A program made the translations under genes and the position numbers. From a virus, in IMG/VR virus record IMGVR_UViG_3300048592_001388, positions 1 through 61,026 of that record: DNA of 61,026 bases, one strand, 5' to 3'. Shown piece by piece: positions 1-61,026 of this stretch. Position 1 is the stretch's first letter; the number at the start of each line of letters is the position of its first letter. A model generated the notes under the pieces. The model was not told the DNA's origin. It worked only from the letters and a program-made list of their open reading frames with translations, and ran no database searches.

Positions 1-2391
1 TCACACCGCCTCCGACAGATTGGCGGGTTTCACCCCCAGGATATCGGCTATCAGGCCATCGGCCTTTTGCTCCAGCGCCAGTATGTCCCGCGTCACTGCA
101 TCAAGGCTGCGCAGCGGCTTGTGGCGGTAGAAATACTTGTTGAAGCTGATCTCGTAGCCAATCTTGACCGTGTCGAGGTTGATCCAGGCCTCGGGCACAT
201 GCGGCTTTACCTCAGCCTTGAAATAGCGGTGGATGCTGTCCTTCAGCGGCACCGCCTCGCTGTCGCGCAGATCGGTGCTGGATTCATAGGTCAGCCAGCT
301 GCCATCCGGCTGGGCATAAAGACCGAAGTCGCCCAATTCGTCGATGCCACAGCCCAGTCGCGCCGCTGCTGCCTCCAGCTCCGCCCTCGTGTACCGCTGG
401 ATGCTGTCGATGACTTTTTCCGCATCATCGGCATACCAGCTGACGGCGTTCAGTATCGCGTTCTTATCGGTCGCGGTCAGCTTGATCTTGCGGACCTTCA
501 GCACCTTGCCCACGTGATCGCGGAAGGCATTGAAATCCGCCGTCTCCTCGGTGCCCACGGCCTGCATCAGCTGATGGCTGACCCCGATCAGCTCGCGCTG
601 GCGTAGCCAGAGGGAGGTGTCGACCAGATTGCCACGCTGTTTGGCGTTCAGTGCGATCTCTTGCTCCTCGCACCAGCCCTGGATCGCCTTAGACTGTGAT
701 TTCAGGAAGCCGGGCTCATAAACCTTGTCGCCATGCTCGGCCCACAGATGCTCCATCGGCTCGCGCAGGGATTTGTCGAAGCGCAGGGACTCCAGCCGTT
801 CCGCGCTGAACTGGGCGCGGCGGCGGTCGGGCCGTTCGATGGTGACCTTGTGATAGCCGAAATCTGTGTTGCCGAAGATCTGCACCGCGATGCCGGTCGG
901 ATCGCCGTTCGCGTCAAGTTGGCGCTCGACCGGTTGGAAGGCCTTGTAGGCGGCGATGATTTCGTCGATGTGTTCCGGCGCGAATTCGCAGTTCTTGTCG
1001 CCAAGGTTCTTACGCAACTTTCGGAACACCAGGTTGGCGTCGATCAGTTGCACGCGGCCACGGCGCGCGTCTAGTTTGGCATTGGTCAGAATCCAGATGT
1101 AGGTGGTGATGCCGGTGTTGTAGAATAGGTTGTTGGGCAGCTGGATGATTGTATCCAGCATGTCGTTTTCAATGATGTAGCGGCGGATGTTGGATTCTCC
1201 GCTGCCCGCGTCGCCGGTGAAGAGGCTTGAACCGTTGTGGACGCTGGCGATCCGCGAGCCTATGGTGCTGTTGGCAATGGGCTTCATCTTGCCCACCATT
1301 TCCATCAGGAAGAGCAGCTGCCCATCGCTGGAGCGCGGGGTGGCGTCGACGGTTTCGGTCTTGCCCCAGTAATCGGTCAGTTCTACCTGGAAACGCGGAT
1401 CAATGACGTCGTTACCGTCTTTGATGTGTTTCAGGTCGCTCTTCCAGCTTTTGCCGTAGGGCGGATTCGAAAGCATGAAGTCGAAGCGATGCCCCGAGAA
1501 TTCATCAGTGGCGAGGGTCGAGCCGACCTTGATGTTCTCTGGATTGTTGCCCTTGATCATCATGTCGGATTTGCAGATGGCATAGGTCTCATCGTTGATT
1601 TCCTTGCCACAGAGATAGACATCGCCCTTAGCGGCGATGGACCCTTCGGGATCTTTGATGTAGTTCTGGGCCTCGGTCAGCATCCCCCCACTGCCGCAGG
1701 CGGGGTCGTAGATGGTCATTACGGGCGGCAAATGGCCACTGATCGGGTCAAAGATGAGGTGGGTCATCAGGTGGATGACCTCACGCGGGGTGAAGTGTTC
1801 CCCGGCTTCTTCATTGTTTTCCTCGTTGAACTTGCGGATCAGCTCTTCGAATACATAGCCCATTCCGAGGTTCGACAGGCCAGGCATCATGTTGCCGTCC
1901 GGATCTTCGGCGTCGTGGGGCGTCAGGTTGATGTAAGGCGAGATGAACTTCTCAAGGACGTCGAGAAGCACCTGCTTGTTCGCCATGTGCCGCATCTGCT
2001 CGATCAGCTTGAAGCGGGCGATGATCTCCTTGACGTTGTCGCTGAAGCCGCCGAGGTATTCCTCGACGTTGGCCAGCAGGATCTGCTGGTTGTTCGTTGC
2101 GGTTGCATATATCTGCTTAAGCGTCCACTTGCTGGTGTTGTAAAATACATAGCCCGATGCCGCGGTCAGGGGGGCATCGTCCAGTTCCGTTGCGTTCATC
2201 TCTTCGCGCTGGAAACGGACCTCCTCCACAACAGCCGATTTCGTCGGTTCCAGCAGCGTGTCGAGTCGGCGCAAGACAACCATTGGCAGGATGACGTCAC
2301 GATACTTGCCGCGCACGTAGACGTCGCGGAGGCAATCGTCGGCAATCGACCAGATGAAAGAAATCAGCTTGTTGTGTGCGGCGTGGTTCAA
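1..2391 (-). CDS. hsdM: Type I restriction-modification DNA methyltransferase subunit HsdM
   Basis: This 796-aa protein should transfer a methyl group from S-adenosylmethionine to adenine as the M subunit of a type I restriction complex. An N-terminal helical HsdM region (about residues 8-150) precedes the methylase core. The SAM-binding motif DPACGSGG lies at residues 229-236 and the catalytic NPPY at 309-312. The start is TTG, because the next ATG is at residue 65, well inside the conserved N-terminus. The stop codon occupies the first three bases of the window, so the gene is complete. No hsdS or hsdR is visible; both would have to lie to the left. Family assignment is firm, and function depends on the unseen partners. 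Confidence 0.95.
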   Translation of the reverse strand: MNHAAHNKLISFIWSIADDCLRDVYVRGKYRDVILPMVVLRRLDTLLEPTKSAVVEEVRFQREEMNATELDDAPLTAASGYVFYNTSKWTLKQIYATATNNQQILLANVEEYLGGFSDNVKEIIARFKLIEQMRHMANKQVLLDVLEKFISPYINLTPHDAEDPDGNMMPGLSNLGMGYVFEELIRKFNEENNEEAGEHFTPREVIHLMTHLIFDPISGHLPPVMTIYDPACGSGGMLTEAQNYIKDPEGSIAAKGDVYLCGKEINDETYAICKSDMMIKGNNPENIKVGSTLATDEFSGHRFDFMLSNPPYGKSWKSDLKHIKDGNDVIDPRFQVELTDYWGKTETVDATPRSSDGQLLFLMEMVGKMKPIANSTIGSRIASVHNGSSLFTGDAGSGESNIRRYIIENDMLDTIIQLPNNLFYNTGITTYIWILTNAKLDARRGRVQLIDANLVFRKLRKNLGDKNCEFAPEHIDEIIAAYKAFQPVERQLDANGDPTGIAVQIFGNTDFGYHKVTIERPDRRRAQFSAERLESLRFDKSLREPMEHLWAEHGDKVYEPGFLKSQSKAIQGWCEEQEIALNAKQRGNLVDTSLWLRQRELIGVSHQLMQAVGTEETADFNAFRDHVGKVLKVRKIKLTATDKNAILNAVSWYADDAEKVIDSIQRYTRAELEAAAARLGCGIDELGDFGLYAQPDGSWLTYESSTDLRDSEAVPLKDSIHRYFKAEVKPHVPEAWINLDTVKIGYEISFNKYFYRHKPLRSLDAVTRDILALEQKADGLIADILGVKPANLSEAV

Positions 2392-2852
2392 GGCACTTAC
2401 TCGTTTCTGTCTCGATATTCATGACGTTGGATTAGCGGTTCAAAAGGCGTCCAGAACCCCCTTACATCTTCCATTCCCACTGTCGCATTGATTCGAGCGA
2501 AGTCCCGTTCATTCCTGCGACCGCCTCAGACGGAATAGATATCGAGCCGTGCTGCCGTTCTTCCGACCTGAAAAGTGCAAGAGACATACCCAAATCGCCT
2601 CCTAAAGAACATTGCAAGAACGTATGACCCAGGGTAAAATCAGTCAATCATTTTTCGACGCTGGCAGATTGGTTTGATCAAGCGACGTTCTGAGTTCAGG
2701 AGTGAATATGGCCAAGAAAATGCCAGAGCGGCAGGGATAGTCCTGGTTTTCCGGGGCGAGGGAGGTGGATCTCTAGTTACATAGCCCAGGTGCACGGAAG
2801 CCAGTCGACGTTTGTTCCCGGTTTTGGAGTTACTATCGGCGATACCGTCTAG
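2392..2852. other. Intergenic gap upstream of hsdM
   Basis: About 460 bases hold no convincing intact gene. It carries the hsdM leader and, on the plus strand, a sigma70-like element: TTGCAA at 2613-2618, a 17-bp spacer and TAAAAT at 2636-2641. That element points towards the patatin remnant and may be a relic promoter. Stop codons are frequent in all frames and base composition is less GC-rich than in neighbouring genes, as expected of decayed DNA. Confidence 0.4.
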
Positions 2853-2998
2853 GCGCCATGCTCGTATCCCTTGTTTGAGAAGAAGGTGGTTCATACGAGC
2901 CTCAATGAGGAGGCGGTCTTAATCGACGGCGGCTACTGCGCCAACAATCCAACGCTCTACGCAATCGCCGACGCGATCGACCGTCGCCATCAATCTCG
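2853..2998 (+). pseudogene. Patatin-like phospholipase C-terminal remnant
   Basis: A short plus-strand reading frame, opened only by the stop at 2850, encodes the block LIDGGYCANNPTLYAIADA. This is the conserved Asp-Gly-Gly / NNP segment that supplies the catalytic Asp of patatin-like lipases. The Ser-containing G-x-S-x-G half and everything upstream are missing. Past about 2998 the frame degenerates; shifting one base gives KVLSV, which is where intact patatins have a similar VLS strand, so a frameshift is possible. Such phospholipases are common effectors in CBASS and related defence loci. The piece lies tail to tail with ietS and looks like the scar of a replaced gene. The motif is seen; its defence origin is inferred. 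Confidence 0.6.
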
Positions 2999-5533
2999 AG
3001 AAAGTCCTATCTGTACTTGCTGCGCCTCTACTAGAGCGGAAATCTCCGAATATAGATCAATCGTCTGTTCTGGCGCAGAAATCGAGATTACTAGTGAGTA
3101 GCGAGCTTTATCTGAAGCACGCCTTTGGCCTGCATGAGACTTCCACCATCCCCCAACTGGATAAATGGCAATTGCGTCATGCAGAGCAAGATCTGCTGCA
3201 TAGCCGCGCCACATATCGCAATGTAGAGATCCTGCCTGGATTGCCTTGAGGCCAAGCAGCCAATAGCTCTGCTCATGATCAGTGTGAGTGCCATCGTTCG
3301 GCTGACTCGACGATATTCGCCTCCTGAATCGTGCGTCCGTCTCTGCGCGCTTCTTCATTTCAAATCGCAGCCCAAATGAACGATATGTGTCCGGACGCGT
3401 AGCTGCCCGACCGGTGAGGTTGGGTTCTATGAAATAGGAGAGCGTCACCTTCATGGTGACAATCTCATTCTCCAACAATTCGAGAGCCGAAGTCGGCCAC
3501 GGGAGTTGATAAATGTGCATTTCATTGAATACGGCTGAGCCGCCCGTGCTTTGCGAATAGGGCTGTATCTCAGCCTGTGCAACAAGTGTTACATCGTTGC
3601 GCGCCGACATGACTGCACGCGAGAGTTCTGGAACTCCATAACCGACTTCTCTGAGCGCTTGTCTCATCTGAGCCTTGGATCCACTCTTCCAATGCGCTCC
3701 GCGCCCTATGAATTTCGTCCGGATTGGTCCAGGCCACCGGGCTGAATCCACAGTAAGGGCGCGGTGTGTTTCTGGCCAGAGATGGGGCAGTGCTGCCTGC
3801 AGTTGCCCGACGAAATTGCCGGCGACACCAACCGCCGCGCTTGTAGCCCAAAACGGAACCAAGGGATTTGAAACCGTGTCGGAACCGGTCGACAAGAGCG
3901 ATACGGCCGGATTCCAATCACAAAATCCGCTTTCATCGGCTAGCATATTCCCTGCTTCGAATAGCACTTCCGGCTTGATCGGCACCAAGTCGTCAGGGAG
4001 TGAGTGCGAGCCCCTACTAAATGGGCTGCGATGATTGGCGGCAACTGCGGGCGTTAGAGCCGGCGGTGGTGGCGGAGGTTGGTCTTTTCGGGTTATTCCT
4101 CCCACGGTCAAAGCGTTCCAGCTTTGCGACGGGTCTTCGAGGGGCTTGCACGGAAGAACATCTTCCATCATTCCTTCAAGCGAATTCCCTGTTGAAACCA
4201 CTATCAGGCGCTTGGGTCGTGCAGATGCAGGTATTGCTTCTTCGGCCTCAATCGGCATAGCCCCCGCAGCAATCTGGTCTAGCGCTCCGCTCCAGGTTGA
4301 GGGGCGATGTGGTGGAAAATCTGTTGTGGACACCGCCAGACAAAAGCTTCGGAGAACACCTGGTCGTTCTGACTCCACTGAGCTGATTGCTCCTTGTGTG
4401 ACAAGGCCATAGCTAGGTGGATCCGTCGCTGGAAAGCCCAACGGGGGAAGAAGCTTCATTGATTCAACGCCATGGGTGAGCTGAATCGCATTAGCTCCAT
4501 TCATCAGAGGCTCGAGATCACCATGCAATACTAACCCGGCCAAGGGGGTACCGTGACCTCCGTCGGCGTGGTGATCATCTGCGCCCCAGGCTGCGTCATA
4601 TGCCCATGCGCCACGCAATCCCGGTGAGATAAGTGGATGACCAGAGGATATTCCGGTATCAAGCGTGCAAACTACCGGAGAGTTCTCAGGCGGCGCCACC
4701 ACACGCGCGGAAAGTTCTGCAACCCACTCGTGCTGATTTACCCCCTGGCCTCCGCTAAGAAATATCTCGATGGTACCAGTGGCCTTCCGGACCTCCGTGA
4801 TGGCGCCAGGGATGAGCGCAGCAAATGAGGCGATGCGACCGGCAGACGAATGTAGAAAAATTACGGTAGTGTCCGGAAAGAACAGGCGGTCTGAATGCAC
4901 GTCTATGCCCTCTCCGACGGCAGCCGAAGTGATCCGATCCGCGAGAATGCGGGGTTGGCGAATCCATAGTTCCCACCAGCCAACTTCGGCGTTCGCAAGA
5001 TCTACATCGCCTGTGAACAGTGAAGAGAGGTTGACAGCCCGAACTTCTTCTATGACCTCAAACCGCTCGACATCTGGCCTTTGTTGATTTCCAGGGTTAC
5101 GACCGTAGTTCTCGATGCGCATACGCAAGTAGTCGCTGGCCTCGTCCGGAATGAAAAGAAGTGCACTTTCGGACCGATTTTCATTTCTCGTCGTGCGCAA
5201 CACAGATATTTCCTGTGCCGGAAAATCCAGATTGCTAGGAAGCTTCACGGCGGTCGCGCGCGAAGTCTCGGCCGGAGGCATTGTATGAACTTCAACTACT
5301 CGACCAAGCTTTATCCCCTCAATCAGTATGCGAGAGTCATCCTGCCCTGTAGGCCGAGCACTGAGTGCTTGCGCCAGCTGAACGAGTAAAGCCTCCGCGT
5401 GAGCGGCATAATCATCGCGTAGTGGTCTGCGTTCTTGTCTGCGGGAAGGGAATGTATAGTCGAGCTTCTCAACAAAGCGATCAATGGAAAGGTGGGGAAG
5501 GCGCCGTTCCCCGAAGCTGTCAGTTTCCGGCAT
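2990..5533 (-). CDS. ietS: Subtilisin-like serine protease, IetS family
   Basis: This 847-aa S8 peptidase has an N-terminal domain of about 280 residues and then the catalytic domain. Asp292 lies in LDTG, His327 in GGHGTP, the oxyanion Asn450 in STGN, and the catalytic Ser565 in WATSAA, where the usual GTS is altered to ATS. A beta-rich C-terminal domain follows, with a WRG...GGWW signature. No signal peptide is seen, so it should act in the cytoplasm. It lies 50 bp downstream of the AAA ATPase gene in the same direction. IetA-IetS was described as a toxin-antitoxin stability pair on a Ti plasmid and later as an anti-phage system. Its substrates cannot be read from sequence. Confidence 0.9.
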   Translation of the reverse strand: MPETDSFGERRLPHLSIDRFVEKLDYTFPSRRQERRPLRDDYAAHAEALLVQLAQALSARPTGQDDSRILIEGIKLGRVVEVHTMPPAETSRATAVKLPSNLDFPAQEISVLRTTRNENRSESALLFIPDEASDYLRMRIENYGRNPGNQQRPDVERFEVIEEVRAVNLSSLFTGDVDLANAEVGWWELWIRQPRILADRITSAAVGEGIDVHSDRLFFPDTTVIFLHSSAGRIASFAALIPGAITEVRKATGTIEIFLSGGQGVNQHEWVAELSARVVAPPENSPVVCTLDTGISSGHPLISPGLRGAWAYDAAWGADDHHADGGHGTPLAGLVLHGDLEPLMNGANAIQLTHGVESMKLLPPLGFPATDPPSYGLVTQGAISSVESERPGVLRSFCLAVSTTDFPPHRPSTWSGALDQIAAGAMPIEAEEAIPASARPKRLIVVSTGNSLEGMMEDVLPCKPLEDPSQSWNALTVGGITRKDQPPPPPPALTPAVAANHRSPFSRGSHSLPDDLVPIKPEVLFEAGNMLADESGFCDWNPAVSLLSTGSDTVSNPLVPFWATSAAVGVAGNFVGQLQAALPHLWPETHRALTVDSARWPGPIRTKFIGRGAHWKSGSKAQMRQALREVGYGVPELSRAVMSARNDVTLVAQAEIQPYSQSTGGSAVFNEMHIYQLPWPTSALELLENEIVTMKVTLSYFIEPNLTGRAATRPDTYRSFGLRFEMKKRAETDARFRRRISSSQPNDGTHTDHEQSYWLLGLKAIQAGSLHCDMWRGYAADLALHDAIAIYPVGGWWKSHAGQRRASDKARYSLVISISAPEQTIDLYSEISALVEAQQVQIGLSRD

Positions 5534-5583
5534 GTGATCCTGTCAGATGATAGGTCGCCTCTTTGGATGACATAGCAGTTTGC

Positions 5584-6594
5584 CTATCTAGTAGCTGAGT
5601 GCCGGAATTTGTCTTTCAGCGATTTACGATTTTGCAATGCCATGCGTAGAGCGTCGGCAGAGGCCCTTGATGCCCCCTCTATGATAGCATCTTTGATAAC
5701 TGCATCTGCTGCGCGCACCAGTTCTCCTTGACTTAACCCAATGAGGGTTGCCTCCAGATCGGGCCAGAATTTTGCGGCAAACTTGAATTGTCCCAGCCTT
5801 TTTTCGATGATTGCACGCGCCGCTGCCGCATCAGGCAATTGATATTCTATTACTTCATCAAAGCGTCGGGCCAAAGCTTCGTCCAGGATCTCAACATGAT
5901 TTGTTGCGGCCAGAACGAGGCTGTCAGTTGAATTGGGCTCTTCCATGAAAGCCAAAACCGAGTTTAGAACGCGCCGGATTTCACCTACGTCATTCGGATC
6001 ACCTCGGCGAGCACCAATTGCATCGAACTCGTCGAGTAGATAAACGCCGCGTGTTTGGGCAATTTGATCGAACAAGAGTCGGAGCTTTCCAGCAGTTTCG
6101 CCAAGGTAGCGACTGAAGAGAGCCTCCAAGCGAACGGTGAATAGCGGCAAGTGCAATTCGCCGGCCAGCGCTGAAGCTGTCATCGTCTTCCCTGTGCCGG
6201 GCAGACCCACAAGAAGCATATGGGTTGCCGGAGTTTGACCGTGTTCACGCAACGTAGCGCGCTGCTGTTGTTGACGGACAATCCGATTCAGGCGTTCTAC
6301 AATTTCTGCAGACAACACCATGTTTGTGAGTCGAACCTTTGGGTAGGTGCTTTCTACGAGACCCTGTAACTCACTTCGTGGCCGGGCAAGAGGAATCGGT
6401 GTCTGTCCACCTGCAACCTTGCCAAGTCGTCGTTGGTCTCTCGCCTTTTGGACCAACTTCTTGATCTTCTCTGCTTCCTCGGAGTGCCCTTGTCGCGCTT
6501 CCTGTGCCGCGATCTGCATAGCTAATGACAAAAGCTGATCTTCGTCTCCGTCGATATGCGAGTTGAGGAGCGCTAAAATATGCTTTGTCGACAT
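5584..6594 (-). CDS. ietA: AAA+ ATPase, IetA family
   Basis: This 336-aa AAA+ ATPase has Walker A GLPGTGKT at residues 130-137, Walker B LLDEFD at 186-191, and arginine-finger and sensor residues in the ALARRFD segment. A helical N-terminal 90 residues probably recognises partners. The start is supported by a strong GAGGAGG ribosome site in the leader. It is the first gene of a two-gene operon with the protease IetS and is thought to restrain or gate it: the Ti-plasmid work assigned the ATPase the antitoxin role, and later anti-phage work required both genes. All core residues are present, so the pair looks functional. Confidence 0.9.
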   Translation of the reverse strand: MSTKHILALLNSHIDGDEDQLLSLAMQIAAQEARQGHSEEAEKIKKLVQKARDQRRLGKVAGGQTPIPLARPRSELQGLVESTYPKVRLTNMVLSAEIVERLNRIVRQQQQRATLREHGQTPATHMLLVGLPGTGKTMTASALAGELHLPLFTVRLEALFSRYLGETAGKLRLLFDQIAQTRGVYLLDEFDAIGARRGDPNDVGEIRRVLNSVLAFMEEPNSTDSLVLAATNHVEILDEALARRFDEVIEYQLPDAAAARAIIEKRLGQFKFAAKFWPDLEATLIGLSQGELVRAADAVIKDAIIEGASRASADALRMALQNRKSLKDKFRHSATR

Positions 6595-6689
6595 TTCTAT
6601 CCTCCTCTTGATGCGCGGAGATTTGCAAGTGCACGCTCATATTGAAAAGGGAGCCTTAAAACGCTAGCTTAGCAGACCGTAAAAAACCA

Positions 6690-7118
6690 CTAATATTCCT
6701 GAACGACACTCATAGATCTATGGACGCCCAATAGGTTCCCCTCGTTCATCAACCTCGATTGTTCACTCCAAGACCTGCTGGCAGTTCCGATTAAGCCTTT
6801 CAATGAAACCGAAGATGGAAAACCCTCTATGAGCAGGCCGAGGACCTCAGGAGACAGGTAGGCCAGCCGCATGGTCCGACTGACAAACCGTTCTGTCACC
6901 CCCTCCAACTTTGCCAGATCGCCTGCCGTTGCGACGTCGCCGCTCTCCAGTCTCCGTCGCCATGCCCAGGCCCGTCCTAGTGCCTTGAGAATGTGTGGAT
7001 CTTGTGCACGCGCCTGCCGGGCGGCTACGTCTTCCGGTGGCAGGATCCTGGGGCGCCCGTTGCGGCGGCGGATTGCAAGCGGAATCACGATCCGAATAGT
7101 GTCGTTGGAACTGCTCAT
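6690..7118 (-). CDS. Recombinase-associated helix-turn-helix protein
   Basis: This 142-aa basic protein is the last gene of the recombinase cluster, and its start overlaps the recombinase stop by four bases (ATGA). Residues 65-95 (DLAKLEGVTERFVSRTMR) form a helix-turn-helix like that of ParB/KorB proteins. An N-terminal arginine-rich stretch precedes a motif (GRPRILPPED) that I associate with proteins partnered with alphaproteobacterial serine recombinases. The C-terminal 18 residues after the SEQSRLM segment look like an extension beyond the expected end. It probably helps the recombinase bind its site or regulates the cluster; that role is inferred from linkage. Confidence 0.75.
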   Translation of the reverse strand: MSSSNDTIRIVIPLAIRRRNGRPRILPPEDVAARQARAQDPHILKALGRAWAWRRRLESGDVATAGDLAKLEGVTERFVSRTMRLAYLSPEVLGLLIEGFPSSVSLKGLIGTASRSWSEQSRLMNEGNLLGVHRSMSVVQEY

Positions 7119-8443
7119 TCGGCCTCCTTGTTGGTGCTGACATTCAGGTCCCGGATGAGAGTAGCGATGCCATTATTGCGAAATTCCACGGCCATGCCGT
7201 TGGGGCCCACCGTGACCCTGTCGACGAGAAGCCGCACGATGCGCGCCTGCTCTGCCGGAAAGAGCGCTTCCCACAGGTCGTTGAAACGTCGTAGGGCCGC
7301 AATGATCGCGCGCTCATCCATGGGCAGGCCGTTGCGGCCCTGCGCCTCGATCACGCGGGCGGCGACCTCGGGTGCGCTGATGATGCGTCGCATCTCGGCG
7401 ACGACCGCACCCTCGACCATAGCGGCGGCAAGCCGCATGGGGCCCGCACCGCCCCCCGTGTCGCGATTCCGGATCAGGTCCATCGATGTGTAGTAGTGGT
7501 AGAGCCTCTCGCTCTTTCGCGTGTAGGTCGGGGTCATGGCGGCGCCGGTGTCTGTGAAGATGATACCCTTGAGCAGCGCCTCGGAGCTGTTCCGGTTCTT
7601 GGCGCGCCGCTCGCGCGGGCTCTCTTTCAGGTTGGTGTGAACGCGGTCCCACAAGTCCTGAGAGATGATGGCCTCGTGCTCGCCGGGATGGGATGTACCC
7701 TTGTGGACCGCCTCGCCCAAATAGACCCGGTTGTTGATGAGCTTGTAGATGAAGCCCTTGTCGATGCGATTGCCGCGCTTGTTGCGAACGTCCTCGGCTT
7801 GCAGGGCGCGCGCCAGTGTGGAGGCGGAGCCGAGAGCGGCGAAGCGCTCGAAGATCATCCACACCGTTGCCGCCTCCGCTGTGTTGACCACCAGCTTGCG
7901 GTCCTTCACGTCATAGCCCATCGGCACGAAGCCACCCATCCACATTCCGCGCCTACGCGACGCCGCGAACTTGTCGCGAATGCGTTCACCGATGACCTCG
8001 CGCTCGAACTGGGCAAAGCTGAGCAGGATGTTGAGGGTCAGCCGCCCCATAGAGGTGGTCGTATTGAATGACTGGGTGACGGACACGAAGGTGACGCTGT
8101 TGCGGTCGAAAACTTCGACCAGCTTTGCGAAATCCATCAGCGAGCGGGATAGGCGGTCGATCTTGTAGACGACAATGACATCAATGAGCCCTGCCTCGAT
8201 GTCGGCAAGCAGCTGCTTCAGCGCTGGGCGCTCCAGTGTGCCGCCGGAGAACCCACCGTCGTCATAGCGCTCGCGGATAGCAGCCCAGCCTTCCGCTCTC
8301 TGGCTGGCGACATAGGCTTCGCAGGCCTCCCGCTGGGCTTCGAGGGAGTTGAACTCCATGTCGAGGCCTTCCTCGGATGACTTGCGGGTGTAGATGGCAC
8401 AGCGGGAACGCTTCGGCATCGGGATCACGGATGGCTTGTTCAT
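7115..8443 (-). CDS. Large serine recombinase / site-specific integrase
   Basis: This 442-aa recombinase starts at the ATG that overlaps the DUF2924 stop (ATGA); an upstream in-frame extension is not needed. The N-terminal resolvase domain (about 14-165) carries Y18-x-R20-K-S22 with catalytic Ser22 and the GGFSGG / DRLSRS segments. A recombinase domain (about 175-290) follows, then a C-terminal region with a helical segment. It should catalyse double-strand cleavage via a 5' phosphoserine and drive integration or excision. As the only recombinase in the window, beside a complete phage module, it is the likely integrase of the element. No separate directionality factor is certain. Confidence 0.93.
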   Translation of the reverse strand: MNKPSVIPMPKRSRCAIYTRKSSEEGLDMEFNSLEAQREACEAYVASQRAEGWAAIRERYDDGGFSGGTLERPALKQLLADIEAGLIDVIVVYKIDRLSRSLMDFAKLVEVFDRNSVTFVSVTQSFNTTTSMGRLTLNILLSFAQFEREVIGERIRDKFAASRRRGMWMGGFVPMGYDVKDRKLVVNTAEAATVWMIFERFAALGSASTLARALQAEDVRNKRGNRIDKGFIYKLINNRVYLGEAVHKGTSHPGEHEAIISQDLWDRVHTNLKESPRERRAKNRNSSEALLKGIIFTDTGAAMTPTYTRKSERLYHYYTSMDLIRNRDTGGGAGPMRLAAAMVEGAVVAEMRRIISAPEVAARVIEAQGRNGLPMDERAIIAALRRFNDLWEALFPAEQARIVRLLVDRVTVGPNGMAVEFRNNGIATLIRDLNVSTNKEAE

Positions 8444-8955
8444 GCCCGGTTCCCTTTCTTGCCGCCCATGCCGAAGAAGCGAAATCCGTTCCAGCTCGTG
8501 CCCGTAATGGCCTTGGCGATGGCGGAGAGGGAACGGTACTTGCGGCCCTGCCATTCGTATCCGTCAGCCAACACCGTGACCGCATGTTCCACCCCGTCCC
8601 ACTCCCGCATGAGCCGCGTTCCGGGCATGGGATTTCTTGCATCAACCGACATGCTCTTTCGCGCGACCTTGCCTTCCGCCTCGTCGGCGAGAAGATCAAG
8701 CACGCGGCGGGTTTCGCGGCTCAGGCCGCCGTAGATCAGTTCCTGGATGCGATACCCGATCCGCAACTCCAGAAAGGCCCGCGCGTTGTTGGGAGCAGGC
8801 GTGCCAAACAGGGTCTCCCACTTGGCCTTTAGCTCATTCACCGACAGCCGCTGCGTCGCCGCTAGCTGGGCAAGCACGGCCCCGTCTGTGGCGGCATCCT
8901 CACCAGGTCGCGGCAGGGGTTGTGGCTTCGGTTTCGTCGCGGTCTTCATCATCAC
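8440..8955 (-). CDS. DUF2924 domain protein of the recombinase cluster
   Basis: This 171-aa protein matches the DUF2924 pattern: an N-terminal Pro-rich segment, a helical LKAKWETLFG block (about 42-55), the LRIGYRIQELIYGGL block, and a C-terminal wing ending WNGFRFFG. It is translationally coupled on both sides by ATGA overlaps, to the 72-aa gene upstream and the recombinase downstream. I know this family as the companion of serine recombinases in alphaproteobacterial elements. The fold suggests DNA or protein binding, but the biochemical role is not established. Three Met codons (MMM) make the exact start ambiguous by one or two residues. Confidence 0.88.
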   Translation of the reverse strand: MMMKTATKPKPQPLPRPGEDAATDGAVLAQLAATQRLSVNELKAKWETLFGTPAPNNARAFLELRIGYRIQELIYGGLSRETRRVLDLLADEAEGKVARKSMSVDARNPMPGTRLMREWDGVEHAVTVLADGYEWQGRKYRSLSAIAKAITGTSWNGFRFFGMGGKKGNRA

Positions 8956-9170
8956 CCTCCAACTCGGTTGCGAAGTTTGCGACGATGAACACCGCTCTTC
9001 AGGGGCGAGAAGTCGACCAAACTGTCTCGGGCAGCCGCAGATAAAGTGCTGGACTGTTGAGGCAGGATACGACGCAGGCCGGCGCTTAGAATCTGCGCCA
9101 GTTCATCGAGGCGCTCGGACGGCATCATGCGTTCCGGCGGGGTCCAGTTTGGGGGTGGTGCGCTGCTCAT
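8952..9170 (-). CDS. Small conserved protein leading the recombinase cluster
   Basis: This 72-aa protein starts MSSAPPPNWTPPERMMPSE; the frame stays open upstream, but homology with similar small proteins is expected to begin around this Met. A helix at 18-38 (ERLDELAQILSAGLRRI) is the conserved part, and the rest is polar. Its stop overlaps the DUF2924 start, giving a four-gene coupled operon. Function is unknown; fixed linkage to the recombinase suggests a role in recombination control or element maintenance. Confidence 0.7.
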   Translation of the reverse strand: MSSAPPPNWTPPERMMPSERLDELAQILSAGLRRILPQQSSTLSAAARDSLVDFSPLKSGVHRRKLRNRVGG

Positions 9171-9317
9171 CAAGACCGTTTGCGTTTGATGTTGATGGGC
9201 AAGTGAAGCGCTGCGAAACGCCCCAAAGCAAGCTCGTTTCAGCGCATCGAAAACCGCAGGCAAACCTTCGAAATCGAGCGGGCTACTGTCGTGTGGATAA
9301 CCCGTGAGTCCCGGTCA

Positions 9318-9623
9318 CTACTCGTGCCATGTGACGGGGACATTCTGGCGAATCGCCCATGAAAGCCATGCGTCGAAGGTGCTTCGGAATGCCGTTTTCG
9401 CTTCTGGCAAATCCTCGGCGTCACCGCTGCCATTCAGTGCGGCTCCTGGCAGATAGGGGCCGGTCACGGTCCAGAGCCAGCCATGCCTGCTGCCACTTCG
9501 GAGCGTTGCGAAGATGCGGCCGGCGGTATGGTCTGCGACCATCACGCGGAAATCATTCTCGCCGCTCCGGGCCAGATGCAGCTGCTGATCGACGAAGATG
9601 CGCGGGTCGAATCTGTGATGCAT
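9318..9623 (-). CDS. Conserved hypothetical protein, 101 aa
   Basis: No domain can be named with confidence. The protein has a beta-rich middle (DFRVMVADHTAGRIFATL, then WLWTVTGPYLPG) and a C-terminal helix (EAKTAFRSTFDAWLSWA), resembling short rhizobial hypotheticals that combine a WxWxV core with a terminal helix. It lies 19 bp downstream of the RecD-like helicase gene on the same strand and is probably cotranscribed with it. The 147-bp space to the 72-aa gene holds no clear signal. Codon use is like its neighbours, supporting a real gene. Confidence 0.55.
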   Translation of the reverse strand: MHHRFDPRIFVDQQLHLARSGENDFRVMVADHTAGRIFATLRSGSRHGWLWTVTGPYLPGAALNGSGDAEDLPEAKTAFRSTFDAWLSWAIRQNVPVTWHE

Positions 9624-9642
9624 GGCGAAGTCTTATGATTCA

Positions 9643-11859
9643 TCACGGCGCTGCCGCGGGAGAGAAAGGTGTTCTGGCGAGCCATTCCCTGAGTTTGGTC
9701 CATCGCAGGCGGCCCGAGACGTTCTTCACCGCAATCGCCACGGCCTTGGCTTGCCCGACAATGACCACCAGCTTCTTGCCGCGTGTAATGCCGGTGTAGA
9801 TCAGGTTCCGCTGCAGCATGGCATAATGCTGGGTCATGACGGGGATGACCACGGCGGAGTATTCGGATCCCTGAGACTTGTGGATAGTCGCGGCATAGGC
9901 GGGCACGAGGGTGTCGAGTTCACCGAATCCGTAGGTGACGGCGCGGCCATCGAAAGTGGCGATCAGTTCTCCGGTGTCGAGGTCGACCGCATCGATGTAG
10001 CCGACATCGCCGTTATAGACCTCCTTTTCGTAGTCGTTTTCGATCTGCATGACCTTGTCGCCGGGCGCGAATGTCCAGCCGAAGCGCTCGACCTTCTGCT
10101 CCGTGGCCGGGTTGAGCGCCGCCTGAAGCTCGATGTTGAGCGAGCGGGCGCCTACGCCGCCCCGGTTCATGGGGCAGAGCACCTGCACATCGCGGATGGG
10201 ATCGAAGCCGAAGCGGTTGGGGATGCGGTTCTTCACAAGGTCCACGATCAAGGGAACGGCTGCCTCCGGGTCTGCCGCATTGACGAAGTAGAAGTCGCTC
10301 TCGCCCTCGGGCTTTGCGAGATCAGGTATCTGACCCTTGTTGATGCGGTGCGCGGCGGTGATGATGCGGCTCTCGGCGGCCTGACGGAACACCTCCGTCA
10401 GGCGCACCACCGGGATCGCCTCCGACTGGATGATGTCGGCCAGCACCTGGCCCGGGCCCACGGAGGGTAGCTGATCGATGTCGCCGACGACGAGCAGGGC
10501 GGAGCTGTCGGGCAATGCCTTGAGGAGGGCATGCATCAGGGGCACGTCCACCATGGAGGTCTCGTCGATGACCAGCAACTCGCAGTCGAGCGGGTTCTCG
10601 GCGTTGCGCTTGAAGCCGCCACCCTTCGGATCGACTTCCAGCAGGCGATGAATGGTCTTCGCCTCGAAGCCCGTGGCTTCGGTCATGCGCTTGGCGGCGC
10701 GGCCCGTTGGCGCGCAGAGCAGGAGGTTGACGCCCTTGGCGGCAAGAATGCGCAGGATAGAATTGACGATGGTGGTCTTGCCAACCCCTGGACCGCCAGT
10801 GATGACCAGCACCTTTGCCATCAGCGCTAGACGGATGGCGTCCTTCTGGCTCGGCGCGAGGCTGAGGTCCGTCTTCTGCTCGATCCATGGCATGGCCTTG
10901 TCGGGATCGATCCAGGCCCATGGCAGCTTGCCGCTGGCAAGTGTCTGCAGCCTCTCGGCAATGGCCTGTTCTGATTTGTAGAGGCCGGCAAGAAACACGC
11001 AGCGGGTTTCTCCGACCGCATCGGCGATAACGGTGCCCTCGGCAAGCTCGAGGTCCAGCGCCGTCTGGATGAGTTCATTCGGCACATCAAGCAGTTCGAC
11101 CGCCAGCGGTGCGAGTTCTTCGACCGGCAGGCCGCAGTGACCCTGGTCCATGGCTTCCGTCAGTGCATAGGAAATCCCCGCCCTGACACGGATCATCGCC
11201 GTCTTCTCGATCCCCAACTTCATGGCGATGGCGTCGGCCGTGCGGAACCCGATGCCTCGGATGTCGCGGGCCAGCCGGTAGGGATTGTCCGTCATCACCT
11301 GGATGGCGTCGGCGCCATAGGTCTTGTAGATCCGCACCGCGCGCGCCGTGCCGACGCCATGGCTGTGCAGGAACACCATGATCTCGCGCACCGCCTTCTG
11401 TTCCGCCCAGGCGGAAACGATCCGCTGGGCACGAACCGCGCCGATGCCGTCAATCTCCCGCAGGCGCTCAGGATTGGCTTCGATGATGTCGAAGACCTGC
11501 TCACCGAAGGCCTTTACCATCTTCTTCGCATAGACCGGGCCGATGCCGCGGATCATGCCGGAGGAGAGGTATTTCTCGATACCCTCCGCCGTGGTGGGCG
11601 GCGTGGTCTTGAGAAACCGCGCCTTGAACTGCAGCCCATGCGTCCGGTCGTTGAACCACTCTCCCGTTGCGGTGATCCATTCCCCCGCCGAAATCGCAGC
11701 GGAATGTCCCACCACCGTCACAAGATCACGCTGCCCGCGCGCCTTGACGCGCAGCACGCAGAAGCCGCTCTCTTCGTTGTGGAACGTCACGCGCTCCACA
11801 ATGCCCGCGAGCACATCCTGCGGTGCCTGCTGGGCCTGTGCGGTGGCGTTTCGGCTCAT
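9643..11859 (-). CDS. RecD2-like ATP-dependent 5'-3' DNA helicase
   Basis: This 738-aa SF1B helicase starts at the ATG (MSRNATAQ) that overlaps the stop of the thermonuclease gene (ATGA). An N-terminal OB-like region (about 15-80) is followed by tandem helix-hairpin-helix motifs (GIGPVYAKKMV, GIGAVRAQRIV). The motor carries Walker A GGPGVGKT, Walker B VIDETSM, GDIDQLPSVG, and the C-terminal UvrD-like motif AATIHKSQGSEY. That architecture is RecD2 rather than the RecBCD subunit, so it should unwind DNA without RecBC. It may serve recombination or replication fork processing of the element. Confidence 0.92.
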   Translation of the reverse strand: MSRNATAQAQQAPQDVLAGIVERVTFHNEESGFCVLRVKARGQRDLVTVVGHSAAISAGEWITATGEWFNDRTHGLQFKARFLKTTPPTTAEGIEKYLSSGMIRGIGPVYAKKMVKAFGEQVFDIIEANPERLREIDGIGAVRAQRIVSAWAEQKAVREIMVFLHSHGVGTARAVRIYKTYGADAIQVMTDNPYRLARDIRGIGFRTADAIAMKLGIEKTAMIRVRAGISYALTEAMDQGHCGLPVEELAPLAVELLDVPNELIQTALDLELAEGTVIADAVGETRCVFLAGLYKSEQAIAERLQTLASGKLPWAWIDPDKAMPWIEQKTDLSLAPSQKDAIRLALMAKVLVITGGPGVGKTTIVNSILRILAAKGVNLLLCAPTGRAAKRMTEATGFEAKTIHRLLEVDPKGGGFKRNAENPLDCELLVIDETSMVDVPLMHALLKALPDSSALLVVGDIDQLPSVGPGQVLADIIQSEAIPVVRLTEVFRQAAESRIITAAHRINKGQIPDLAKPEGESDFYFVNAADPEAAVPLIVDLVKNRIPNRFGFDPIRDVQVLCPMNRGGVGARSLNIELQAALNPATEQKVERFGWTFAPGDKVMQIENDYEKEVYNGDVGYIDAVDLDTGELIATFDGRAVTYGFGELDTLVPAYAATIHKSQGSEYSAVVIPVMTQHYAMLQRNLIYTGITRGKKLVVIVGQAKAVAIAVKNVSGRLRWTKLREWLARTPFSPAAAP

Positions 11860-12341
11860 TTGTTCCGTGCCCGCCAATCCCACGGCATCTCGAAAGTTCC
11901 CACCCATATGCCACGGCGGGCAAGGCGGGCTTCGTCTTCCTCGTCAATGTAATCGATTCCATACTTCCTAAACGCCACGGCCCAGCCCTGCGCGACCATC
12001 CAGGCATTGAGGTTGGTCTCGCCCTTGAAGCAGACGGCGATGGTGCGCTTGTAGCGGTCCCGTCCCTTTGGCTGGCACGAAACGGTGGACCGCCCGATCA
12101 TGTCGGCGAGTGCGAAGGCGGACTTCTGCCCGCAGCGATATCGATTGCCGGCGGCGTCGAGGCAAAGCTGCGAACTCTCCGGCGCGTCGATGGCATCAAG
12201 CCGGATCCGCTCGCCCCGGATCTCGATGGTGTCGCCGTCAATGACGGAGGCGGTGCCCTGAATGAGCGGCGCGGCCGAGGCTGCAGCCGCCATGAACAGA
12301 AGGCCAGCCATCAAACCGGCAGCGATCGCCATTTTCCGCAT
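11856..12341 (-). CDS. Exported thermonuclease-like (SNase) protein
   Basis: This 161-aa protein begins MRKMAIAAGLMAGLLF, a classic signal peptide ending near ASA-A at about residue 23, so the product should be periplasmic or secreted. A staphylococcal-nuclease fold follows: VIDGDTIEI near 36-44, the RLDAIDAPE segment, and RDRYKRT(I), with the Asp, Arg and Glu pattern of the active site largely in place. Cysteines suggest one or two disulfides. A GTG five codons upstream is an alternative start. Translational coupling of an exported nuclease to a cytoplasmic helicase is odd. Family is clear; biological role is unknown. Confidence 0.88.
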   Translation of the reverse strand: MRKMAIAAGLMAGLLFMAAAASAAPLIQGTASVIDGDTIEIRGERIRLDAIDAPESSQLCLDAAGNRYRCGQKSAFALADMIGRSTVSCQPKGRDRYKRTIAVCFKGETNLNAWMVAQGWAVAFRKYGIDYIDEEDEARLARRGIWVGTFEMPWDWRARNK

Positions 12342-12356
12342 CACCTGTCGTGACAC

Positions 12357-12652
12357 CCTTCATCCAACGGTGACATTGCCACCGTCTCCGCTTCCGCGAC
12401 CAAGGCAGTTTCGCACGGCATTATCCGGCTTGTCCCTGTTGCCGCACACCTGTGGAAAAATTCATCGCTCACGAATCTCAGTCGAATCATGCGGTTATCG
12501 AAGCCTCGGCGGTTCTCCGAGTGGCAGAGCGGGCCGAATCAAAATTCAGGGGATTGACTCTGTGTGTACTGTAGAACAAATAGAGAACGCAAGAGCCGCC
12601 CCGTGCGGCATGGTGAACAGCCACATCGGCGTTACATATGGGGGAGCAATCG
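12357..12652. other. Divergent promoter region with SOS box
   Basis: About 296 bases separate the nuclease-helicase operon (minus) from the ATPase-kinase-regulator operon (plus). The only signals recognised are the LexA-type box and the overlapping -35 element listed separately, plus the GGGGGAG ribosome site at 12640-12646. No small gene is convincing here. Confidence 0.5.
12554..12588 (+). promoter_or_regulatory. LexA (SOS) box overlapping a promoter
   Basis: GAAC at 12574-12577 and GAAC at 12585-12588, seven bases apart, form on the opposite strand the GTTC-N7-GTTC direct repeat that is the known alphaproteobacterial LexA operator. A -35-like TTGACT at 12554-12559 places the box over the -10 region, where LexA would block transcription. 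The downstream start codon is at 12653. DNA damage should therefore derepress the ATPase-kinase-regulator operon. The site is seen directly; binding is inferred. Confidence 0.7.
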
Positions 12653-14584
12653 ATGGACAAGTCGCCCGTGCGTGTTCCTGCGGCGCGCAAGCGCAAGGAT
12701 GGCAGCCATCACCCGCACCACCGCATCCTAAGCATCGAGGTGGCGGGAGGCTTTCTCGACGGTACGCGGCTCGAATTCAGCGACGGCCTCAACTGCATCA
12801 TTGGCGGCCGCGGGACGGGCAAGACGACGGTCCTCGAGTTCATCCGCTACATTCTCGGCATGATGCCGGACGTGAACGACAACCGGCCCCGCGCCAAGGC
12901 CATCGAGGGCCATGTGCGCGGCAATCTCGGCAGCGGGACCATCTATCTCGAGGTCGAGACCAAGCATGGGACGCGCTACCGGGCGGAGCGGCCGTGGGGA
13001 GACGACGTGCAGGTGCTCGATCGTGACGGTGAGCCGGTGCCTGTGTCCCTCGATCGCGATCTCGTGTTCAAGGCCGACATCTACAGCCAGAACGAGATCG
13101 AGGAGATCGCCACCACGCCGCGCTTCCAGCTTTCGCTGATCGACCGCTTCGCCGAGGAGGAAATCCGCGAGGTCGAAACAGAAATCGCGCGGGCGAAGCG
13201 CCAGGTCCAGGACAGTGCGGCGGAACTGCGCATGATCGAAGGCCGTATCCGCGAGGCTGAGGAGGTGGTCCCGGAAATCGATGTCGTCGGCAAACGGTTG
13301 CAGGAACTGCAGGTTGCCGACGGCGCCGATGCCGGGCTGATCAATGCAGCTCATTCGCACAAGGCGCTGCGGGGCCGCGAATCCGCAGCGCTTGGCGACC
13401 TTCGCCTCGCGATCAACGACGCCAGGGCCACTATGCGCCGCCAGGGCGAGTATGTCGCAGAAGCATGCTCCGCTCCCCTCATCGCCGATTTTCGGGAGGG
13501 CCCCAACGCGGCTCTGTTCGAGGAGGTCGAAAGCCTGATGGCCTCCTTCGTCGACACATACCGCGCAGAGGCGAAGCGGCTGGAGAACGCGGGACAGACC
13601 GTGCTGGAGCAACTCAGCGCCCTTTCCGAACAATTGGCCAGTGACCATGCGCGGCAGGAACAGGACTACCGCGAGCTCGTGGCGCAATCGGACGTCGAAC
13701 GCCAGCATGCCGCCGAGCGCGCCAGCCTGCAAAAGCGCCACCTGTTCCTGACGCGCGCACAGCATGATCTTGCCGGCCTTCGCCAGAAGCACAAAGCCAT
13801 GGAAGCCCGTCACCGCAAGCTGATGGGGGAATTCTCCGGCTTCCGCGACAAGCGCTTCGCACTGCGCAAGGAGGTCGCCGACCGCCTGTCACAGGACCTT
13901 TCACCCATGGTCCGGGTGACGGTGCGCCAGGCGGGCGACCGCAGCAGCTACGAAACCGTCCTCAAGGAGATGCTGAAGGGATGCGGGCTGCAATACATGC
14001 GCCCCGTGATGCGGATCGTGGAAACCGTGTCGCCCGAGGAGCTGTCGCGCCTCGTCCGCAAGGGTGACGCGGCACGCCTTGCGGAGGATGCCGGCATCGG
14101 CGAGGAGCAGGCCGGCCGGATCCTGTCCCACCTCAAGGCGTCCGATCAGCTTTCGGGTGTCGAGACCGTCGATCTCGAGGATGAACCTCTGATCGAACTA
14201 AAGGACGGCACCGACTATAAGAACTCGGCCGGGCTCTCGACGGGTCAGCGCTGTACCGTTATCCTGCCCATCCTTCTGCTGCAGAGCGAAAGGCCGCTGC
14301 TGATCGACCAGCCTGAGGACAATCTCGACAACGCCTTCGTCTATGACACCATCGTCCGCAATCTCCAGGAGGCGAAGGGCGGCCGGCAGCTGATCTTCGC
14401 CACGCACAATCCGAACATCCCGGTGCTGGGCGAAGCCGACAGAGTGTTCGTCTTCTCCTCTGACGGGCGCAGGGGCCGCGTGACGCATACTGGCCGCGTC
14501 GATGATGTGAAGGATCAGGTCGAGCATCTCCTCGAGGGTGGCAAGGAAGCCTTCGTGCTTCGCATGCAGCGCTATGGTCACTGA
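12653..14584 (+). CDS. SMC/RecF-like AAA family ATPase
   Basis: This 643-aa protein has an ABC-type split ATPase: Walker A GGRGTGKT at 51-58 near the N-terminus, and an LSTGQR signature plus Walker B PLLIDQPEDNLD close to the C-terminus. Between them lies a mostly helical arm of about 300 residues rich in Glu, Arg and Gln, consistent with a coiled coil. The start is chosen by the GGGGGAG site six bases upstream; an ATG five codons earlier lacks one. The protein is shorter than SMC but like RecF/RecN-type DNA-end sensors and the ATPases of several defence systems. It is first in an operon with a kinase-like protein and a response regulator, behind a LexA box. Its exact role is unknown. Confidence 0.85.
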   Translation: MDKSPVRVPAARKRKDGSHHPHHRILSIEVAGGFLDGTRLEFSDGLNCIIGGRGTGKTTVLEFIRYILGMMPDVNDNRPRAKAIEGHVRGNLGSGTIYLEVETKHGTRYRAERPWGDDVQVLDRDGEPVPVSLDRDLVFKADIYSQNEIEEIATTPRFQLSLIDRFAEEEIREVETEIARAKRQVQDSAAELRMIEGRIREAEEVVPEIDVVGKRLQELQVADGADAGLINAAHSHKALRGRESAALGDLRLAINDARATMRRQGEYVAEACSAPLIADFREGPNAALFEEVESLMASFVDTYRAEAKRLENAGQTVLEQLSALSEQLASDHARQEQDYRELVAQSDVERQHAAERASLQKRHLFLTRAQHDLAGLRQKHKAMEARHRKLMGEFSGFRDKRFALRKEVADRLSQDLSPMVRVTVRQAGDRSSYETVLKEMLKGCGLQYMRPVMRIVETVSPEELSRLVRKGDAARLAEDAGIGEEQAGRILSHLKASDQLSGVETVDLEDEPLIELKDGTDYKNSAGLSTGQRCTVILPILLLQSERPLLIDQPEDNLDNAFVYDTIVRNLQEAKGGRQLIFATHNPNIPVLGEADRVFVFSSDGRRGRVTHTGRVDDVKDQVEHLLEGGKEAFVLRMQRYGH

Positions 14585-14593
14585 GGTTCGGGC

Positions 14594-15712
14594 ATGGATA
14601 GCCTGGCGCTTCTGCCCGCCGCCGTCGAAGGCGGGGATTGGCAAGACATCCGAGAACTGGTCGAGCGCACCGGGGAAGGCCTTCGCCTGTCCTCCGTGTC
14701 GTCCTCACGCATCCCTGAACTTGCACAGCTGTTCCTGCGCCTGTCGCGCCACGAGAACTGGCAGGTCCGCAAGGCGGTCGCGCACGCAGCGCTGTACCTC
14801 CGTCACGACCTGTTTCACGGCATCATCGCCAATCTGATCGACGACGACAATCTCTGGGTCCGTGACATCGCCCGAAAGACGCTGGTCCGGCGCAGCGAAC
14901 TGTCGCGCGCTGAGGTCAGGGCGCAGGATCCCTTCGATGCCGACGCCGCCCTGCTGGACGAGATCGAGAACCGCTATGGCGTGAAGGCGAGGAGGAGCGT
15001 GGTGGCCGCCGCCAGCAAGCTTCATCACCGTTTCGTCAAGGAAGTCTATCACGAGATCATCCGGATCCTGTCCCCGCTCGATACTTGCCTCGTCAACCTG
15101 GAACGGGATCTGTCCGGCAAGCCGGGGCTGGAGCACGCGGCGGACCGCATCCGGCGCGGCCATCATCATGTCGGCCTGATCACCGAGGTCCTCGAGAATC
15201 TGCGGGAGTTCACCGACGGCAAGCCCGCCGAGACGACCCGGGAGTGTCTGTCCTCGATCCTGAAGGAGGCCGTTTCGCTCGCGCAGCAAGGCGCTGCGGT
15301 ACCGCAGCCGACTCTGATGTTCAGCTTGCTGCTGCCAGAGAGCCTGTTCATCTCGGGTCATCGCTCGCGGCTGCTGCAGGCCTTCATCAACATCATCACC
15401 AATGCCATGGAGGCCTGCGAGGCTTCCGACCGGCAGGGGCGCATTGCCGTGAGCATCGAGCGCCAGTCGGAAGACTTCGCGAGGGTGCTGATCACCGATA
15501 ATGGCTGCGGGATGAGCCGTGACGCCGTGCGCGACTGCGTCGACCTGTTCAGCTCCGGCAAGGTTAGTGGCATGGGCTTCGGTCTTCCCATCTCCCGGAA
15601 AGTCATCGAGCAGGACCACAGCGGAATCCTCGCCCTCGAGAGCAGTCCGGGCGAGGGCACTACCGTCACGGTTCTCTTGCCCATCGAGCGTCTGGAGATG
15701 GAAGCGTCATGA
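14594..15712 (+). CDS. Soluble HEAT-repeat GHKL ATPase / histidine-kinase-like protein
   Basis: This 372-aa protein has no membrane segment. Residues 1-105 read as HEAT-like helical pairs (HENWQVRKAVAHAA; DDNLWVRDIARKTL). A dimerisation-like segment has His153 in YHEIIRILSPL, resembling a HisKA H-box. The ATP-binding half has the N box around Asn270, DNGCGM at 302-307, a DLFSSGK F-like box and GMGFGL at 326-331. It lies 9 bp after the ATPase gene and overlaps the response regulator start (ATGA), so the three are probably made together. Sensor HEAT repeats in place of a PAS or membrane domain suggest that it reads a protein or DNA-bound partner, perhaps the ATPase. Kinase activity is inferred. 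Confidence 0.82.
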   Translation: MDSLALLPAAVEGGDWQDIRELVERTGEGLRLSSVSSSRIPELAQLFLRLSRHENWQVRKAVAHAALYLRHDLFHGIIANLIDDDNLWVRDIARKTLVRRSELSRAEVRAQDPFDADAALLDEIENRYGVKARRSVVAAASKLHHRFVKEVYHEIIRILSPLDTCLVNLERDLSGKPGLEHAADRIRRGHHHVGLITEVLENLREFTDGKPAETTRECLSSILKEAVSLAQQGAAVPQPTLMFSLLLPESLFISGHRSRLLQAFINIITNAMEACEASDRQGRIAVSIERQSEDFARVLITDNGCGMSRDAVRDCVDLFSSGKVSGMGFGLPISRKVIEQDHSGILALESSPGEGTTVTVLLPIERLEMEAS

Positions 15713-16464
15713 GTAATCACAGAGCCCTCATCGTGGAAGACGAGCGGGACATGGCCGCTGAGATTGGCGATCTCCTGGGATCGATGGGGTACGACCATGT
15801 CGCAATTGATAATCTCGCCGATGGCCGACGCCTGCTCGATGGAGGTGAGTTCTGCTTCATTCTCCTCGATCTGCAGATCAAGGCCGAGAAGTTTTCGATC
15901 CGTCCGCGCGTCGAAGCTGGCATGACATTCCTGAGGGAGTTGCGCCAGAAACATCCGCGCCGCGGTGACAACGACATGCACCTTTTGCCCGTCATCGTTG
16001 TGAGCGGCCATGCCAAGGAGCACGAGGACATCGTGCGCGCATTCCAGGCGGGTGCAAACGACTTCGTGAGAAAGCCACTCGGGCAGTTCGGGCAAGACCT
16101 TTCCGCCAAGATCGAGGCGTGTCTGGATCGTTCCGGACGTCACAGCCATGCCGCGTGCTGTGCCAATGCTGATGATGTCCGGCCGGAATGTGTGGTGGAG
16201 AACATTACACACTCTTCCGATTATCGCGAAGTGTGGTTCAGGGGTGAGCTCTTCATGTTCGGCGAACTGCAGGCCAGGGTCATCCGCTATCTCCACGAGG
16301 CATGGAAGTCGGGCAGTCCATGGGTCTCTGGGAAAGCCATCCTGCGCCGCGTCGGGTCCGGGGACTCCGCAGCAAAGCTCGCCAATCTCTTCCGTCGCCA
16401 TCCGGCCTGGCAGAAGCTTCTGCTTTCCGATGGACGCGGGGGGTATCGGCTCGCGGACGGATGA
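15709..16464 (+). CDS. Response regulator with C-terminal winged-helix-like domain
   Basis: This 251-aa protein has a receiver domain over residues 1-150: acidic pair Glu10/Asp11, phospho-acceptor Asp54 in LLDLQ, VVSGH, and Lys in VRKPLG. An insertion of about 25 residues after Asp54 makes the receiver longer than usual. The linker carries three cysteines (CCANAD... C). The C-terminal 80 residues (YREVWFRGELFMF... KAILRRVGS... YRLADG) look like a divergent OmpR-type winged helix, probably DNA binding. It is coupled to the kinase-like gene by an ATGA overlap. No target promoter can be assigned; the palindrome and 11-bp repeats just downstream are candidates. Confidence 0.85.
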   Translation: MSNHRALIVEDERDMAAEIGDLLGSMGYDHVAIDNLADGRRLLDGGEFCFILLDLQIKAEKFSIRPRVEAGMTFLRELRQKHPRRGDNDMHLLPVIVVSGHAKEHEDIVRAFQAGANDFVRKPLGQFGQDLSAKIEACLDRSGRHSHAACCANADDVRPECVVENITHSSDYREVWFRGELFMFGELQARVIRYLHEAWKSGSPWVSGKAILRRVGSGDSAAKLANLFRRHPAWQKLLLSDGRGGYRLADG

Positions 16465-16598
16465 CCGGAGCACTGCATCTCTGAAATTCGTTGTTGCGAC
16501 GTTGCGAATCGGCAGGCTGAGCGGCCTGCCGATCGCTTCATCGTGCTCGGGTTCCACATGGAGATCAGCGCGCTCTGCAAGCTGACGTGAAACTCTAG

Positions 16599-16610
16599 CG
16601 CAATATTGCG
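16599..16610. promoter_or_regulatory. 12-bp perfect palindrome CGCAATATTGCG
   Basis: This exact palindrome lies 8 bp before the tandem 11-bp repeats and 135 bp before the AlpA-like gene, in otherwise non-coding DNA. It is AT-centred and typical in form of an operator for a dimeric repressor. Candidates for binding are the adjacent response regulator or the AlpA-like protein. No experimental match is known to me. Confidence 0.45.
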
Positions 16611-16617
16611 TAAATAC

Positions 16618-16683
16618 ATCCGCCGCCCATCCGCCGGCGATCCGCCGGTGAGCCGCCGCCGATCCGCCGCCCATCCCGCCGAC
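16618..16683. repeat. Six tandem 11-bp repeats (iteron-like)
   Basis: Six consecutive 11-base units follow the pattern ATCCGCCGNNN: units begin at 16618, 16629, 16640, 16651, 16662 and 16673. Units 1 and 5 are identical, unit 4 begins AGCC and unit 6 has an extra C. The period equals about one helical turn, so bound proteins would sit on one face of the DNA. They lie in the leader of the phage early region, upstream of the AlpA-like gene. Possible roles are iterons of an origin, excisionase sites or an operator array. Confidence 0.75.
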
Positions 16684-16744
16684 AGCACCGATGCGAGCTG
16701 CCATCATCGCCCCATGCTTCGGACGTGAAGCCAAGGAGAAAGCG

Positions 16745-17008
16745 ATGACGACGACCCACCTTTCCCAAACCGACCTCGCCAATCGCTGGCGCATGTCGCC
16801 GAGGACGCTCGAACGCTGGCGCTTCACCGGCGAGGGACCGCAGTTCATCAAGCTCGGCGGACGTGTCGTGTATCGCCTCGAGGACATCGAGGCTTTCGAA
16901 ATCCGCCAGATCCGGCAGTTTACCCCCGGCATTACGCGCGGCGCTCCTGAACCTGGCATACCTATGAAGAGCTTCGGCAACCGCGCTGCCGCAGGGCAGG
17001 GCAAGTGA
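16745..17008 (+). CDS. AlpA/MerR-type helix-turn-helix protein
   Basis: This 87-aa protein starts after an AAGGAGA ribosome site. Residues 5-50 (LSQTDLANRWRMSPRTLERWR ... IKLGGRVVYRLEDIEAFE) form the winged HTH shared by AlpA, phage excisionases and terminase small subunits. The C-terminal tail is basic. It is the first gene of the early phage cluster, directly behind the 11-bp repeats, and overlaps the next gene by GTGA. It may act as excisionase (directionality factor) or as regulator of the early operon; sequence cannot decide. Confidence 0.8.
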   Translation: MTTTHLSQTDLANRWRMSPRTLERWRFTGEGPQFIKLGGRVVYRLEDIEAFEIRQIRQFTPGITRGAPEPGIPMKSFGNRAAAGQGK

Positions 17009-17451
17009 GATCCGCCATGCTCAATATTGCCAGCGATATGCCCCACTTCGTTAAAAGCCGTTCCCTGACGCCGAAGGAGGTCATGAATGACGTTGACCTT
17101 TGCGTCTGGGTGGCGGACGCAAAGCCCGGTGACCGGATCGTCTACTACACGGGCCATCTCAGTCGTGACCGCCTTCCGCACAACGATGGCTATTCCGAGC
17201 CCGTGCGCCGCAGGATCGGCGAGCTCGGCAATGCAGCTTGGATGCTGGGCGAGGAGAACTGGGTGCATCTGGTGCAGCGCCGCGTCTCCTACGGATGCTG
17301 GGATTACATCGCTGTCCGCAAGGCCGAAGCGCCGAAGCTGAAGCCGGTCTACCGCATCATCCAGTTGCTCGCCGCAAAAGGCGGGAAGGAGAAGAGGGGA
17401 TTGGCCAATGAGCCCGCCGCAACGGTGAACGCTACCGGGCCGCCGGCCTGA
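17005..17451 (+). CDS. Phage early protein of unknown function, 148 aa
   Basis: A GTG start overlaps the stop of the HTH gene; an ATG four codons in (17017) is an alternative. The body is compact and mixed (LCVWVADAKPGDRIVYYTGHL; MLGEENWVHLVQRRVSYGCWDYIAVRK) with an Ala/Lys-rich C-terminal tail. The VADAKPGDRIVYYTGHL region recalls small phage proteins of replication modules, but I cannot name a family. Overlap and position support an early phage gene. Confidence 0.65.
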   Translation: MRSAMLNIASDMPHFVKSRSLTPKEVMNDVDLCVWVADAKPGDRIVYYTGHLSRDRLPHNDGYSEPVRRRIGELGNAAWMLGEENWVHLVQRRVSYGCWDYIAVRKAEAPKLKPVYRIIQLLAAKGGKEKRGLANEPAATVNATGPPA

Positions 17452-17542
17452 TGCATCGCGCCTAGCCTCTCCGAACATCCATTCGCTGATCAACTTCAAC
17501 GGCCGGACAAGTGCTCCGCGCCGCACAGGAAGGAATTGCCTG

Positions 17543-18073
17543 ATGATCCCCTCCGCTCTGATGACCAAGTCTGCCGGCGCGGCGCTGCCCGTCCAGCAGA
17601 ATGCTGTGGCTTCCGCGGCCGACCTCCCCAAATTCACCGTGCAGCAGGTCGCCAACCTGCCGGCGGCGGAACTGCTCCGGCTCCAGCGCGAAGCTGACGC
17701 TGACCTGCGCAAAGCCAAGGCAGTTGCCGCCTGGCTCGAGGCAGCTCTCGGGCTTCGTTACAAGGAATGGGCCCGCCAGGTGCGTTCCCAGGTCCGAAAG
17801 GATGCGGGCACAGTCCGCTTCGAGGACAACGGCGTCACAGTGGTCGCAGACCTCCCGAAAAAAGTGGACTGGGACCAGCGCGAACTCGCCGAACTGGTGG
17901 AGCGCATCAAGTCCTCTGGCGACAATCCGAGTGATTACGTCGAGGTGAGCTTTCGCGTCTCGGAGCGCAAGTACACGGCTTGGCCCACTCCCATCCGCAA
18001 CGCATTCGAACGCGCCCGGACTGTTCGCACGGGCAAGGAGACCTTCGAACTGATGACCGGAGAGGACGCATGA
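17543..18073 (+). CDS. Phage early protein of unknown function, 176 aa
   Basis: A helical segment (residues 30-75, PKFTVQQVANLPAAELLRL ... RKAKAVAAWLEAAL) is followed by a stretch (105-150) with VTVVADLPKKVDWDQRELAELVERI and a C-terminal strand-rich tail. Proteins of this form are found just upstream of Sak4-like ATPases in alphaproteobacterial phages and may be recombination accessories; this is inference from position. Its stop overlaps the start of a 32-codon mini-frame. Confidence 0.7.
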   Translation: MIPSALMTKSAGAALPVQQNAVASAADLPKFTVQQVANLPAAELLRLQREADADLRKAKAVAAWLEAALGLRYKEWARQVRSQVRKDAGTVRFEDNGVTVVADLPKKVDWDQRELAELVERIKSSGDNPSDYVEVSFRVSERKYTAWPTPIRNAFERARTVRTGKETFELMTGEDA

Positions 18074-18168
18074 CGTCCCCGACCCTCCCGGCCGCGCGCA
18101 AGTTCAACGTTGAGATCGCCAACGTTGAACCCACCCCCTTCACTCACTCCGAAAAAGGACCAGTCTGA
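18070..18168 (+). CDS. Possible 32-aa coupled mini-ORF
   Basis: A frame of 32 codons starts at an ATG overlapping the preceding stop (ATGA), and its own stop overlaps the next ATG (TGATG). It exactly fills the gap between two certain phage genes. Such perfect coupling suggests either a real small protein or a translational bridge. It contains an 11-bp inverted repeat that would form a hairpin in the mRNA. No family is recognised. Confidence 0.4.
   Translation: MTSPTLPAARKFNVEIANVEPTPFTHSEKGPV
18102..18130. repeat. 11-bp perfect inverted repeat
   Basis: GTTCAACGTTG at 18102-18112 and its exact complement at 18120-18130 flank a 7-base loop, 38 bp before the start of the Sak4-like gene. No T-tract follows, so it is not a typical terminator. 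It could be an operator or an mRNA hairpin affecting coupling. Confidence 0.6.
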
Positions 18169-18914
18169 TGGCAATCTCCCTTGCCTCTCTCCGCAAGAGC
18201 ACCGCGCTCCAGCCGCCGCGCATCCTGATGCACGGCGTGGCAGGCGTCGGCAAATCCACCTTCGCCGCGAAGGCCGACTCGCCCGTCTTCATCATGACGG
18301 AGGACGGGCTCGGTAAGCTGCAGGTGCCGCATTTTCCGCTGGCGACGAGCTACGCCGATGTGTCGGAGGCCCTCGAGGCGCTGCAGACGGAAGAACATGA
18401 CTATCGCACCGTGGTGATCGACAGCGTCGACTGGCTGGAGCCCCTGATCTGGGCCGAAGCCTGCAAGCGCAACAACTGGTCGTCGATTGAAACCCCGGGC
18501 TTCGGCAAGGGTTATGCCGAGGCCGTCAACATCTGGCGCGAATACATCGACAAGCTGAATGCGCTTCGCGACGAAAAGGGCATGGCGGTGCTCCAGATCG
18601 CGCACACCGATATCAAGCGCTTCGACAGCCCCGAGCACGAGCCTTACGACAGATACGTGATCAAGCTCCAGGCGCGTGCTGCTGCCCTGTTGCAGGAGCA
18701 CTCGGATATCGTGCTCTTCGCCAACTACCAGGTGTCGATCGCAAAGTCGGAGGTCGGCTTCAACAAGAAAGTGGCGCGCGCCCTCGGCACCGGAAAGCGC
18801 GTCATGCACACCGAGGAGCGACCCGCCTTCCTCGCCAAGAACCGTTACGAACTCCCCGAGACCTTGCCCCTCGACTGGTCGGAGTTCGTCAAGGCCATGC
18901 CCCAGCCCAAGTGA
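18168..18914 (+). CDS. Sak4-like phage ATPase (RecA-type single-strand annealing family)
   Basis: This 248-aa ATP-binding protein has Walker A GVAGVGKST at about 24-32 and Walker B VVIDSVDWLEP near 82-92. It has the RecA-like core layout of phage Sak4/AAA_24 NTP-binding proteins, which anneal or pair single-stranded DNA with a partner SSB. It is followed at once by a DUF669 gene, the usual partner, and then by a nuclease and a helicase. The set suggests a phage recombination module. Confidence 0.85.
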   Translation: MAISLASLRKSTALQPPRILMHGVAGVGKSTFAAKADSPVFIMTEDGLGKLQVPHFPLATSYADVSEALEALQTEEHDYRTVVIDSVDWLEPLIWAEACKRNNWSSIETPGFGKGYAEAVNIWREYIDKLNALRDEKGMAVLQIAHTDIKRFDSPEHEPYDRYVIKLQARAAALLQEHSDIVLFANYQVSIAKSEVGFNKKVARALGTGKRVMHTEERPAFLAKNRYELPETLPLDWSEFVKAMPQPK

Positions 18915-18938
18915 TCCAGCCCTGACAGGAGAAGACAG

Positions 18939-19442
18939 ATGGCACGTTTCGACAATTCCTTCGACGCAACCGGCATCGAACCCGCAGCAGGCTACGATGT
19001 GCTGCCCGCGGGCAAGTATGTGGCCCAGATCATCGAGAGCGAGATGCGGGTGACCAACAATGGCATGGGCCAGTTCCTCTGGCTCATGCTCGACATTCTC
19101 GAGGGTCCCTACAAGGGCCGCAAGGTGTTCGACCAGCTGAACCTCGTCAACCAGAACCCGACCACGGTCGAGATCGCCCAGCGTGCGCTCTCTGCGATCT
19201 GCCATGCCACCGGCAAGCTGCAGGTTACCGACAGCGAAGAGCTGCACCTCATCCCGATGACCATCCAGGTGACGGTGAAACCGCCCAAGAACGGCTACGG
19301 CGAGCGCAACGCGATCCGCTACCTCGTGCCGAAGGACGGGGTCCCGTCCGGCGCGTCGGTGAAGCCTCAGCCCGCGTCAGCCGCCGCTGCGCCGGCCGCC
19401 CCGGCGAAGATCGCTTCGGCGCCCTGGAACAAGAAGGCCTGA
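18939..19442 (+). CDS. DUF669 single-stranded DNA-binding-like protein
   Basis: This 167-aa protein has the DUF669 pattern: an N-terminal FDATGIEP-PAGYDVLPAGKYVAQI segment, a central LILEGPYKGRKVFDQLNL-like core and a VTVKPPKNGYGERN strand. The tail is rich in Ala and Pro and ends with hydrophobic residues, like SSB tails. DUF669 proteins pair with Sak4-type ATPases in phages and are thought to coat single-stranded DNA. A GGAGAAGA ribosome site precedes the start. Confidence 0.85.
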   Translation: MARFDNSFDATGIEPAAGYDVLPAGKYVAQIIESEMRVTNNGMGQFLWLMLDILEGPYKGRKVFDQLNLVNQNPTTVEIAQRALSAICHATGKLQVTDSEELHLIPMTIQVTVKPPKNGYGERNAIRYLVPKDGVPSGASVKPQPASAAAAPAAPAKIASAPWNKKA

Positions 19443-19505
19443 TGACCATAGCTGCCGGGGCCCGACGGCTGCGGCAGCACCCTCCCTCCAACTGAGAGAA
19501 CTCAC

Positions 19506-19868
19506 ATGACAGACCTGTCCAGTGCGGCCCTCGCGGCCGCAAACGCCCCCGGCTTGCCCGATGCCCGACTGCGCCTGATCGAACTCGACGATGCCATTGC
19601 CAGGATACGCACCCAGATCGCCACCGCCGATCTGGCGCGCCAGAGGCATCGCAAGCCTATTGACCCCGACTGGTTCCACAAGGCGCGCACTGCGCTGCGC
19701 CATCTCTGCCGCGAGCGTGCGGAGCTTGTTGCCCTCGGCACCGCGCAGCGCCGCCGCGAGACGATGAAGGACGCCCTCATCGGCGTGCTGCGCGAGCGCC
19801 ATGACGAGGACGCCTGGGCCGCCGTTCTGGCCGAGGCGAGGCTTCGCAGCTACGGGGAGGGCGCCTGA
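19506..19868 (+). CDS. Small helical phage protein, unknown function
   Basis: This 120-aa protein is almost wholly helical, with a central DPDWFHKARTALRHLCRERAEL segment and many Arg residues (charged helices). It ends on the first base of the next start (TGATG coupling) and begins 64 bp after the DUF669 gene. It probably belongs to the recombination module, but no domain can be named. A coiled-coil accessory of the nuclease or helicase is one possibility. Confidence 0.65.
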   Translation: MTDLSSAALAAANAPGLPDARLRLIELDDAIARIRTQIATADLARQRHRKPIDPDWFHKARTALRHLCRERAELVALGTAQRRRETMKDALIGVLRERHDEDAWAAVLAEARLRSYGEGA

Positions 19869-20815
19869 TGGCCGAACTTCCCGCACCCCCGATGCCGACG
19901 CTTTCAGCGATCTATGCCGCCTATGAGGCAGAGCAGGGCGATGGCTTCCGCGATCACCTCGGCGCCTCGCTCATCGGCAAGACCTGCACCCGCGCCCTCT
20001 GGTACGATTTTCGCTGGGTGACGACCTCGCGGCATCCCGGCCGGCTTCTCCGCCTGTTCGAGACAGGACAGCTGGAGGAGGCGCGCCTCGTGCGCAATCT
20101 CCGTGCGACCGGTGCCACCGTGCTCGAGGTCGATCCCGAAACCGGCCGCCAGTTCCGCGTCGAGGCGCATGCCGGGCAATTCGGCGGATCACTCGACGGC
20201 GTGGCGATCGGCCTCCTCGAGGCGCCAAAGACCTGGCACGTGCTCGAGTTCAAGACGCATTCGGTCAAGAGCTTCGCCGATCTGGTAGCCAAGGGCGTCG
20301 TCGCCTCCAAGCCCCAGCATGCGGCGCAGATGCAGGTCTACATGCATCTGACGGGCATCAGCCGCGCGCTTTACGTGGCGGTGTGCAAGGACACCGACGC
20401 GCTGCACATCGAGAGGGTCGAAGCCGACAAGGCATCTGCCGAGTGGCTGCTCGAGAAGGCCGGCCGCATCATCTTTGCCCAGCGTCCGCCGTCCCGCATC
20501 AGCGAGGATCCCGCCTGGTACGAGTGCCGCATGTGCGCGCACCACGATGTCTGCCATGGCGGCGGGGCCGCGGCCGTGAACTGCCGCACCTGCCTTCACG
20601 CCACGCCGCTCGAGGGTGGCTGGCACTGCGCCCGTCACGACCGGATGCAGGGTTCGCAGGAGCAGCGTGACGCCTGTGAAAGGCATTTGTTCATTCCCGA
20701 TCTGGTTCCCGGCGAGGTGACCGATGCCGGCGATGACCATGTCGCCTACCGCATGAAGGACGGCGCCATCTGGGTCAATGATGCGCGCGCGGAGACGGAG
20801 GTGACGTCATGCTGA
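19868..20815 (+). CDS. PD-(D/E)XK family nuclease (Cas4/AddB-like)
   Basis: This 315-aa protein has a nuclease core: GGSLDGV with the metal-binding Asp near 104, LEFKTH (E-x-K) near 122-127, and AAQMQVYMH near 155. A later Cys/His-rich section (CRMCAHHDVCHGG, then CRTC and C...C) could hold an iron-sulfur cluster or zinc, as in Cas4-like enzymes. It overlaps the helicase start by seven bases. It likely resects DNA for phage recombination beside Sak4. The extra Cys-rich module after the core is unusual in length. Confidence 0.85.
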   Translation: MAELPAPPMPTLSAIYAAYEAEQGDGFRDHLGASLIGKTCTRALWYDFRWVTTSRHPGRLLRLFETGQLEEARLVRNLRATGATVLEVDPETGRQFRVEAHAGQFGGSLDGVAIGLLEAPKTWHVLEFKTHSVKSFADLVAKGVVASKPQHAAQMQVYMHLTGISRALYVAVCKDTDALHIERVEADKASAEWLLEKAGRIIFAQRPPSRISEDPAWYECRMCAHHDVCHGGGAAAVNCRTCLHATPLEGGWHCARHDRMQGSQEQRDACERHLFIPDLVPGEVTDAGDDHVAYRMKDGAIWVNDARAETEVTSC

Positions 20816-22542
20816 GCCTCCGTCCCTACCAGCAGGCCGCGATCGGTACGATCTACGCCTATTTCGAGGACCACAAGGGCAACCCGCTCATCGTGATCCC
20901 GACGGCCGGAGGCAAGAGCCTGGTGCTGGCTGCTTTCTCCGAGGGCGTCCTCAAGGCCTGGCCCGACCAGCGCATTCTCATCGTCACCCATGTGCGGGAG
21001 CTGATCGCCCAGAATCACGCTGAGATGATCGGATTGTGGCCCGAGGCACCGGCGGGAATCTACTCCGCCGGTCTCGGCAAACGCGAGGCGGATGCGCGCA
21101 TCCTCTTCGCTGGCATCCAGTCGGTACACCGCAAGGCTGTCGAGATCGGTCACTGCGATCTCGTGCTGATCGACGAGGCGCATCTGATCCCGGTCGCTTC
21201 CGCCACCATGTACCGCCGCTTCCTGGGCGAACTCACCGCCATCAACCCGAAGCTCAAGGTAATCGGCTTCACGGCGACGCCCTATCGGCTCGACAGCGGC
21301 ATGCTGCACGAGGGCGACGGGGCGCTGTTCACCGACATCGCCTACGAGGTCTCGGTCCGGGACTTGATTGACAGCGGCTACCTCTGTCCGCTGGTCAGCA
21401 AGCAGCCGAAGACAAAACTCGATGTTACCGGGGTCGGCAGCCGCGGCGGCGAGTTCATCGCCAGCGAGCTGCAGGCGGCGGTCGACAAGGAGGCGGTGAC
21501 AAAGGCCGCCGTAGCCGAGATCGTGGCCTGCGGTCAGGATCGCAAGTCGTGGCTCGCCTTCTGCTCCGGCGTCGATCACGCCCGCCATGTCGCCGAAGAA
21601 TTTCGCAGGCATGATATCAGCTGCGAAACGATCTTCGGCCATACCTCGAAGGACGAGCGCGACCGGATCATTGCCGCCTTCAAGCGGCAGGAGATTCGCG
21701 CACTTGCCTCCATGGGCGTGCTGACCACCGGCTTCAACGCCCCGGTGGTCGATCTTATCGCCATGCTGCGGCCGACCAAATCGGCCGGGCTCTACGTCCA
21801 GATGGCAGGCCGTGGCACGCGACTGGCGCCCGGCAAGCAGAACTGCCTTGTTCTCGACTTCGCCGGCAATGTCAGCCGCCATGGCCCCATTGACCTGGTA
21901 CGCCCGAAGCGGCCCGGCGAGGGTGGCGACGGCCTGGCGCCCACCAAGGTCTGCCCGGAGTGCGACAGCATCATTCCCCTCGCCGCCAGCGAATGTCCGG
22001 ACTGCGGCTTCGTCTTTCCGGCTCGGGAGGTGAAGATTGTCCCGACGGCGGCCACGCTGCCGGTGCTTTCGCCGAAGCACCCGCCGTGGCTTGCTGTGAA
22101 CGACGTCATGTACGTCCGGCACGAGAAGGCCGGCGGGCTGCCCTCGCTCAGGGTGACCTACCGCTGCGGGCTTTCCGCCTACAGCGAATGGGTCTGCTTC
22201 GAGCATTCCGGCTATGCGCGGCGCAAGGCCGAGGAGTGGTGGCAACTGCGCGCATCGGGAACGCCGTTCCCGCTCACCGTCGCGGAGGCGCTCGCCCGCA
22301 GGTCCGAGCTCAGGCGCCCATCCGCCATCATGGTCGAGACCGTCGGCCGTTTCTTCGAGGTCAAGCGCGCGAGGTTCAACGCATGTCCATCCCCGGCCTC
22401 TGCGCCGTCTGCCACCGGCAAGCCCGTCACCATGGCTGGTTCGATGCAGCCTTCCCCGCATCGGACCCCCGCCGCGACGCCAGCCGGAAACGGCTCTGCA
22501 GCCGGCTCTGCCAGGACATCTGTCACGGGAGGAAAGGCATGA
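20809..22542 (+). CDS. SF2 DEAD/DEAH-box helicase
   Basis: This 577-aa helicase has an RPYQQAA Q-like motif, Walker A PTAGGKS at about 35-41, DEAH at 126-129, TATP at about 158, and motif VI QMAGRGTR near 341. It ends with a zinc-ribbon (CPECDSIIPL...CPDC) and a C-terminal domain. The last 50 residues, Ala/Pro/Thr/Gly-rich, are read through the start of the next gene in another frame and may be non-conserved. It follows the nuclease by a seven-base overlap. Probable role: unwinding in phage replication or recombination. Confidence 0.9.
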   Translation: MLSLRPYQQAAIGTIYAYFEDHKGNPLIVIPTAGGKSLVLAAFSEGVLKAWPDQRILIVTHVRELIAQNHAEMIGLWPEAPAGIYSAGLGKREADARILFAGIQSVHRKAVEIGHCDLVLIDEAHLIPVASATMYRRFLGELTAINPKLKVIGFTATPYRLDSGMLHEGDGALFTDIAYEVSVRDLIDSGYLCPLVSKQPKTKLDVTGVGSRGGEFIASELQAAVDKEAVTKAAVAEIVACGQDRKSWLAFCSGVDHARHVAEEFRRHDISCETIFGHTSKDERDRIIAAFKRQEIRALASMGVLTTGFNAPVVDLIAMLRPTKSAGLYVQMAGRGTRLAPGKQNCLVLDFAGNVSRHGPIDLVRPKRPGEGGDGLAPTKVCPECDSIIPLAASECPDCGFVFPAREVKIVPTAATLPVLSPKHPPWLAVNDVMYVRHEKAGGLPSLRVTYRCGLSAYSEWVCFEHSGYARRKAEEWWQLRASGTPFPLTVAEALARRSELRRPSAIMVETVGRFFEVKRARFNACPSPASAPSATGKPVTMAGSMQPSPHRTPAATPAGNGSAAGSARTSVTGGKA

Positions 22543-22763
22543 TCGATCCGACCCCGAACGAGAAAGCCGCCATGGACAATGGCGGCCGCATGGGCGGCGA
22601 ATATCTCGAGAGCATCGGCAAGACCGATCTCGCGGCCCTCGATTCTACCGAGTGGGACTGCTTCGTCGAGGCGGTCGTCACCGGTTACTGCGACCATCTG
22701 CGCGATCTCGCAGCCCGCGACCGCGCCCGTCTCGATTCCATGACCGCGGAGGTGCCCTTCTGA
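22383..22763 (+). CDS. DUF6511 zinc-binding phage protein
   Basis: This 126-aa frame starts inside the helicase gene and overlaps it out of frame by 160 bases. The N-terminus CAVCHRQ...CSRLCQDIC gives a four-Cys zinc knuckle, followed by a KGMIDPTPNEKAAM signature and a helical region (EWDCFVEAVVTGYCDHLRDL). This matches what I know as DUF6511, a small protein next to primase genes in alphaproteobacterial phages. Its stop overlaps the primase start (TGATG). The role is unknown; a replication accessory is likely. Confidence 0.8.
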   Translation: MSIPGLCAVCHRQARHHGWFDAAFPASDPRRDASRKRLCSRLCQDICHGRKGMIDPTPNEKAAMDNGGRMGGEYLESIGKTDLAALDSTEWDCFVEAVVTGYCDHLRDLAARDRARLDSMTAEVPF

Positions 22764-25060
22764 TGACCGTCCAATCCCACATGGCGCGTTTCGGCGCGCA
22801 GCTTCTGACCAATGGCTATACGATCCTGCCGATCCAGCCCGGCACCAAGAAGCCCGGCCGTCACGCGCGCGGCAAGTGGCATGACTACGGCGAATGGAAC
22901 CGCCACGCGGCCCGCGCCACCACCGAGGTCGAGGTGGCGACCTGGTCGAAGTGGCCGGGCTGCGGCATCGGCATCGTGGGCGGCGCGGTTGCCGCACTCG
23001 ACATCGACATCCGCGAGGATGCCGAGCTCGCGCTCAGGATCGAAGCCCTTGCCCGCGAGCGGCTTGGCGATACGCCCGCGCTGCGGATCGGCAAGGCGCC
23101 CAAGCGCATGCTGGTCTATCGCACGGCGGAGCCGTTTAAGGGCATCAAGCGGCATCCGCTGGAGGTCCTGTGCCTCGGCCAGCAGTTCCTCGCCTATGCC
23201 GATCATCCGGACACGGGTGCGCCCTATGCCTGGCCGGAAGAAGGGCTGGCCGATCTCGACATCTCGCAGCTTCCGGAGATCGGCGAGGCGGCGGCCCGCG
23301 CCTTCCTGGAGGAGGCGCACGCGCTCCTGCCAAGCGAACTGCGGCAGAGCAGCCTCAACTGCGACGCCAACGGCGCTACGCCGCAAGGTCATGCCGCGCC
23401 GGGGTCCAGCCAGGTCGGAACGCTTCCCGCGATCGAGGCGGCGCTTGGGCATATTCCCAATGCCGAACTCGATTATGACAGCTGGATGCGCGTCGGCATG
23501 GCGTTGAAAGGCGCGCTCGGTGAGGAGGGCGGCGGTCTCTTCGCCGCATGGTCGGCGCAGGCAGCCAAGAACGATCCCGCCACGACGGCGAAGTCGTGGC
23601 TGAGCTTTCATCCTGATCGTATCGGAGCGGGAACGATCTATCATCTCGCCATGGAGCGCGGCTGGCAGCCGGAGCCCGGCCTCGTGCTCGACGGCGCGCG
23701 GGAGGAGGGCGAGGAGCATCCGGCAGCCGCCATGCTCGCCCGCCTGACGCGGCAGGCTGCGGCGGAGCCGGAGCATTCTGTTGCCGAGGAAAGGCCCGCG
23801 GCGCCCTTCGAACTGGTCATCCCCGACGGCCTGGTGGGCGATCTTGCCAGCTACATGATCGCCACCGCCCGGCGTCCCCAGCCACTGCTGTCCCTAGGCG
23901 CCAGCCTCTGCGCCATCGGCGCGCTGATGGGCAGGCTCTACCGGACCGAGAGCAATCTCCGCTCCAACCTCTATGTCGTTGGCATCGCCGACAGCGGCTC
24001 TGGCAAGAACCACGCCCGCGAGATCGTCAACGAGGTGTTCTTCGAGGCCGGATTCGCCAATCATCTCGGCGGCAACAAGATCGCCTCCGGGGCCGGCCTG
24101 CTGACAGCACTTCACCGTCAGCCCGCAATTCTCTTCCAAATCGATGAGTTCGGCATGTTCCTCTCCGCCGCGGCGGACAGGAAGCGCAGCCCCCGGCACA
24201 TCACCGAAATCCTCGACAACATGACCGAGCTTTACACGGCGGCGGGCGGCATCTTCCTCGGCGCGGAATATGCGAACCGGGACGGCGCAAACGAACGCCG
24301 GGACATCGTCCAGCCCTGTCTCTGCCTCTACGGCACGACGACGCCCCTGCATTTCTGGGGCGCGCTGCAGGGCGCCAATGTCGTCGACGGTTCGCTGGCG
24401 CGCTTCATCATCCTGCCGAGCGATGAGGATTACCCGGACGAGAACCTTACCGCAGGACTCCGGCAGGCGCCGTCGGCGCTGGTCGACGGGCTGCAGCGCA
24501 TCGCGGAGGGCGGGGGGCTCCAGCGAGGCAATCTGTCGGGCGTCACATCGGGCCCCAACACCGCCGTGAACCCCGCCATCGTCCCCATGACGGAGGAGGC
24601 GAAGGCGTGCTTCGCGGGCCTGAGCGTACAGCTGACGGAAGAACTGCGCGCCGCCTCGGGGACGGCCTATACGGCGATCCTCGCGCGCATTGGCGAGAAT
24701 GCCATGAAGCTGGCGCTGATCGTTGCCGTGGGACGCGATCCGTCGCGGCCCGTGATCGAGCTTGGGGATGCCGAATGGGCCATCGGCTTCGTGCGGCACT
24801 TTGCGAAGCGGACAATGGATGCGGTCGAGCGTCATGTCGCGGACACCGAGACCGAGGCTCACCTCAAGCGTATCCGGGAGATCATCCGTGCGGCGGGCAG
24901 TGAAGGCGTCTCCAAATCGGAAATCACCCGGGCCTCGCAGTGGCTGAAAGCGCGCGACCGCGATGATATACTGGCCACGTTGACCGAGAGCGGTGATATC
25001 ATGCCGGTCATGCGTAACACCGCCGGACGCAAGGCCATGGTCTTCCGGCTCGTGAGGTGA
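22763..25060 (+). CDS. Primase-polymerase / helicase fusion replication protein
   Basis: The protein is 765 aa, with the start placed at the ATG overlapping the DUF6511 stop; the frame is open far upstream but that part is a shadow of the helicase. Residues 5-190 are an AEP-type primpol domain with ALDIDIRED as the metal-binding Asp pair. Residues 215-290 match a PriCT-2-like segment (DYDSWMRVGMALKG). The C-terminal half is an ATPase with GIADSGSGKNHA as P-loop and ILFQIDEFGMF as Walker B, in the DUF3987 manner. It should prime and unwind DNA at the phage origin. Confidence 0.88.
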   Translation: MTVQSHMARFGAQLLTNGYTILPIQPGTKKPGRHARGKWHDYGEWNRHAARATTEVEVATWSKWPGCGIGIVGGAVAALDIDIREDAELALRIEALARERLGDTPALRIGKAPKRMLVYRTAEPFKGIKRHPLEVLCLGQQFLAYADHPDTGAPYAWPEEGLADLDISQLPEIGEAAARAFLEEAHALLPSELRQSSLNCDANGATPQGHAAPGSSQVGTLPAIEAALGHIPNAELDYDSWMRVGMALKGALGEEGGGLFAAWSAQAAKNDPATTAKSWLSFHPDRIGAGTIYHLAMERGWQPEPGLVLDGAREEGEEHPAAAMLARLTRQAAAEPEHSVAEERPAAPFELVIPDGLVGDLASYMIATARRPQPLLSLGASLCAIGALMGRLYRTESNLRSNLYVVGIADSGSGKNHAREIVNEVFFEAGFANHLGGNKIASGAGLLTALHRQPAILFQIDEFGMFLSAAADRKRSPRHITEILDNMTELYTAAGGIFLGAEYANRDGANERRDIVQPCLCLYGTTTPLHFWGALQGANVVDGSLARFIILPSDEDYPDENLTAGLRQAPSALVDGLQRIAEGGGLQRGNLSGVTSGPNTAVNPAIVPMTEEAKACFAGLSVQLTEELRAASGTAYTAILARIGENAMKLALIVAVGRDPSRPVIELGDAEWAIGFVRHFAKRTMDAVERHVADTETEAHLKRIREIIRAAGSEGVSKSEITRASQWLKARDRDDILATLTESGDIMPVMRNTAGRKAMVFRLVR

Positions 25061-25459
25061 ATCGGCGCCTGCAGGTTCTTTCAAACCGCCACCTCTGCCT
25101 TGAATAAGAAAGTTCTGGTCTAACATATGGAAATCGCGTGAGAAAAGAGAACCATCCCCTTCTTTCAATCTTTCAAAGGGAATAGAGTACTATCTCGCGT
25201 GTGCGCGCGCGGTATAAATAGAATAGACCCCTACCTATATAAAATAATAATAATATAAATAAGTAGAGGACCCCAGCCATTCCAAAGGCTTGGAGGCCAA
25301 CTTCCTTCAAGAGGCGCCTCTTGAAGCCTTGAAAGAACCCGCCGGACGGCTTTGCTGCCCTGCGGATGACCTGACCAGACCCCTTTCGGGTCCGGGCGAT
25401 GCGCCTCCCTCACCGGACAGCGGCTTCGCCCCGGCCGCCAACCCGAAGAGGAGGTCGTC
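25061..25459. other. AT-rich intergenic region, candidate phage replication origin
   Basis: This is 399 bases with no gene, between the primase and a RuvC-like gene. It holds four copies of CTTTCAA (25078, 25162, 25170 and, reversed, 25329), a strongly AT-rich core at about 25211-25263 in a GC-rich genome, and a 22-bp perfect palindrome. An 11-bp inverted repeat GGTTCTTTCAA (25074-25084) pairs with 25329-25339. The combination of iteron-like heptamers, a DUE-like tract and an adjacent primase gene suggests an origin. Confidence 0.45.
25305..25326. repeat. 22-bp perfect palindrome
   Basis: The two 11-base halves (CTTCAAGAGGC and its complement) meet without a loop at 25315/25316. It lies just right of the AT-rich tract, 134 bp before the RuvC-like gene. 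No T-run follows, so it is more likely a protein-binding site than a terminator. Confidence 0.6.
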
Positions 25460-25948
25460 ATGACCCGTTCCCCTGAACATATCGCGAGTGTCCTCGCGCT
25501 CGATCTGGGCAGCACCACTGGATGGGCTGTCCGCAACAGCCGCTGCCGCGTCCTGCATGGCACGGCGGTGTTCCGGCCCAGCCGCTTTGAAGGCGGTGGC
25601 ATGCGCTACCTCCGTTTCGGCAAGTGGCTGGACCAGACGCTGGAGGTTACCGGCGGCGTCGATGCCGTCTACTACGAAGCGGTGCGGCGGCATCTCGGCA
25701 CCGATGCCAGCCACGTCTATGGCGGTCTGCTCGCCACGCTGACGGCCTGGTGCGAGGGGCAGAGCATCCCCTACAGCGGCGTGCCCGTCGGTACATGGAA
25801 ACGCCACGCCTGTGGAAAGGGCAATGCCGACAAGCAGGCGGTGATCGATGCCATGCGCGCGCGCGGCTTCGAGCCCGCCGACGACAACGAGGCGGATGCC
25901 ATCGCCATTCTGCTCTGGGCCCTCGAGACGAACGGAGGCTTGGCATGA
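25460..25948 (+). CDS. RuvC-like Holliday junction resolvase
   Basis: This 162-aa protein has a RuvC/RNase H fold. The first catalytic Asp15 is in LALDLGSTTGWA, the Glu in VYYEAV (about 71), and the C-terminal acidic pair lies in DNEADAIAIL (about 146-150). An AGGAGG ribosome site precedes the ATG. Phage RuvC-like proteins resolve branched DNA before packaging. It is coupled to the following DUF6378 gene by an ATGA overlap. Confidence 0.9.
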   Translation: MTRSPEHIASVLALDLGSTTGWAVRNSRCRVLHGTAVFRPSRFEGGGMRYLRFGKWLDQTLEVTGGVDAVYYEAVRRHLGTDASHVYGGLLATLTAWCEGQSIPYSGVPVGTWKRHACGKGNADKQAVIDAMRARGFEPADDNEADAIAILLWALETNGGLA

Positions 25949-26229
25949 GCACTCCAGCGGAAATGTTCCTGAAGCACGTCGCCAATGTGATCGCCGAGCG
26001 CAGCTCCCAGTACGGCGACGCCAGCAGCAACATGGCGGCCATCGCTGCACGGTGGTCGGCCACGCTGGGAAGGGAAATCACCCCGGCGCAGGTGGTGCTG
26101 TGCCTGCTCGACCTGAAGCTGGCGCGCCTCGCCCACGATCCCACCCACGAAGACTCGGCAGTGGATGTCTGCGGCTATGCCGCGTTGCTGCGCGAGCTGA
26201 TCGAAACCTCGAACACGGAAGGACGCTGA
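25945..26229 (+). CDS. DUF6378 domain phage protein
   Basis: This 94-aa helical protein has a RSSQYGDASSNMAAIAARW segment and a C-terminal DSAVDVCGYAALLRELI. It resembles the phage DUF6378 family (small MazG-like helical proteins). Its start overlaps the RuvC-like stop. A link to nucleotide handling is possible through the MazG-like fold, but activity has not been shown to my knowledge. Confidence 0.75.
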   Translation: MSTPAEMFLKHVANVIAERSSQYGDASSNMAAIAARWSATLGREITPAQVVLCLLDLKLARLAHDPTHEDSAVDVCGYAALLRELIETSNTEGR

Positions 26230-26232
26230 ACC

Positions 26233-26793
26233 ATGGCCCCCGGACGCAAGCGGAAACCTGGCAAGCGCTACGCCTGTGGCAAGCGCACGCGGCAGGAAAC
26301 GGAACGGGATGCCATGAGCGTTGCCATCGATGCGCGGCGCCGCCACTTTGGCGTGACGGCGAAGCAGGCGAAGGACGAGCGGCTTGGCACGGCGCTCGGG
26401 CGGCTGGCCTTTCGCGAACTGATCAGCGAGACCCAGTACCAGGCAGGCGTGGCGTTCGCTGAGCTCTATCAGCAGCACCATGCAGTGTTCGGTCTGCCTT
26501 CCCCCAGCCCGCGGTCCGTGGCTGGTCTACTGATCAACGAGGGCATCTTCGGCTCAAGCCCGAGCGAACCGGTGCTGGAGGTCATCGAGAAGCTCAAGCG
26601 CCGCTTCGGCGATGCTACCGATGCGCTCGACGTCTGCGACCGCGAGCAGCGCATGTCGCGCGGACGGCGGCCGACCTTGTTGATCTACCGCCTCATCTGC
26701 ACCGACGAGGATGCGCTGCACTGGCCCGAGGAGGATATCGGGAATCTGCGCGTCGCGCTGAATGCGCTGGTCCGCGTTTTCCGGCTGCGATGA
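26233..26793 (+). CDS. Phage protein of unknown function in the late-regulator position
   Basis: The 186-aa protein has an Arg/Lys-rich N-terminus (RKRKPGKRYACGKRTRQ), central helices and a conserved-looking PSPSPRSVAGLL stretch. No named domain is seen. It ends 92 bp before a strong promoter that is followed at once by a terminator, the place where lambdoid phages encode the Q antiterminator. A basic N-terminus could bind nucleic acid. I offer Q-like function only as a positional hypothesis. Confidence 0.65.
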   Translation: MAPGRKRKPGKRYACGKRTRQETERDAMSVAIDARRRHFGVTAKQAKDERLGTALGRLAFRELISETQYQAGVAFAELYQQHHAVFGLPSPSPRSVAGLLINEGIFGSSPSEPVLEVIEKLKRRFGDATDALDVCDREQRMSRGRRPTLLIYRLICTDEDALHWPEEDIGNLRVALNALVRVFRLR

Positions 26794-26884
26794 GAGTTAT
26801 CCACACGACAGGAGCACGCAGGGTTTCGCGCGGGTGCGTGCTGCTGCGCGTTACTTATCATGTTGAAAGTATTGAAGAAAATGC

Positions 26885-26913
26885 TTGACGCGGAACTGCG
26901 GCGCGGCTAAAAG
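26885..26913 (+). promoter_or_regulatory. Strong sigma70-like promoter before the late region
   Basis: TTGACG (26885-26890), a 17-bp spacer and TAAAAG (26908-26913) give a good match to sigma70. GGAACT/AGTTCC (26892-26897 / 26912-26917) forms a short inverted repeat across the spacer. It points to the minor tail Z-like and late genes, with a terminator about 20 bases after the predicted start site. Confidence 0.6.
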
Positions 26914-26938
26914 TTCCGATATTGAAAGCTCACAAATG

Positions 26939-26966
26939 CGCCCGGAGATAGCTCTCCGGGCGTTTT
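26939..26966 (+). terminator. Rho-independent terminator in the late leader
   Basis: The stem CGCCCGGAGA (26939-26948) and TCTCCGGGCG (26953-26962) has a 4-base loop and is followed by TTTT. It lies about 20 bases after the expected transcription start and 18 bases before the next gene's start, so default transcripts would be very short unless antitermination occurs. Confidence 0.75.
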
Positions 26967-26984
26967 GCGTATCGGAGGGTAGCC

Positions 26985-27557
26985 ATGCGGGTTCAGTTCC
27001 TCGAGGCCGATGATGTCCGCACCCGCTTCGAAGCAGCGTGCACGCGTCTTGGTGAGAGTGATGCCCGCCGCGCCTTCTCGATGGCGCTCAACAAGGAAGG
27101 CCGCAAGTCGTTCACGCAGCTGCGCCGGGCTCTGGCGCAGCAATCCTCAATCCCGCGTGGCGCGGTCAACGCTGCAACACGTTTCCAGTCCGCAACGCGC
27201 GCCACGATGTCTACCGTGACCTCCGGCACTGGCCGTCATCTGCCTCTTTCGGTCTTCGGTGCAAAGCAGTTCTCCTACGGCGTGCGTGCAAAGATCTGGG
27301 GCAGGGCGCAGACCTTCCGCTCTGCCTTCGTGGTGAAGCGTTACGGTGGCGGCGTGTTCAAGCGCACGGGCAAGGCGAGGTTTCCCATCGAGCAGCTGTG
27401 GGGTCCTGCGGTCCCCGTCGAGATGCTGCGTGATAAAGCGTATGCCGCCTGGACCGATCAGCACCCTCGCGTGCTGAAGGAGTCGGCACGCCTGATCGAA
27501 ATGATGCTGACTGGAGCGGGCTTCCGGGGGCTCCCGCGTAATCGTAGTCGTGCGTAG
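26985..27557 (+). CDS. Minor tail Z-like phage protein
   Basis: The 190-aa protein is preceded by a GGAGGG ribosome site. The layout (N-terminal ARRAFSMALNKEGR, central LPLSVFGAKQFSYGVRAKIWGR, and RFPIEQLWGPAVPVEM near 135-150) is that of the prophage minor tail protein Z family, in which a PIE-LxGP segment precedes a helical end. It is the first gene after the promoter-terminator leader, far from the other tail genes, which is unusual. Confidence is moderate. Confidence 0.6.
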   Translation: MRVQFLEADDVRTRFEAACTRLGESDARRAFSMALNKEGRKSFTQLRRALAQQSSIPRGAVNAATRFQSATRATMSTVTSGTGRHLPLSVFGAKQFSYGVRAKIWGRAQTFRSAFVVKRYGGGVFKRTGKARFPIEQLWGPAVPVEMLRDKAYAAWTDQHPRVLKESARLIEMMLTGAGFRGLPRNRSRA

Positions 27558-27718
27558 GGGGGCGGGCCCAGGAGCCCCATTGCGGGGTTCTGAGTAGCGC
27601 TGGCGCGGCGGCCCGGTTTTCGCGCGTTTTTCTGCTTTTGATTTTTCCGTTTTGTTTTGACTCGCACGCGCTGAAACGCCCGGAAAACTGGCATTTCCAT
27701 TGAGAGTTAGGGGGTCCG
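27558..27718. other. Short gap with a GC hairpin and T-rich stretch
   Basis: About 160 bases before the ParB-methyltransferase gene contain a short CCCC/GGGG hairpin near 27579-27590 and a T-rich segment at about 27618-27660. No gene or sure regulatory element is recognised. Confidence 0.35.
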
Positions 27719-28978
27719 ATGATCGTCACCGACATGCCGGTGGAGAGCCTGGTTCCCTATGCCCGCAACCCGCGCAACAACACCGCCGCCATCGACGCGG
27801 TGAAGGCGTCGATCGCCGAGTTCGGCTTCCGCCAGCCCATCGTGGTGGACGAGAAGCTGGTGGTGATCGTCGGGCACACCCGGCTCGAGGCCGCGAAGCA
27901 GCTGGGCCTCAAGACTGTCCCGGTGCATGTGGCCGAGGGCCTGACCCCGGCGCAGGCCAAGGCCTATCGCATCATGGACAACCGCTCGCACGAGAATGCC
28001 GAGTGGGATGATGAACTCCTGCGGCTGGAATTCGGAGACCTGAAGCTCGACGACTTCGACCTAGCGCTGACCGGCTTCGTCTCCGACGAGCTCGACAAGC
28101 TCCTGGGCGCAGAGCAGATCGAGGGTCTCACTGACCCGGATGAGGCACCCGAGGTTCCCGCCGAAGCTGTCAGCCGGCCGGGCGACCTCTGGATCCTCGG
28201 CGATCACCGCGTGCTCTGCGGCGACTCGACCGTGATGACCGATGTCGAGAAGCTGATGGGCGGCCAACTGGCTGACATGGCGGTGACGGATCCACCCTAC
28301 AACGTGGATTACGGCAACAGCGCCAAGGACAAGATGCGCGGCAAGGACCGCCGCATCCTGAACGACGCGCTGGGCGATGGCTTCTATCAGTTCCTCTATG
28401 ACACCTGCGTCAACCTGCTCATGGTGATCAAGGGTGCCTGTTACATCTGCATGAGTTCCTCGGAACTCCACACCCTGCAGAAGGCTTTCACCGACGCCGG
28501 TGGCAAGTGGTCGACCTTCATCATCTGGGCGAAGAATACCTTCACACTCGGGCGCGCAGATTATCAGCGGCAGTACGAGCCGATCCTCTACGGCTGGAAG
28601 GACGGCAGTCAGCACTACTGGTGCGGCGCCCGCGACCAGGGTGATGTCTGGTTCGTGGACAGGCCGCGGGTGAACGACCTGCACCCCACCATGAAGCCGG
28701 TGGAGCTCATCGAGCGGGCCATCACCAATTCGTCCAAGAGCCGGGATATCGTCCTCGACCTGTTCGGCGGGTCGGGTACCACCCTCATCGCCGCCGAGCG
28801 CACCGGCCGCTCGGCGCGGCTGATGGAACTCGACCCCAAATACGTCGATGTTATCGTCCAGCGCTGGCAGGATTACTCTGGCAACACCGCGGTGTTGGCC
28901 GGCGAAGATCGGACCTTTGACGACCTCAAGTCGAGCCGCGCGAAACGCGCGGATCAATCCGTTCTATGTGAAGGCTGA
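27719..28978 (+). CDS. ParB-domain site-specific DNA methyltransferase
   Basis: This 419-aa fusion has a ParB/Srx-like nuclease-related domain at residues 5-100 (GHTRLEAAKQLG). It is followed by a methyltransferase with DPPYNVDYG at 191-199 and FGGSGTT near 345, giving the order of a beta-class N4/N6 amino-methylase. The target recognition region lies between. Such ParB-MTase fusions are common in phages of alphaproteobacteria, where they modify phage DNA against host restriction. It overlaps the convergent DUF465 gene by 15 bases. Confidence 0.9.
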   Translation: MIVTDMPVESLVPYARNPRNNTAAIDAVKASIAEFGFRQPIVVDEKLVVIVGHTRLEAAKQLGLKTVPVHVAEGLTPAQAKAYRIMDNRSHENAEWDDELLRLEFGDLKLDDFDLALTGFVSDELDKLLGAEQIEGLTDPDEAPEVPAEAVSRPGDLWILGDHRVLCGDSTVMTDVEKLMGGQLADMAVTDPPYNVDYGNSAKDKMRGKDRRILNDALGDGFYQFLYDTCVNLLMVIKGACYICMSSSELHTLQKAFTDAGGKWSTFIIWAKNTFTLGRADYQRQYEPILYGWKDGSQHYWCGARDQGDVWFVDRPRVNDLHPTMKPVELIERAITNSSKSRDIVLDLFGGSGTTLIAAERTGRSARLMELDPKYVDVIVQRWQDYSGNTAVLAGEDRTFDDLKSSRAKRADQSVLCEG

Positions 28979-29149
28979 TCGTAGCTTTGCTTCCAATGCA
29001 GCGATCTCGTCCTTGAGCACGAGCTTTTTGTGTTTCAGTTCGGCGATCTCCTGATCGCTGGATGAGGAATGAAGCAGCGCATCGGCAAGATCTGCCTCGA
29101 GTTGCCTGTGCTGCTCCTTGAGTACTTCGAGTCGAGCTTGGATTGACAT
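28964..29149 (-). CDS. DUF465 (YdcH family) small protein
   Basis: This 61-aa coiled-coil protein is MSIQARLEVLKEQHRQLEAD followed by a KLVLKDEIAALEAK end, matching DUF465/YdcH. A strong GAGGAGGGA ribosome site sets the start. It is encoded opposite to the phage operon and begins the minus-strand cargo. The family is common on alphaproteobacterial chromosomes and of unknown function. Confidence 0.85.
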   Translation of the reverse strand: MSIQARLEVLKEQHRQLEADLADALLHSSSSDQEIAELKHKKLVLKDEIAALEAKLRSAFT

Positions 29150-29248
29150 AGTCCCTCCTCTGTCGAGTGCCGAACAAGGCAGAATGCACATCAGAGTGCA
29201 ACCGAATTTGCTCTTCGTCAAATGGACAGCAGATGAGCTGGAGGTCCT

Positions 29249-29464
29249 ATGCAATCACGCTTCATGTCACTCCTTGAGGCGGTCACCAACATCGTGGTGG
29301 GCTACGGCCTCGCCGTGCTGACCCAGATCATTGTGCTTCCGGTCTTCGGGTTTCACGCATCGGTGAGCGAAAATCTTCTGATAGGCGGGGCATTCACGGT
29401 CATCTCTTTGATTCGCAGTTACGCGCTCAGGCGACTGTTCATCGCTGTGGCGAAACTGGATTGA
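29249..29464 (+). CDS. DUF7220-like two-helix membrane protein
   Basis: This 71-aa protein has two membrane segments (about 11-32 and 41-58) and a conserved-looking SLLEAVTNIVVGYGLAV start, then SLIRSYALRRLF. It agrees with small membrane proteins I know as DUF7220 from phages and plasmids of this class. The role is unknown; an inner membrane protein made during infection or lysogeny is likely. Confidence 0.72.
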   Translation: MQSRFMSLLEAVTNIVVGYGLAVLTQIIVLPVFGFHASVSENLLIGGAFTVISLIRSYALRRLFIAVAKLD

Positions 29465-29555
29465 CCTGACAAGCCCATACCATTTATCGTTTGGATATGG
29501 TCTGTGACTGACCATCGATCGAGGCTGGGAAGCCCACCGGCAGCCTTGACTGACT

Positions 29556-29585
29556 GAGCCACCAGCTCCCCCAAGCTGGTGGCTC
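29556..29585. terminator. 12-bp perfect hairpin between convergent genes
   Basis: The stem GAGCCACCAGCT (29556-29567) with its complement at 29574-29585 encloses a 6-base loop. It sits between the end of the DUF7220-like gene (plus, 29464) and the end of the DUF3489 gene (minus, 29609), and probably serves as a two-way terminator, although the T-runs are weak. Confidence 0.6.
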
Positions 29586-29608
29586 GTCTGTTTCGAGAGC
29601 TGCCTCGA

Positions 29609-30076
29609 TTACGATGTCTTGTAGATCCGTCCTCTGATGTCATCCTTCTCCGAACTGACGACCAGCCCAAGCTTCTTCTTCAAGACGCCTGCCATGGCGC
29701 CCCGCACCGTGTGGGACTGCCAGCCTGTGGCATCGACGATCTCTGCGATGGTTGCACCCTCAGGGCGACGCAGAAGTTCGACCAGCAGGGCCTGTTTGGT
29801 GCCTCCGCGGATCTGGCGGTCCGTGCTCGTGGGAGTGGCTCGCTGTAACTCGGATTTTTCTGCTGACAGGACCAGCTTCTGACCATCCTTGGCGTAGTCG
29901 CCTTCGCCGGCGAGGCCGCGTGGTTCCAGTCTGCCCTTTCGGATCAAACTGGCAATGGCAGCACCGTAGGCGCGAGGGTCGGCTTTGGACTTCGACCGCT
30001 CGCGGGTGGGCACAACGCCATTGTTGCGGGCGGTGGTGGTAAGTATGACCTGTTCGGTGTCGGTGAGTTTCGTCAT
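29609..30076 (-). CDS. DUF3489 domain protein
   Basis: This 155-aa protein has an N-terminal LTDTEQVILTTTARNNG segment, a middle SLIRKGRLEPRG and a C-terminal winged-helix-like segment GGTKQALLVELLRRPEGATIAEIV ... TGWQSHTVRGAMAG. This is the DUF3489 pattern, a probable DNA-binding protein found in rhizobial and sphingomonad phages and islands. The likely role is regulation. It lies alone on the minus strand. Confidence 0.85.
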   Translation of the reverse strand: MTKLTDTEQVILTTTARNNGVVPTRERSKSKADPRAYGAAIASLIRKGRLEPRGLAGEGDYAKDGQKLVLSAEKSELQRATPTSTDRQIRGGTKQALLVELLRRPEGATIAEIVDATGWQSHTVRGAMAGVLKKKLGLVVSSEKDDIRGRIYKTS

Positions 30077-30130
30077 GAGTTTGCTCCTTTGCTTCGGACC
30101 GGCGCGTGTCGCCAGTTCCTAGGAGCCCAA

Positions 30131-30151
30131 GCCCCGCGTCTGAGGCGGGGC
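30131..30151 (-). terminator. GC-rich hairpin after the 74-aa gene
   Basis: GCCCCGC (30131-30137) pairs with GCGGGGC (30145-30151) around a 7-base loop, 24 bases past the stop of the minus-strand 74-aa gene. It could end that transcript, although no good T-tract follows. Confidence 0.4.
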
Positions 30152-30174
30152 GGAGGTGAGGGATGGCCGGGGCC

Positions 30175-30399
30175 TCACTCGGCGTGTTCGCCTTCCTTGA
30201 AGGCGGCGTCGGTAACGCGCTTCAGCTGGGAGGCGTAATAGTCGAGGTTCCCGACGTGTCCCCAATGCAGCGTATCGGGATCGGTTTCGAAATGGCTGGC
30301 GCTGAGCGCAGCGAGTCTTGCCAGCATGGTGTCGATCTCGGCCTTCCTGGCGATGAAGGCAGCGAGGGCCTTGCTGTTGTCCTTGGTGCAGCTTTGCAT
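30175..30399 (-). CDS. Small conserved phage-island protein, 74 aa
   Basis: The start (MQSCTKDNSKALAAF) is chosen by a CAGGAGACC site just upstream; longer starts lack one. Helical N-terminal half (AAFIARKAEIDTMLARLAAL) and LHWGHVGNLDYYASQLKRVTDAAF. It resembles small proteins found next to DUF3489 genes. No function is known. Confidence 0.65.
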   Translation of the reverse strand: MQSCTKDNSKALAAFIARKAEIDTMLARLAALSASHFETDPDTLHWGHVGNLDYYASQLKRVTDAAFKEGEHAE

Positions 30400-30584
30400 G
30401 GCGGTCTCCTGTTGGAGCCATACATGCTTCATGTGCGCCGGAAGACAAGCGGAATGAACGATCATGATATTGCTTTATGAGCAGGCCAAGAGCCTGACAT
30501 GAACGGGGACCCTACCCGCCCCTGGGACGCGCGATGATGCCGATGGAACCTGATTCGAACGACGGCCGGAGACGCCTCTTGTTC

Positions 30585-30604
30585 CTGATCAGCTGACTGA
30601 TCAG
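30585..30604. repeat. Tandem 8-bp palindromes CTGATCAG
   Basis: Two exact copies (30585-30592 and 30597-30604) are separated by CTGA, so the whole forms a larger inverted repeat. It is in the 252-bp non-coding space between the end of the ppsR-like gene and the start of the 74-aa gene (both minus strand). It may be an operator for the latter. Confidence 0.5.
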
Positions 30605-30651
30605 CACCTGCACGGGAGGCGAGCTTCAGTCTGACGTCGTTCTCCGACGGC

Positions 30652-31362
30652 TCAACTCAAATTGTGACTCTTGATCTTCTCCATCCACGCGTCCAGCGGC
30701 ATTTTTGCAACCTTTGCCGCTACGTCATGACTGCCGCCGGCCTCCTGCAGAATTGCCATCAAACACCGCTTCTCGAGTGCAGAAGCCGTCTCCGCAATTA
30801 CTTTGTCGAACGGCGAGCGTTCGATTTGCGCTAGAACACTTTCAACAGGAGAATCGGCCGTTCCTGGTTCATTGAGACCTCGTGCGGGGCTTTCAAGTTT
30901 CCGCAGCTTTTCATTGTACTGGTATTCCATCTCACGCTGAGCCGCCAGGAAGCGGTCGTTCGCTGCCTGCAATGGTCGCAGGTCACGCAGAACCAACATT
31001 TGGGCTTCCCGTCCATCGCTTCTCAGGACCAGATAACGTGCGAGAACCGGGATGAAGGTTCCAGCAGCGCCCACCAGATTGATGTGCCGCCAGGGAACCG
31101 CGGATGACGTCTCACTCGCATCGTTCGACATCAGAACATCGATTTTTCCGAGGGACTCTGGTCCGACGATGGTTCTGACAGGGTGCCCAATCCAGTGCGA
31201 GACGTCAGCGGCGGAAAAACTATCGGAGTGGACGGCATCGATCACAATGGAGTTATGATCGATGAATAGCGTAAGGTCCTGTGTCTTGTCGATCAACAAT
31301 CGCACCCATGCGGATGACAACGCGGGCAGTGTCACAGATTGGAGGGGATGTGCAGAAGCCAT
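30652..31362 (-). CDS. Mini PpsR/CrtJ-like PAS-HTH regulator
   Basis: This 236-aa protein has a PAS-like N-terminal part (about 15-125), then a charged helix (RFLAAQREMEYQYNEKLRKLE) and a short C-terminal Fis-type helix-turn-helix (ALEKRCLMAILQEAGGSHDVAAKVAKM). This order repeats the PAS-helix-HTH plan of PpsR/CrtJ, the redox-sensing repressor of photosynthesis genes, but at half the length (PpsR is about 465 aa). It lies three bases after an AerR-like gene, as crtJ follows aerR in Rhodobacter. Targets are unknown. Confidence 0.68.
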   Translation of the reverse strand: MASAHPLQSVTLPALSSAWVRLLIDKTQDLTLFIDHNSIVIDAVHSDSFSAADVSHWIGHPVRTIVGPESLGKIDVLMSNDASETSSAVPWRHINLVGAAGTFIPVLARYLVLRSDGREAQMLVLRDLRPLQAANDRFLAAQREMEYQYNEKLRKLESPARGLNEPGTADSPVESVLAQIERSPFDKVIAETASALEKRCLMAILQEAGGSHDVAAKVAKMPLDAWMEKIKSHNLS

Positions 31363-31365
31363 GAT

Positions 31366-32172
31366 TCAGTTTCTCGAAAGTTCGACGGTCGTTGTGCCGG
31401 AGCAATACCCCAGCGCGTCTTCAACACTGAGCGCGATATAGTCTGCGCCCAGCCACTCATACTGGGTCCTAGGCGACGAAAAAACATTGCCCCCCAAAAT
31501 GATCTTCACGGATGGATTCCGACTCTTCTGGCGCAGCAGCGATATGAACTGTCCGAGATCAAGAAGTCCCTCATCATAACCGACCGAGAGACCAATGAAG
31601 TCGGCGGACCAGTCTGTTGCAGACCGTACTATACCGTCAGGATGATCGTTCGTGAAAGTCTGCGTGTCCCATCCAGCCGCACGAAAGCTGTCGCCGACGA
31701 CTGACAGCCCGAAGACGTGCTGAGTTTCTGGCGCGGCAGCCAGAAGGACCCGACCCCAGGCCGACCCCTTGGGTCTTGTCTGGTTGGGTCTCTTACTTTC
31801 GAGACGGCTCAGGAGCTGTTCTACGTTCCAGAACGCATAGACCGTATCGGTATAACTCCGTTGGCCGGCGCGCCAGTCGTTCTCGAGCTGAGGAATCACG
31901 GGAAGAATCAAGCTGAGCTGATCACGAGTTCCGACTGACGCGCTCTCCAGGGAAGAATTCAGGATCAACTCTGCTTGCTGCAGATCGCCATCGCAAAACG
32001 CCTCAAGAAGCGAAGTGCTTGACGGCCCCTCCTGCGACATGTCGCTGACACTTGCACGACTCGGGAGTGCGCGGAGTTTGAGCGCCTGGAGGGTGTCACC
32101 AAGCCACTTGCGACAATCCTGGATAGCGGCACTCGTCATGGGCGCCTTCGGGAATGGCATTGAAACGGTCAT
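31366..32172 (-). CDS. AerR-like cobalamin-binding antirepressor
   Basis: This 268-aa protein has a helical cap (LLEAFCDGDLQQAELIL ... QLENDWRAGQRSYTDTVYAFW) and a Rossmann B12-binding half with ETQHVFGLSVVGDSFRAAGW; the HxxG motif of corrinoid binders is present as HVFG. The C-terminal part has IGLSVGYDEG and IILGGNVF strands. This matches AerR, which uses B12 and light to counter PpsR/CrtJ. It is first of a two-gene operon with the mini PpsR. Met12 is an alternative start. Cargo nature and phage control are inferred. Confidence 0.72.
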   Translation of the reverse strand: MTVSMPFPKAPMTSAAIQDCRKWLGDTLQALKLRALPSRASVSDMSQEGPSSTSLLEAFCDGDLQQAELILNSSLESASVGTRDQLSLILPVIPQLENDWRAGQRSYTDTVYAFWNVEQLLSRLESKRPNQTRPKGSAWGRVLLAAAPETQHVFGLSVVGDSFRAAGWDTQTFTNDHPDGIVRSATDWSADFIGLSVGYDEGLLDLGQFISLLRQKSRNPSVKIILGGNVFSSPRTQYEWLGADYIALSVEDALGYCSGTTTVELSRN

Positions 32173-32181
32173 AAACCGTTT
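32163..32181. promoter_or_regulatory. 7-bp inverted repeat over the AerR-like start codon
   Basis: AAACGGT (32163-32169) and ACCGTTT (32175-32181) flank five bases including the CAT complement of the start codon (32170-32172). A bound protein would block translation or transcription start. It is not the TGT-N12-ACA site of PpsR. Confidence 0.4.
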
Positions 32182-32299
32182 AGCCAGTTTGTGCGGGCAT
32201 GTCCATCCACTGGGGCTCCGGAAAGCGTCGGTGGTGCGTCGGGGTTGAGCAATACGCGCTCGTCTGGGGGATTACTATTCAAGGGAAGGGGCCTGCAGG

Positions 32300-32797
32300 A
32301 TGGCGGAACATGCAGGCCTGATCCCCATCGGCCAGGCCGCGCGGCTGCTGATGATCTCGGAGGAGCGTATCCGGCAGCTGGTGAAGCAGGGCTTCATCCC
32401 GCGACCTGAGAAGCGCGGTTTCGTGCAACTCGTGGGGGCTGTGCAGGGATACCTGCGTTACCTGAAGGATGATGAGCGCCGCTCCGCCAAGTCGGCCGCC
32501 GACAGCCGGGTGCGCGATGCTCGGGCGCTCGAAATCGAACTCCGCATCGCCGAGCGCTCGCGCGAGCTGATCCCGGTCGAGGATGCACTCAACGACATGG
32601 CGGAGCTCGCGGGCATGGTGAGGTCGGAGCTTGCAGGGCTTCCGGCGCGGCTGACCCGCATCGTGGCCGAGCGCCAGAAGGTTGAAACAGAGATTGATGG
32701 TGTCCTCTCGCGCCTTTCCCAGCGAGCCGCAGAAAAGGCTGAAGGCCTGGAGGCTGGCCGAAGCCATCCTCCTGCCGGCGCCGAAGCTGCCGCCTGA
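32300..32797 (+). CDS. Phage terminase small subunit, Nu1-like
   Basis: This 165-aa protein has an N-terminal winged HTH (LIPIGQAARLLMISEERIRQLVKQGFIPRP) like lambda Nu1. A long helix (RDARALEIELRIAERSRELIPVEDALN) and another helical part follow. It should bind the packaging site and bring the large subunit. It is first of the late packaging operon and overlaps the large subunit start by about 100 bases. Confidence 0.85.
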   Translation: MAEHAGLIPIGQAARLLMISEERIRQLVKQGFIPRPEKRGFVQLVGAVQGYLRYLKDDERRSAKSAADSRVRDARALEIELRIAERSRELIPVEDALNDMAELAGMVRSELAGLPARLTRIVAERQKVETEIDGVLSRLSQRAAEKAEGLEAGRSHPPAGAEAAA

Positions 32798-34736
32798 CGA
32801 GTGGGCGCGTCTTCACAGGGTCTATCCTGAAACGTCAGGCCTTCCCGGTCCGCGTGATCCCGGTCTCACGCCCTACATGGTTCCGATGACGCATGCGGTG
32901 CATGGCGGAGCGTACAAGCGCGTGGTGATGGTGTGCTCTGCGCAAAGTGGCAAAACGGAATCCCTGTTGGATGTCTTGGGCGCACGTCTCGACCAGCGCC
33001 CTGCACCAATACTGTACGTGGGTCCGATCCGGGACTTCCTGACCGACCAGTTCGAGCCGCGCCTCATGAGTCTGCTCGACGAAGCCGAGACGCTCTCGGC
33101 CAAGGTGGTGCGCGGGCGGCGCATGAAGAAGACGCTGAAGATCGTGGCCGGCGTTCCGGTACGGCTTGCGCATGCAGGATCGTCGGCGGCCTTGAAGTCG
33201 AGCCCTGCAGCACTCGCGCTGGTCGACGAGTACGACGAGATGCTGGCGAACGTGAAGGGGCAGGGCGATCCCTTGGGGTTGGTCGAAGCCCGCGGCGAGA
33301 CCTACGCCGACTTCGTTACCGCCATCACCTCGACGCCCTCGCGTGGGTTGATCGAAACCGAATTGGATGAGCGAAGCGGTTTCAGGTTCTGGAAGGTTGC
33401 GGTCCCAGAGGCCGTCGAGAGCGCCATCTGGAAGCTCTGGCAATCTGGTACACGGCATCATTTCTGCTGGCCGTGCCTACACTGCGACAAGTACTTCGTG
33501 CCGCGCTTCGAGCAGATGCGCTGGCCCGAGAATGCCACGCCGGCGGAAGCGTCAAAGGCAGCGCAGTTGCAGTGCCCGCATTGCGGCGGCTTGCACCAGG
33601 ATGCTGACAAGCAGGAGATGAACGCCCGGGGTCTGTACGTGGCGCCGGGGCAATGGGTGGAAAAGGGAGAAGTCCGGGGCCAGCCCCCGGAAAACGCGGT
33701 GATCAGCTTCTGGGCCAGCGGGCTGGCGAGCCCCTTCGTCACCTGGGGCACCCGGATCGAGCGTTATGTCCGCGCTCTTGCTTCGGGCGATCCCGACCAG
33801 GTGCAGACAGCGCTGAATGCCGGGTTCGGCGAGTGCTTTACTCCCGCTGCAGGCCGTGATGCGTTGGACTGGCAGGAGATCCTGCAGCGTCGCGAACCTT
33901 ACCGCATGAAAGAGGTACCCGGCGGCGTTCTGCGGTTGGGGATGGGCGTCGATGTGCAGAAGCTGTCATTATACTACACCATCCGCGGCTTCGGCGCGCG
34001 GGGACGGTCTTGGCTCATCGACCGCGGACAGCTTTACGGCCCCACCGACGACGACGAGGTATGGAACGCGCTTGCCGACCTGATGCTCACGCCCATCGCT
34101 GGACTGCAGATCGAGCGGGTGTTCGTGGACTCCGGCTTCCGCCCGAACAAGCCCGATGCAGGCGACGAACACAAGGTCTACGAGTTTGTCAGGCGCTATC
34201 CGTGGCTGGTTTCACCCACCAAGGGCCGGGCCAGCATGTCGCCGCCCTACCGGGTGTCGAAGATCGAGGTGACGCCGCGAGGCAAGAAGGCGACCTACTC
34301 CATCGATCTGGTCTGGCTTTCGACCGACTTCTTCAAGTCGCTTCTGGTGTCGCGGATCCGCACACCTCTCGATCAGCCGGGGTCTTTCATCGTGCCGGAC
34401 GATATTGACGAGGATTACGCGAAGCAGCTTGTCTCCGAGGTACGCGTTGTCGATGGCGCCACCGGCAAGCCGCAGTGGGTCCAGAAATCACGGGCCAACC
34501 ACTATCTCGACTGCGAGGCGCTTGCCATGGCCATCGGCTACTCGCTGAACGTCCAACGAATTCCGGATGGGGTGACGAGGGAGAGCCGCGGTGCTGAAAC
34601 CGGCCCTGAGACTGGAAGTGACACTGACAATGACGAAGCGACGGTTCGGGACAAGCCGGTAGTGGCTCTTGCTGCGGGAGCGATGCCGGACTTGCGTTCG
34701 CGCTTCGCAGGCCTTTCGTCACGATTGAACAGGTGA
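32697..34736 (+). CDS. Phage terminase large subunit, GpA family
   Basis: The start is taken at ATG 32697, with TTG 32682 as alternative, giving 679 aa. Walker A is SAQSGKT at 81-87 and Walker B is ALVDEYDEM. A zinc-like C-x2-C pair (CPHCGG) with an earlier CxHC follows, and the C-terminal nuclease region has VDVQKLSLYY and DCEALAMAIGY. This is the lambda GpA/PF05876 type, which cuts cos ends and packages DNA into the prohead. It overlaps the small subunit out of frame. Confidence 0.93.
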   Translation: MVSSRAFPSEPQKRLKAWRLAEAILLPAPKLPPDEWARLHRVYPETSGLPGPRDPGLTPYMVPMTHAVHGGAYKRVVMVCSAQSGKTESLLDVLGARLDQRPAPILYVGPIRDFLTDQFEPRLMSLLDEAETLSAKVVRGRRMKKTLKIVAGVPVRLAHAGSSAALKSSPAALALVDEYDEMLANVKGQGDPLGLVEARGETYADFVTAITSTPSRGLIETELDERSGFRFWKVAVPEAVESAIWKLWQSGTRHHFCWPCLHCDKYFVPRFEQMRWPENATPAEASKAAQLQCPHCGGLHQDADKQEMNARGLYVAPGQWVEKGEVRGQPPENAVISFWASGLASPFVTWGTRIERYVRALASGDPDQVQTALNAGFGECFTPAAGRDALDWQEILQRREPYRMKEVPGGVLRLGMGVDVQKLSLYYTIRGFGARGRSWLIDRGQLYGPTDDDEVWNALADLMLTPIAGLQIERVFVDSGFRPNKPDAGDEHKVYEFVRRYPWLVSPTKGRASMSPPYRVSKIEVTPRGKKATYSIDLVWLSTDFFKSLLVSRIRTPLDQPGSFIVPDDIDEDYAKQLVSEVRVVDGATGKPQWVQKSRANHYLDCEALAMAIGYSLNVQRIPDGVTRESRGAETGPETGSDTDNDEATVRDKPVVALAAGAMPDLRSRFAGLSSRLNR

Positions 34737-34740
34737 GCCC

Positions 34741-36339
34741 ATGGGCATGATGGATCGGATGCGGGACTGGCTTGCGCCGTCCCGCGCGAGATCCGTTGCG
34801 CCTCCCGCAATCCGCGCCGACTTCATGCGCGGGAATCGTGGTGTGGTGTTCGGCGGCTGGCGGCCGGCGCTTCGAGAAGCGGCCGATGACGTCGGCGCTT
34901 CCTGGGACCTTGCTGCGGCGCGCACCATTGACCTGATCCAGAATTCCGGATGGATGGCAGGCGCCTTGGACCAGGCGGTTGCCAACACCATCGGTACGGG
35001 TCTCCGATTGAAGGCCATGCCCGAGAATGACCTCTTCGGCATGAGCAACGCTGAGGCCGAGAGCTGGGCCCAGACCGTCGAGCAGCGCTGGAGCCTTTGG
35101 GCTGACAAGCCCTACGAGTGCGACATCGAGGGACGGCGGTCATTCGGGCTGATGCAGGCCGCTGCTTTTCGCTCCTGGTTCGCCACCGGCGAGATCTGGG
35201 CTGAGCTTCCCTGGCGGGAACGAGCCGGGGGGCGCTACGGCACGAAGGTCAGGCTCATTCCGCCCCACCGGGTTGTCCGGCGCAATGAGGCATCCCGCAA
35301 CATCGTACAGGGTGTCCGTATGGATAATGACGGCATGCCCGTCGGCTATGTCGCCACCCGCAAGGACCTGTCTCTTGGCACCGTGGAATACGATGTCACC
35401 GCGCGCGATGATCTTGGTCGCATCCGCGTTATCCATGTCTTCGACGGCATGCCGGGGCAGGTGCGGGGGATTTCTCCGCTGACACCCGCCCTGCAGGTGG
35501 CGCGCCAGTTCGACCAGCTTTCGGATGCGACCCTCACGGCGGCCATTCTGCAGACGGTCTTCGCGGCCTCCATCACCTCGGATGAGCCGACGGAGGAAGT
35601 TCTCTCGGGCCTGCTCACGCCGCAGGAGCAGGCACGGCTTTCAGCCAGCGGCATCTCGCCGTGGGACGCTTATATCCAGGCCCAGTCGGGCTGGTACGAC
35701 AATGCCACCATCAATCTCGGCATCAATGGCCGGATTGCCCATCTGTTTCCGGGCCAGAAGCTCGAGCTTCACCGCGCCCAGCATCCGCATTCGGACTACC
35801 GGGACTTTGCAGCACACCTGCTTCGCGAACTCGCCCGCTGCATGGGGCTCACCTATGAGAGCGCCACGGCGGACTACACAAACGCCACCTACTCGAGCGT
35901 CCGCATGGCGTCCGGCGAGATCTTCCAGATCACGCTCTACCGCCGGGCACATATTCTTGGACCCTTCTGCACTGCCGTCTATGAAGCCTGGCTCGAGGAG
36001 GAGATCGCCCGCGGGGGCATTCCGTTCCCCGGCGGACTCGATGGCTTCCTTGCCAACCGCTCGGCGGCCTCGCGCGCCATCTGGCGGGGAGCGCCCAAGC
36101 CCCAGGCGGATGACCTCAAGATGGCCAAGGCCCACGAGATCTGGTGCCGACTCGGCGTCATGACGGACGCGGCGATCGCCGAGGATCTCGGCCACGACAT
36201 CGAAGACGTTTATGCGCAGCGCGCCCGCGAGAAGGCGCTCCGCGAAACTTACGGCCTGCCCGACCACCAGTACCAGGGGGTCACCAACCCCTCTGGTGAC
36301 TCCGCTGACGATCCTGCCGAGGACAGCTCACAGCAATGA
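34741..36339 (+). CDS. Phage portal protein, lambda B-like
   Basis: This 532-aa protein carries the lambda-family portal pattern: IDLIQNSGWMAGALDQAVANTIGTGLRLK near 60-90, IDGRRSFGLMQAA-like and RVIHVFDGMPGQVRGISPL around 225. A C-terminal helix region and an acidic tail follow. The ring it forms joins head and tail and passes DNA during packaging. Start just after the terminase stop with a GAG-type spacing; its stop overlaps the next start (ATGA). Confidence 0.92.
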   Translation: MGMMDRMRDWLAPSRARSVAPPAIRADFMRGNRGVVFGGWRPALREAADDVGASWDLAAARTIDLIQNSGWMAGALDQAVANTIGTGLRLKAMPENDLFGMSNAEAESWAQTVEQRWSLWADKPYECDIEGRRSFGLMQAAAFRSWFATGEIWAELPWRERAGGRYGTKVRLIPPHRVVRRNEASRNIVQGVRMDNDGMPVGYVATRKDLSLGTVEYDVTARDDLGRIRVIHVFDGMPGQVRGISPLTPALQVARQFDQLSDATLTAAILQTVFAASITSDEPTEEVLSGLLTPQEQARLSASGISPWDAYIQAQSGWYDNATINLGINGRIAHLFPGQKLELHRAQHPHSDYRDFAAHLLRELARCMGLTYESATADYTNATYSSVRMASGEIFQITLYRRAHILGPFCTAVYEAWLEEEIARGGIPFPGGLDGFLANRSAASRAIWRGAPKPQADDLKMAKAHEIWCRLGVMTDAAIAEDLGHDIEDVYAQRAREKALRETYGLPDHQYQGVTNPSGDSADDPAEDSSQQ

Positions 36340-36587
36340 CCATCATCACAGACTATGCCGATCCGTGCGCAGTGCTGCCGCGGATCCGCGAAGCCTATTA
36401 CGCGCTGCTGGAAGGCCGACGCCCGGAAGTCATCGAGTTCGACGCCGGCAATGGGGTCAGGCGCAAGGTGCAGTATGGGCGGACGGATCTTGGAGCGTTG
36501 CGGGCAGAGCTTTCGCGCCTTGAGGCAGTTTGCAGCCGCGTCGGCGGCCTTCGGAAGCGCTTCGGCCTCAGGGCAGGAGGATATTGA
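36336..36587 (+). CDS. Head-tail joining protein, gpW-like
   Basis: The 83-aa protein sits between portal and protease, the position of lambda W. Helical N-terminus (LPRIREAYYALLEGRRPEVIEF), a small strand hairpin (VRRKVQYGRTDLG) and a C-terminal helix match the gpW fold. It overlaps neighbours on both sides (ATGA and TGATG). It stabilises the filled head for tail joining. Confidence 0.82.
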   Translation: MTIITDYADPCAVLPRIREAYYALLEGRRPEVIEFDAGNGVRRKVQYGRTDLGALRAELSRLEAVCSRVGGLRKRFGLRAGGY

Positions 36588-37927
36588 TGCCCGGACAGCT
36601 CTTGCGCCTCAGCGACCGCCTGCTCAACACGCCGCTCCTAATCCACCCGGCCAAGGCCCAGATCATTCTCGGCGCCCTGAGCGGGAGAATCGACATCGAT
36701 GCCCAACTCTTCTCTCTGGATGAGACAGCCGAATCACCCGATGCGAATCGCTTCACCGGCTCGTCGCGCCGCGCCGACGGCAGCTCGTCCATGTCACGCA
36801 CCGCCGATGGCGTCGCCATCATTCCGGTGCTCGACACGCTGGTGAATCGCGGTGCGTGGCTCGACAGCCGGTCGGGCCTCACCAGCTACGAGGGGATCGC
36901 GGCCCAGCTTCGCGCGGCAGGGCAAGATCCGGAGGTACGGTCGGTCCTGCTCGACATCTCCTCGCCCGGCGGTGAAGCCGCCGGCATGGCAGGTCTGGCG
37001 GATCTGATCCGTTCGGTTCGCCAGACCAAGCCTGTCACCGCCTTCGTCAACGACATGGCGGCCTCTGCTGCCTATGGCATCGCCAGCGCCGCCAGCGAAA
37101 TCGTCATCTCGCCCACATCCATTGTCGGATCCATCGGCGTCGTCATGCTGCACGCCGACCGCTCGGGCGAACTCGCCGCACAAGGCGTGAAGCCGACCCT
37201 CATCTTCGCCGGGAGCCACAAGGTCGACGGCAACCCGTTCGAGCCACTGTCGGATGCCGTGCGCGCCGACCTGCAGGCCAGCGTCGATGCCCACTACCGC
37301 CAGTTCCTCGACACGGTTGCCGCGGGCCGCGGACGGAAACTCACCGCCGACATGGCGCGCGCCACCGAGGCCCGCACCTTCATCGGTGCGGAAGCCCTCA
37401 CGCTGGGCCTCGCCGACCGTATCGCCAGCTTCGATGAGCTGCTGGCCTCACTCTCACAAACCACCCGCCCGTCCGGGCGCAATGCTCGCAAAGGAGGGAT
37501 ATCCATGAGCACAGAAGACATTGCCGCAGCTGCGGGAGCAACCCCGGCAGCACCGATTGCACCGGCACAGCCCGCGCGGCTGGACGCGCTGGCACCGCAG
37601 TCTGCTGCGAGGCTGGACGAGGCAGTTGCTGCCGCCCGCCTGGAAGAGCGCGCCCGCATCCGCGCCATCGTCAACTGCGAGGCCGCCGAAGGCCGCGAGA
37701 AGCAGGCTCTGATGCTGGCAACTGAGACGGCACTCTCTGTTTCCGAGGCGGAGAAGATCCTCACTGCCTCGCCCAAGGAGTCCCGTGTCGAGGCGCTCGC
37801 CCACCGTGCGGCTACAGGCCCTGAGTTCGGCTCGAGCGGTGACGACCGTCCCAATCCCGCTGCCCGCACAGAAGAGGGCTGGAAGCGCGCCATCGCCAAC
37901 GCCAACCGCCGCTTCGCCCGTTCTTGA
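36587..37927 (+). CDS. S49 family capsid maturation protease with C-terminal scaffold, lambda C-like
   Basis: The 446-aa protein has an S49/SppA-like protease half (residues 60-300): DISSPGGEAAGM, the Ser nucleophile in DMAASAAYGI, and Lys in GSHKVDG. A linker leads to an Ala/Glu-rich scaffold of about 140 residues. The start overlaps the gpW stop. As in lambda, the protease should process the prohead while its C-terminal part serves as scaffold; a nested start for the scaffold alone is described separately. Confidence 0.9.
   Translation: MPGQLLRLSDRLLNTPLLIHPAKAQIILGALSGRIDIDAQLFSLDETAESPDANRFTGSSRRADGSSSMSRTADGVAIIPVLDTLVNRGAWLDSRSGLTSYEGIAAQLRAAGQDPEVRSVLLDISSPGGEAAGMAGLADLIRSVRQTKPVTAFVNDMAASAAYGIASAASEIVISPTSIVGSIGVVMLHADRSGELAAQGVKPTLIFAGSHKVDGNPFEPLSDAVRADLQASVDAHYRQFLDTVAAGRGRKLTADMARATEARTFIGAEALTLGLADRIASFDELLASLSQTTRPSGRNARKGGISMSTEDIAAAAGATPAAPIAPAQPARLDALAPQSAARLDEAVAAARLEERARIRAIVNCEAAEGREKQALMLATETALSVSEAEKILTASPKESRVEALAHRAATGPEFGSSGDDRPNPAARTEEGWKRAIANANRRFARS
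37505..37927 (+). CDS. Nested scaffold protein from an internal start, Nu3-like
   Basis: Inside the protease gene and in the same frame, AAAGGAGG (37490-37497) lies 7 bases before ATG 37505 (MSTEDIAAAAGATPAAP). The product would be 140 aa, rich in Ala and Glu, with helical charged segments (DEAVAAARLEERARIRAIV), as expected of a scaffold. Lambda makes Nu3 exactly this way from gene C. The signal is seen; translation is inferred. Confidence 0.78.
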   Translation: MSTEDIAAAAGATPAAPIAPAQPARLDALAPQSAARLDEAVAAARLEERARIRAIVNCEAAEGREKQALMLATETALSVSEAEKILTASPKESRVEALAHRAATGPEFGSSGDDRPNPAARTEEGWKRAIANANRRFARS

Positions 37928-37941
37928 GAGGAGAATCAGAC

Positions 37942-38313
37942 ATGACCGTTCTCGTGGAAACCCGGCATCCGGGGGAGTTCATCCTCTCGGAAGCCAACGG
38001 CCAGCGCTCGCGCGAGGCCATTACCATTGCGTCAGGTGCCGGCATCATTGCCGCCGGCACCGTCCTCGGCAAGATCACCGCCAGCGGAAAATACGTCGCC
38101 AGCGCAGCGGGAGCGACCGACGGCAGCGAAACCCCTGCCGCCATCGCCATCTACGGTGCCGATGCCACCATCGCGGATGTGACCGTCTCGGCCATCGTCC
38201 GCGACGCCGAGGTGAACGGCACCTGCCTCACCTACCACGCCGACCGTGACCAACCTGCCGAGAAGGCTGCTGCGAATACGGCCCTCGCCACCCTCGGCGT
38301 CATCGTGCGCTGA
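37942..38313 (+). CDS. Head decoration protein, gpD-like
   Basis: This 123-aa protein (MTVLVETRHPGEFILSEANG) has the beta-rich GTVLGKIT and SGKYVASAAGATDGSE pattern of lambda D / PF02924. GAGAGGAGAA provides the ribosome site. It caps and strengthens the expanded capsid. The position between scaffold and capsid genes is canonical. Confidence 0.92.
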   Translation: MTVLVETRHPGEFILSEANGQRSREAITIASGAGIIAAGTVLGKITASGKYVASAAGATDGSETPAAIAIYGADATIADVTVSAIVRDAEVNGTCLTYHADRDQPAEKAAANTALATLGVIVR

Positions 38314-38330
38314 TCCCGGAGACAATACAC

Positions 38331-39362
38331 ATGTCCATTCTCAACATCTTCACCCAGGACGCCTTCAGCGTCATGCGCCTCACGGACGCGTTGCGCGAGA
38401 TCTCCTATGTCCCCTCGGCCATCGGCCAGATGGGCCTCTTCCAGACGGTGAGCATCGACACGCTCGACATCGCCATCGAGAAGGACAAGGCCCAGAACGG
38501 CATGCTGATCCAGGCAAGCCCCCGCGGCGGTCCCGGCCAGACCTTCGGCAAGGGCAAGCGCTCCATGCGCACCCTGAGGGTCCCCCACTTCCAGGTGGAT
38601 GACGCCATCAATGCGGACGAGGTCCAGCAGGTAAGGGTCTTCGGCGAGGAGGTCGCCGTGGAGCGCCTGCAGTCGAAGATTGCCGAGCGCGCGGCGGAGG
38701 CCTCCCAGTTCTTCGCCCTGACGGAGGAGTACCACCGCATCAACATCCTCAAGACCGGCCGTCTTCTCGACGCCGACGGGGCGGTGCTGTTCGACTACTT
38801 CACCGAGTTTGGCGAGACCCCTGCCGCCGAGATCGACTTCGACCTCGACAATGCGACGCCGCCTGAGGGCGGACTCCGCAAGAAGTGCGCTGGCGTCATC
38901 CGCCAGATGGCAGCGACCCTCGACGGCATTCCCTATACTGGCGTCATGGCGCTGTGTGGGGATACCTTCTTCGACGACCTCATCGCCCACAAGGAGGTCC
39001 GCGACACCTACAAGGGCTATGCCGATGCGGCGAGCCTGAGGGGCGCCTACATCAACCCCGGTGCCGGCGGCCTTCACGGCTCCTTCGACTTCGGCGGCAT
39101 CACCTGGGCCAACTACCGGGGCGGCGGCAGTGTCGGGATCGACACCAACAAGTGCCATCTCCTCCCCATGGGCGTGCCTGGTCTGTTCCGCACCGTCTAT
39201 GGCCCGGCCGACTACATCGAGACGGTGAACACGCCAGGGCAGCGACTCTACGGCAAGCAGTGGGAGATGATGAACGGCAAGGGCGTCAATCTGGAGTTCC
39301 AGATGAACGCGCTCCATTACTGCACCCGCCCGCGCGTGCTGATCCCCGGCAAGCGAACCTGA
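38331..39362 (+). CDS. Major capsid protein, gpE-like
   Basis: This 343-aa major head protein has the lambda E / PF03864 pattern: N-terminal DAFSVMRLTDALREI, FGKGKRSMRTLRVPHF near 65-85, and C-terminal MMNGKGVNLEFQMNAL. It forms the icosahedral shell (HK97 fold). The start follows a GGAGAC site. Its codon use is highly biased to GC-ending codons, consistent with strong expression. Confidence 0.94.
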   Translation: MSILNIFTQDAFSVMRLTDALREISYVPSAIGQMGLFQTVSIDTLDIAIEKDKAQNGMLIQASPRGGPGQTFGKGKRSMRTLRVPHFQVDDAINADEVQQVRVFGEEVAVERLQSKIAERAAEASQFFALTEEYHRINILKTGRLLDADGAVLFDYFTEFGETPAAEIDFDLDNATPPEGGLRKKCAGVIRQMAATLDGIPYTGVMALCGDTFFDDLIAHKEVRDTYKGYADAASLRGAYINPGAGGLHGSFDFGGITWANYRGGGSVGIDTNKCHLLPMGVPGLFRTVYGPADYIETVNTPGQRLYGKQWEMMNGKGVNLEFQMNALHYCTRPRVLIPGKRT

Positions 39363-39375
39363 GTCGGGCGCGTTC

Positions 39376-39792
39376 ATGACCTCGGTCTTTGACGCCCTCG
39401 ATGCGCTGGCGTCTGACGCGGCAATCGAGGGGTTCGGTGAAGAGGCCGTGCTGACTCCGCGCCGAGGCAATCAATATGTCGAGGCCGCCGCCGACGCAGA
39501 TCGTATGGCGGTGAAGGTCAGGGGCATCTTCTCGGCCCTGGCCGCGTCCTCCGATCTCCGGGGGCAAAGCCGGGGTGGGGAGTTCACCGGAACGACGCGC
39601 GTCGTCTCCGAGCAGACAGCCTTCTGGATTGCCGCCGCGCAGGTTGCGGATCTTGGGTTCCGGCCCGCCAGGGGTGATCAGATCAAACTGCCGGAGCGAT
39701 GCGGAAGCCCGAGCTACGCCATTTCCGCCATTCATCCGACCAGCATGGGCGATCTCAACCTTCTTCTCGTCCGGGAGGATGTTGCGGTGTGA
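39376..39792 (+). CDS. Probable head-tail connector protein
   Basis: This 138-aa protein resembles the small head-completion proteins encoded after capsid genes in lambda-like heads (FII or ATPase-domain type). A helical start (FDALDALASDAAIEGF) is followed by strands, including FRPARGDQIKL and SYAISAIHPTSMGDLNLLL. It is last in the head block, before the tandem hairpins. No catalytic motif is visible. Confidence 0.65.
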   Translation: MTSVFDALDALASDAAIEGFGEEAVLTPRRGNQYVEAAADADRMAVKVRGIFSALAASSDLRGQSRGGEFTGTTRVVSEQTAFWIAAAQVADLGFRPARGDQIKLPERCGSPSYAISAIHPTSMGDLNLLLVREDVAV

Positions 39793-39839
39793 GTGTTCGC
39801 GTTCCGCAGCGAAACATTGCGGGGGGCGATTGCGGGGGA

Positions 39840-39911
39840 GGGGCATGTTCCTGTCTGGAACATGCCCCGATCATGGCGTCGATCGGAAAACCTTCCAGTC
39901 TGGAAGGTTTT
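39840..39911 (+). terminator. Two tandem hairpins between head and tail modules
   Basis: Hairpin 1 has a 12-bp stem (39840-39851 / 39857-39868) with a 5-base loop. Hairpin 2 has an 11-bp stem (39887-39897 / 39901-39911) ending in T's, a good rho-independent terminator. Both share the core TTCCNGTCTGGAA (39848-39860 and 39893-39905), 45 bases apart. They may end head transcription and could also be operators. Confidence 0.7.
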
Positions 39912-39932
39912 TGGCATTGAAGGAGTCTCTGC

Positions 39933-40733
39933 ATGAGCCTCGCCCGTCTTGCCATGCGCATCGCTGCCGCCCGTGCGCTTCGCGGTGCGACGCTGGCGGA
40001 GGGGCGCGTCCATGATAGCGCCATCGCGCCCATCGATCAGACCATTGCTGAGGAGCGCCAGCCCATCCTGATCGTCACCACTGACGATCACGAGATGGAT
40101 GTGACGGGGCGGGACCTGTTCCACGGGAATGTTTCCTGCGACCTTGTCATCGAGGCCGCCATTGCAGCGCGGGTCGAGATCGCGGGTGAGGAAAGCGTCA
40201 TCACCATCCCGCATACGGACGAGGGAATGGAGCTTGCCCTGGATCTCATGGAGCATCAGGTCATGGCGGCGCTCATCCGAGAGCGTACACCATGGTCGCG
40301 CGTCTGGATGAAGCTTGTGCCGCGTATCTCGCGGCGTCTGTCGCGGCGCGGCGCCTCGGTCGAGAAGGGTGTGCGCTTTGCCGCAAGGCAGATTGTCCTC
40401 ACCTGCGATCTGATCGAGGCCCCCACCGATGGCACTCCTATTGGTGAGGGCACGGCGTGGGCGGAACTGCTCACCGTTATGGAGGCCGACGCCGATCTGG
40501 CGCCGATTGCGCAGATGCTGCGATCGGAGATCGAAGGTACTCCTCTTGCCGACTGGCGGCGCGCCGCGAACATGCTGGGCATCCATCTGGAACCCGCAGA
40601 CGCAATTGGCCTCGGGCCTGTGCTCGATTTATCGGAAGACCCGCAGACATTCGAGGAGGCCGAGATCGCGGGCGGCCCCGATCCTGTAATTGTCAACCAC
40701 CACACCGCGCTGGCCCGCATCGCCGATGCGTGA
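39933..40733 (+). CDS. Phage tail-module protein of unknown function, 266 aa
   Basis: Start ATG after an AAGGAG site. The protein has a mixed N-terminus (TLAEGRVHDSAIAPIDQTI), a strand block (ILIVTTDDHEMDVTGRDL) and a helical C-terminus. The position directly before the baseplate spike gene suggests a tail-completion or tail-terminator protein. Its last bases overlap the gpV start. No named domain can be seen. Confidence 0.6.
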   Translation: MSLARLAMRIAAARALRGATLAEGRVHDSAIAPIDQTIAEERQPILIVTTDDHEMDVTGRDLFHGNVSCDLVIEAAIAARVEIAGEESVITIPHTDEGMELALDLMEHQVMAALIRERTPWSRVWMKLVPRISRRLSRRGASVEKGVRFAARQIVLTCDLIEAPTDGTPIGEGTAWAELLTVMEADADLAPIAQMLRSEIEGTPLADWRRAANMLGIHLEPADAIGLGPVLDLSEDPQTFEEAEIAGGPDPVIVNHHTALARIADA

Positions 40734-41304
40734 GGTCGTGGAGCTTGCTGCCCGCATCGCTGAACTCGAGCGCCGCTTTTCGGGCGTCATGCGTCACGGG
40801 ACGGTCGAGGAGGTCGATGCCGGCAAGCAGCGAATCAGGATCAACTTCGGGAAGGACATCGACGGCAATCCCTTCCTGTCGCCCTGGGTGCCCTACGCCC
40901 AGATTGCAGGTGCGTTGAAGGTTCACACGCCGCCTTCGAAGGGCCAGCAGTTCACGGCCTTGTCGCCCAACGGCGACTGGCAGCAGGCCGTGGCGCTGCC
41001 GATGACCTGGAGCGACCAGAACACGTCACCGTCATCGAAGGGTGATGAGAACGTCCTCACCTACGGAAACGTCAGCGCAACCATCAAGGACGGCCTCTGT
41101 GAGGTCGTTGTTGGCGCCGCCACCTTGAAGATCACGTCCGCCGCCGTGACGATCAAGGTTGGCGGCGTCAACGTTGAAGTGAGTGCCGCCGGCGTTGTCA
41201 TCACCGGAGGTGAGGTCACGCACGATGGCAAGAATATCGGCTCCACCCATATCCACGGCGGCGTGGTACCCGGCGGCGGTCTGACCGACGTGCCGGCCAA
41301 CTGA
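40726..41304 (+). CDS. Baseplate assembly protein V (tail spike), P2 gpV-like
   Basis: The 192-aa protein starts at ATG 40726, within the end of the previous gene. An OB-fold (RHGTVEEVDAGKQRIRINFG) is followed by a repeated beta-prism region (VTIKVGGVNVEVSAAGVVITGG) and ends in HIHGGVVPGGGLT; the HxH may coordinate an iron ion as in P2 V. It should form the trimeric puncturing tip. Confidence 0.9.
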   Translation: MREVVELAARIAELERRFSGVMRHGTVEEVDAGKQRIRINFGKDIDGNPFLSPWVPYAQIAGALKVHTPPSKGQQFTALSPNGDWQQAVALPMTWSDQNTSPSSKGDENVLTYGNVSATIKDGLCEVVVGAATLKITSAAVTIKVGGVNVEVSAAGVVITGGEVTHDGKNIGSTHIHGGVVPGGGLTDVPAN

Positions 41305-41325
41305 ACTCCAGCAAAGGATTGACAG

Positions 41326-41607
41326 ATGCCACGCTACGCCATCACCGAGAGGGCGGGCCCCTTCGTCGCGGCCCATCGCAACACCGGGGTAGGGACCGTT
41401 CTTGATCTCACCGAGCGCCAGGCCGGGCATGAGTTGCGGATAGGCACGCTGGTCCGGTTGCCCGAGCCTGATCAGAGCGCCACCGGCAAACCAGATGTCG
41501 CGCCCGTCATTGTCGCGGCTCCGACTGAACTCCCGACCACGCCGGTCAGTGAGCAGAAAACCGATGCAGTGGCGCCGTCGCGCAAGCCCAGGCGGTCCGC
41601 CACTTGA
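41326..41607 (+). CDS. Small phage protein of unknown function, 93 aa
   Basis: An N-terminal segment (YAITERAGPFVAAHRNTGVG) and a Pro/Thr-rich, probably disordered tail. It lies between the spike and methyltransferase genes, and its stop overlaps the TTG start of the latter. A minor structural or accessory role is possible. No family recognised. Confidence 0.55.
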   Translation: MPRYAITERAGPFVAAHRNTGVGTVLDLTERQAGHELRIGTLVRLPEPDQSATGKPDVAPVIVAAPTELPTTPVSEQKTDAVAPSRKPRRSAT

Positions 41608-43166
41608 GCCTGAGCTATCTTTCCGTCTGCTCAGGCATCGAAGCAGCGACGGTCGCCTGGCATCCGCTGGGCTTCCGTCCGCTGGCCTTCTCCGAGATCG
41701 AGCCTTTCGCACGGGCGGTGCTCACCCATCACTATCCTGATGTGCCGCTGCATGGCGATTTCACGCTGCTGCGCGACGAGGACTGGATCGCTGGGGCCGA
41801 CATCCTGGTGGGCGGAACGCCATGCCAGGGATTTTCGATCGCAGGCCTGCGCCGCTCTCTTGATGACGCCCGTGGAAACCTCACCCTCGAGTTTTTGAGG
41901 CTTGCCGATGCCATTGATGAACGCCGCGACCGAGAAGGCCTCCCACCATGCATCGTTGTCTGGGAGAACGTCCCCGGCGTGCTCTCGGTCCGCGATAATG
42001 CCTTCGGCTGCTTCCTCTCGGGGTTATCTGGAGAGGACACCCCCTTCGTTCCGCCACGGGGCAAATGGACGAACGCGGGTGTGGCTCTTGGACCCGCGCG
42101 CGCAGTCGCGTGGCGGATCCTCGACGCCCAATTCTTCGGACTGGCCCAACGGCGCCGTCGTGTGTTCGTTGTCGCAAGTGCTCGAGAGGGGTTCGATCCC
42201 GCGGCGATTCTTCTTGAGTTCGAAGGCCTGCGCCGGGATTCTCCGCCGCGCCGAGAAGCGTGGCAAGACCTTGCCGCCGATGTTGCATCAGGCGCTGACG
42301 AGCGTCGCAGCCACTGGGACGGCGTAGAACATCCGCATCCCACGCTGAACCAGTCGTTCAACACCGGCGCCATCGGCTACAGCAATCAGGAACTGTTCAG
42401 CCAGCGAGGCGCGGGACTCGTTGGTGAGGCTTCGACGGGAGAGATCAGCCACTGCCTGAACGCCGGCGGCATGGGACGGCAGGATTACGAAACCGAGACG
42501 CTGGTCACACACGCGCTCCGCGGTGAAGGCTTCGATGCGTCGGAGGATGGCACGGGCAGAGGCACCCCACTGGTTCCGGTGGCCTTCTCGGCCAAGGATC
42601 ACGGCGCCGACGCCACGGAAGACCTTTCGCCCACGCTCAGGGCCATGCCGCATGATGCGAGCCATGCCAATGGCGGCGGCCAGATGGCGGTTGCCGTGCC
42701 TCTGCTGGAAGTCGGCAAGCGCACCGGACCGTCGTCGACCGATGACATGCGGGCCGGGCTCGGCATCGGCGAGGATGGCGACCCCATGTTCACCCTGCAG
42801 GCCGGGGCGCAGCACGGAGTCGCGGCCTATGCCTTCCAGGCAAGGATTGCCCGCAACGGGCGCGGCGACATGGGCGACCTCGTCAATGCCCTCACCATGT
42901 CCGGCGAGACGGGGAAGGGCGATACCGCGCCCTGCGTTGCGTTGCCAATGATGGTGCGTCGCTTGACGTGCGAAGAGGCGGAATCCCTGCAAGGCTTTCC
43001 GCGAGGATATACGCGCATTCCTTGGAAGAAGAGGTCCGCCGAAGACTGCCCCGACGGACCCCGTTACCGCGCGCTCGGCAATTCCATGGCGGTGAACGTC
43101 ATGGGCTGGATCGGAGAGCGCATCAGGGCGATGGTTGAGAACGGGAAAGACGGAGTGGAGCCATGA
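41604..43166 (+). CDS. C5-cytosine DNA methyltransferase
   Basis: The 520-aa protein has the C5-methylase motifs: I (VCSGIEAATVAW), IV with catalytic Cys74 in GGTPCQGFS, VI (VWENV), VIII (QRRRRVF) and X (ALGNSMAVNV). A large variable region of about 250 residues holds the target recognition part. A TTG start overlaps the previous stop (TTGA). It is a moron-like gene in the baseplate cluster and probably protects phage DNA from host restriction. Confidence 0.93.
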   Translation: MSLSYLSVCSGIEAATVAWHPLGFRPLAFSEIEPFARAVLTHHYPDVPLHGDFTLLRDEDWIAGADILVGGTPCQGFSIAGLRRSLDDARGNLTLEFLRLADAIDERRDREGLPPCIVVWENVPGVLSVRDNAFGCFLSGLSGEDTPFVPPRGKWTNAGVALGPARAVAWRILDAQFFGLAQRRRRVFVVASAREGFDPAAILLEFEGLRRDSPPRREAWQDLAADVASGADERRSHWDGVEHPHPTLNQSFNTGAIGYSNQELFSQRGAGLVGEASTGEISHCLNAGGMGRQDYETETLVTHALRGEGFDASEDGTGRGTPLVPVAFSAKDHGADATEDLSPTLRAMPHDASHANGGGQMAVAVPLLEVGKRTGPSSTDDMRAGLGIGEDGDPMFTLQAGAQHGVAAYAFQARIARNGRGDMGDLVNALTMSGETGKGDTAPCVALPMMVRRLTCEEAESLQGFPRGYTRIPWKKRSAEDCPDGPRYRALGNSMAVNVMGWIGERIRAMVENGKDGVEP

Positions 43167-43585
43167 GCACCAATCTCCGCGACCCCTCCGTTGGCCTCAA
43201 TGCGGCGACCGGCGGCATCCTGACCGGCTGGGACCATGTGGTCCAGTCGCTTCGGGACATATTCGACACGCGCTTCGGCTCGCGCATCATGCGCGAGTGG
43301 TACGGGTCCTTCGTGCCGAACCTTCTGGGGCGTCTCATCACGCCCGACGAGGTGGTTCCCTACTTCGCGGCGATCACCTCGGCCATCGAGCAGTGGGAGC
43401 CGCGCTTCCGGGTGACAAGAATCGAGGCGGTGAAGGTGACGCGGGATGGGCAGTTGCATGTGTTTCTCGAGGGCGAGTACCGGCCTCGCGCCGTCTACGG
43501 CGACTTTACCGCTGCGGGCGCCAGGCGGCTTGACGCCTATGCCAATCCGGACGGCCTGCTGATCGAGAAGAGGCTGTCGGCATGA
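43163..43585 (+). CDS. Baseplate protein W, GPW/gp25 family
   Basis: The 140-aa protein matches gp25/P2 W: DHVVQSLRDIFDTRFGSRIMREWYG near 27-50 and a later helix-strand part with AITSAIEQWEPRF. The start overlaps the methyltransferase stop (ATGA). It forms part of the baseplate wedge next to the sheath. Confidence 0.9.
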   Translation: MSTNLRDPSVGLNAATGGILTGWDHVVQSLRDIFDTRFGSRIMREWYGSFVPNLLGRLITPDEVVPYFAAITSAIEQWEPRFRVTRIEAVKVTRDGQLHVFLEGEYRPRAVYGDFTAAGARRLDAYANPDGLLIEKRLSA

Positions 43586-44442
43586 GTCGCTTCACCGCCA
43601 TCGACCTCTCGGGCCTCGCACCGCCCGACATCATCGAGACGCTGGATTACGAGCAGATCGTCAGCGCGATGCGGGACGACCTCGTCGAGCGCTTTCCGCT
43701 CATCGCGGGCGTGATCGACCTCGAGAGCGAGCCCGCCCGCAAGCTGATCGAGGCCTTCGCCTACCGCGAGCTTCGTCTCCGGGCCCGCATCAACGATGCG
43801 GCACGGGCCGTCCTGCTGGCCTCGTCCTGGGGCACCAACCTCGATCATCTGGGCGCGCTCTTCGCCACCGCCCGGCAGGCGGGCGAGGATGACAAGAGGT
43901 TCCGCCGCCGCATCCAGCTGGCGCCCGAGGCCTTCTCGGTCGCAGGTCCCGAGGGCGCCTATCAGTATCATGCGCTGACCGTGGCGCCCTGGGCCCGCGA
44001 TGTCTCGGCGGTGGCGCGCCGCCCCGGCGTGGTGCGTGTCACGGTGCTGAAGGAAGGTCCCGACCCTGTGCCTGCGCTCGCCGAGCGCGAGGCGGTCCGG
44101 CTCCACCTCAAGGACGAGGCCATCCGCCCGCTCACCGATGTGGTGGAGGTGCTGGCACCCGTCATCCGCCGCACCCGGATCGTGGCGAAGCTGACACTCT
44201 ATCCCGGCCCCGATGGCGAGCTGGTGCGGCAGCGCGTGCTCGCCGCCGTCACCGCATGGGTGGAGAGGAACCGCATGCTCGGCATGAACCTCCGCCGCTC
44301 GGCGCTCTACGCGGCGTTGCATCAGGAGGGTGTGCATTCGGTCGACCTCGTCTCTCCGGCAGAGGATCTCGTGCTCGACGTCACCGAGGTCTACTCGGTG
44401 GACGCCATCGAGGTGAGCGTGAGTTCCAACCGCGATGAGTGA
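43582..44442 (+). CDS. Baseplate protein J, gp47-like
   Basis: The 286-aa protein has the P2 J pattern: N-terminal FTAIDLSGLAPPDIIETLDYEQI, helical EPARKLIEAFAYREL near 53-67, GPEGAYQYHAL near 125 and a C-terminal helical domain. It overlaps W and I genes (ATGA; 8 bases). It forms the outer baseplate wedge. Confidence 0.92.
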   Translation: MSRFTAIDLSGLAPPDIIETLDYEQIVSAMRDDLVERFPLIAGVIDLESEPARKLIEAFAYRELRLRARINDAARAVLLASSWGTNLDHLGALFATARQAGEDDKRFRRRIQLAPEAFSVAGPEGAYQYHALTVAPWARDVSAVARRPGVVRVTVLKEGPDPVPALAEREAVRLHLKDEAIRPLTDVVEVLAPVIRRTRIVAKLTLYPGPDGELVRQRVLAAVTAWVERNRMLGMNLRRSALYAALHQEGVHSVDLVSPAEDLVLDVTEVYSVDAIEVSVSSNRDE

Positions 44443-45703
44443 CGCCATGACCCGGCAGACGCTGCTGTCGCCGAACCACACGCCCTTCGAGGAAGCTTTC
44501 GACCTCACGGGCGCGCGCATCGATGAGCTTCCCGTCGATGTGCGCAAACTGGTGCGGCCTAGGAATATCCCGTCCTCGCACCTGCCGTGGCTGGCATGGG
44601 GCCTCTCGGTCGATCTGTGGGAACCGGAGTGGTCAGAGGAGAAGCATCGCTCGTTGGCGGCCCGTGCGCTGCCGATGCATGCCCGGAAAGGGACGCAGGC
44701 GTCGATTGCGGAGCATATCCGCATCATGGGTGCCGAGCCCCGCCGCTTCATCGTGCCGCCGGCCAAGACTTATCTGATGGAAGGCTTCACGGAGGAAGAG
44801 CGGCAGGCCTTCCTCGCGCGCTTTCCGCAGCTCCGCATCTATCCCTTCGTCGCGCGGGGCACGTACCGCTTTGCGCACTTCACATCGGGGGCATTCGGCA
44901 GAGCGAAGGCGTTTCTGGACGCCTGCTGCATCAAGGACGTGGGAGCATGGTCACGCTACATCCGCACGGCGAGGCTGTGGGACCGCGGCGAGGAAGCGAC
45001 GCTCACCATTCGCGCCGTGACGCCCGAAGGTATCGGAAGGTTCCACGCCGCCGAATTCGACGAGGTGGTGCTGGGCGCAAAGCCGACGAGGGCATTGCAT
45101 CTCGATGCGCAGCCGAAGGCGAGGGCGTTTCTGGTAGACGATTTCGGGGTGGCGCAGCGGCTGATTCGTATTCCGCGCGATACCAGCTATTCCTATCGTC
45201 TTGGCCGCGAGACCTACACCACCGCGTGGCCCAACGCTGACCTCGTCGATGTGCGCCCGCAAATCGTGGCCGAGCGACACGAGGGACAGCCTGGTACCCT
45301 CTACGCAACACGCCGGCAGTTCATCTCTGGCAAGCACCTGCCGCCGTCCATCGCGTGGCAGTACATTTACGAGCGCTGGCACATCCACGATCCAGACCGC
45401 ACGCCGGATGTACGATTGCGCTCGACACACCTCGGCTTCACGCGGCTCGGCATGCCGCCTTATCACGCCGAGATTCGCACCAGGATCTCAGGCACACAGG
45501 CCCCGCGCACCGCAGGTCTCTTCGTCACCGGTCACCTGATGACCGGCAACCGCAAACCCATCTCAGCCGTCCGCGAGGCGGTGCGCGTCTCGAAGTCGCT
45601 GCGGGACCGGATCCTGCTCGACACAAAGACATACCGATTCCCGCGCGTTGGCGACCGGCTCAAGGCCGGAACCGTGACGCTCGGACGCTTCATCGCGGCA
45701 TAG
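44435..45703 (+). CDS. Tail protein I, P2 gpI-like, with long C-terminal extension
   Basis: Residues 1-150 match P2 I (FDLTGARIDELP, LPWLAWGLSVDLWEPEW, RKGTQASIAEHIRIMG), a baseplate wedge component. The whole is 422 aa, far longer than the about 180 aa of P2 I, so about 270 C-terminal residues form an extra domain, possibly for attaching the fibre gene products that follow. It lies 14 bp before the next gene. Confidence 0.88.
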   Translation: MSDAMTRQTLLSPNHTPFEEAFDLTGARIDELPVDVRKLVRPRNIPSSHLPWLAWGLSVDLWEPEWSEEKHRSLAARALPMHARKGTQASIAEHIRIMGAEPRRFIVPPAKTYLMEGFTEEERQAFLARFPQLRIYPFVARGTYRFAHFTSGAFGRAKAFLDACCIKDVGAWSRYIRTARLWDRGEEATLTIRAVTPEGIGRFHAAEFDEVVLGAKPTRALHLDAQPKARAFLVDDFGVAQRLIRIPRDTSYSYRLGRETYTTAWPNADLVDVRPQIVAERHEGQPGTLYATRRQFISGKHLPPSIAWQYIYERWHIHDPDRTPDVRLRSTHLGFTRLGMPPYHAEIRTRISGTQAPRTAGLFVTGHLMTGNRKPISAVREAVRVSKSLRDRILLDTKTYRFPRVGDRLKAGTVTLGRFIAA

Positions 45704-45716
45704 AAGGACCAGGCAC

Positions 45717-48023
45717 GTGGAACAGACCGTCATCTTCAGGGACCGGCAGGAACTGCAATCGGCCGATCTCAACAATGCCCAGGACTTCGCGCGGGCGTCC
45801 CTCGACCATGTGGTGAAGGACGCGATCGACGGCGGCAAGGCCTATACCGGCTTTTCCGCGTCGAAGACCGCGGCCACCGAGATCACCCTGTCGCCGGGGC
45901 GCTATTATGCCGGTGGCCAGGTCTTCGCCCGCAACGAGAACGTGGTCATCGACCTGTTCAACTCGCTGCCGCTGGTGACGAAGAAGCGGGTCGCCATCGT
46001 CGCCTTCGGCCAGTCCGTCGATACAGACGTCCAGCCCCGCGACTTCCTGATCGACGCCCAGCTCGGCAGCACCGAGCCCCAGGCGGTCGCCATGGAGAAC
46101 ATGCGTCGCGCCGAGCTCTCGGCGGTGGCGGGCGTGGAGGGCCCCGATCCCTCCTATCCCCCGACGGACGCCGCCACCGTGGTGATCTGTTACGCCGTCC
46201 TCGACACGGCGGGGATCGTCTCGATCGAGCAGTGGGCTCCCAGCCAGCTTCCCAACCTCAGGCTGGTGGCCAACCGGGTCTCGGCCCTCGAGGTGTGGCG
46301 CGGCCAGATCAGCGGCCAGGTCGATACGCTCCGCACTGACCTCTCGGCGCTGGCTGACCGTCTGGGGGCCTATGCGCTCAAGAGCGAGACGGTGGACCTG
46401 ACCGAGCAGCTCGAGGAGCTCCGCCGCAAGGTCTACGAGCCCGGCGCCTACATCTATTACGGCACCAACCATTTCCTGACGGACGAAGGCTCCAACTTCG
46501 ACCACCCTGCCTTCGATGCGATCGTGGGGGAGGGGGTGCGCTTTCCCGAGGCGGGCTCGGCCACTTCGGCCTTGGCGCTCCTCAACCCGAACAATGCCTT
46601 CGTGTCGGTCAACAACGGTTTCGTTCTCCCGAAGTACAGCCACGGCCTGCGCATGAACCTCGCCGGTTATTCGGGCGAGCTGCGCATGGCGCAGTACACC
46701 TTCGAGACCACCGCCATCCGCCAGCTGTTCCGCTCCCGTGAGCGCCGCCGCTACGGCGCAACGAAGCAGGTCTGCACCAATTCCGCCTGGTGGCGTCAGG
46801 GGATCTACGACCAGGCCGCCAGCACCTTCACCCGCAACGGCGAGACCTGGGAGGTGGTGAACGGCATCCCCGACCGCATGCCCAACGGCCAGTTCATCCC
46901 CAACGGCAACGTCCACTGGGTGCGCCTCACCCAGTTCTGGATCGACATCTTTCTCGAGCCCTACTGGGACCGGGTGACCGCTACCACCACCTTGAACGGC
47001 CAGCAGGTGGCTCAGACCTTCCTCAACTCGCAGGACGGCTGGCTCACCCAGGTGGGAGTGTATTTTAGCCGGAAGGCGGCGGCGGGCGATGTCCATGTGC
47101 TGGTCTGCGAGACGGCCTTCGGCATGCCGGACCTCTCCCGGGTGATTTCCCGGACCGTGCTGCCGGTGGCCGACATCCAGGTCGGGGCCGTCGCCGCCAA
47201 CGCCGCCCTTCCGGCCCTTCTGGAAACCACCGTCCCCATCATCCCGGCCTATCTGGTCTCCGGACGCCGCTATGCCATCGTGCTGGTGACCACGGGCGAC
47301 CATTACGTCGCCATGACCAATACCGACAACGGGATTGTCCAGGGCACCTTCTTCGTCTCGACCGACGGGGCCTTCTTCGCCGGCAATCTGGTCGACGATC
47401 TCAAGATGCGGCTCTACTTTGCCAAATTCGAGCGCTCCCGCCTCTCGGTCGAGCTGAGCCCCCTGCAGCTGGCGGGTGGCATACTCGATCTCGACATCCT
47501 GAACGAGGGCATCACGCCCCCGGCCTGCCGCACCGATTTCGAGGTGCAGGTGAACGGCGCCTGGATTCCGCTCGACGGGGCGCCCAATGGCCCGAACCTC
47601 TCGGGGCTCCCGGCCATCCTGCCGCTGAGGGTGACGCTCACCGGCACCACCGACCTGATGCCGGGCTTCGGGCTGAGCAACTCGCAGGCCATTGTCAGCC
47701 GGTCCAAGACGGCCTTCACCTGGATGGGCGAGACCCGGACACTGGGCTCTCCCACCACCAGCATCAAGATCATCACCGATCTTCAGGCATTCGATGAGAC
47801 GAAACATGATTGCACCGTGACCTTGCTGTCCGGCGCGGACCTGTCCGGCAGCGAAACCGCAGATGTGGTCGAGGACGTGCTTCTCGCCAACGGCGCGATC
47901 CGGCGCACTTCGGTGTTCAACCTGACGGCGGTCAGCACCTATGCGGTGCGGATCGTCGGCTCCACCACCAGTGCGGCCGAGCAGTTCCTTGTCGCGGAAC
48001 TGATCGAGTTCGCCCAGTCGTAA
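45717..48023 (+). CDS. Large tail fibre / baseplate protein, DUF4815-like
   Basis: The 768-aa protein starts with GTG after AGGACC. Its N-terminal 250 residues (QELQSADLNNAQDFARASLDHVVKDAI; VEGPDPSYPPTDA) resemble the DUF4815 baseplate-attached structural family. The central and C-terminal parts are beta-rich (VTLTGTTDLMPGF). It takes the P2 H position and may be the fibre stem or host recognition part. Exact role not certain. Confidence 0.7.
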   Translation: MEQTVIFRDRQELQSADLNNAQDFARASLDHVVKDAIDGGKAYTGFSASKTAATEITLSPGRYYAGGQVFARNENVVIDLFNSLPLVTKKRVAIVAFGQSVDTDVQPRDFLIDAQLGSTEPQAVAMENMRRAELSAVAGVEGPDPSYPPTDAATVVICYAVLDTAGIVSIEQWAPSQLPNLRLVANRVSALEVWRGQISGQVDTLRTDLSALADRLGAYALKSETVDLTEQLEELRRKVYEPGAYIYYGTNHFLTDEGSNFDHPAFDAIVGEGVRFPEAGSATSALALLNPNNAFVSVNNGFVLPKYSHGLRMNLAGYSGELRMAQYTFETTAIRQLFRSRERRRYGATKQVCTNSAWWRQGIYDQAASTFTRNGETWEVVNGIPDRMPNGQFIPNGNVHWVRLTQFWIDIFLEPYWDRVTATTTLNGQQVAQTFLNSQDGWLTQVGVYFSRKAAAGDVHVLVCETAFGMPDLSRVISRTVLPVADIQVGAVAANAALPALLETTVPIIPAYLVSGRRYAIVLVTTGDHYVAMTNTDNGIVQGTFFVSTDGAFFAGNLVDDLKMRLYFAKFERSRLSVELSPLQLAGGILDLDILNEGITPPACRTDFEVQVNGAWIPLDGAPNGPNLSGLPAILPLRVTLTGTTDLMPGFGLSNSQAIVSRSKTAFTWMGETRTLGSPTTSIKIITDLQAFDETKHDCTVTLLSGADLSGSETADVVEDVLLANGAIRRTSVFNLTAVSTYAVRIVGSTTSAAEQFLVAELIEFAQS

Positions 48024-48043
48024 GAGCTACAGGCAGGAGAGAC

Positions 48044-48217
48044 ATGATGGCCAGCAAGCCCACTCATTACAGGATCACCGTCAACAGGCCATTGGAGGTG
48101 GCGAACGCCCGCTTCCGCCCGGGTGCGCGCTACACCGTCAAGGCCGCCGTCCACGATACGCTTCGCGAACAGGCGGCGGATGCCATCGCCACCGCCGAGC
48201 CGATGCTGATGGAGTGA
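48044..48217 (+). CDS. Small phage protein, 57 aa
   Basis: GGCAGGAGA precedes a double ATG. The short basic protein (THYRITVNRPLEVANARFRPG) has a central region typical of small phage baseplate or fibre companions. It ends 7 bases before the next gene. Probably fibre assembly related, by location only. Confidence 0.65.
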   Translation: MMASKPTHYRITVNRPLEVANARFRPGARYTVKAAVHDTLREQAADAIATAEPMLME

Positions 48218-48224
48218 CAGCGCC

Positions 48225-49013
48225 ATGTTGAGGTTCGAGGATCTCCGGGTCCGCGACAGCCAATCGCTCGACCGGGACTTCTTCAACCGGCGCTTCCGGC
48301 TGATCGCCGAGGCGCTGGGACAGCTGGGAACCGAGGTGACCTCGGTCACCACCGACACCGACCGGCTCGTCACCCTCGGGCTGACCCGGGTCAACGAGGT
48401 CCTGGGGCCGCTGCTCGCCAGGCTGCAGGCCGCCGCGGAAAACGGCTTCCTCGTCGCCGCCTCCGACACGCCGCTCACTGTCACATCCGGCCTGCAAACG
48501 ACGCTGGTGATTGCCAGCGAAGCCGAACGCGACCTGTTCACGCCGACGCCCTATGTGCTGCTGACCCGCCGGGCGGAGGACACGGAGCATGATTACGCCG
48601 TGCTGCGGGTCGAAGGGTATGACCGCACCAGTGGCGGCCTCGCCTTCGAGGTGGTGCTGGTCAATGGTGCCATCGGCGATGCCGTGCATGACGACTGGGT
48701 GATTTCGGCGACGGCGGGCATCAGCGTCGCGGTGCTGGAAGCCGCCACATCTGTGCAGGCGACCCTGGCGCTGGCCCAGCAGGCGGCGCAGGACGCTGCT
48801 GAGGCAGCTGCGACGGCGGAATCGGTTCTGGCCTCGGGCCCTGTCTCGTCGGTCAATGGCCGAACGGGCGCCGTGGTGCTCGGCATGTCCGACATTGCCG
48901 GCCTGGTGAGCGCGCTCGCCGCCAAGGCCGACAGCAGCCACGGCCACACCATCGCGCAGGTATCCAACCTGCAGGCGACGCTCAATGCCATCAGCGATGG
49001 CGGAGCCTACTGA
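48225..49013 (+). CDS. Tail fibre-like protein, 262 aa
   Basis: An N-terminal helical part (DRDFFNRRFRLIAEALGQL) is followed by a beta-rich middle and an Ala-rich helix, then PVSSVNGRTGAVVLGMSDIAGL with ALAAKADSSHGHTIAQVSNL. This last motif also occurs in the fibre gene at 58943, a sign of fibre exchange. It should be part of the fibre or its chaperone. The end is abrupt, with no receptor-binding tip. Confidence 0.65.
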   Translation: MLRFEDLRVRDSQSLDRDFFNRRFRLIAEALGQLGTEVTSVTTDTDRLVTLGLTRVNEVLGPLLARLQAAAENGFLVAASDTPLTVTSGLQTTLVIASEAERDLFTPTPYVLLTRRAEDTEHDYAVLRVEGYDRTSGGLAFEVVLVNGAIGDAVHDDWVISATAGISVAVLEAATSVQATLALAQQAAQDAAEAAATAESVLASGPVSSVNGRTGAVVLGMSDIAGLVSALAAKADSSHGHTIAQVSNLQATLNAISDGGAY

Positions 49014-49041
49014 GCACCCGGAAACAAGGCGAGGAACGAAC

Positions 49042-49269
49042 ATGACGCAGTCGCTCATCGAGCAGCTGTCGCAGAAGGTAGCGATCGGCGGCGTGAAGGA
49101 CATCGAGGTGACCGGCATCGTGGAGGATGGCGCGGGCGGCTGGATCCGCTCGGTTCGCTTCCATGGCACGCCCGCATCCGGCACGAACAAGGCGCTCGTC
49201 CTCGAGGTGTTGCTCCAGTCCACCGAGAAGGCCGACCTCGCCATCACCACGCCCGAGATCGATTTCTGA
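49042..49269 (+). CDS. Small phage protein, 75 aa
   Basis: The start is set by a GAGGAAC site (MTQSLIEQLSQKVAIGG). It is compact and beta-rich with VKDIEVTGIVEDGAGGWIRSVRF and LQSTEKADLAITTPEIDF. Its location before the sheath gene is where P2-like phages keep small fibre companions. Function unknown. Confidence 0.6.
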   Translation: MTQSLIEQLSQKVAIGGVKDIEVTGIVEDGAGGWIRSVRFHGTPASGTNKALVLEVLLQSTEKADLAITTPEIDF

Positions 49270-49313
49270 TCGGGTTCCACTCCGCCTTCTGAACCCGTCC
49301 AGACCTCTCAACA

Positions 49314-49346
49314 CCCGTCCCGCGGTAATTCCGTGCGGCGGGTTTT
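49314..49346 (+). terminator. Imperfect hairpin with T-tail before the sheath gene
   Basis: Arms at 49314-49325 and 49331-49342 pair with a few mismatches around a 5-base loop, and TTTT follows at 49343-49346. It would end transcripts from the baseplate-fibre genes; the sheath gene starts at 49365. Confidence 0.45.
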
Positions 49347-49364
49347 CTGCAATGGAGACCTTCC

Positions 49365-50612
49365 ATGTCTGATCCGACTTTTGGCATTTCGATCACGCGG
49401 ATCGACAATGAACCGCGTCCCGCCGTCTACAGCGACATGTCGGTGGTGGGCCTCATCGGTACCGCGCCCGAGGCCGATCCGGCGTTATTTCCGTTGGATA
49501 CGCCAGTGTTTCTCTATTCCGACGATGTCGCAAAGCGTACGGCACTCGGCACACCAGGCACCATTCACGATGCCCTCACCCTGATCAATGCTCAGCTGGG
49601 CGAGTTCCAGGTCGCGGCCAAGGTTGTCGTGGTGCGGGTGGAGGAGGGCCTTACCGCCGACGCGACCATTGCCAACATTGTGGGGGATGGAATTTCCACC
49701 GGCCTGGAAGCCTTCGTTCAGGCGGGGCCGCTACTCGGTGTCATCCCGCGGCTCATCTGCGCGCCCGGCTTCACCAGCCAGCGGACGGGAACCGATGCCA
49801 ATGCCGTCTGCGCCGCTCTGCCTGCGCTCTGCAACAAGCTTCTCGCCCATGCCGTGGTGGACGGCCCTGCTACCACCGAACAGGCCGCCATCGATTGGCG
49901 CGAGACGATTTCCTCGAGCCGGCTCATTCCTGTGGATCCGGCCGTCCGCGTCATGGCGGGAACCGAGGTTGCAGTGATGCCGCTTTCGCCGGCCGTCATC
50001 GGCATCGGCGTCAGGCGCGACCACGAGAAGCAGGGCCGTCCCTTCCATTCCTGGGCCAACCAGCCGGTCGCGGGCATTGTCGGCCCGTCGCGGCCGATCA
50101 ACTTCTCGCTGACCGATGGCGCCACCGAGGGTCAGCGCCTTCTCTCGCACAATGTCGGGGTCCTTCTCCGTGGCGAGCTGGGCGTCGAGACGGCCATCGC
50201 CTCCGGCGGATTCGTCTATGTGGGCACTGACAACGCCGGCGAGGATGATCTCTGGCGCTTCTACAACGTCACGCGCGGGAGGGATTACATCCACCTGATG
50301 TTCCTGCGCACACTCAGGTTTTATCTCGGACGCTTCAATCTCACCGGCCAGACCATCCAGGCGGTGCTCAACACAATGGGCTTCGCCATGCGCGACCTCA
50401 AGGCCGATAGCGACATCCTCGGCTACGAGGTCAAGTTCACGCGGGACCAGAATTCGCCGGAAGAACTGCGGCAGGGCCGCTTCACGGTCAGTTTTGCGGC
50501 CGAAGAGGCGCCGGTGCTCCGCTATCTCGGCATCCAGTCCGCGCGCTACCGGCCGGCCCTCGATGCGCTGCTCGACGACCTGCTTGCCCAGGTCGATGCC
50601 GTTACCGGCTGA
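49365..50612 (+). CDS. Contractile tail sheath protein, P2 FI-like
   Basis: The 415-aa protein has the tail sheath pattern: N-terminal FGISITRIDNEPRPAVYSDMSVVGLIGTAPEAD, central PRLICAPGFTS, and C-terminal DYIHLMFLRTLRFYLGRF. It polymerises round the tube and contracts on infection, which makes this a myovirus-type phage. Start ATG after a weak GGAGA site. Confidence 0.94.
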   Translation: MSDPTFGISITRIDNEPRPAVYSDMSVVGLIGTAPEADPALFPLDTPVFLYSDDVAKRTALGTPGTIHDALTLINAQLGEFQVAAKVVVVRVEEGLTADATIANIVGDGISTGLEAFVQAGPLLGVIPRLICAPGFTSQRTGTDANAVCAALPALCNKLLAHAVVDGPATTEQAAIDWRETISSSRLIPVDPAVRVMAGTEVAVMPLSPAVIGIGVRRDHEKQGRPFHSWANQPVAGIVGPSRPINFSLTDGATEGQRLLSHNVGVLLRGELGVETAIASGGFVYVGTDNAGEDDLWRFYNVTRGRDYIHLMFLRTLRFYLGRFNLTGQTIQAVLNTMGFAMRDLKADSDILGYEVKFTRDQNSPEELRQGRFTVSFAAEEAPVLRYLGIQSARYRPALDALLDDLLAQVDAVTG

Positions 50613-50638
50613 TCGCCACACAACAAGGAGGAATTTCC

Positions 50639-51169
50639 ATGAGCACAATCCACGTCATGGAGGCGGCAAATCTGTTCGCCGGCGATCACGACCCCACCGC
50701 CTCGAAGCATCTCACACTGGCCGAACTCAAGCTGCCCACCCTGCAGGAAATGTACCAGGACCATCATGCCGGCGGCTCCCGCGTCCAGATCGAGGTGGCG
50801 GTCGGCATCCAGAAGCTCGAGCCCACCTTCAAGCTCAATGGCTGGGATCCTGAGCTCCTCACGCAGTTTGGCCTCGGCTCGTCCCGCCAGAAGGTCTTCA
50901 CAGCCTATGGCGTGATCCGCGACAAGCGGACCGGCATTGCGATCGAATCCAAGGCCATCATCGAGGGTCGCCTCGGCAAGATCGAGTCCGACGCCTTCCA
51001 GCGAGGCGAACTTCAAGGGCACGAATACGCCATCAACGAGGTCATGCACTACGAGCTCTGGTTCAATGAGAAGGAAAAGCTGTTCTGGGACTTCTTCTCC
51101 TCCGAGTGGCGCCTCGACGGCGTCTCGCAGAACGATGACGAACGCCGCATCCTGCGTGTCCAGCGCTGA
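50639..51169 (+). CDS. Major tail tube protein, P2 FII-like
   Basis: The 176-aa protein has a strong AAGGAGGAA ribosome site. Pattern includes HLTLAELKLPTLQEMYQDHHAGGSR-type N-terminus and a beta-rich core ending RILRVQR, matching PF04985. It builds the inner tube through which DNA passes. Follows the sheath as in P2. Confidence 0.92.
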   Translation: MSTIHVMEAANLFAGDHDPTASKHLTLAELKLPTLQEMYQDHHAGGSRVQIEVAVGIQKLEPTFKLNGWDPELLTQFGLGSSRQKVFTAYGVIRDKRTGIAIESKAIIEGRLGKIESDAFQRGELQGHEYAINEVMHYELWFNEKEKLFWDFFSSEWRLDGVSQNDDERRILRVQR

Positions 51170-51195
51170 ATGCCTGACTTTCCGGAGATGACAGC

Positions 51196-51465
51196 ATGAC
51201 CGATACTGCCCGCGTGAAGCTTGTTCGCCCCTTCAGGGTGGAGGAGCGCATGATCACCGAAGTCACCATTCGCCGGCCCAAGGTAAGAGACCTCCGGGCA
51301 TTGGAGAAAGTCAGGGAACCCGGCGCTACGGAACTCGATCAGAGCATCGCCATGACAGCCACGCTCTGTGATCTGCCGACCGAGGCCATGGACGAGATGG
51401 ACGCCGCCGACTTCGCGGCGGTCTCGGAGGTGCTCGGGAGTTTTTTGCCCAAACCCCCGGCGTGA
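51196..51465 (+). CDS. Tail assembly chaperone, P2 gpE-like
   Basis: The 89-aa protein (VKLVRPFRVEERMITEVTIRRPK) has the tail-assembly pattern of Mu gp41/P2 E. Near its end lies T TTT TTG (51441-51447), a slippery heptamer, and the -1 frame stays open into the GpE' part. It should guide tape-measure assembly; the ratio of short to long forms is set by frameshifting. Confidence 0.88.
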   Translation: MTDTARVKLVRPFRVEERMITEVTIRRPKVRDLRALEKVREPGATELDQSIAMTATLCDLPTEAMDEMDAADFAAVSEVLGSFLPKPPA

Positions 51466-51602
51466 GCGGCTGGCGCGGGGTCGTTGCGGACACCGCGCAT
51501 GTGCTTTCGACCCCGGTGACGGCTTTCGACGACATGGACTGGGTCGAGGTGCTGCTCTGGCACGCAGAGGCACGGCGCCTGACCGGTGGCAGGAGGGAAT
51601 GA
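51441..51602 (+). CDS. GpE' extension made by -1 ribosomal frameshift
   Basis: From the heptamer T TTT TTG at 51441-51447, the -1 frame runs to TGA at 51600-51602, giving a 135-aa fusion (84 residues of E plus 51). The added part includes a GpE-family 46-aa frame that could also start at GTG 51462 (VSGWRGVVADTAHVL ... MDWVEVLLWHAEARRL). P2 uses the same slippery site for E+E'. The signal is seen; efficiency is not measurable here. Confidence 0.85.
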   Translation, partial: FFAQTPGVSGWRGVVADTAHVLSTPVTAFDDMDWVEVLLWHAEARRLTGGRRE

Positions 51603-51605
51603 CTG

Positions 51606-53927
51606 ATGGCGAATCAGACCACCCAGCTCATCGTTGAACTGCTCGACCGGGTGTCGGGCCCGGCGCGCGGCGTCGCCAACAGCCTGCGCGGCATCACACG
51701 TTCGGTCCGGGATGCCACAGGCGGCCCCATCACCATGGCCGACAGGCTGGACGCCGCCATCGCCCGCAACAACCGCGCCATCGATGCTGCGCGCGGGCGC
51801 ATGCTCGATGCTGTGGGCACCCTCTACGTGCTCAAGACAGCGCTCACCGCGCCGGTGCAGTCGGCGCAGGAGCTCGAACGGGCGCTCGCCGAATTGGGTG
51901 CCAAGGGCAATCTCTCGGTCCGGCAATTGAAGGAGATCGGCGACGCGGCGAAGGCCACGTCGGGTCAGATCAACCAGTTCACCACCGACATCGTCCGGGC
52001 GCAGGACTTCCTTGTCGGCATGGGCCTCGACGTCGAACGCTCCACCCGGGCCATGCCGTCGATCGGCAAGGCTGCGACGGCGACCGGCGCCAGCCTCGAG
52101 GACCTGTCGAAGGCGGGCTTTGCCGCCATGTCGAACCTCGGCGTGGGAGCGGAGGACCTTGCCCGCTCCTTCGATATCATGGCGGCGGCCGGCAAGGCGG
52201 GCGGCTTCGAGCTGAAGGACATGGCGCAGTATCTGCCCTCGATCACCGCGTTGGCCAGTTCCAAGGGCATGACCGGGCAGCAGGGCCTTGGCCAGATTGC
52301 GGCAGCCCTGCAGATCGTCAGGCGCGGAGCCGGCGACAGTGCCGAGGCCGCGACCAACTTCAACAACATCCTGCAGAAGATCAATTCCAACGATGCCATC
52401 AAGAACTTCAAAAAGAAGGGCATCGACATCCAGAAGGTCCTGAAGGACGCGGCGGCAAAGGGGGCGGACCCACTCGAAGCAGCACTTCGCGCGATAAACA
52501 AGGCGCTCAGTGGCGACATGTCCCGCATCGGGGAACTGTTCTCCGACGCCCAGGTGCAGAAGGGCCTGCTGCCACTCCTGACCGGACTCGACGATTACAT
52601 CCGGCTCCGCGACGACGCGTCGAAAGCGACGGGCGTGGTCGATGCGGATTTCCTGCGCATGATGGGGACCGGCGTCGAGAAGATGAAGGCGTTCCGGATT
52701 GCCATCCAGAACCTGCAGACCAGCATCGGCAGTGCGCTGATCCCGATCCTCGGGAGCGCCGCCGGGGCGCTGAAGCCCCTTGTCGAAGGCCTGATCTCCA
52801 TTGTCGACGCGCATCCCCGGATCGCTGGCGCTCTTGTGGCCATCACTGCCGGCTTCGTCGGCCTCAAGGCGGCGATGGCCGGGCTCTCCTATCTGGGCCT
52901 GATGGGCAAGGGCGGGATGCTCGCCACCCTCTCATTCGCGGTGAACACGCTCGGCGGGTCCTTCACGCGCCTCAAGGAAGGTGCGAGCGGAATGATCGCC
53001 CTCCAGACGGCGCTGGCCGGCATGGAGGGGCTGAAGATGACCGGCCTCCAGACCGCGGCGGCCGGTCTTCGCGGCATGGCGCTCGCCGTTCCGGGTGTTT
53101 CGGGCCTCGCCTCCGCCATGACGGCCGTCGGCGTGGCTCTGGCGACCGTCTCGGCTCCGGTCTGGGGGACCATCGCGGTGGCGGTCGCTGCTGTTGCCGC
53201 GGCGGCCCACACCCTCTGGAAATACTGGGACCGCATCTCGTCCTTCGCCGGCGGTTTTGCGAGTGTGCTGCTCACACAGCTTCATCCGGCCTTCGCGGAA
53301 CTCGAGCCGGTGATGCGACCGCTGGCCGGGCTGGGGCGGGCAATCGGGGACGGCTTCTCGTGGGCTTACCTAAAGCTGCAGGAGTTAGGGACCTGGATCG
53401 GCTCCTTCTTCTCCCGCGAGGTCCTGAACGAGGGCCAGAAGCAAGCGTACGCCCAGGCGGGTTCCGATCTGGCGAACGCCATGATCGAAGCCATCAAGAG
53501 CGCCTTCAATGGTCTCCTCGCATGGTTCTCGACGCTGCCATCCCGGATTGTCGCCGCCATCGGCAGCATCGATGTGTCGGGCCTCATCAAGTGGCCGTCC
53601 ATGCCGTCGTGGCTGGGGGGCGGCAGTACCGAACCCGCGCCAGCGATGAGCGTTCCGGGAAAGGCCACCGGCGGTCCGATCTCCCGCGGCTCCACCTACA
53701 TGGTAGGCGAGCGTGGGCCGGAACTCATCACCGCCGGGAGGTCGGGATACGTCAACAAGGCCGGATCGGCTGCCGGCGGCGGCATGACCGTCAATCAGAC
53801 GATCAGCTTCAGCATCGCCGGCAGAGCCGACGAGGATGTCGTCGAGAAGATCCGCCGTGTAATGCGCGACGAAGTCCGCGAGATCTTCCGCGGTGTCTAT
53901 GCCGATGCCGGTTTGAGGTTCGCCTGA
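51606..53927 (+). CDS. Tail tape measure protein
   Basis: The 773-aa protein sets tail length. An N-terminal helical part (LIVELLDRVSGPARGVANSLRG), a TP901-like core (AQDFLVGMGLDVERSTRAMPSIGKAATATG; GFELKDMAQYLPSI), and hydrophobic segments around 415-540. The C-terminus has GERGPELITAGRSGYV. Position after E/E' is as in P2 gene T. It overlaps gpU by one base at the stop. Confidence 0.93.
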   Translation: MANQTTQLIVELLDRVSGPARGVANSLRGITRSVRDATGGPITMADRLDAAIARNNRAIDAARGRMLDAVGTLYVLKTALTAPVQSAQELERALAELGAKGNLSVRQLKEIGDAAKATSGQINQFTTDIVRAQDFLVGMGLDVERSTRAMPSIGKAATATGASLEDLSKAGFAAMSNLGVGAEDLARSFDIMAAAGKAGGFELKDMAQYLPSITALASSKGMTGQQGLGQIAAALQIVRRGAGDSAEAATNFNNILQKINSNDAIKNFKKKGIDIQKVLKDAAAKGADPLEAALRAINKALSGDMSRIGELFSDAQVQKGLLPLLTGLDDYIRLRDDASKATGVVDADFLRMMGTGVEKMKAFRIAIQNLQTSIGSALIPILGSAAGALKPLVEGLISIVDAHPRIAGALVAITAGFVGLKAAMAGLSYLGLMGKGGMLATLSFAVNTLGGSFTRLKEGASGMIALQTALAGMEGLKMTGLQTAAAGLRGMALAVPGVSGLASAMTAVGVALATVSAPVWGTIAVAVAAVAAAAHTLWKYWDRISSFAGGFASVLLTQLHPAFAELEPVMRPLAGLGRAIGDGFSWAYLKLQELGTWIGSFFSREVLNEGQKQAYAQAGSDLANAMIEAIKSAFNGLLAWFSTLPSRIVAAIGSIDVSGLIKWPSMPSWLGGGSTEPAPAMSVPGKATGGPISRGSTYMVGERGPELITAGRSGYVNKAGSAAGGGMTVNQTISFSIAGRADEDVVEKIRRVMRDEVREIFRGVYADAGLRFA

Positions 53928-54349
53928 TGCTGATGACGCTGGGCCCCATCCGCTTCGAGGTCTATCCGTTCAACGCAACGGAATACGACCATGGCCACGA
54001 ATCAAGCTTCGTGGAAAAGCCTGTGCTCGGCGCCCGGCCGCCGCTGGAATGGGTGGGCGAGGGGGCCGAGAGCTGGTCGATCCGCGCCATCATATTTCCG
54101 CACAGGTTCGGCGGTCTTGGCGATCTCAAGAAGCTCTACCAGGCGCGGGCTGGGGGCAGGCCGCTCTACCTCATGCGCGGCGACGGGGCGCAGATGGGCT
54201 GGGTGGTGATCGAGAGGGTGTCCGAGCGGTCCAGCTATCTGGACGCCGAAGGCATCGGCCGGGTGATCGATGTCGACATCGCGGTGCGCCGCGCGGCGAA
54301 GCCGTCGAACGGCTCCTTCTTCTCTGTGTTCTCGGGGATGTTCTCATGA
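53927..54349 (+). CDS. Tail protein U, P2 gpU-like
   Basis: The 140-aa protein (LMTLGPIRFEVYPFNATEYDH) has a conserved ARPPLEWVGEGAESWSI segment and IFPHRFGGLGDLKKL. The start shares one base with the tape measure stop. It caps or completes the tail and is always near X and D in P2-like phages. Confidence 0.9.
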   Translation: MLMTLGPIRFEVYPFNATEYDHGHESSFVEKPVLGARPPLEWVGEGAESWSIRAIIFPHRFGGLGDLKKLYQARAGGRPLYLMRGDGAQMGWVVIERVSERSSYLDAEGIGRVIDVDIAVRRAAKPSNGSFFSVFSGMFS

Positions 54350-54567
54350 TCGTCGAGCCTGTCACGGTCGAGGGTGAGTTCATCACCGTGTCGCTCATCG
54401 TCTGGCGGCGGTTCAAACGTCCCATGCCCGGGCTGGTCGAACAGATCCACGACATCAATCCGGGGCTCAGCGAGCTTGGCGCCTTCCTGCCTATCGGCAC
54501 GAGTTTCGACATGCCGGTGCCCACGCCCCGTGCGCCGGCGATCCTCGAAACGATCAGACTGTGGTGA
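54346..54567 (+). CDS. Tail protein X, P2 gpX-like
   Basis: This 73-aa LysM-like protein has TVSLIVWRRFKRPMPGLVEQIHDINPGL followed by LPIGTSFDMPVP, the usual gpX pattern. The start overlaps the gpU stop (ATGA). It joins the tape measure to the baseplate hub. Confidence 0.9.
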   Translation: MIVEPVTVEGEFITVSLIVWRRFKRPMPGLVEQIHDINPGLSELGAFLPIGTSFDMPVPTPRAPAILETIRLW

Positions 54568-54573
54568 CCCTTC

Positions 54574-55581
54574 ATGTCGAAGCGCGCGGCGTTCATGGTG
54601 ACTGTGGCCGGGACCAACATCACGACCACGCTGCTGCCGGTGCTGATCTCGCTCTCGGTCTCGGACAAGGTCGGCACCCACTCCGATACGGCGAGCCTCG
54701 AGATCGACGACACCGATGGCCGCATCGTGCTGCCGCAGATCGGTGCCCCGGTCGTGGTGGCGCTGGGTTGGGAGGGCGAGGGGGTGCGGGTCGTGTTCAC
54801 CGGTACGGTGGACGAAGTGAGGTCATCGGGCTCCCGCGGCAGCGGTCGCACACTGTCGATCTCGGCGAAGGGCATGGACACCACGAAGAAGCCGAAGGAA
54901 GGTCAACAGCGCCATTTCGACGACAGCACGGTCGAGGACATCCTGAAGCAGGCGGGGGAGAAGGCTGGCGTGACCGAGATCGAGGTCGATCCGTCGCTGG
55001 CCTCGATCAGCCGCAAGTATTTCGAGATGCGGGACGAGAGCTTCATTCACATGGGCGAGCGCCTCGCCCGCGAGATTGGCGGCAACTTCCGCATCCAGGG
55101 CACACGCGCCGTCATGTCGAAGCGCGGCGGGAGCTACACCGCGGCGGTCATCGCTGCCTGGGGACGTAACCTCCACGGCTGGGACATCTCCCCGGCGCTG
55201 GGACGGACGCAATATTCGCAGGTCCGGGCCCGCTGGTACGATTCCAGGAAAGCCGAATGGCAGGAGATGGAGGAGAGCACATCTCTCGCTGTCGATGCCC
55301 GGCACGATCATCGCTACGCGAAGCCTGATGAAGTCGAAGCGACGCAGCAGACCGCCTCCGACAGGGCGACATCGGAGCGCGATGCGGGCGAGGGCAGCAT
55401 CACCATCGAAGGCAATACCGCCGCCATTCCCGACGGGCTCTGCATCGTCACAGGGGCCAGGCCCGGCGTTGACGGCCCCTACCGCATCGAAAGTGTCACC
55501 CACAGCTATTCGCGGGGCGGGGGTTTCGTCACGCAGCTCAGCCTGAAGCAGCCCGGGCCGGGCGCCTCGCCGGATACGTAA
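54574..55581 (+). CDS. Late control / hub protein D, P2 gpD-like
   Basis: The 335-aa protein has the P2 D pattern: LPVLISLSVSDKVGTHSDTASLEIDD, a beta-rich middle with GEGVRVVFTGTVDEV, and FEMRDESFIHMGERLAREIGG near 150. It forms the central hub at the baseplate on which the spike V sits. Distance to the next gene is 14 bp. Confidence 0.92.
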   Translation: MSKRAAFMVTVAGTNITTTLLPVLISLSVSDKVGTHSDTASLEIDDTDGRIVLPQIGAPVVVALGWEGEGVRVVFTGTVDEVRSSGSRGSGRTLSISAKGMDTTKKPKEGQQRHFDDSTVEDILKQAGEKAGVTEIEVDPSLASISRKYFEMRDESFIHMGERLAREIGGNFRIQGTRAVMSKRGGSYTAAVIAAWGRNLHGWDISPALGRTQYSQVRARWYDSRKAEWQEMEESTSLAVDARHDHRYAKPDEVEATQQTASDRATSERDAGEGSITIEGNTAAIPDGLCIVTGARPGVDGPYRIESVTHSYSRGGGFVTQLSLKQPGPGASPDT

Positions 55582-55595
55582 AAGGAGGGTCCCGC

Positions 55596-55910
55596 ATGGT
55601 GCAGGACTGGACCGGGGACATTCCCACGGTGGTTTATTTCGTGGTGGGGCTTGGCGGCCTCGCAGGTGCACTTCTCGCCATGGTGAAGCTGAAGGAGGCG
55701 CTCGTTCCCGACGCCAACAGCCAAGTGACGAAGGACATCGCCGCCATCAAGGCCGACATCCACGACATCCGCGCCCGCGTCGGCATGCTGGAACTCGACG
55801 TCGCCCGCATCGACCAGCCATCGATCGCCAAGCGCTTCGACGCCCTCGAGGGCAAGATCGACAAGTTGTACGACTTCCTGCTCGAGCGCCTGACCAAGCT
55901 GCCGTCCTGA
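55596..55910 (+). CDS. Small membrane protein with coiled coil, lysis-module candidate
   Basis: The 104-aa protein begins after AAGGAGGG. One membrane segment (VVYFVVGLGGLAGALLAMV, about 12-30) is followed by a helical cytoplasmic or periplasmic part (IAAIKADIHDIRARVGMLELDV) with heptads. It lies just before the endolysin, where a holin or antiholin is expected, but has only one membrane helix. Function unproven. Confidence 0.65.
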   Translation: MVQDWTGDIPTVVYFVVGLGGLAGALLAMVKLKEALVPDANSQVTKDIAAIKADIHDIRARVGMLELDVARIDQPSIAKRFDALEGKIDKLYDFLLERLTKLPS

Positions 55911-55998
55911 GCGGCCACGAGCCTTTCTCTCATCGAGTTTTCAGACCCAACCCATCCGGCGGCCAGAGCGCATCGCCGGAACAAGGAGGCTTTTGCCC

Positions 55999-56934
55999 AT
56001 GACCCACATGACCATCGCCCGCGGCTATCTCGGCACCAGGGAGCTGAAAGGCTCCGCCGGCAACCCGAAGATCATGGAGATGTACCGTACCGTCGGCCAC
56101 CATTGGGTGGAACATGATGAGGTGGCCTGGTGCGCCGCCTTCGTCGGGCATTGCCTCGAGAAGTCAGGCATACCATCGACGCGCAAACTCAATGCAAGGT
56201 CCTACCTCACCTGGGGCGAGAAGGTCGCCGGCCTCGAGCAGGCGCGGGAGGGCGATGTCGTCGTGTTTACGCGCGGTACGTCCGCGGCGACGGGCCATGT
56301 CGCCTTTTTTCTCAAGACCACCGGCCAGCAGATCGAGGTGCTGGGCGGCAACCAGTCGGACGGCGTCACAGTCGCGCGCTATGCCAAATCCCGTCTTCTC
56401 GGCATCCGGCGGTCTCTGCGTGCCGACGCACCACAGCGCCCGGAGATGAAGGTCGTCCAACAGCAGTTGAAGGACTTGGGGTATTTCGAGGTGGGCAACG
56501 TCGACGGGCGCTACGGCCCCCGCACGCGAGCTGCAATCCTCGCCTTCCGGGCCGACAACGGGCTCGGCCTCAGCCCGGATGTGGATCCGGTGTTGGCAGA
56601 AGCCCTGCAGCGCGCCAGGCCACGTGCCGTTTCGCGGGAGCGGGCGGAGGGCAAGCCTGAGGATTCGCGCATCGTGAAGGCGGCGGATGCCCAGATCGCC
56701 ACCGGCATTGTCGGCATTGCGGGCGCTGCCGCGACCGTTGTTGCCCCCGCCGTCGAAACCGCCGAGCGGGCAAAGGACATGACTGAGCGCACCGTGGGGC
56801 TCCTGAACCTGACGGACTGGCTGCTGCCGGTGCTGCCCTGGGCGGGTGCCGCAATCTTCCTGATCGTCATCTTACTTGCGTGGAAGGCGAAGGCCGCCCG
56901 CATCGAGGATTACCGCACGGGGAAGACGCCATGA
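55999..56934 (+). CDS. Endolysin: NlpC/CHAP-like peptidase with PG-binding domain and C-terminal anchor
   Basis: The 311-aa protein starts at ATG 55999 after AAGGAGG. Residues 1-135 are a TIGR02594/CHAP-like peptidase with the nucleophile Cys in VAWCAAFVGHCLE and the His in GHVAFFL. A peptidoglycan-binding repeat (VVQQQLKDLGYFEVGNVDGRYGPRT) follows at about 150-200. Near the end is a membrane segment (LLPVLPWAGAAIFLIVILLAW). A C-terminal anchor is unusual for an endolysin. Confidence 0.82.
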   Translation: MTHMTIARGYLGTRELKGSAGNPKIMEMYRTVGHHWVEHDEVAWCAAFVGHCLEKSGIPSTRKLNARSYLTWGEKVAGLEQAREGDVVVFTRGTSAATGHVAFFLKTTGQQIEVLGGNQSDGVTVARYAKSRLLGIRRSLRADAPQRPEMKVVQQQLKDLGYFEVGNVDGRYGPRTRAAILAFRADNGLGLSPDVDPVLAEALQRARPRAVSRERAEGKPEDSRIVKAADAQIATGIVGIAGAAATVVAPAVETAERAKDMTERTVGLLNLTDWLLPVLPWAGAAIFLIVILLAWKAKAARIEDYRTGKTP

Positions 56935-57188
56935 CGGGGTTTCCCATTTCGATGTTTGGCGCCGCCTGGTCCCGCCTGTCGGGCTGGGCCGTGCTGGCGG
57001 CGGGCGTTCTCGCCGCCCTCGGCATTGCGTGGCTCAGGGGCCGCGCCGCCGGCAGGGCTGCCTGGGAGGCGAAACGGCAGGCCGCGCGTGAACGAGCAAC
57101 CCAGCAAGCAGGGGAGATCCGGCATGACGTTCAGAACAGCAGCGATCCTGCTCTCGATCGCCGTCTCGACCGCTGGATGCGCGACTGA
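56931..57188 (+). CDS. Rz-like inner-membrane spanin
   Basis: The 85-aa protein has one N-terminal membrane segment (about 16-36, LSGWAVLAAGVLAALGIAW) and then a basic coiled-coil part (AAWEAKRQAARERATQQAGE). Start overlaps the endolysin stop (ATGA). Position and form match a short i-spanin that joins Rz1 to disrupt the outer membrane. Confidence 0.75.
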   Translation: MTGFPISMFGAAWSRLSGWAVLAAGVLAALGIAWLRGRAAGRAAWEAKRQAARERATQQAGEIRHDVQNSSDPALDRRLDRWMRD

Positions 57189-57324
57189 TCCGCGGCTGAA
57201 GAGCGACTGCGACTGGGCCCAGCCCATCCGGCCTTCACGGTCTGATGTGCTCACCCGGCAGACGAAGGAACAGATCCTGGCCCACAACGAGGCGGGGGCA
57301 AAACTCTGCGGGTGGCGGCCATGA
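57124..57324 (+). CDS. Rz1-like outer-membrane lipoprotein spanin
   Basis: A 66-aa frame begins within the Rz-like gene (65-base overlap, different frame). The signal peptide ends in a lipobox-like STAGC at about 17-21, so the mature protein should be an outer-membrane lipoprotein; the tail has Pro and Cys residues. Rz/Rz1 overlapping pairs are typical of phages of Gram-negative bacteria. Confidence 0.75.
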   Translation: MTFRTAAILLSIAVSTAGCATDPRLKSDCDWAQPIRPSRSDVLTRQTKEQILAHNEAGAKLCGWRP

Positions 57325-57665
57325 GCGTCAGCGTCGCAGACGGGCCCGCAATCGTTGCTGGTTATGAGTACAGGCTGCAGCTGGAGGCCGACAGCCCGGT
57401 GTTTCCGGTGGGCTGCACGCTCGCGGCGCAGGTGCGGGCCAAGGTCAGCGACAGCGCCATCATCGCAGCCCTCACCACGGCAAACGGTGGCCTCGAGCGG
57501 ATCTCCGATACCGTCGTGGAGATCGCCATTCCGCCCGCCGCGACAGCGAATCTCCCGCCGGGCAGCGTCGTCATGGACATGGTGCGCACTGATCTCGAAC
57601 CAGACCGGCATCTCAACTTCACCCTCGAGATCCCCGTCATCCGCCCGGTCACGCGAGGCCTGTGA
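57321..57665 (+). CDS. Phage protein of unknown function, 114 aa
   Basis: The protein (MSVSVADGPAIVAGYEYRL) is beta-rich with ISDTVVEIAIPPAATANLPPG and VMDMVRTDLE. The start overlaps the Rz1 stop (ATGA), and the stop overlaps the collagen-like gene start. Likely structural, in the fibre module. No named domain. Confidence 0.6.
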   Translation: MSVSVADGPAIVAGYEYRLQLEADSPVFPVGCTLAAQVRAKVSDSAIIAALTTANGGLERISDTVVEIAIPPAATANLPPGSVVMDMVRTDLEPDRHLNFTLEIPVIRPVTRGL

Positions 57666-57886
57666 TGGCGGGGAAGATCGAACTCGCACCACATACCGGC
57701 CCGATCCGAATCCAAGTGTCGGGCAGCGAGATGGTCAGGGTGCGGGTCAGCAGCGTGCCTATCGCCGTCAGGGTTCTCGGGCTTCCCGGTCCGCAGGGCC
57801 AAGCCGGCGCGCCAGGCTCCCCCGGCCCGCAGGGGCCGCCCGGCAGCCTCGACCATGGCATCGCCATCGACGGCGGCAATTTCTGA
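57665..57886 (+). CDS. Short collagen-like fibre protein
   Basis: The 73-aa protein has beta-rich N-terminal 35 residues and a Gly-X-Y tract of seven triplets (GLPGPQGQAGAPGSPGPQG and onwards) at about 39-60, and ends HGIAIDGGNF. Collagen-like triplets form trimeric stalks in phage fibres. The ending resembles that of the next fibre gene (TIDGGTF). Confidence 0.75.
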   Translation: MAGKIELAPHTGPIRIQVSGSEMVRVRVSSVPIAVRVLGLPGPQGQAGAPGSPGPQGPPGSLDHGIAIDGGNF

Positions 57887-57906
57887 CTCCTGAAAGGTAG
57901 AACTAT

Positions 57907-58890
57907 ATGGCGAACGTCATCCGCATCAAGCGCCGCGCGTCCGGCAACACCGGCGCACCCGCCGCCCTCAAGTCGGCCGAACTTGCTCACAACGAGGTCG
58001 ACAACACGCTTTACATCGGCAAGGGTGACGACGGCTCCGGGAATGCCACGACCATCGTGCCGATTGGCGGCAGTGGCTCCTTCACCGATCTCTCCACCGC
58101 GCAGACCATTGGCGGCGCGAAGACCTTTTCGACCGTGCCGAAGTCTTCGCAAGACGCATCCGGCAGTACCGATCTTGTTCGCAAGAGTCAGCTCGACACG
58201 CTGCTCGCGACCAAGGCGCCGCTCGCCTCACCGGCCCTCACCGGCACGCCGACTGCACCCACGGCGGCGGCCGCCACCAGCACCACCCAGATCGCCACGA
58301 CCGCCTTCGTGCAGGAGGCCCTGTCGGCGGCCGGCGCCGGCGACATGTCAAAGTCGGTCTATGACACCACCAACAACGGCAAGGTGGACGTCGCCGAGAC
58401 CGCCGAGGCGGTGCCGTGGACGGGTGTCACGGGCAAGCCTTCGACCTTTACGCCCGCGACGCATGCCCATGCCACATCGGACATCACGGGGCTCGATGCG
58501 GCGCTGGCCGCGAAGGCCCCGCTGGCCTCGCCAGCCCTTACCGGCACGCCCACCGCGCCGACAGCGACAGGTGGAACCAACAGCACGCAGATCGCCACCA
58601 CGGCCTTTGTCGCAGCGGCGATCACGGCGGTGATCAACGGCGCGCCGGGTGCTCTCGACACGCTCAATGAACTGGCCGCGGCGCTTGGCAATGATGCGAG
58701 CTTTGCCACGACCATCACCAATGGCCTAGCGGAGAAGCTCGCCAAGGCGTCTAACCTCTCCGACCTGACGAATGTGGCAACAGCCAGATCGAACCTCGGC
58801 CTCGGCACCATGGCCACCCAGAACGCCAACAGCGTGAACATCACGGGCGGCACCCTCGACGGCGTCACCATCGACGGCGGCACGTTCTGA
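57907..58890 (+). CDS. Tail fibre protein with duplicated segment
   Basis: The 327-aa protein starts as a fibre attached by its N-terminus (VIRIKRRASGNTGAPAAL). Two near-copies of a block (KAPLASPALTGTPTAPTA ... TQIATTAFV) occur at about 100-136 and 201-237, a common fibre repeat. The C-terminal part (LDGVTIDGGTF) is short. It should be a fibre or collar protein; host specificity may lie in later genes. Confidence 0.78.
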   Translation: MANVIRIKRRASGNTGAPAALKSAELAHNEVDNTLYIGKGDDGSGNATTIVPIGGSGSFTDLSTAQTIGGAKTFSTVPKSSQDASGSTDLVRKSQLDTLLATKAPLASPALTGTPTAPTAAAATSTTQIATTAFVQEALSAAGAGDMSKSVYDTTNNGKVDVAETAEAVPWTGVTGKPSTFTPATHAHATSDITGLDAALAAKAPLASPALTGTPTAPTATGGTNSTQIATTAFVAAAITAVINGAPGALDTLNELAAALGNDASFATTITNGLAEKLAKASNLSDLTNVATARSNLGLGTMATQNANSVNITGGTLDGVTIDGGTF

Positions 58891-58942
58891 CGCGCATCCT
58901 TTCGATTCTCCCAGCCAGACTGCACCTGAAAGGGGCCCCCCT

Positions 58943-59791
58943 ATGGGAATCAAGCTCAAACGGTCGGCGGTCGCCAGCAAGGTGCCTGTCGTCGCCGACC
59001 TCGAACTGGGTGAGCTCGCGGTCAATACGTTCGACGGCAAGCTCTATCTCAAGAAGAATGACGGCACCGAAGCCATCGTCGAAGTGGGTCCGGTGCGCTC
59101 GGTCGCCGGCAGGACGGGTGCCGTTGCCTTAGGCATCGCCGACGTCGCCAGCCTGCAGACTGCGCTCGACGGCAAGCAGCCGGCAGGCTCATATGCGGCC
59201 GCCTCGCACACCCACGCCATCGCCAATGTGACGGGCCTGCAGGCAGCGCTCGACGCCAAGGCAAACCTCGCTGACATCTTGGGCAGGCAGTCCATCTGGG
59301 TGCCAGCACCTGCGATGCATGACAGTGGCAACGCGCCGCTGACGACCATCTGGCCATCGGGCGGCTCCGGTTACAGGGTGCTGTTGCTGGATCCCTTCGG
59401 AAACGAGGGGGCCTACTTCTCCGTCCAGATGCCCAGGAGCTGGAACAAGGGTCCGCTCACCGCCAGGTTTGTTTGGAGCCACGCTGCCACCAGCACCAGC
59501 TTCGGGGTTAGGTGGGAAGTCTATGCCATAGCAACGGGTGACGGGGAGAATCTCGCAGGGATTTCCTGGAGCGCCGTTGCCAGGGTGACGGATACGGGCG
59601 GCAACACGGACCACCTGTACATCTCACCCGAAACTCCCGCACTTGCGCCCGAGGGCACGGCTGGAGATGAAGACCTGGTTTCCTTCTATGTGGGCCGCCA
59701 GGCCACCGACGCCGCCGACACCATGGCAATCGATGCCCGGCTGCATGGCGTCTTCCTCTACTACACCACCAGTGCCGCGAAGGATAACTGA
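58943..59791 (+). CDS. Tail fibre / receptor-binding candidate, 282 aa
   Basis: The N-terminus (KLKRSAVASKVPVVADLELGELAVNTFDGKLY) is the hyaluronidase-like fibre start also known in other phages. A motif VRSVAGRTGAVALGIADVASL is shared with the gene at 48225. The C-terminal 170 residues are unrelated in look and may be the receptor tip. Confidence 0.72.
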   Translation: MGIKLKRSAVASKVPVVADLELGELAVNTFDGKLYLKKNDGTEAIVEVGPVRSVAGRTGAVALGIADVASLQTALDGKQPAGSYAAASHTHAIANVTGLQAALDAKANLADILGRQSIWVPAPAMHDSGNAPLTTIWPSGGSGYRVLLLDPFGNEGAYFSVQMPRSWNKGPLTARFVWSHAATSTSFGVRWEVYAIATGDGENLAGISWSAVARVTDTGGNTDHLYISPETPALAPEGTAGDEDLVSFYVGRQATDAADTMAIDARLHGVFLYYTTSAAKDN

Positions 59792-59794
59792 GCC

Positions 59795-60490
59795 ATGCTC
59801 CGCGTCAATCAGCTGATCGGGTTCGGAGCGGGTGGCGGCAGGCCCGGACCCTATTCCATGTCCTATGCCGGCAGAAACCTCTCGTCCGGCCTGACGCGCA
59901 CCGTCAGCTTCGACATCGGTCCATACTATTCAGACAGGATCGTGTTCATCGGGGGTGTGTCGGGCCTCAGCCAGGGCATCACCTCCTGCTCCGTCAACGG
60001 TGCGGCTTGCGCCAAGGTCGGTGGGGCGACCTCCTATTCCGTCCGCGAGTTCTGGCGTGTGGTGGCGCCACCCGGAGAAGGCTCCGTCCCCATAACTGTC
60101 AACTGGACCGCCTCGACCTCGAGCCTCTTCGCCGTCTGGGTTCTCGGCGGCGGCGCGGGCTTGAGCCCCATCTTCGATGTGGCCTCCGCCGCGGGAAACA
60201 ATACGAACAGTGCAACGGCGAACTTCAGCACCCCCGGCGCCGTCAACGAATTTGCCCTGATGCTCGGCTCCAAGCCGATGGCGTCCGTCGGCGCCTTCGA
60301 CGGGTTCAACACGGACCTCGACAACCCGAGCACGTCCTTCGTGGGCGTCTCGTACAATGGCGGCGGGTGCGGTGGCGGCTTCATTGGGCCAAACATCACC
60401 TATGAAGCGAACGTGTACGTCCAGGCCTACGGCTCTGACAGCTCCAAGCCCATCAACGTGCTGGCCATCAAGTTCGGAAAGACTCCCTGA
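59795..60490 (+). CDS. Fibre-module protein of unknown function, 231 aa
   Basis: A beta-rich Gly/Ser/Asn-rich protein (FGAGGGRPGPYSMSYAGRNL; SVNGAACAKVGGATSY) without a signal peptide. It lies 3 bp after the fibre gene. Its composition suggests a structural or receptor-contact protein. The C-terminus ends NVLAIKFGKTP. Confidence 0.6.
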   Translation: MLRVNQLIGFGAGGGRPGPYSMSYAGRNLSSGLTRTVSFDIGPYYSDRIVFIGGVSGLSQGITSCSVNGAACAKVGGATSYSVREFWRVVAPPGEGSVPITVNWTASTSSLFAVWVLGGGAGLSPIFDVASAAGNNTNSATANFSTPGAVNEFALMLGSKPMASVGAFDGFNTDLDNPSTSFVGVSYNGGGCGGGFIGPNITYEANVYVQAYGSDSSKPINVLAIKFGKTP

Positions 60491-60492
60491 CC

Positions 60493-61026
60493 ATGACGGA
60501 ATTTGCACTCCTGATCGACGGCGCCCTCAGGGAAATCCGTCAGTATGACGAAAGGCCAGCCGACATTCCGCACAAGAAGGTGTCTTGGCATCCGGTGGTC
60601 CGGGACGAAGGGGCCACCGCATTCACCGGACTCGAGAACGGCAACTGGGTGATCCGCGCGGCGCTGCCGACGCTGGAAGAGCTTCGCGCCCAAAAACTCG
60701 CGGAGCTTGCCGCTCTCCGCTGGGAGAAGGAGACGGGTGGCACCCTGTTCAACGGCATGCCTGTCGCCACCGACGCGGTAAGCCAGACCAAGTACATCGG
60801 CGCGGTGGTCGGCGCACAGATCGACCCCAATGCTGTCATCAACTGGAAGATGGCGGACGGCGCATTTGTCACTCTCGATGCCCAGGCCATCACGGCGGTG
60901 GCGATGGCGGTGCGGGCGCATGTGCAGGCGTGCTTTGACGGGGAGGCGCTGCTGAAAGGAGACATCGAAGCTGCCACCACGGCGGAAGAGATTACGGCAG
61001 TCGATCTGAACATCGGATGGCCGTGA
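60493..61026 (+). CDS. DUF4376-like tail fibre assembly protein
   Basis: The 177-aa protein has the DUF4376 segment in its C-terminal half (LAALRWEKETGGTLFNGMPVATDAVSQ; INWKMADGAFVTLDA), a pattern found beside phage fibres and thought to assist fibre assembly or capping. Start is 2 bp after the preceding stop; its stop ends exactly with the window. Confidence 0.78.
   Translation: MTEFALLIDGALREIRQYDERPADIPHKKVSWHPVVRDEGATAFTGLENGNWVIRAALPTLEELRAQKLAELAALRWEKETGGTLFNGMPVATDAVSQTKYIGAVVGAQIDPNAVINWKMADGAFVTLDAQAITAVAMAVRAHVQACFDGEALLKGDIEAATTAEEITAVDLNIGWP

Follow-up and report, generated by a model that had tools for sequence, protein, structure and literature searches.

The closest described system is the AerR/PpaA–CrtJ/PpsR regulator pair of Rhodobacter capsulatus and R. 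sphaeroides. AerR proteins combine a helical cap with a Rossmann B12-binding domain that carries the lower-ligand residues His145, Gly148 and Gly220. LAerR, which has the upper-ligand residue His10, binds cobalamin in a light-dependent manner, and SAerR, without His10, binds any cobalamin irrespective of light (PMC6199135, PMC9144470). PpsR/CrtJ is defined by three PAS domains, a Fis-type helix-turn-helix (HTH) with the recognition helix SRQSLYVKLRR, and a redox cysteine near the HTH (Cys420/424). PpsR without its N-domain fails to bind DNA, its tetramers need PAS2, and the four-helix bundle of AppA docks on the Q-linker, blocks PpsR tetramers and holds PpsR dimeric (PMC3949515).

The window analyzed here is a whole IMG/VR virus record of 61,026 bases, which contains genes for a GpA-type terminase, a lambda-type portal and an S49 protease. 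A serine integrase in the record (phrog_95, 1e-105) makes a temperate phage likely, which supports one part of the original description as a prophage; integration itself was not seen. Relatives were collected by a terminase search that returned 80 viral loci, and close relatives were those with terminases 85-94% identical. Both open reading frames of the original prediction were recovered exactly, intact and co-directional, with aerR first and a gap of 3 bases. The features of the locus, with the evidence used for each, are as follows.

30175..30465, minus strand: g30175, conserved small phage protein and left edge of the variable slot (PHROG match, phrog_14596; conserved in relatives)
30466..30651, no strand: left boundary of the moron (pair-less relatives L008, L010, L016, L017, L019, L021, L027)
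30652..31362, minus strand: mini-PpsR P0002, 236 aa (TIGR02040, alignment to full PpsR, HTH comparison, fold match)
31366..32172, minus strand: AerR/PpaA-like cobalamin-binding-domain protein P0001, 268 aa (Pfam B12-binding, fold match, tree, L013 allele)
32173..32299, no strand: intergenic region between leftward aerR and the rightward terminase small subunit gene (sequence)
32300..32797, plus strand: terminase small subunit-like protein, right edge of the slot (82-99% conserved in close relatives)
32682..34736, plus strand: terminase large subunit, GpA family (Pfam GpA_ATPase 3e-49, GpA_nuclease 6e-54)

The GC content of the pair is about 0.55-0.57, versus 0.64 in the surrounding phage genes, and its GC3 (0.59-0.63) is below that of the flanking phage genes. 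Within 32173..32299, an inverted repeat (AAACGGT-TTATG-ACCGTTT) spans the first ATG of aerR; the repeat is imperfect in L013. Elsewhere in the window, an HsdM-type methylase that PHROGs match strongly (phrog_34860) lies at the left end (1-2391), about 2.5 kb at 3000-5500 contains no convincing gene and only ORFs low in third-position GC, which is unusual in so dense a genome, and an ORF at 41604-43166, within the run of tail/baseplate genes, resembles a cytosine DNA methyltransferase by eye. A fusion of a ParB N-terminal domain with an N6/N4 DNA methyltransferase at 27719-28978 is kept beside the slot in related phages and prophages.

The close relatives have a gene order in common (methyltransferase, DUF3489 gene, g30175, terminase small subunit), and most of them are without the pair, the terminase small subunit beginning about 50-100 nt after g30175. 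L012 and L013, which are independent viral contigs, carry at the same position an aerR 75-77% identical to P0001 (75% in L013); the contig ends cut off the second gene in both. Only one phage allele of mini-PpsR is known. The slot in L015, L028 and L029 is occupied, as judged by eye, by a cold-shock protein of the CspA type together with a small HTH protein rich in lysine (L015 2347-2855, L028 487-1157, L029 4199-4869); this cargo in other phages suggests that small regulators are often inserted at this hotspot between g30175 and terminase. The aerR/mini-PpsR block, being optional between conserved phage genes and absent or replaced in close relatives, is a phage moron. The view that it is phage cargo lying opposite terminase was thus upheld, and an assembly chimera was ruled out, since L012 and L013 show the same AerR-terminase junction.

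Alignment scans for further phage carriers of the pair yielded none beyond L012 and L013, and a search of annotated phages for the pair gave no match. Exact-pattern scans for P0001 or P0002 singly, in viral and genome contigs, also gave no match with patterns that were too strict, and PHROGs held no family for either protein. As far as the collections searched show, phage carriage of the mini pair appears to be new. Cyanophages carry photosystem genes; no report of a phage carrying regulators of anoxygenic photosynthesis was found in the literature searched, of which coverage was partial.

Some relatives differ in the terminase itself. An intein-like in-frame insert of about 345 aa (GAQMGK/S...VPTHN/T) is located at Walker A of the terminase large subunit in L028 (2981-6073), L030 (1047-4127) and also L029; the window terminase has no insert. 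In L028 and L029 an N-terminal piece of the terminase is also present as a duplicate, and in L028 an ORF that looks Fic-like by eye lies in between. Microcystis phage Mae-JY30 (L140, PP438422.1) has its terminase (58%), portal and gene layout in common with this alphaproteobacterial-type group, and for that reason its stated host may be in doubt.

P0001 was matched by Pfam B12-binding at E 7e-14, above the cut-off, and its best PDB sequence matches were AppA SCHIC domains (5e-4). The structure prediction also agreed with the original assignment, in that the top-ranked structural match of the AlphaFold model was AerR of Rhodobacter capsulatus (7te2, 3.5e-9). As the models of P0001 and P0002 are of low confidence (pLDDT 56-58), fold matches were treated as support and not proof; the sequence evidence holds alone. 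P0001 comprises a helical cap (about residues 14-126) and a Rossmann B12 domain (139-260), and in-frame ATGs at codons 5 and 12 provide alternative starts. Residues H152, G155, S196 and G227-G228 are retained, H152 being the equivalent of AerR His145 and W100 that of cap Trp94, and H152, G155 and G228 are conserved in 44/44 canonical and 9/9 mini AerRs. The acidic residue at -2 is replaced by Thr in both phage alleles, and helix 4 of AerR is changed in the minis. On these residues, B12 binding by P0001 is plausible. No His was found anywhere before H152, so that an equivalent of His10 is missing; with the lower-ligand His present, P0001 should act like SAerR if cobalamin is bound. Light sensing of the LAerR kind, which had been suggested for this protein, is not supported by its sequence, which resembles that of the light-indifferent SAerR (PMC9144470, PMC6199135).

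NCBIfam TIGR02040 (PpsR-CrtJ) matched P0002 at 6e-19 over model positions 1-136 only, with a score of 68 bits versus an equivalog cut-off of 275, and a PDB sequence search matched PpsR at 2e-8. Together with the Pfam match of P0001, these results confirm the predicted homology to AerR and PpsR. The best structural matches of the P0002 model were PpsR 4hh3/4l9g/4hh2 (3.6e-7). The protein consists of an N-domain PAS (about 10-127), a Q-linker helix (129-157) and Fis-type C-terminal helices (185-232; predicted helical C-terminus, pLDDT 77-89), and alignment to full-length PpsR showed that N-domain and Q-linker are fused straight to the C-terminal helical domain, with PAS1 and PAS2 missing. Cys200 corresponds to CrtJ Cys420, and its equivalent is retained in all 47 full PpsRs and all minis. 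In the recognition helix, S, R, Q and Y, together with the N-R just before, do not vary in 47/47 full PpsRs; all of them are replaced in the phage protein, which retains 4/17 near-invariant HTH residues (bacterial minis, 7-9) and has an HTH net charge of +1 in place of +3/+4. A profile of the full-length HTH gave -1.7 bits for P0002 versus 86 or more for the 47 full PpsRs, and an N-domain profile built from full PpsRs gave 83 bits versus 136 or more for the full set; the contrast is somewhat inflated because the training set included the full-length sequences, and the gap is nevertheless large. Four of the six AerR-facing Q-linker residues are kept (Q140, E144, Y147, R151; numbering and site after PMC9144470), and an aromatic residue occupies the position of linker Leu136 in all 6 minis compared. 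By sequence, P0002 is short of the full PpsR definition, though it is, like P0001, a recognizable relative of a known family. The earlier picture of a half-length PAS-HTH protein is correct for the N-domain PAS and the Fis-type helices and needs correction at the HTH, which is without almost all residues invariant in PpsR, making PpsR-type operator binding unlikely.

A pair that matches the phage pair in architecture and gene order was found on a plasmid of Roseinatronobacter sp. S2 beside hemA, puhE, acsF and puhABC (P8S53_RS17040/RS17045, annotated ‘cobalamin-dependent protein’ and ‘hypothetical protein’). In a sample of 296 genomes from the family of this strain, about 120 had PpsR, almost always in frames of at least 470 aa, and only 2 had the short form; a search of the genus found the short form in 3/7, and a search of the order added more. 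The mini pair was present in 8 bacterial genomes in total (L002 7971-9550; G001 C18, G187 C81, G685 C47, G686 C94, G898 C269, G696 C4, G697 C3), always with the AerR-like gene directly before mini-PpsR. Several of the pairs lie beside puh/hemA or the wider photosynthesis cluster, and reaction-centre genes were present in all mini-pair genomes tested. The two genomes inspected, G001 and G187, have a standard aerR-ppsR pair as well, at another place in the cluster. In G187 and G685, the mini pair adjoins a gene for a SOUL-type heme-binding protein (by eye). Every mini-PpsR has a degraded recognition helix but retains an N-domain, a redox Cys and some of the linker on which AerR docks. The recognition helix of one bacterial mini, that of G696, is basic, so that loss of DNA binding may not be general.

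In maximum-likelihood trees, the short PpsRs including the phage protein formed one clade against 46 full PpsRs (support 100/99), the accompanying AerRs formed one clade against 44 standard AerRs (support 99/94), and the phage protein was placed next to G686/G187/G685 in both. The mini-PpsR branches are long, which makes the PpsR tree weak by itself, so the conclusion on lineage relies on the agreement of the AerR tree, in which the phage branch is not unusually long. A recent truncation of the standard AerR-PpsR pair was rejected, as both trees place the phage genes in the separate mini lineage. The phage pair has the features of that lineage (co-directional aerR and a PpsR of about 230-265 aa, N-domain, Q-linker, degraded HTH, membership of one clade) and, on the sequence comparisons, is a member of a rare second AerR–mini-PpsR paralogue pair of a few phototrophic Rhodobacterales. 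The gene order is indeed that of photosynthesis clusters, as had been pointed out, but the closest relative is this mini pair and not the standard one. No name or description of the mini pair was found in the literature searched, with partial coverage. Between the two phage aerR alleles, dN is 0.13-0.14 and dS is 0.44-0.46; the ratio, about 0.30, indicates maintenance of the phage gene. For the bacterial minis, dN/dS was about 0.1-0.4 with the HTH segment included and 0.03-0.38 in the degraded HTH region; since purifying selection in bacteria extends to the degraded region, repurposing of the HTH is suggested rather than decay.

The closest relatives of the phage (TerL 85-94%) are all metagenomic viral contigs, and the nearest cellular relatives found are prophages in Alphaproteobacteria. 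G242, a member of the Rhodobacteraceae with reaction-centre genes and PpsR, contains two prophages with the methyltransferase-DUF3489-slot-terminase-portal layout of the phage; no reaction-centre genes were found in two other prophage carriers, G416 and G520. Because of the G242 prophages, a phototrophic member of the Rhodobacterales, among the purple photosynthetic bacteria, is a plausible host.

As mini-PpsR keeps the dimer module and the AerR-docking helix and would be unable to tetramerize or to read PpsR sites, we infer that it acts by protein contact and may poison host PpsR or sequester AerR under the control of its cobalamin-domain partner. The virus would thus probably interfere with host control proteins rather than with DNA. 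The explanation that we favor, while giving it slightly less than an even chance, is a module that binds protein, responds to cobalamin and modulates host PpsR, probably as a dominant negative, to keep the host photosystem expressed. Lacking both the tetramerizing PAS2 and a functional PpsR recognition helix, mini-PpsR would form dimers by way of the N-domain and Q-linker, either homodimers or dimers with host PpsR, and such dimers would poison the DNA-binding oligomers of PpsR. The cognate AerR-like protein would dock on the Q-linker of mini-PpsR and gate the effect by its bound cobalamin, so that in lysogeny or infection the host photosystem genes would be de-repressed or re-tuned to corrinoid status. 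Several points may count against this explanation: the metagenomic origin of all close relatives, the basic helix of G696, the low-confidence models, the single phage allele of mini-PpsR, and possible insulation from the standard pair, which could follow from the shared aromatic at linker 136 and the changed AerR helix 4.

These last two changes are what would be expected of a separate cognate interface and, with the partly kept AerR-facing linker residues, fit a mini-PpsR that mainly sequesters AerR-type proteins, its own or those of the host, and leaves PpsR itself untouched. We consider this unlikely, as it leaves unexplained that selection has kept both the dimerizing N-domain and the helical C-terminal domain with its redox Cys. 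To a similar degree we doubt that the pair is a self-contained phage switch, in which mini-PpsR would bind its own DNA sites through the diverged HTH, dependent on cobalamin through the AerR-like protein, and control lysogeny or the terminase promoter. The helical C-terminus, the position of the pair divergently upstream of terminase, the G696 helix and the small HTH protein in the slot of relatives are all compatible with such a switch, but the recognition-helix residues are gone, basic charge is reduced, and PpsR-type sites (TGT-N12-ACA) are in no significant excess in the window (9 versus 5.3 expected). Moreover, the pair is missing from many close relatives whose terminase region is the same, from which it follows that the phage does not need it. 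A cobalamin riboswitch was looked for and none was found, a promoter/terminator scan of the window gave matches at chance level, and the proposed lysogeny switch was left with no link to the pair.

That the block is a laterally acquired host fragment, decaying or neutral and on its way to being lost, is improbable. Its low GC and GC3, its absence from most relatives and the long mini-PpsR branch could be read in this way, but low GC is usual in morons, both frames are intact, the aerR alleles of two phage lineages show constraint and the position is identical in three viral contigs. A function outside photosynthesis, either in superinfection or as a general corrinoid/redox sensor acting on other host regulators, is given similarly little weight. 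It would suit the other small regulatory cargo in the slot of relatives and the many non-photosynthetic genes affected by known AerR-type proteins (PMC6199135, PMC10734443), but every cellular relative of the pair among those checked is in a reaction-centre genome, several of them right next to the photosynthesis cluster.

If modulation of host PpsR by the pair is correct, the phage rewires the light-energy program of its host through the master repressor and links that program to vitamin B12. The comparison also reveals, in phototrophic Rhodobacterales, a second AerR–PpsR-like pair that is unannotated and the repressor half of which seems to have given up PpsR-type DNA recognition and would be a natural dominant negative, a proposal that is directly testable. 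As a broader generalization, possible but doubtful, phages of purple bacteria would carry a cobalamin-gated dominant-negative form of the master photosynthesis repressor, by which lysogens or infected cells would keep or re-tune their photosystem, and the bacterial mini pair would form a DNA-independent layer of photosynthesis control that had gone unrecognized.

Compared with the AerR/PpaA–CrtJ/PpsR pair, the phage pair is alike in the aerR-then-ppsR order, the cap Trp, the HxxG and GG corrinoid motifs, the PpsR N-domain, the Q-linker and the Cys420 equivalent, and differs in that its PpsR is without PAS1, PAS2 and the recognition-helix residues, its AerR is without His10, and it is phage-borne. 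The AppA SCHIC–PpsR complex of R. sphaeroides is a model for the contact proposed here, a B12-fold domain on the PpsR Q-linker that prevents tetramers; AppA binds heme and has a BLUF domain, whereas in P0001 the His position is of the B12 type and a BLUF domain is missing. The cold-shock and small HTH moron of the relatives is likewise optional, lower-GC cargo, with conserved phage genes on both sides of its fixed slot, but the content of the present slot is a photosynthesis regulator pair. The short pair of Roseinatronobacter sp. S2 and the seven other genomes is alike in protein sizes, architecture, order and a short gap or overlap; it is cellular and 24-30% identical to the phage pair, whose HTH is the most degraded.
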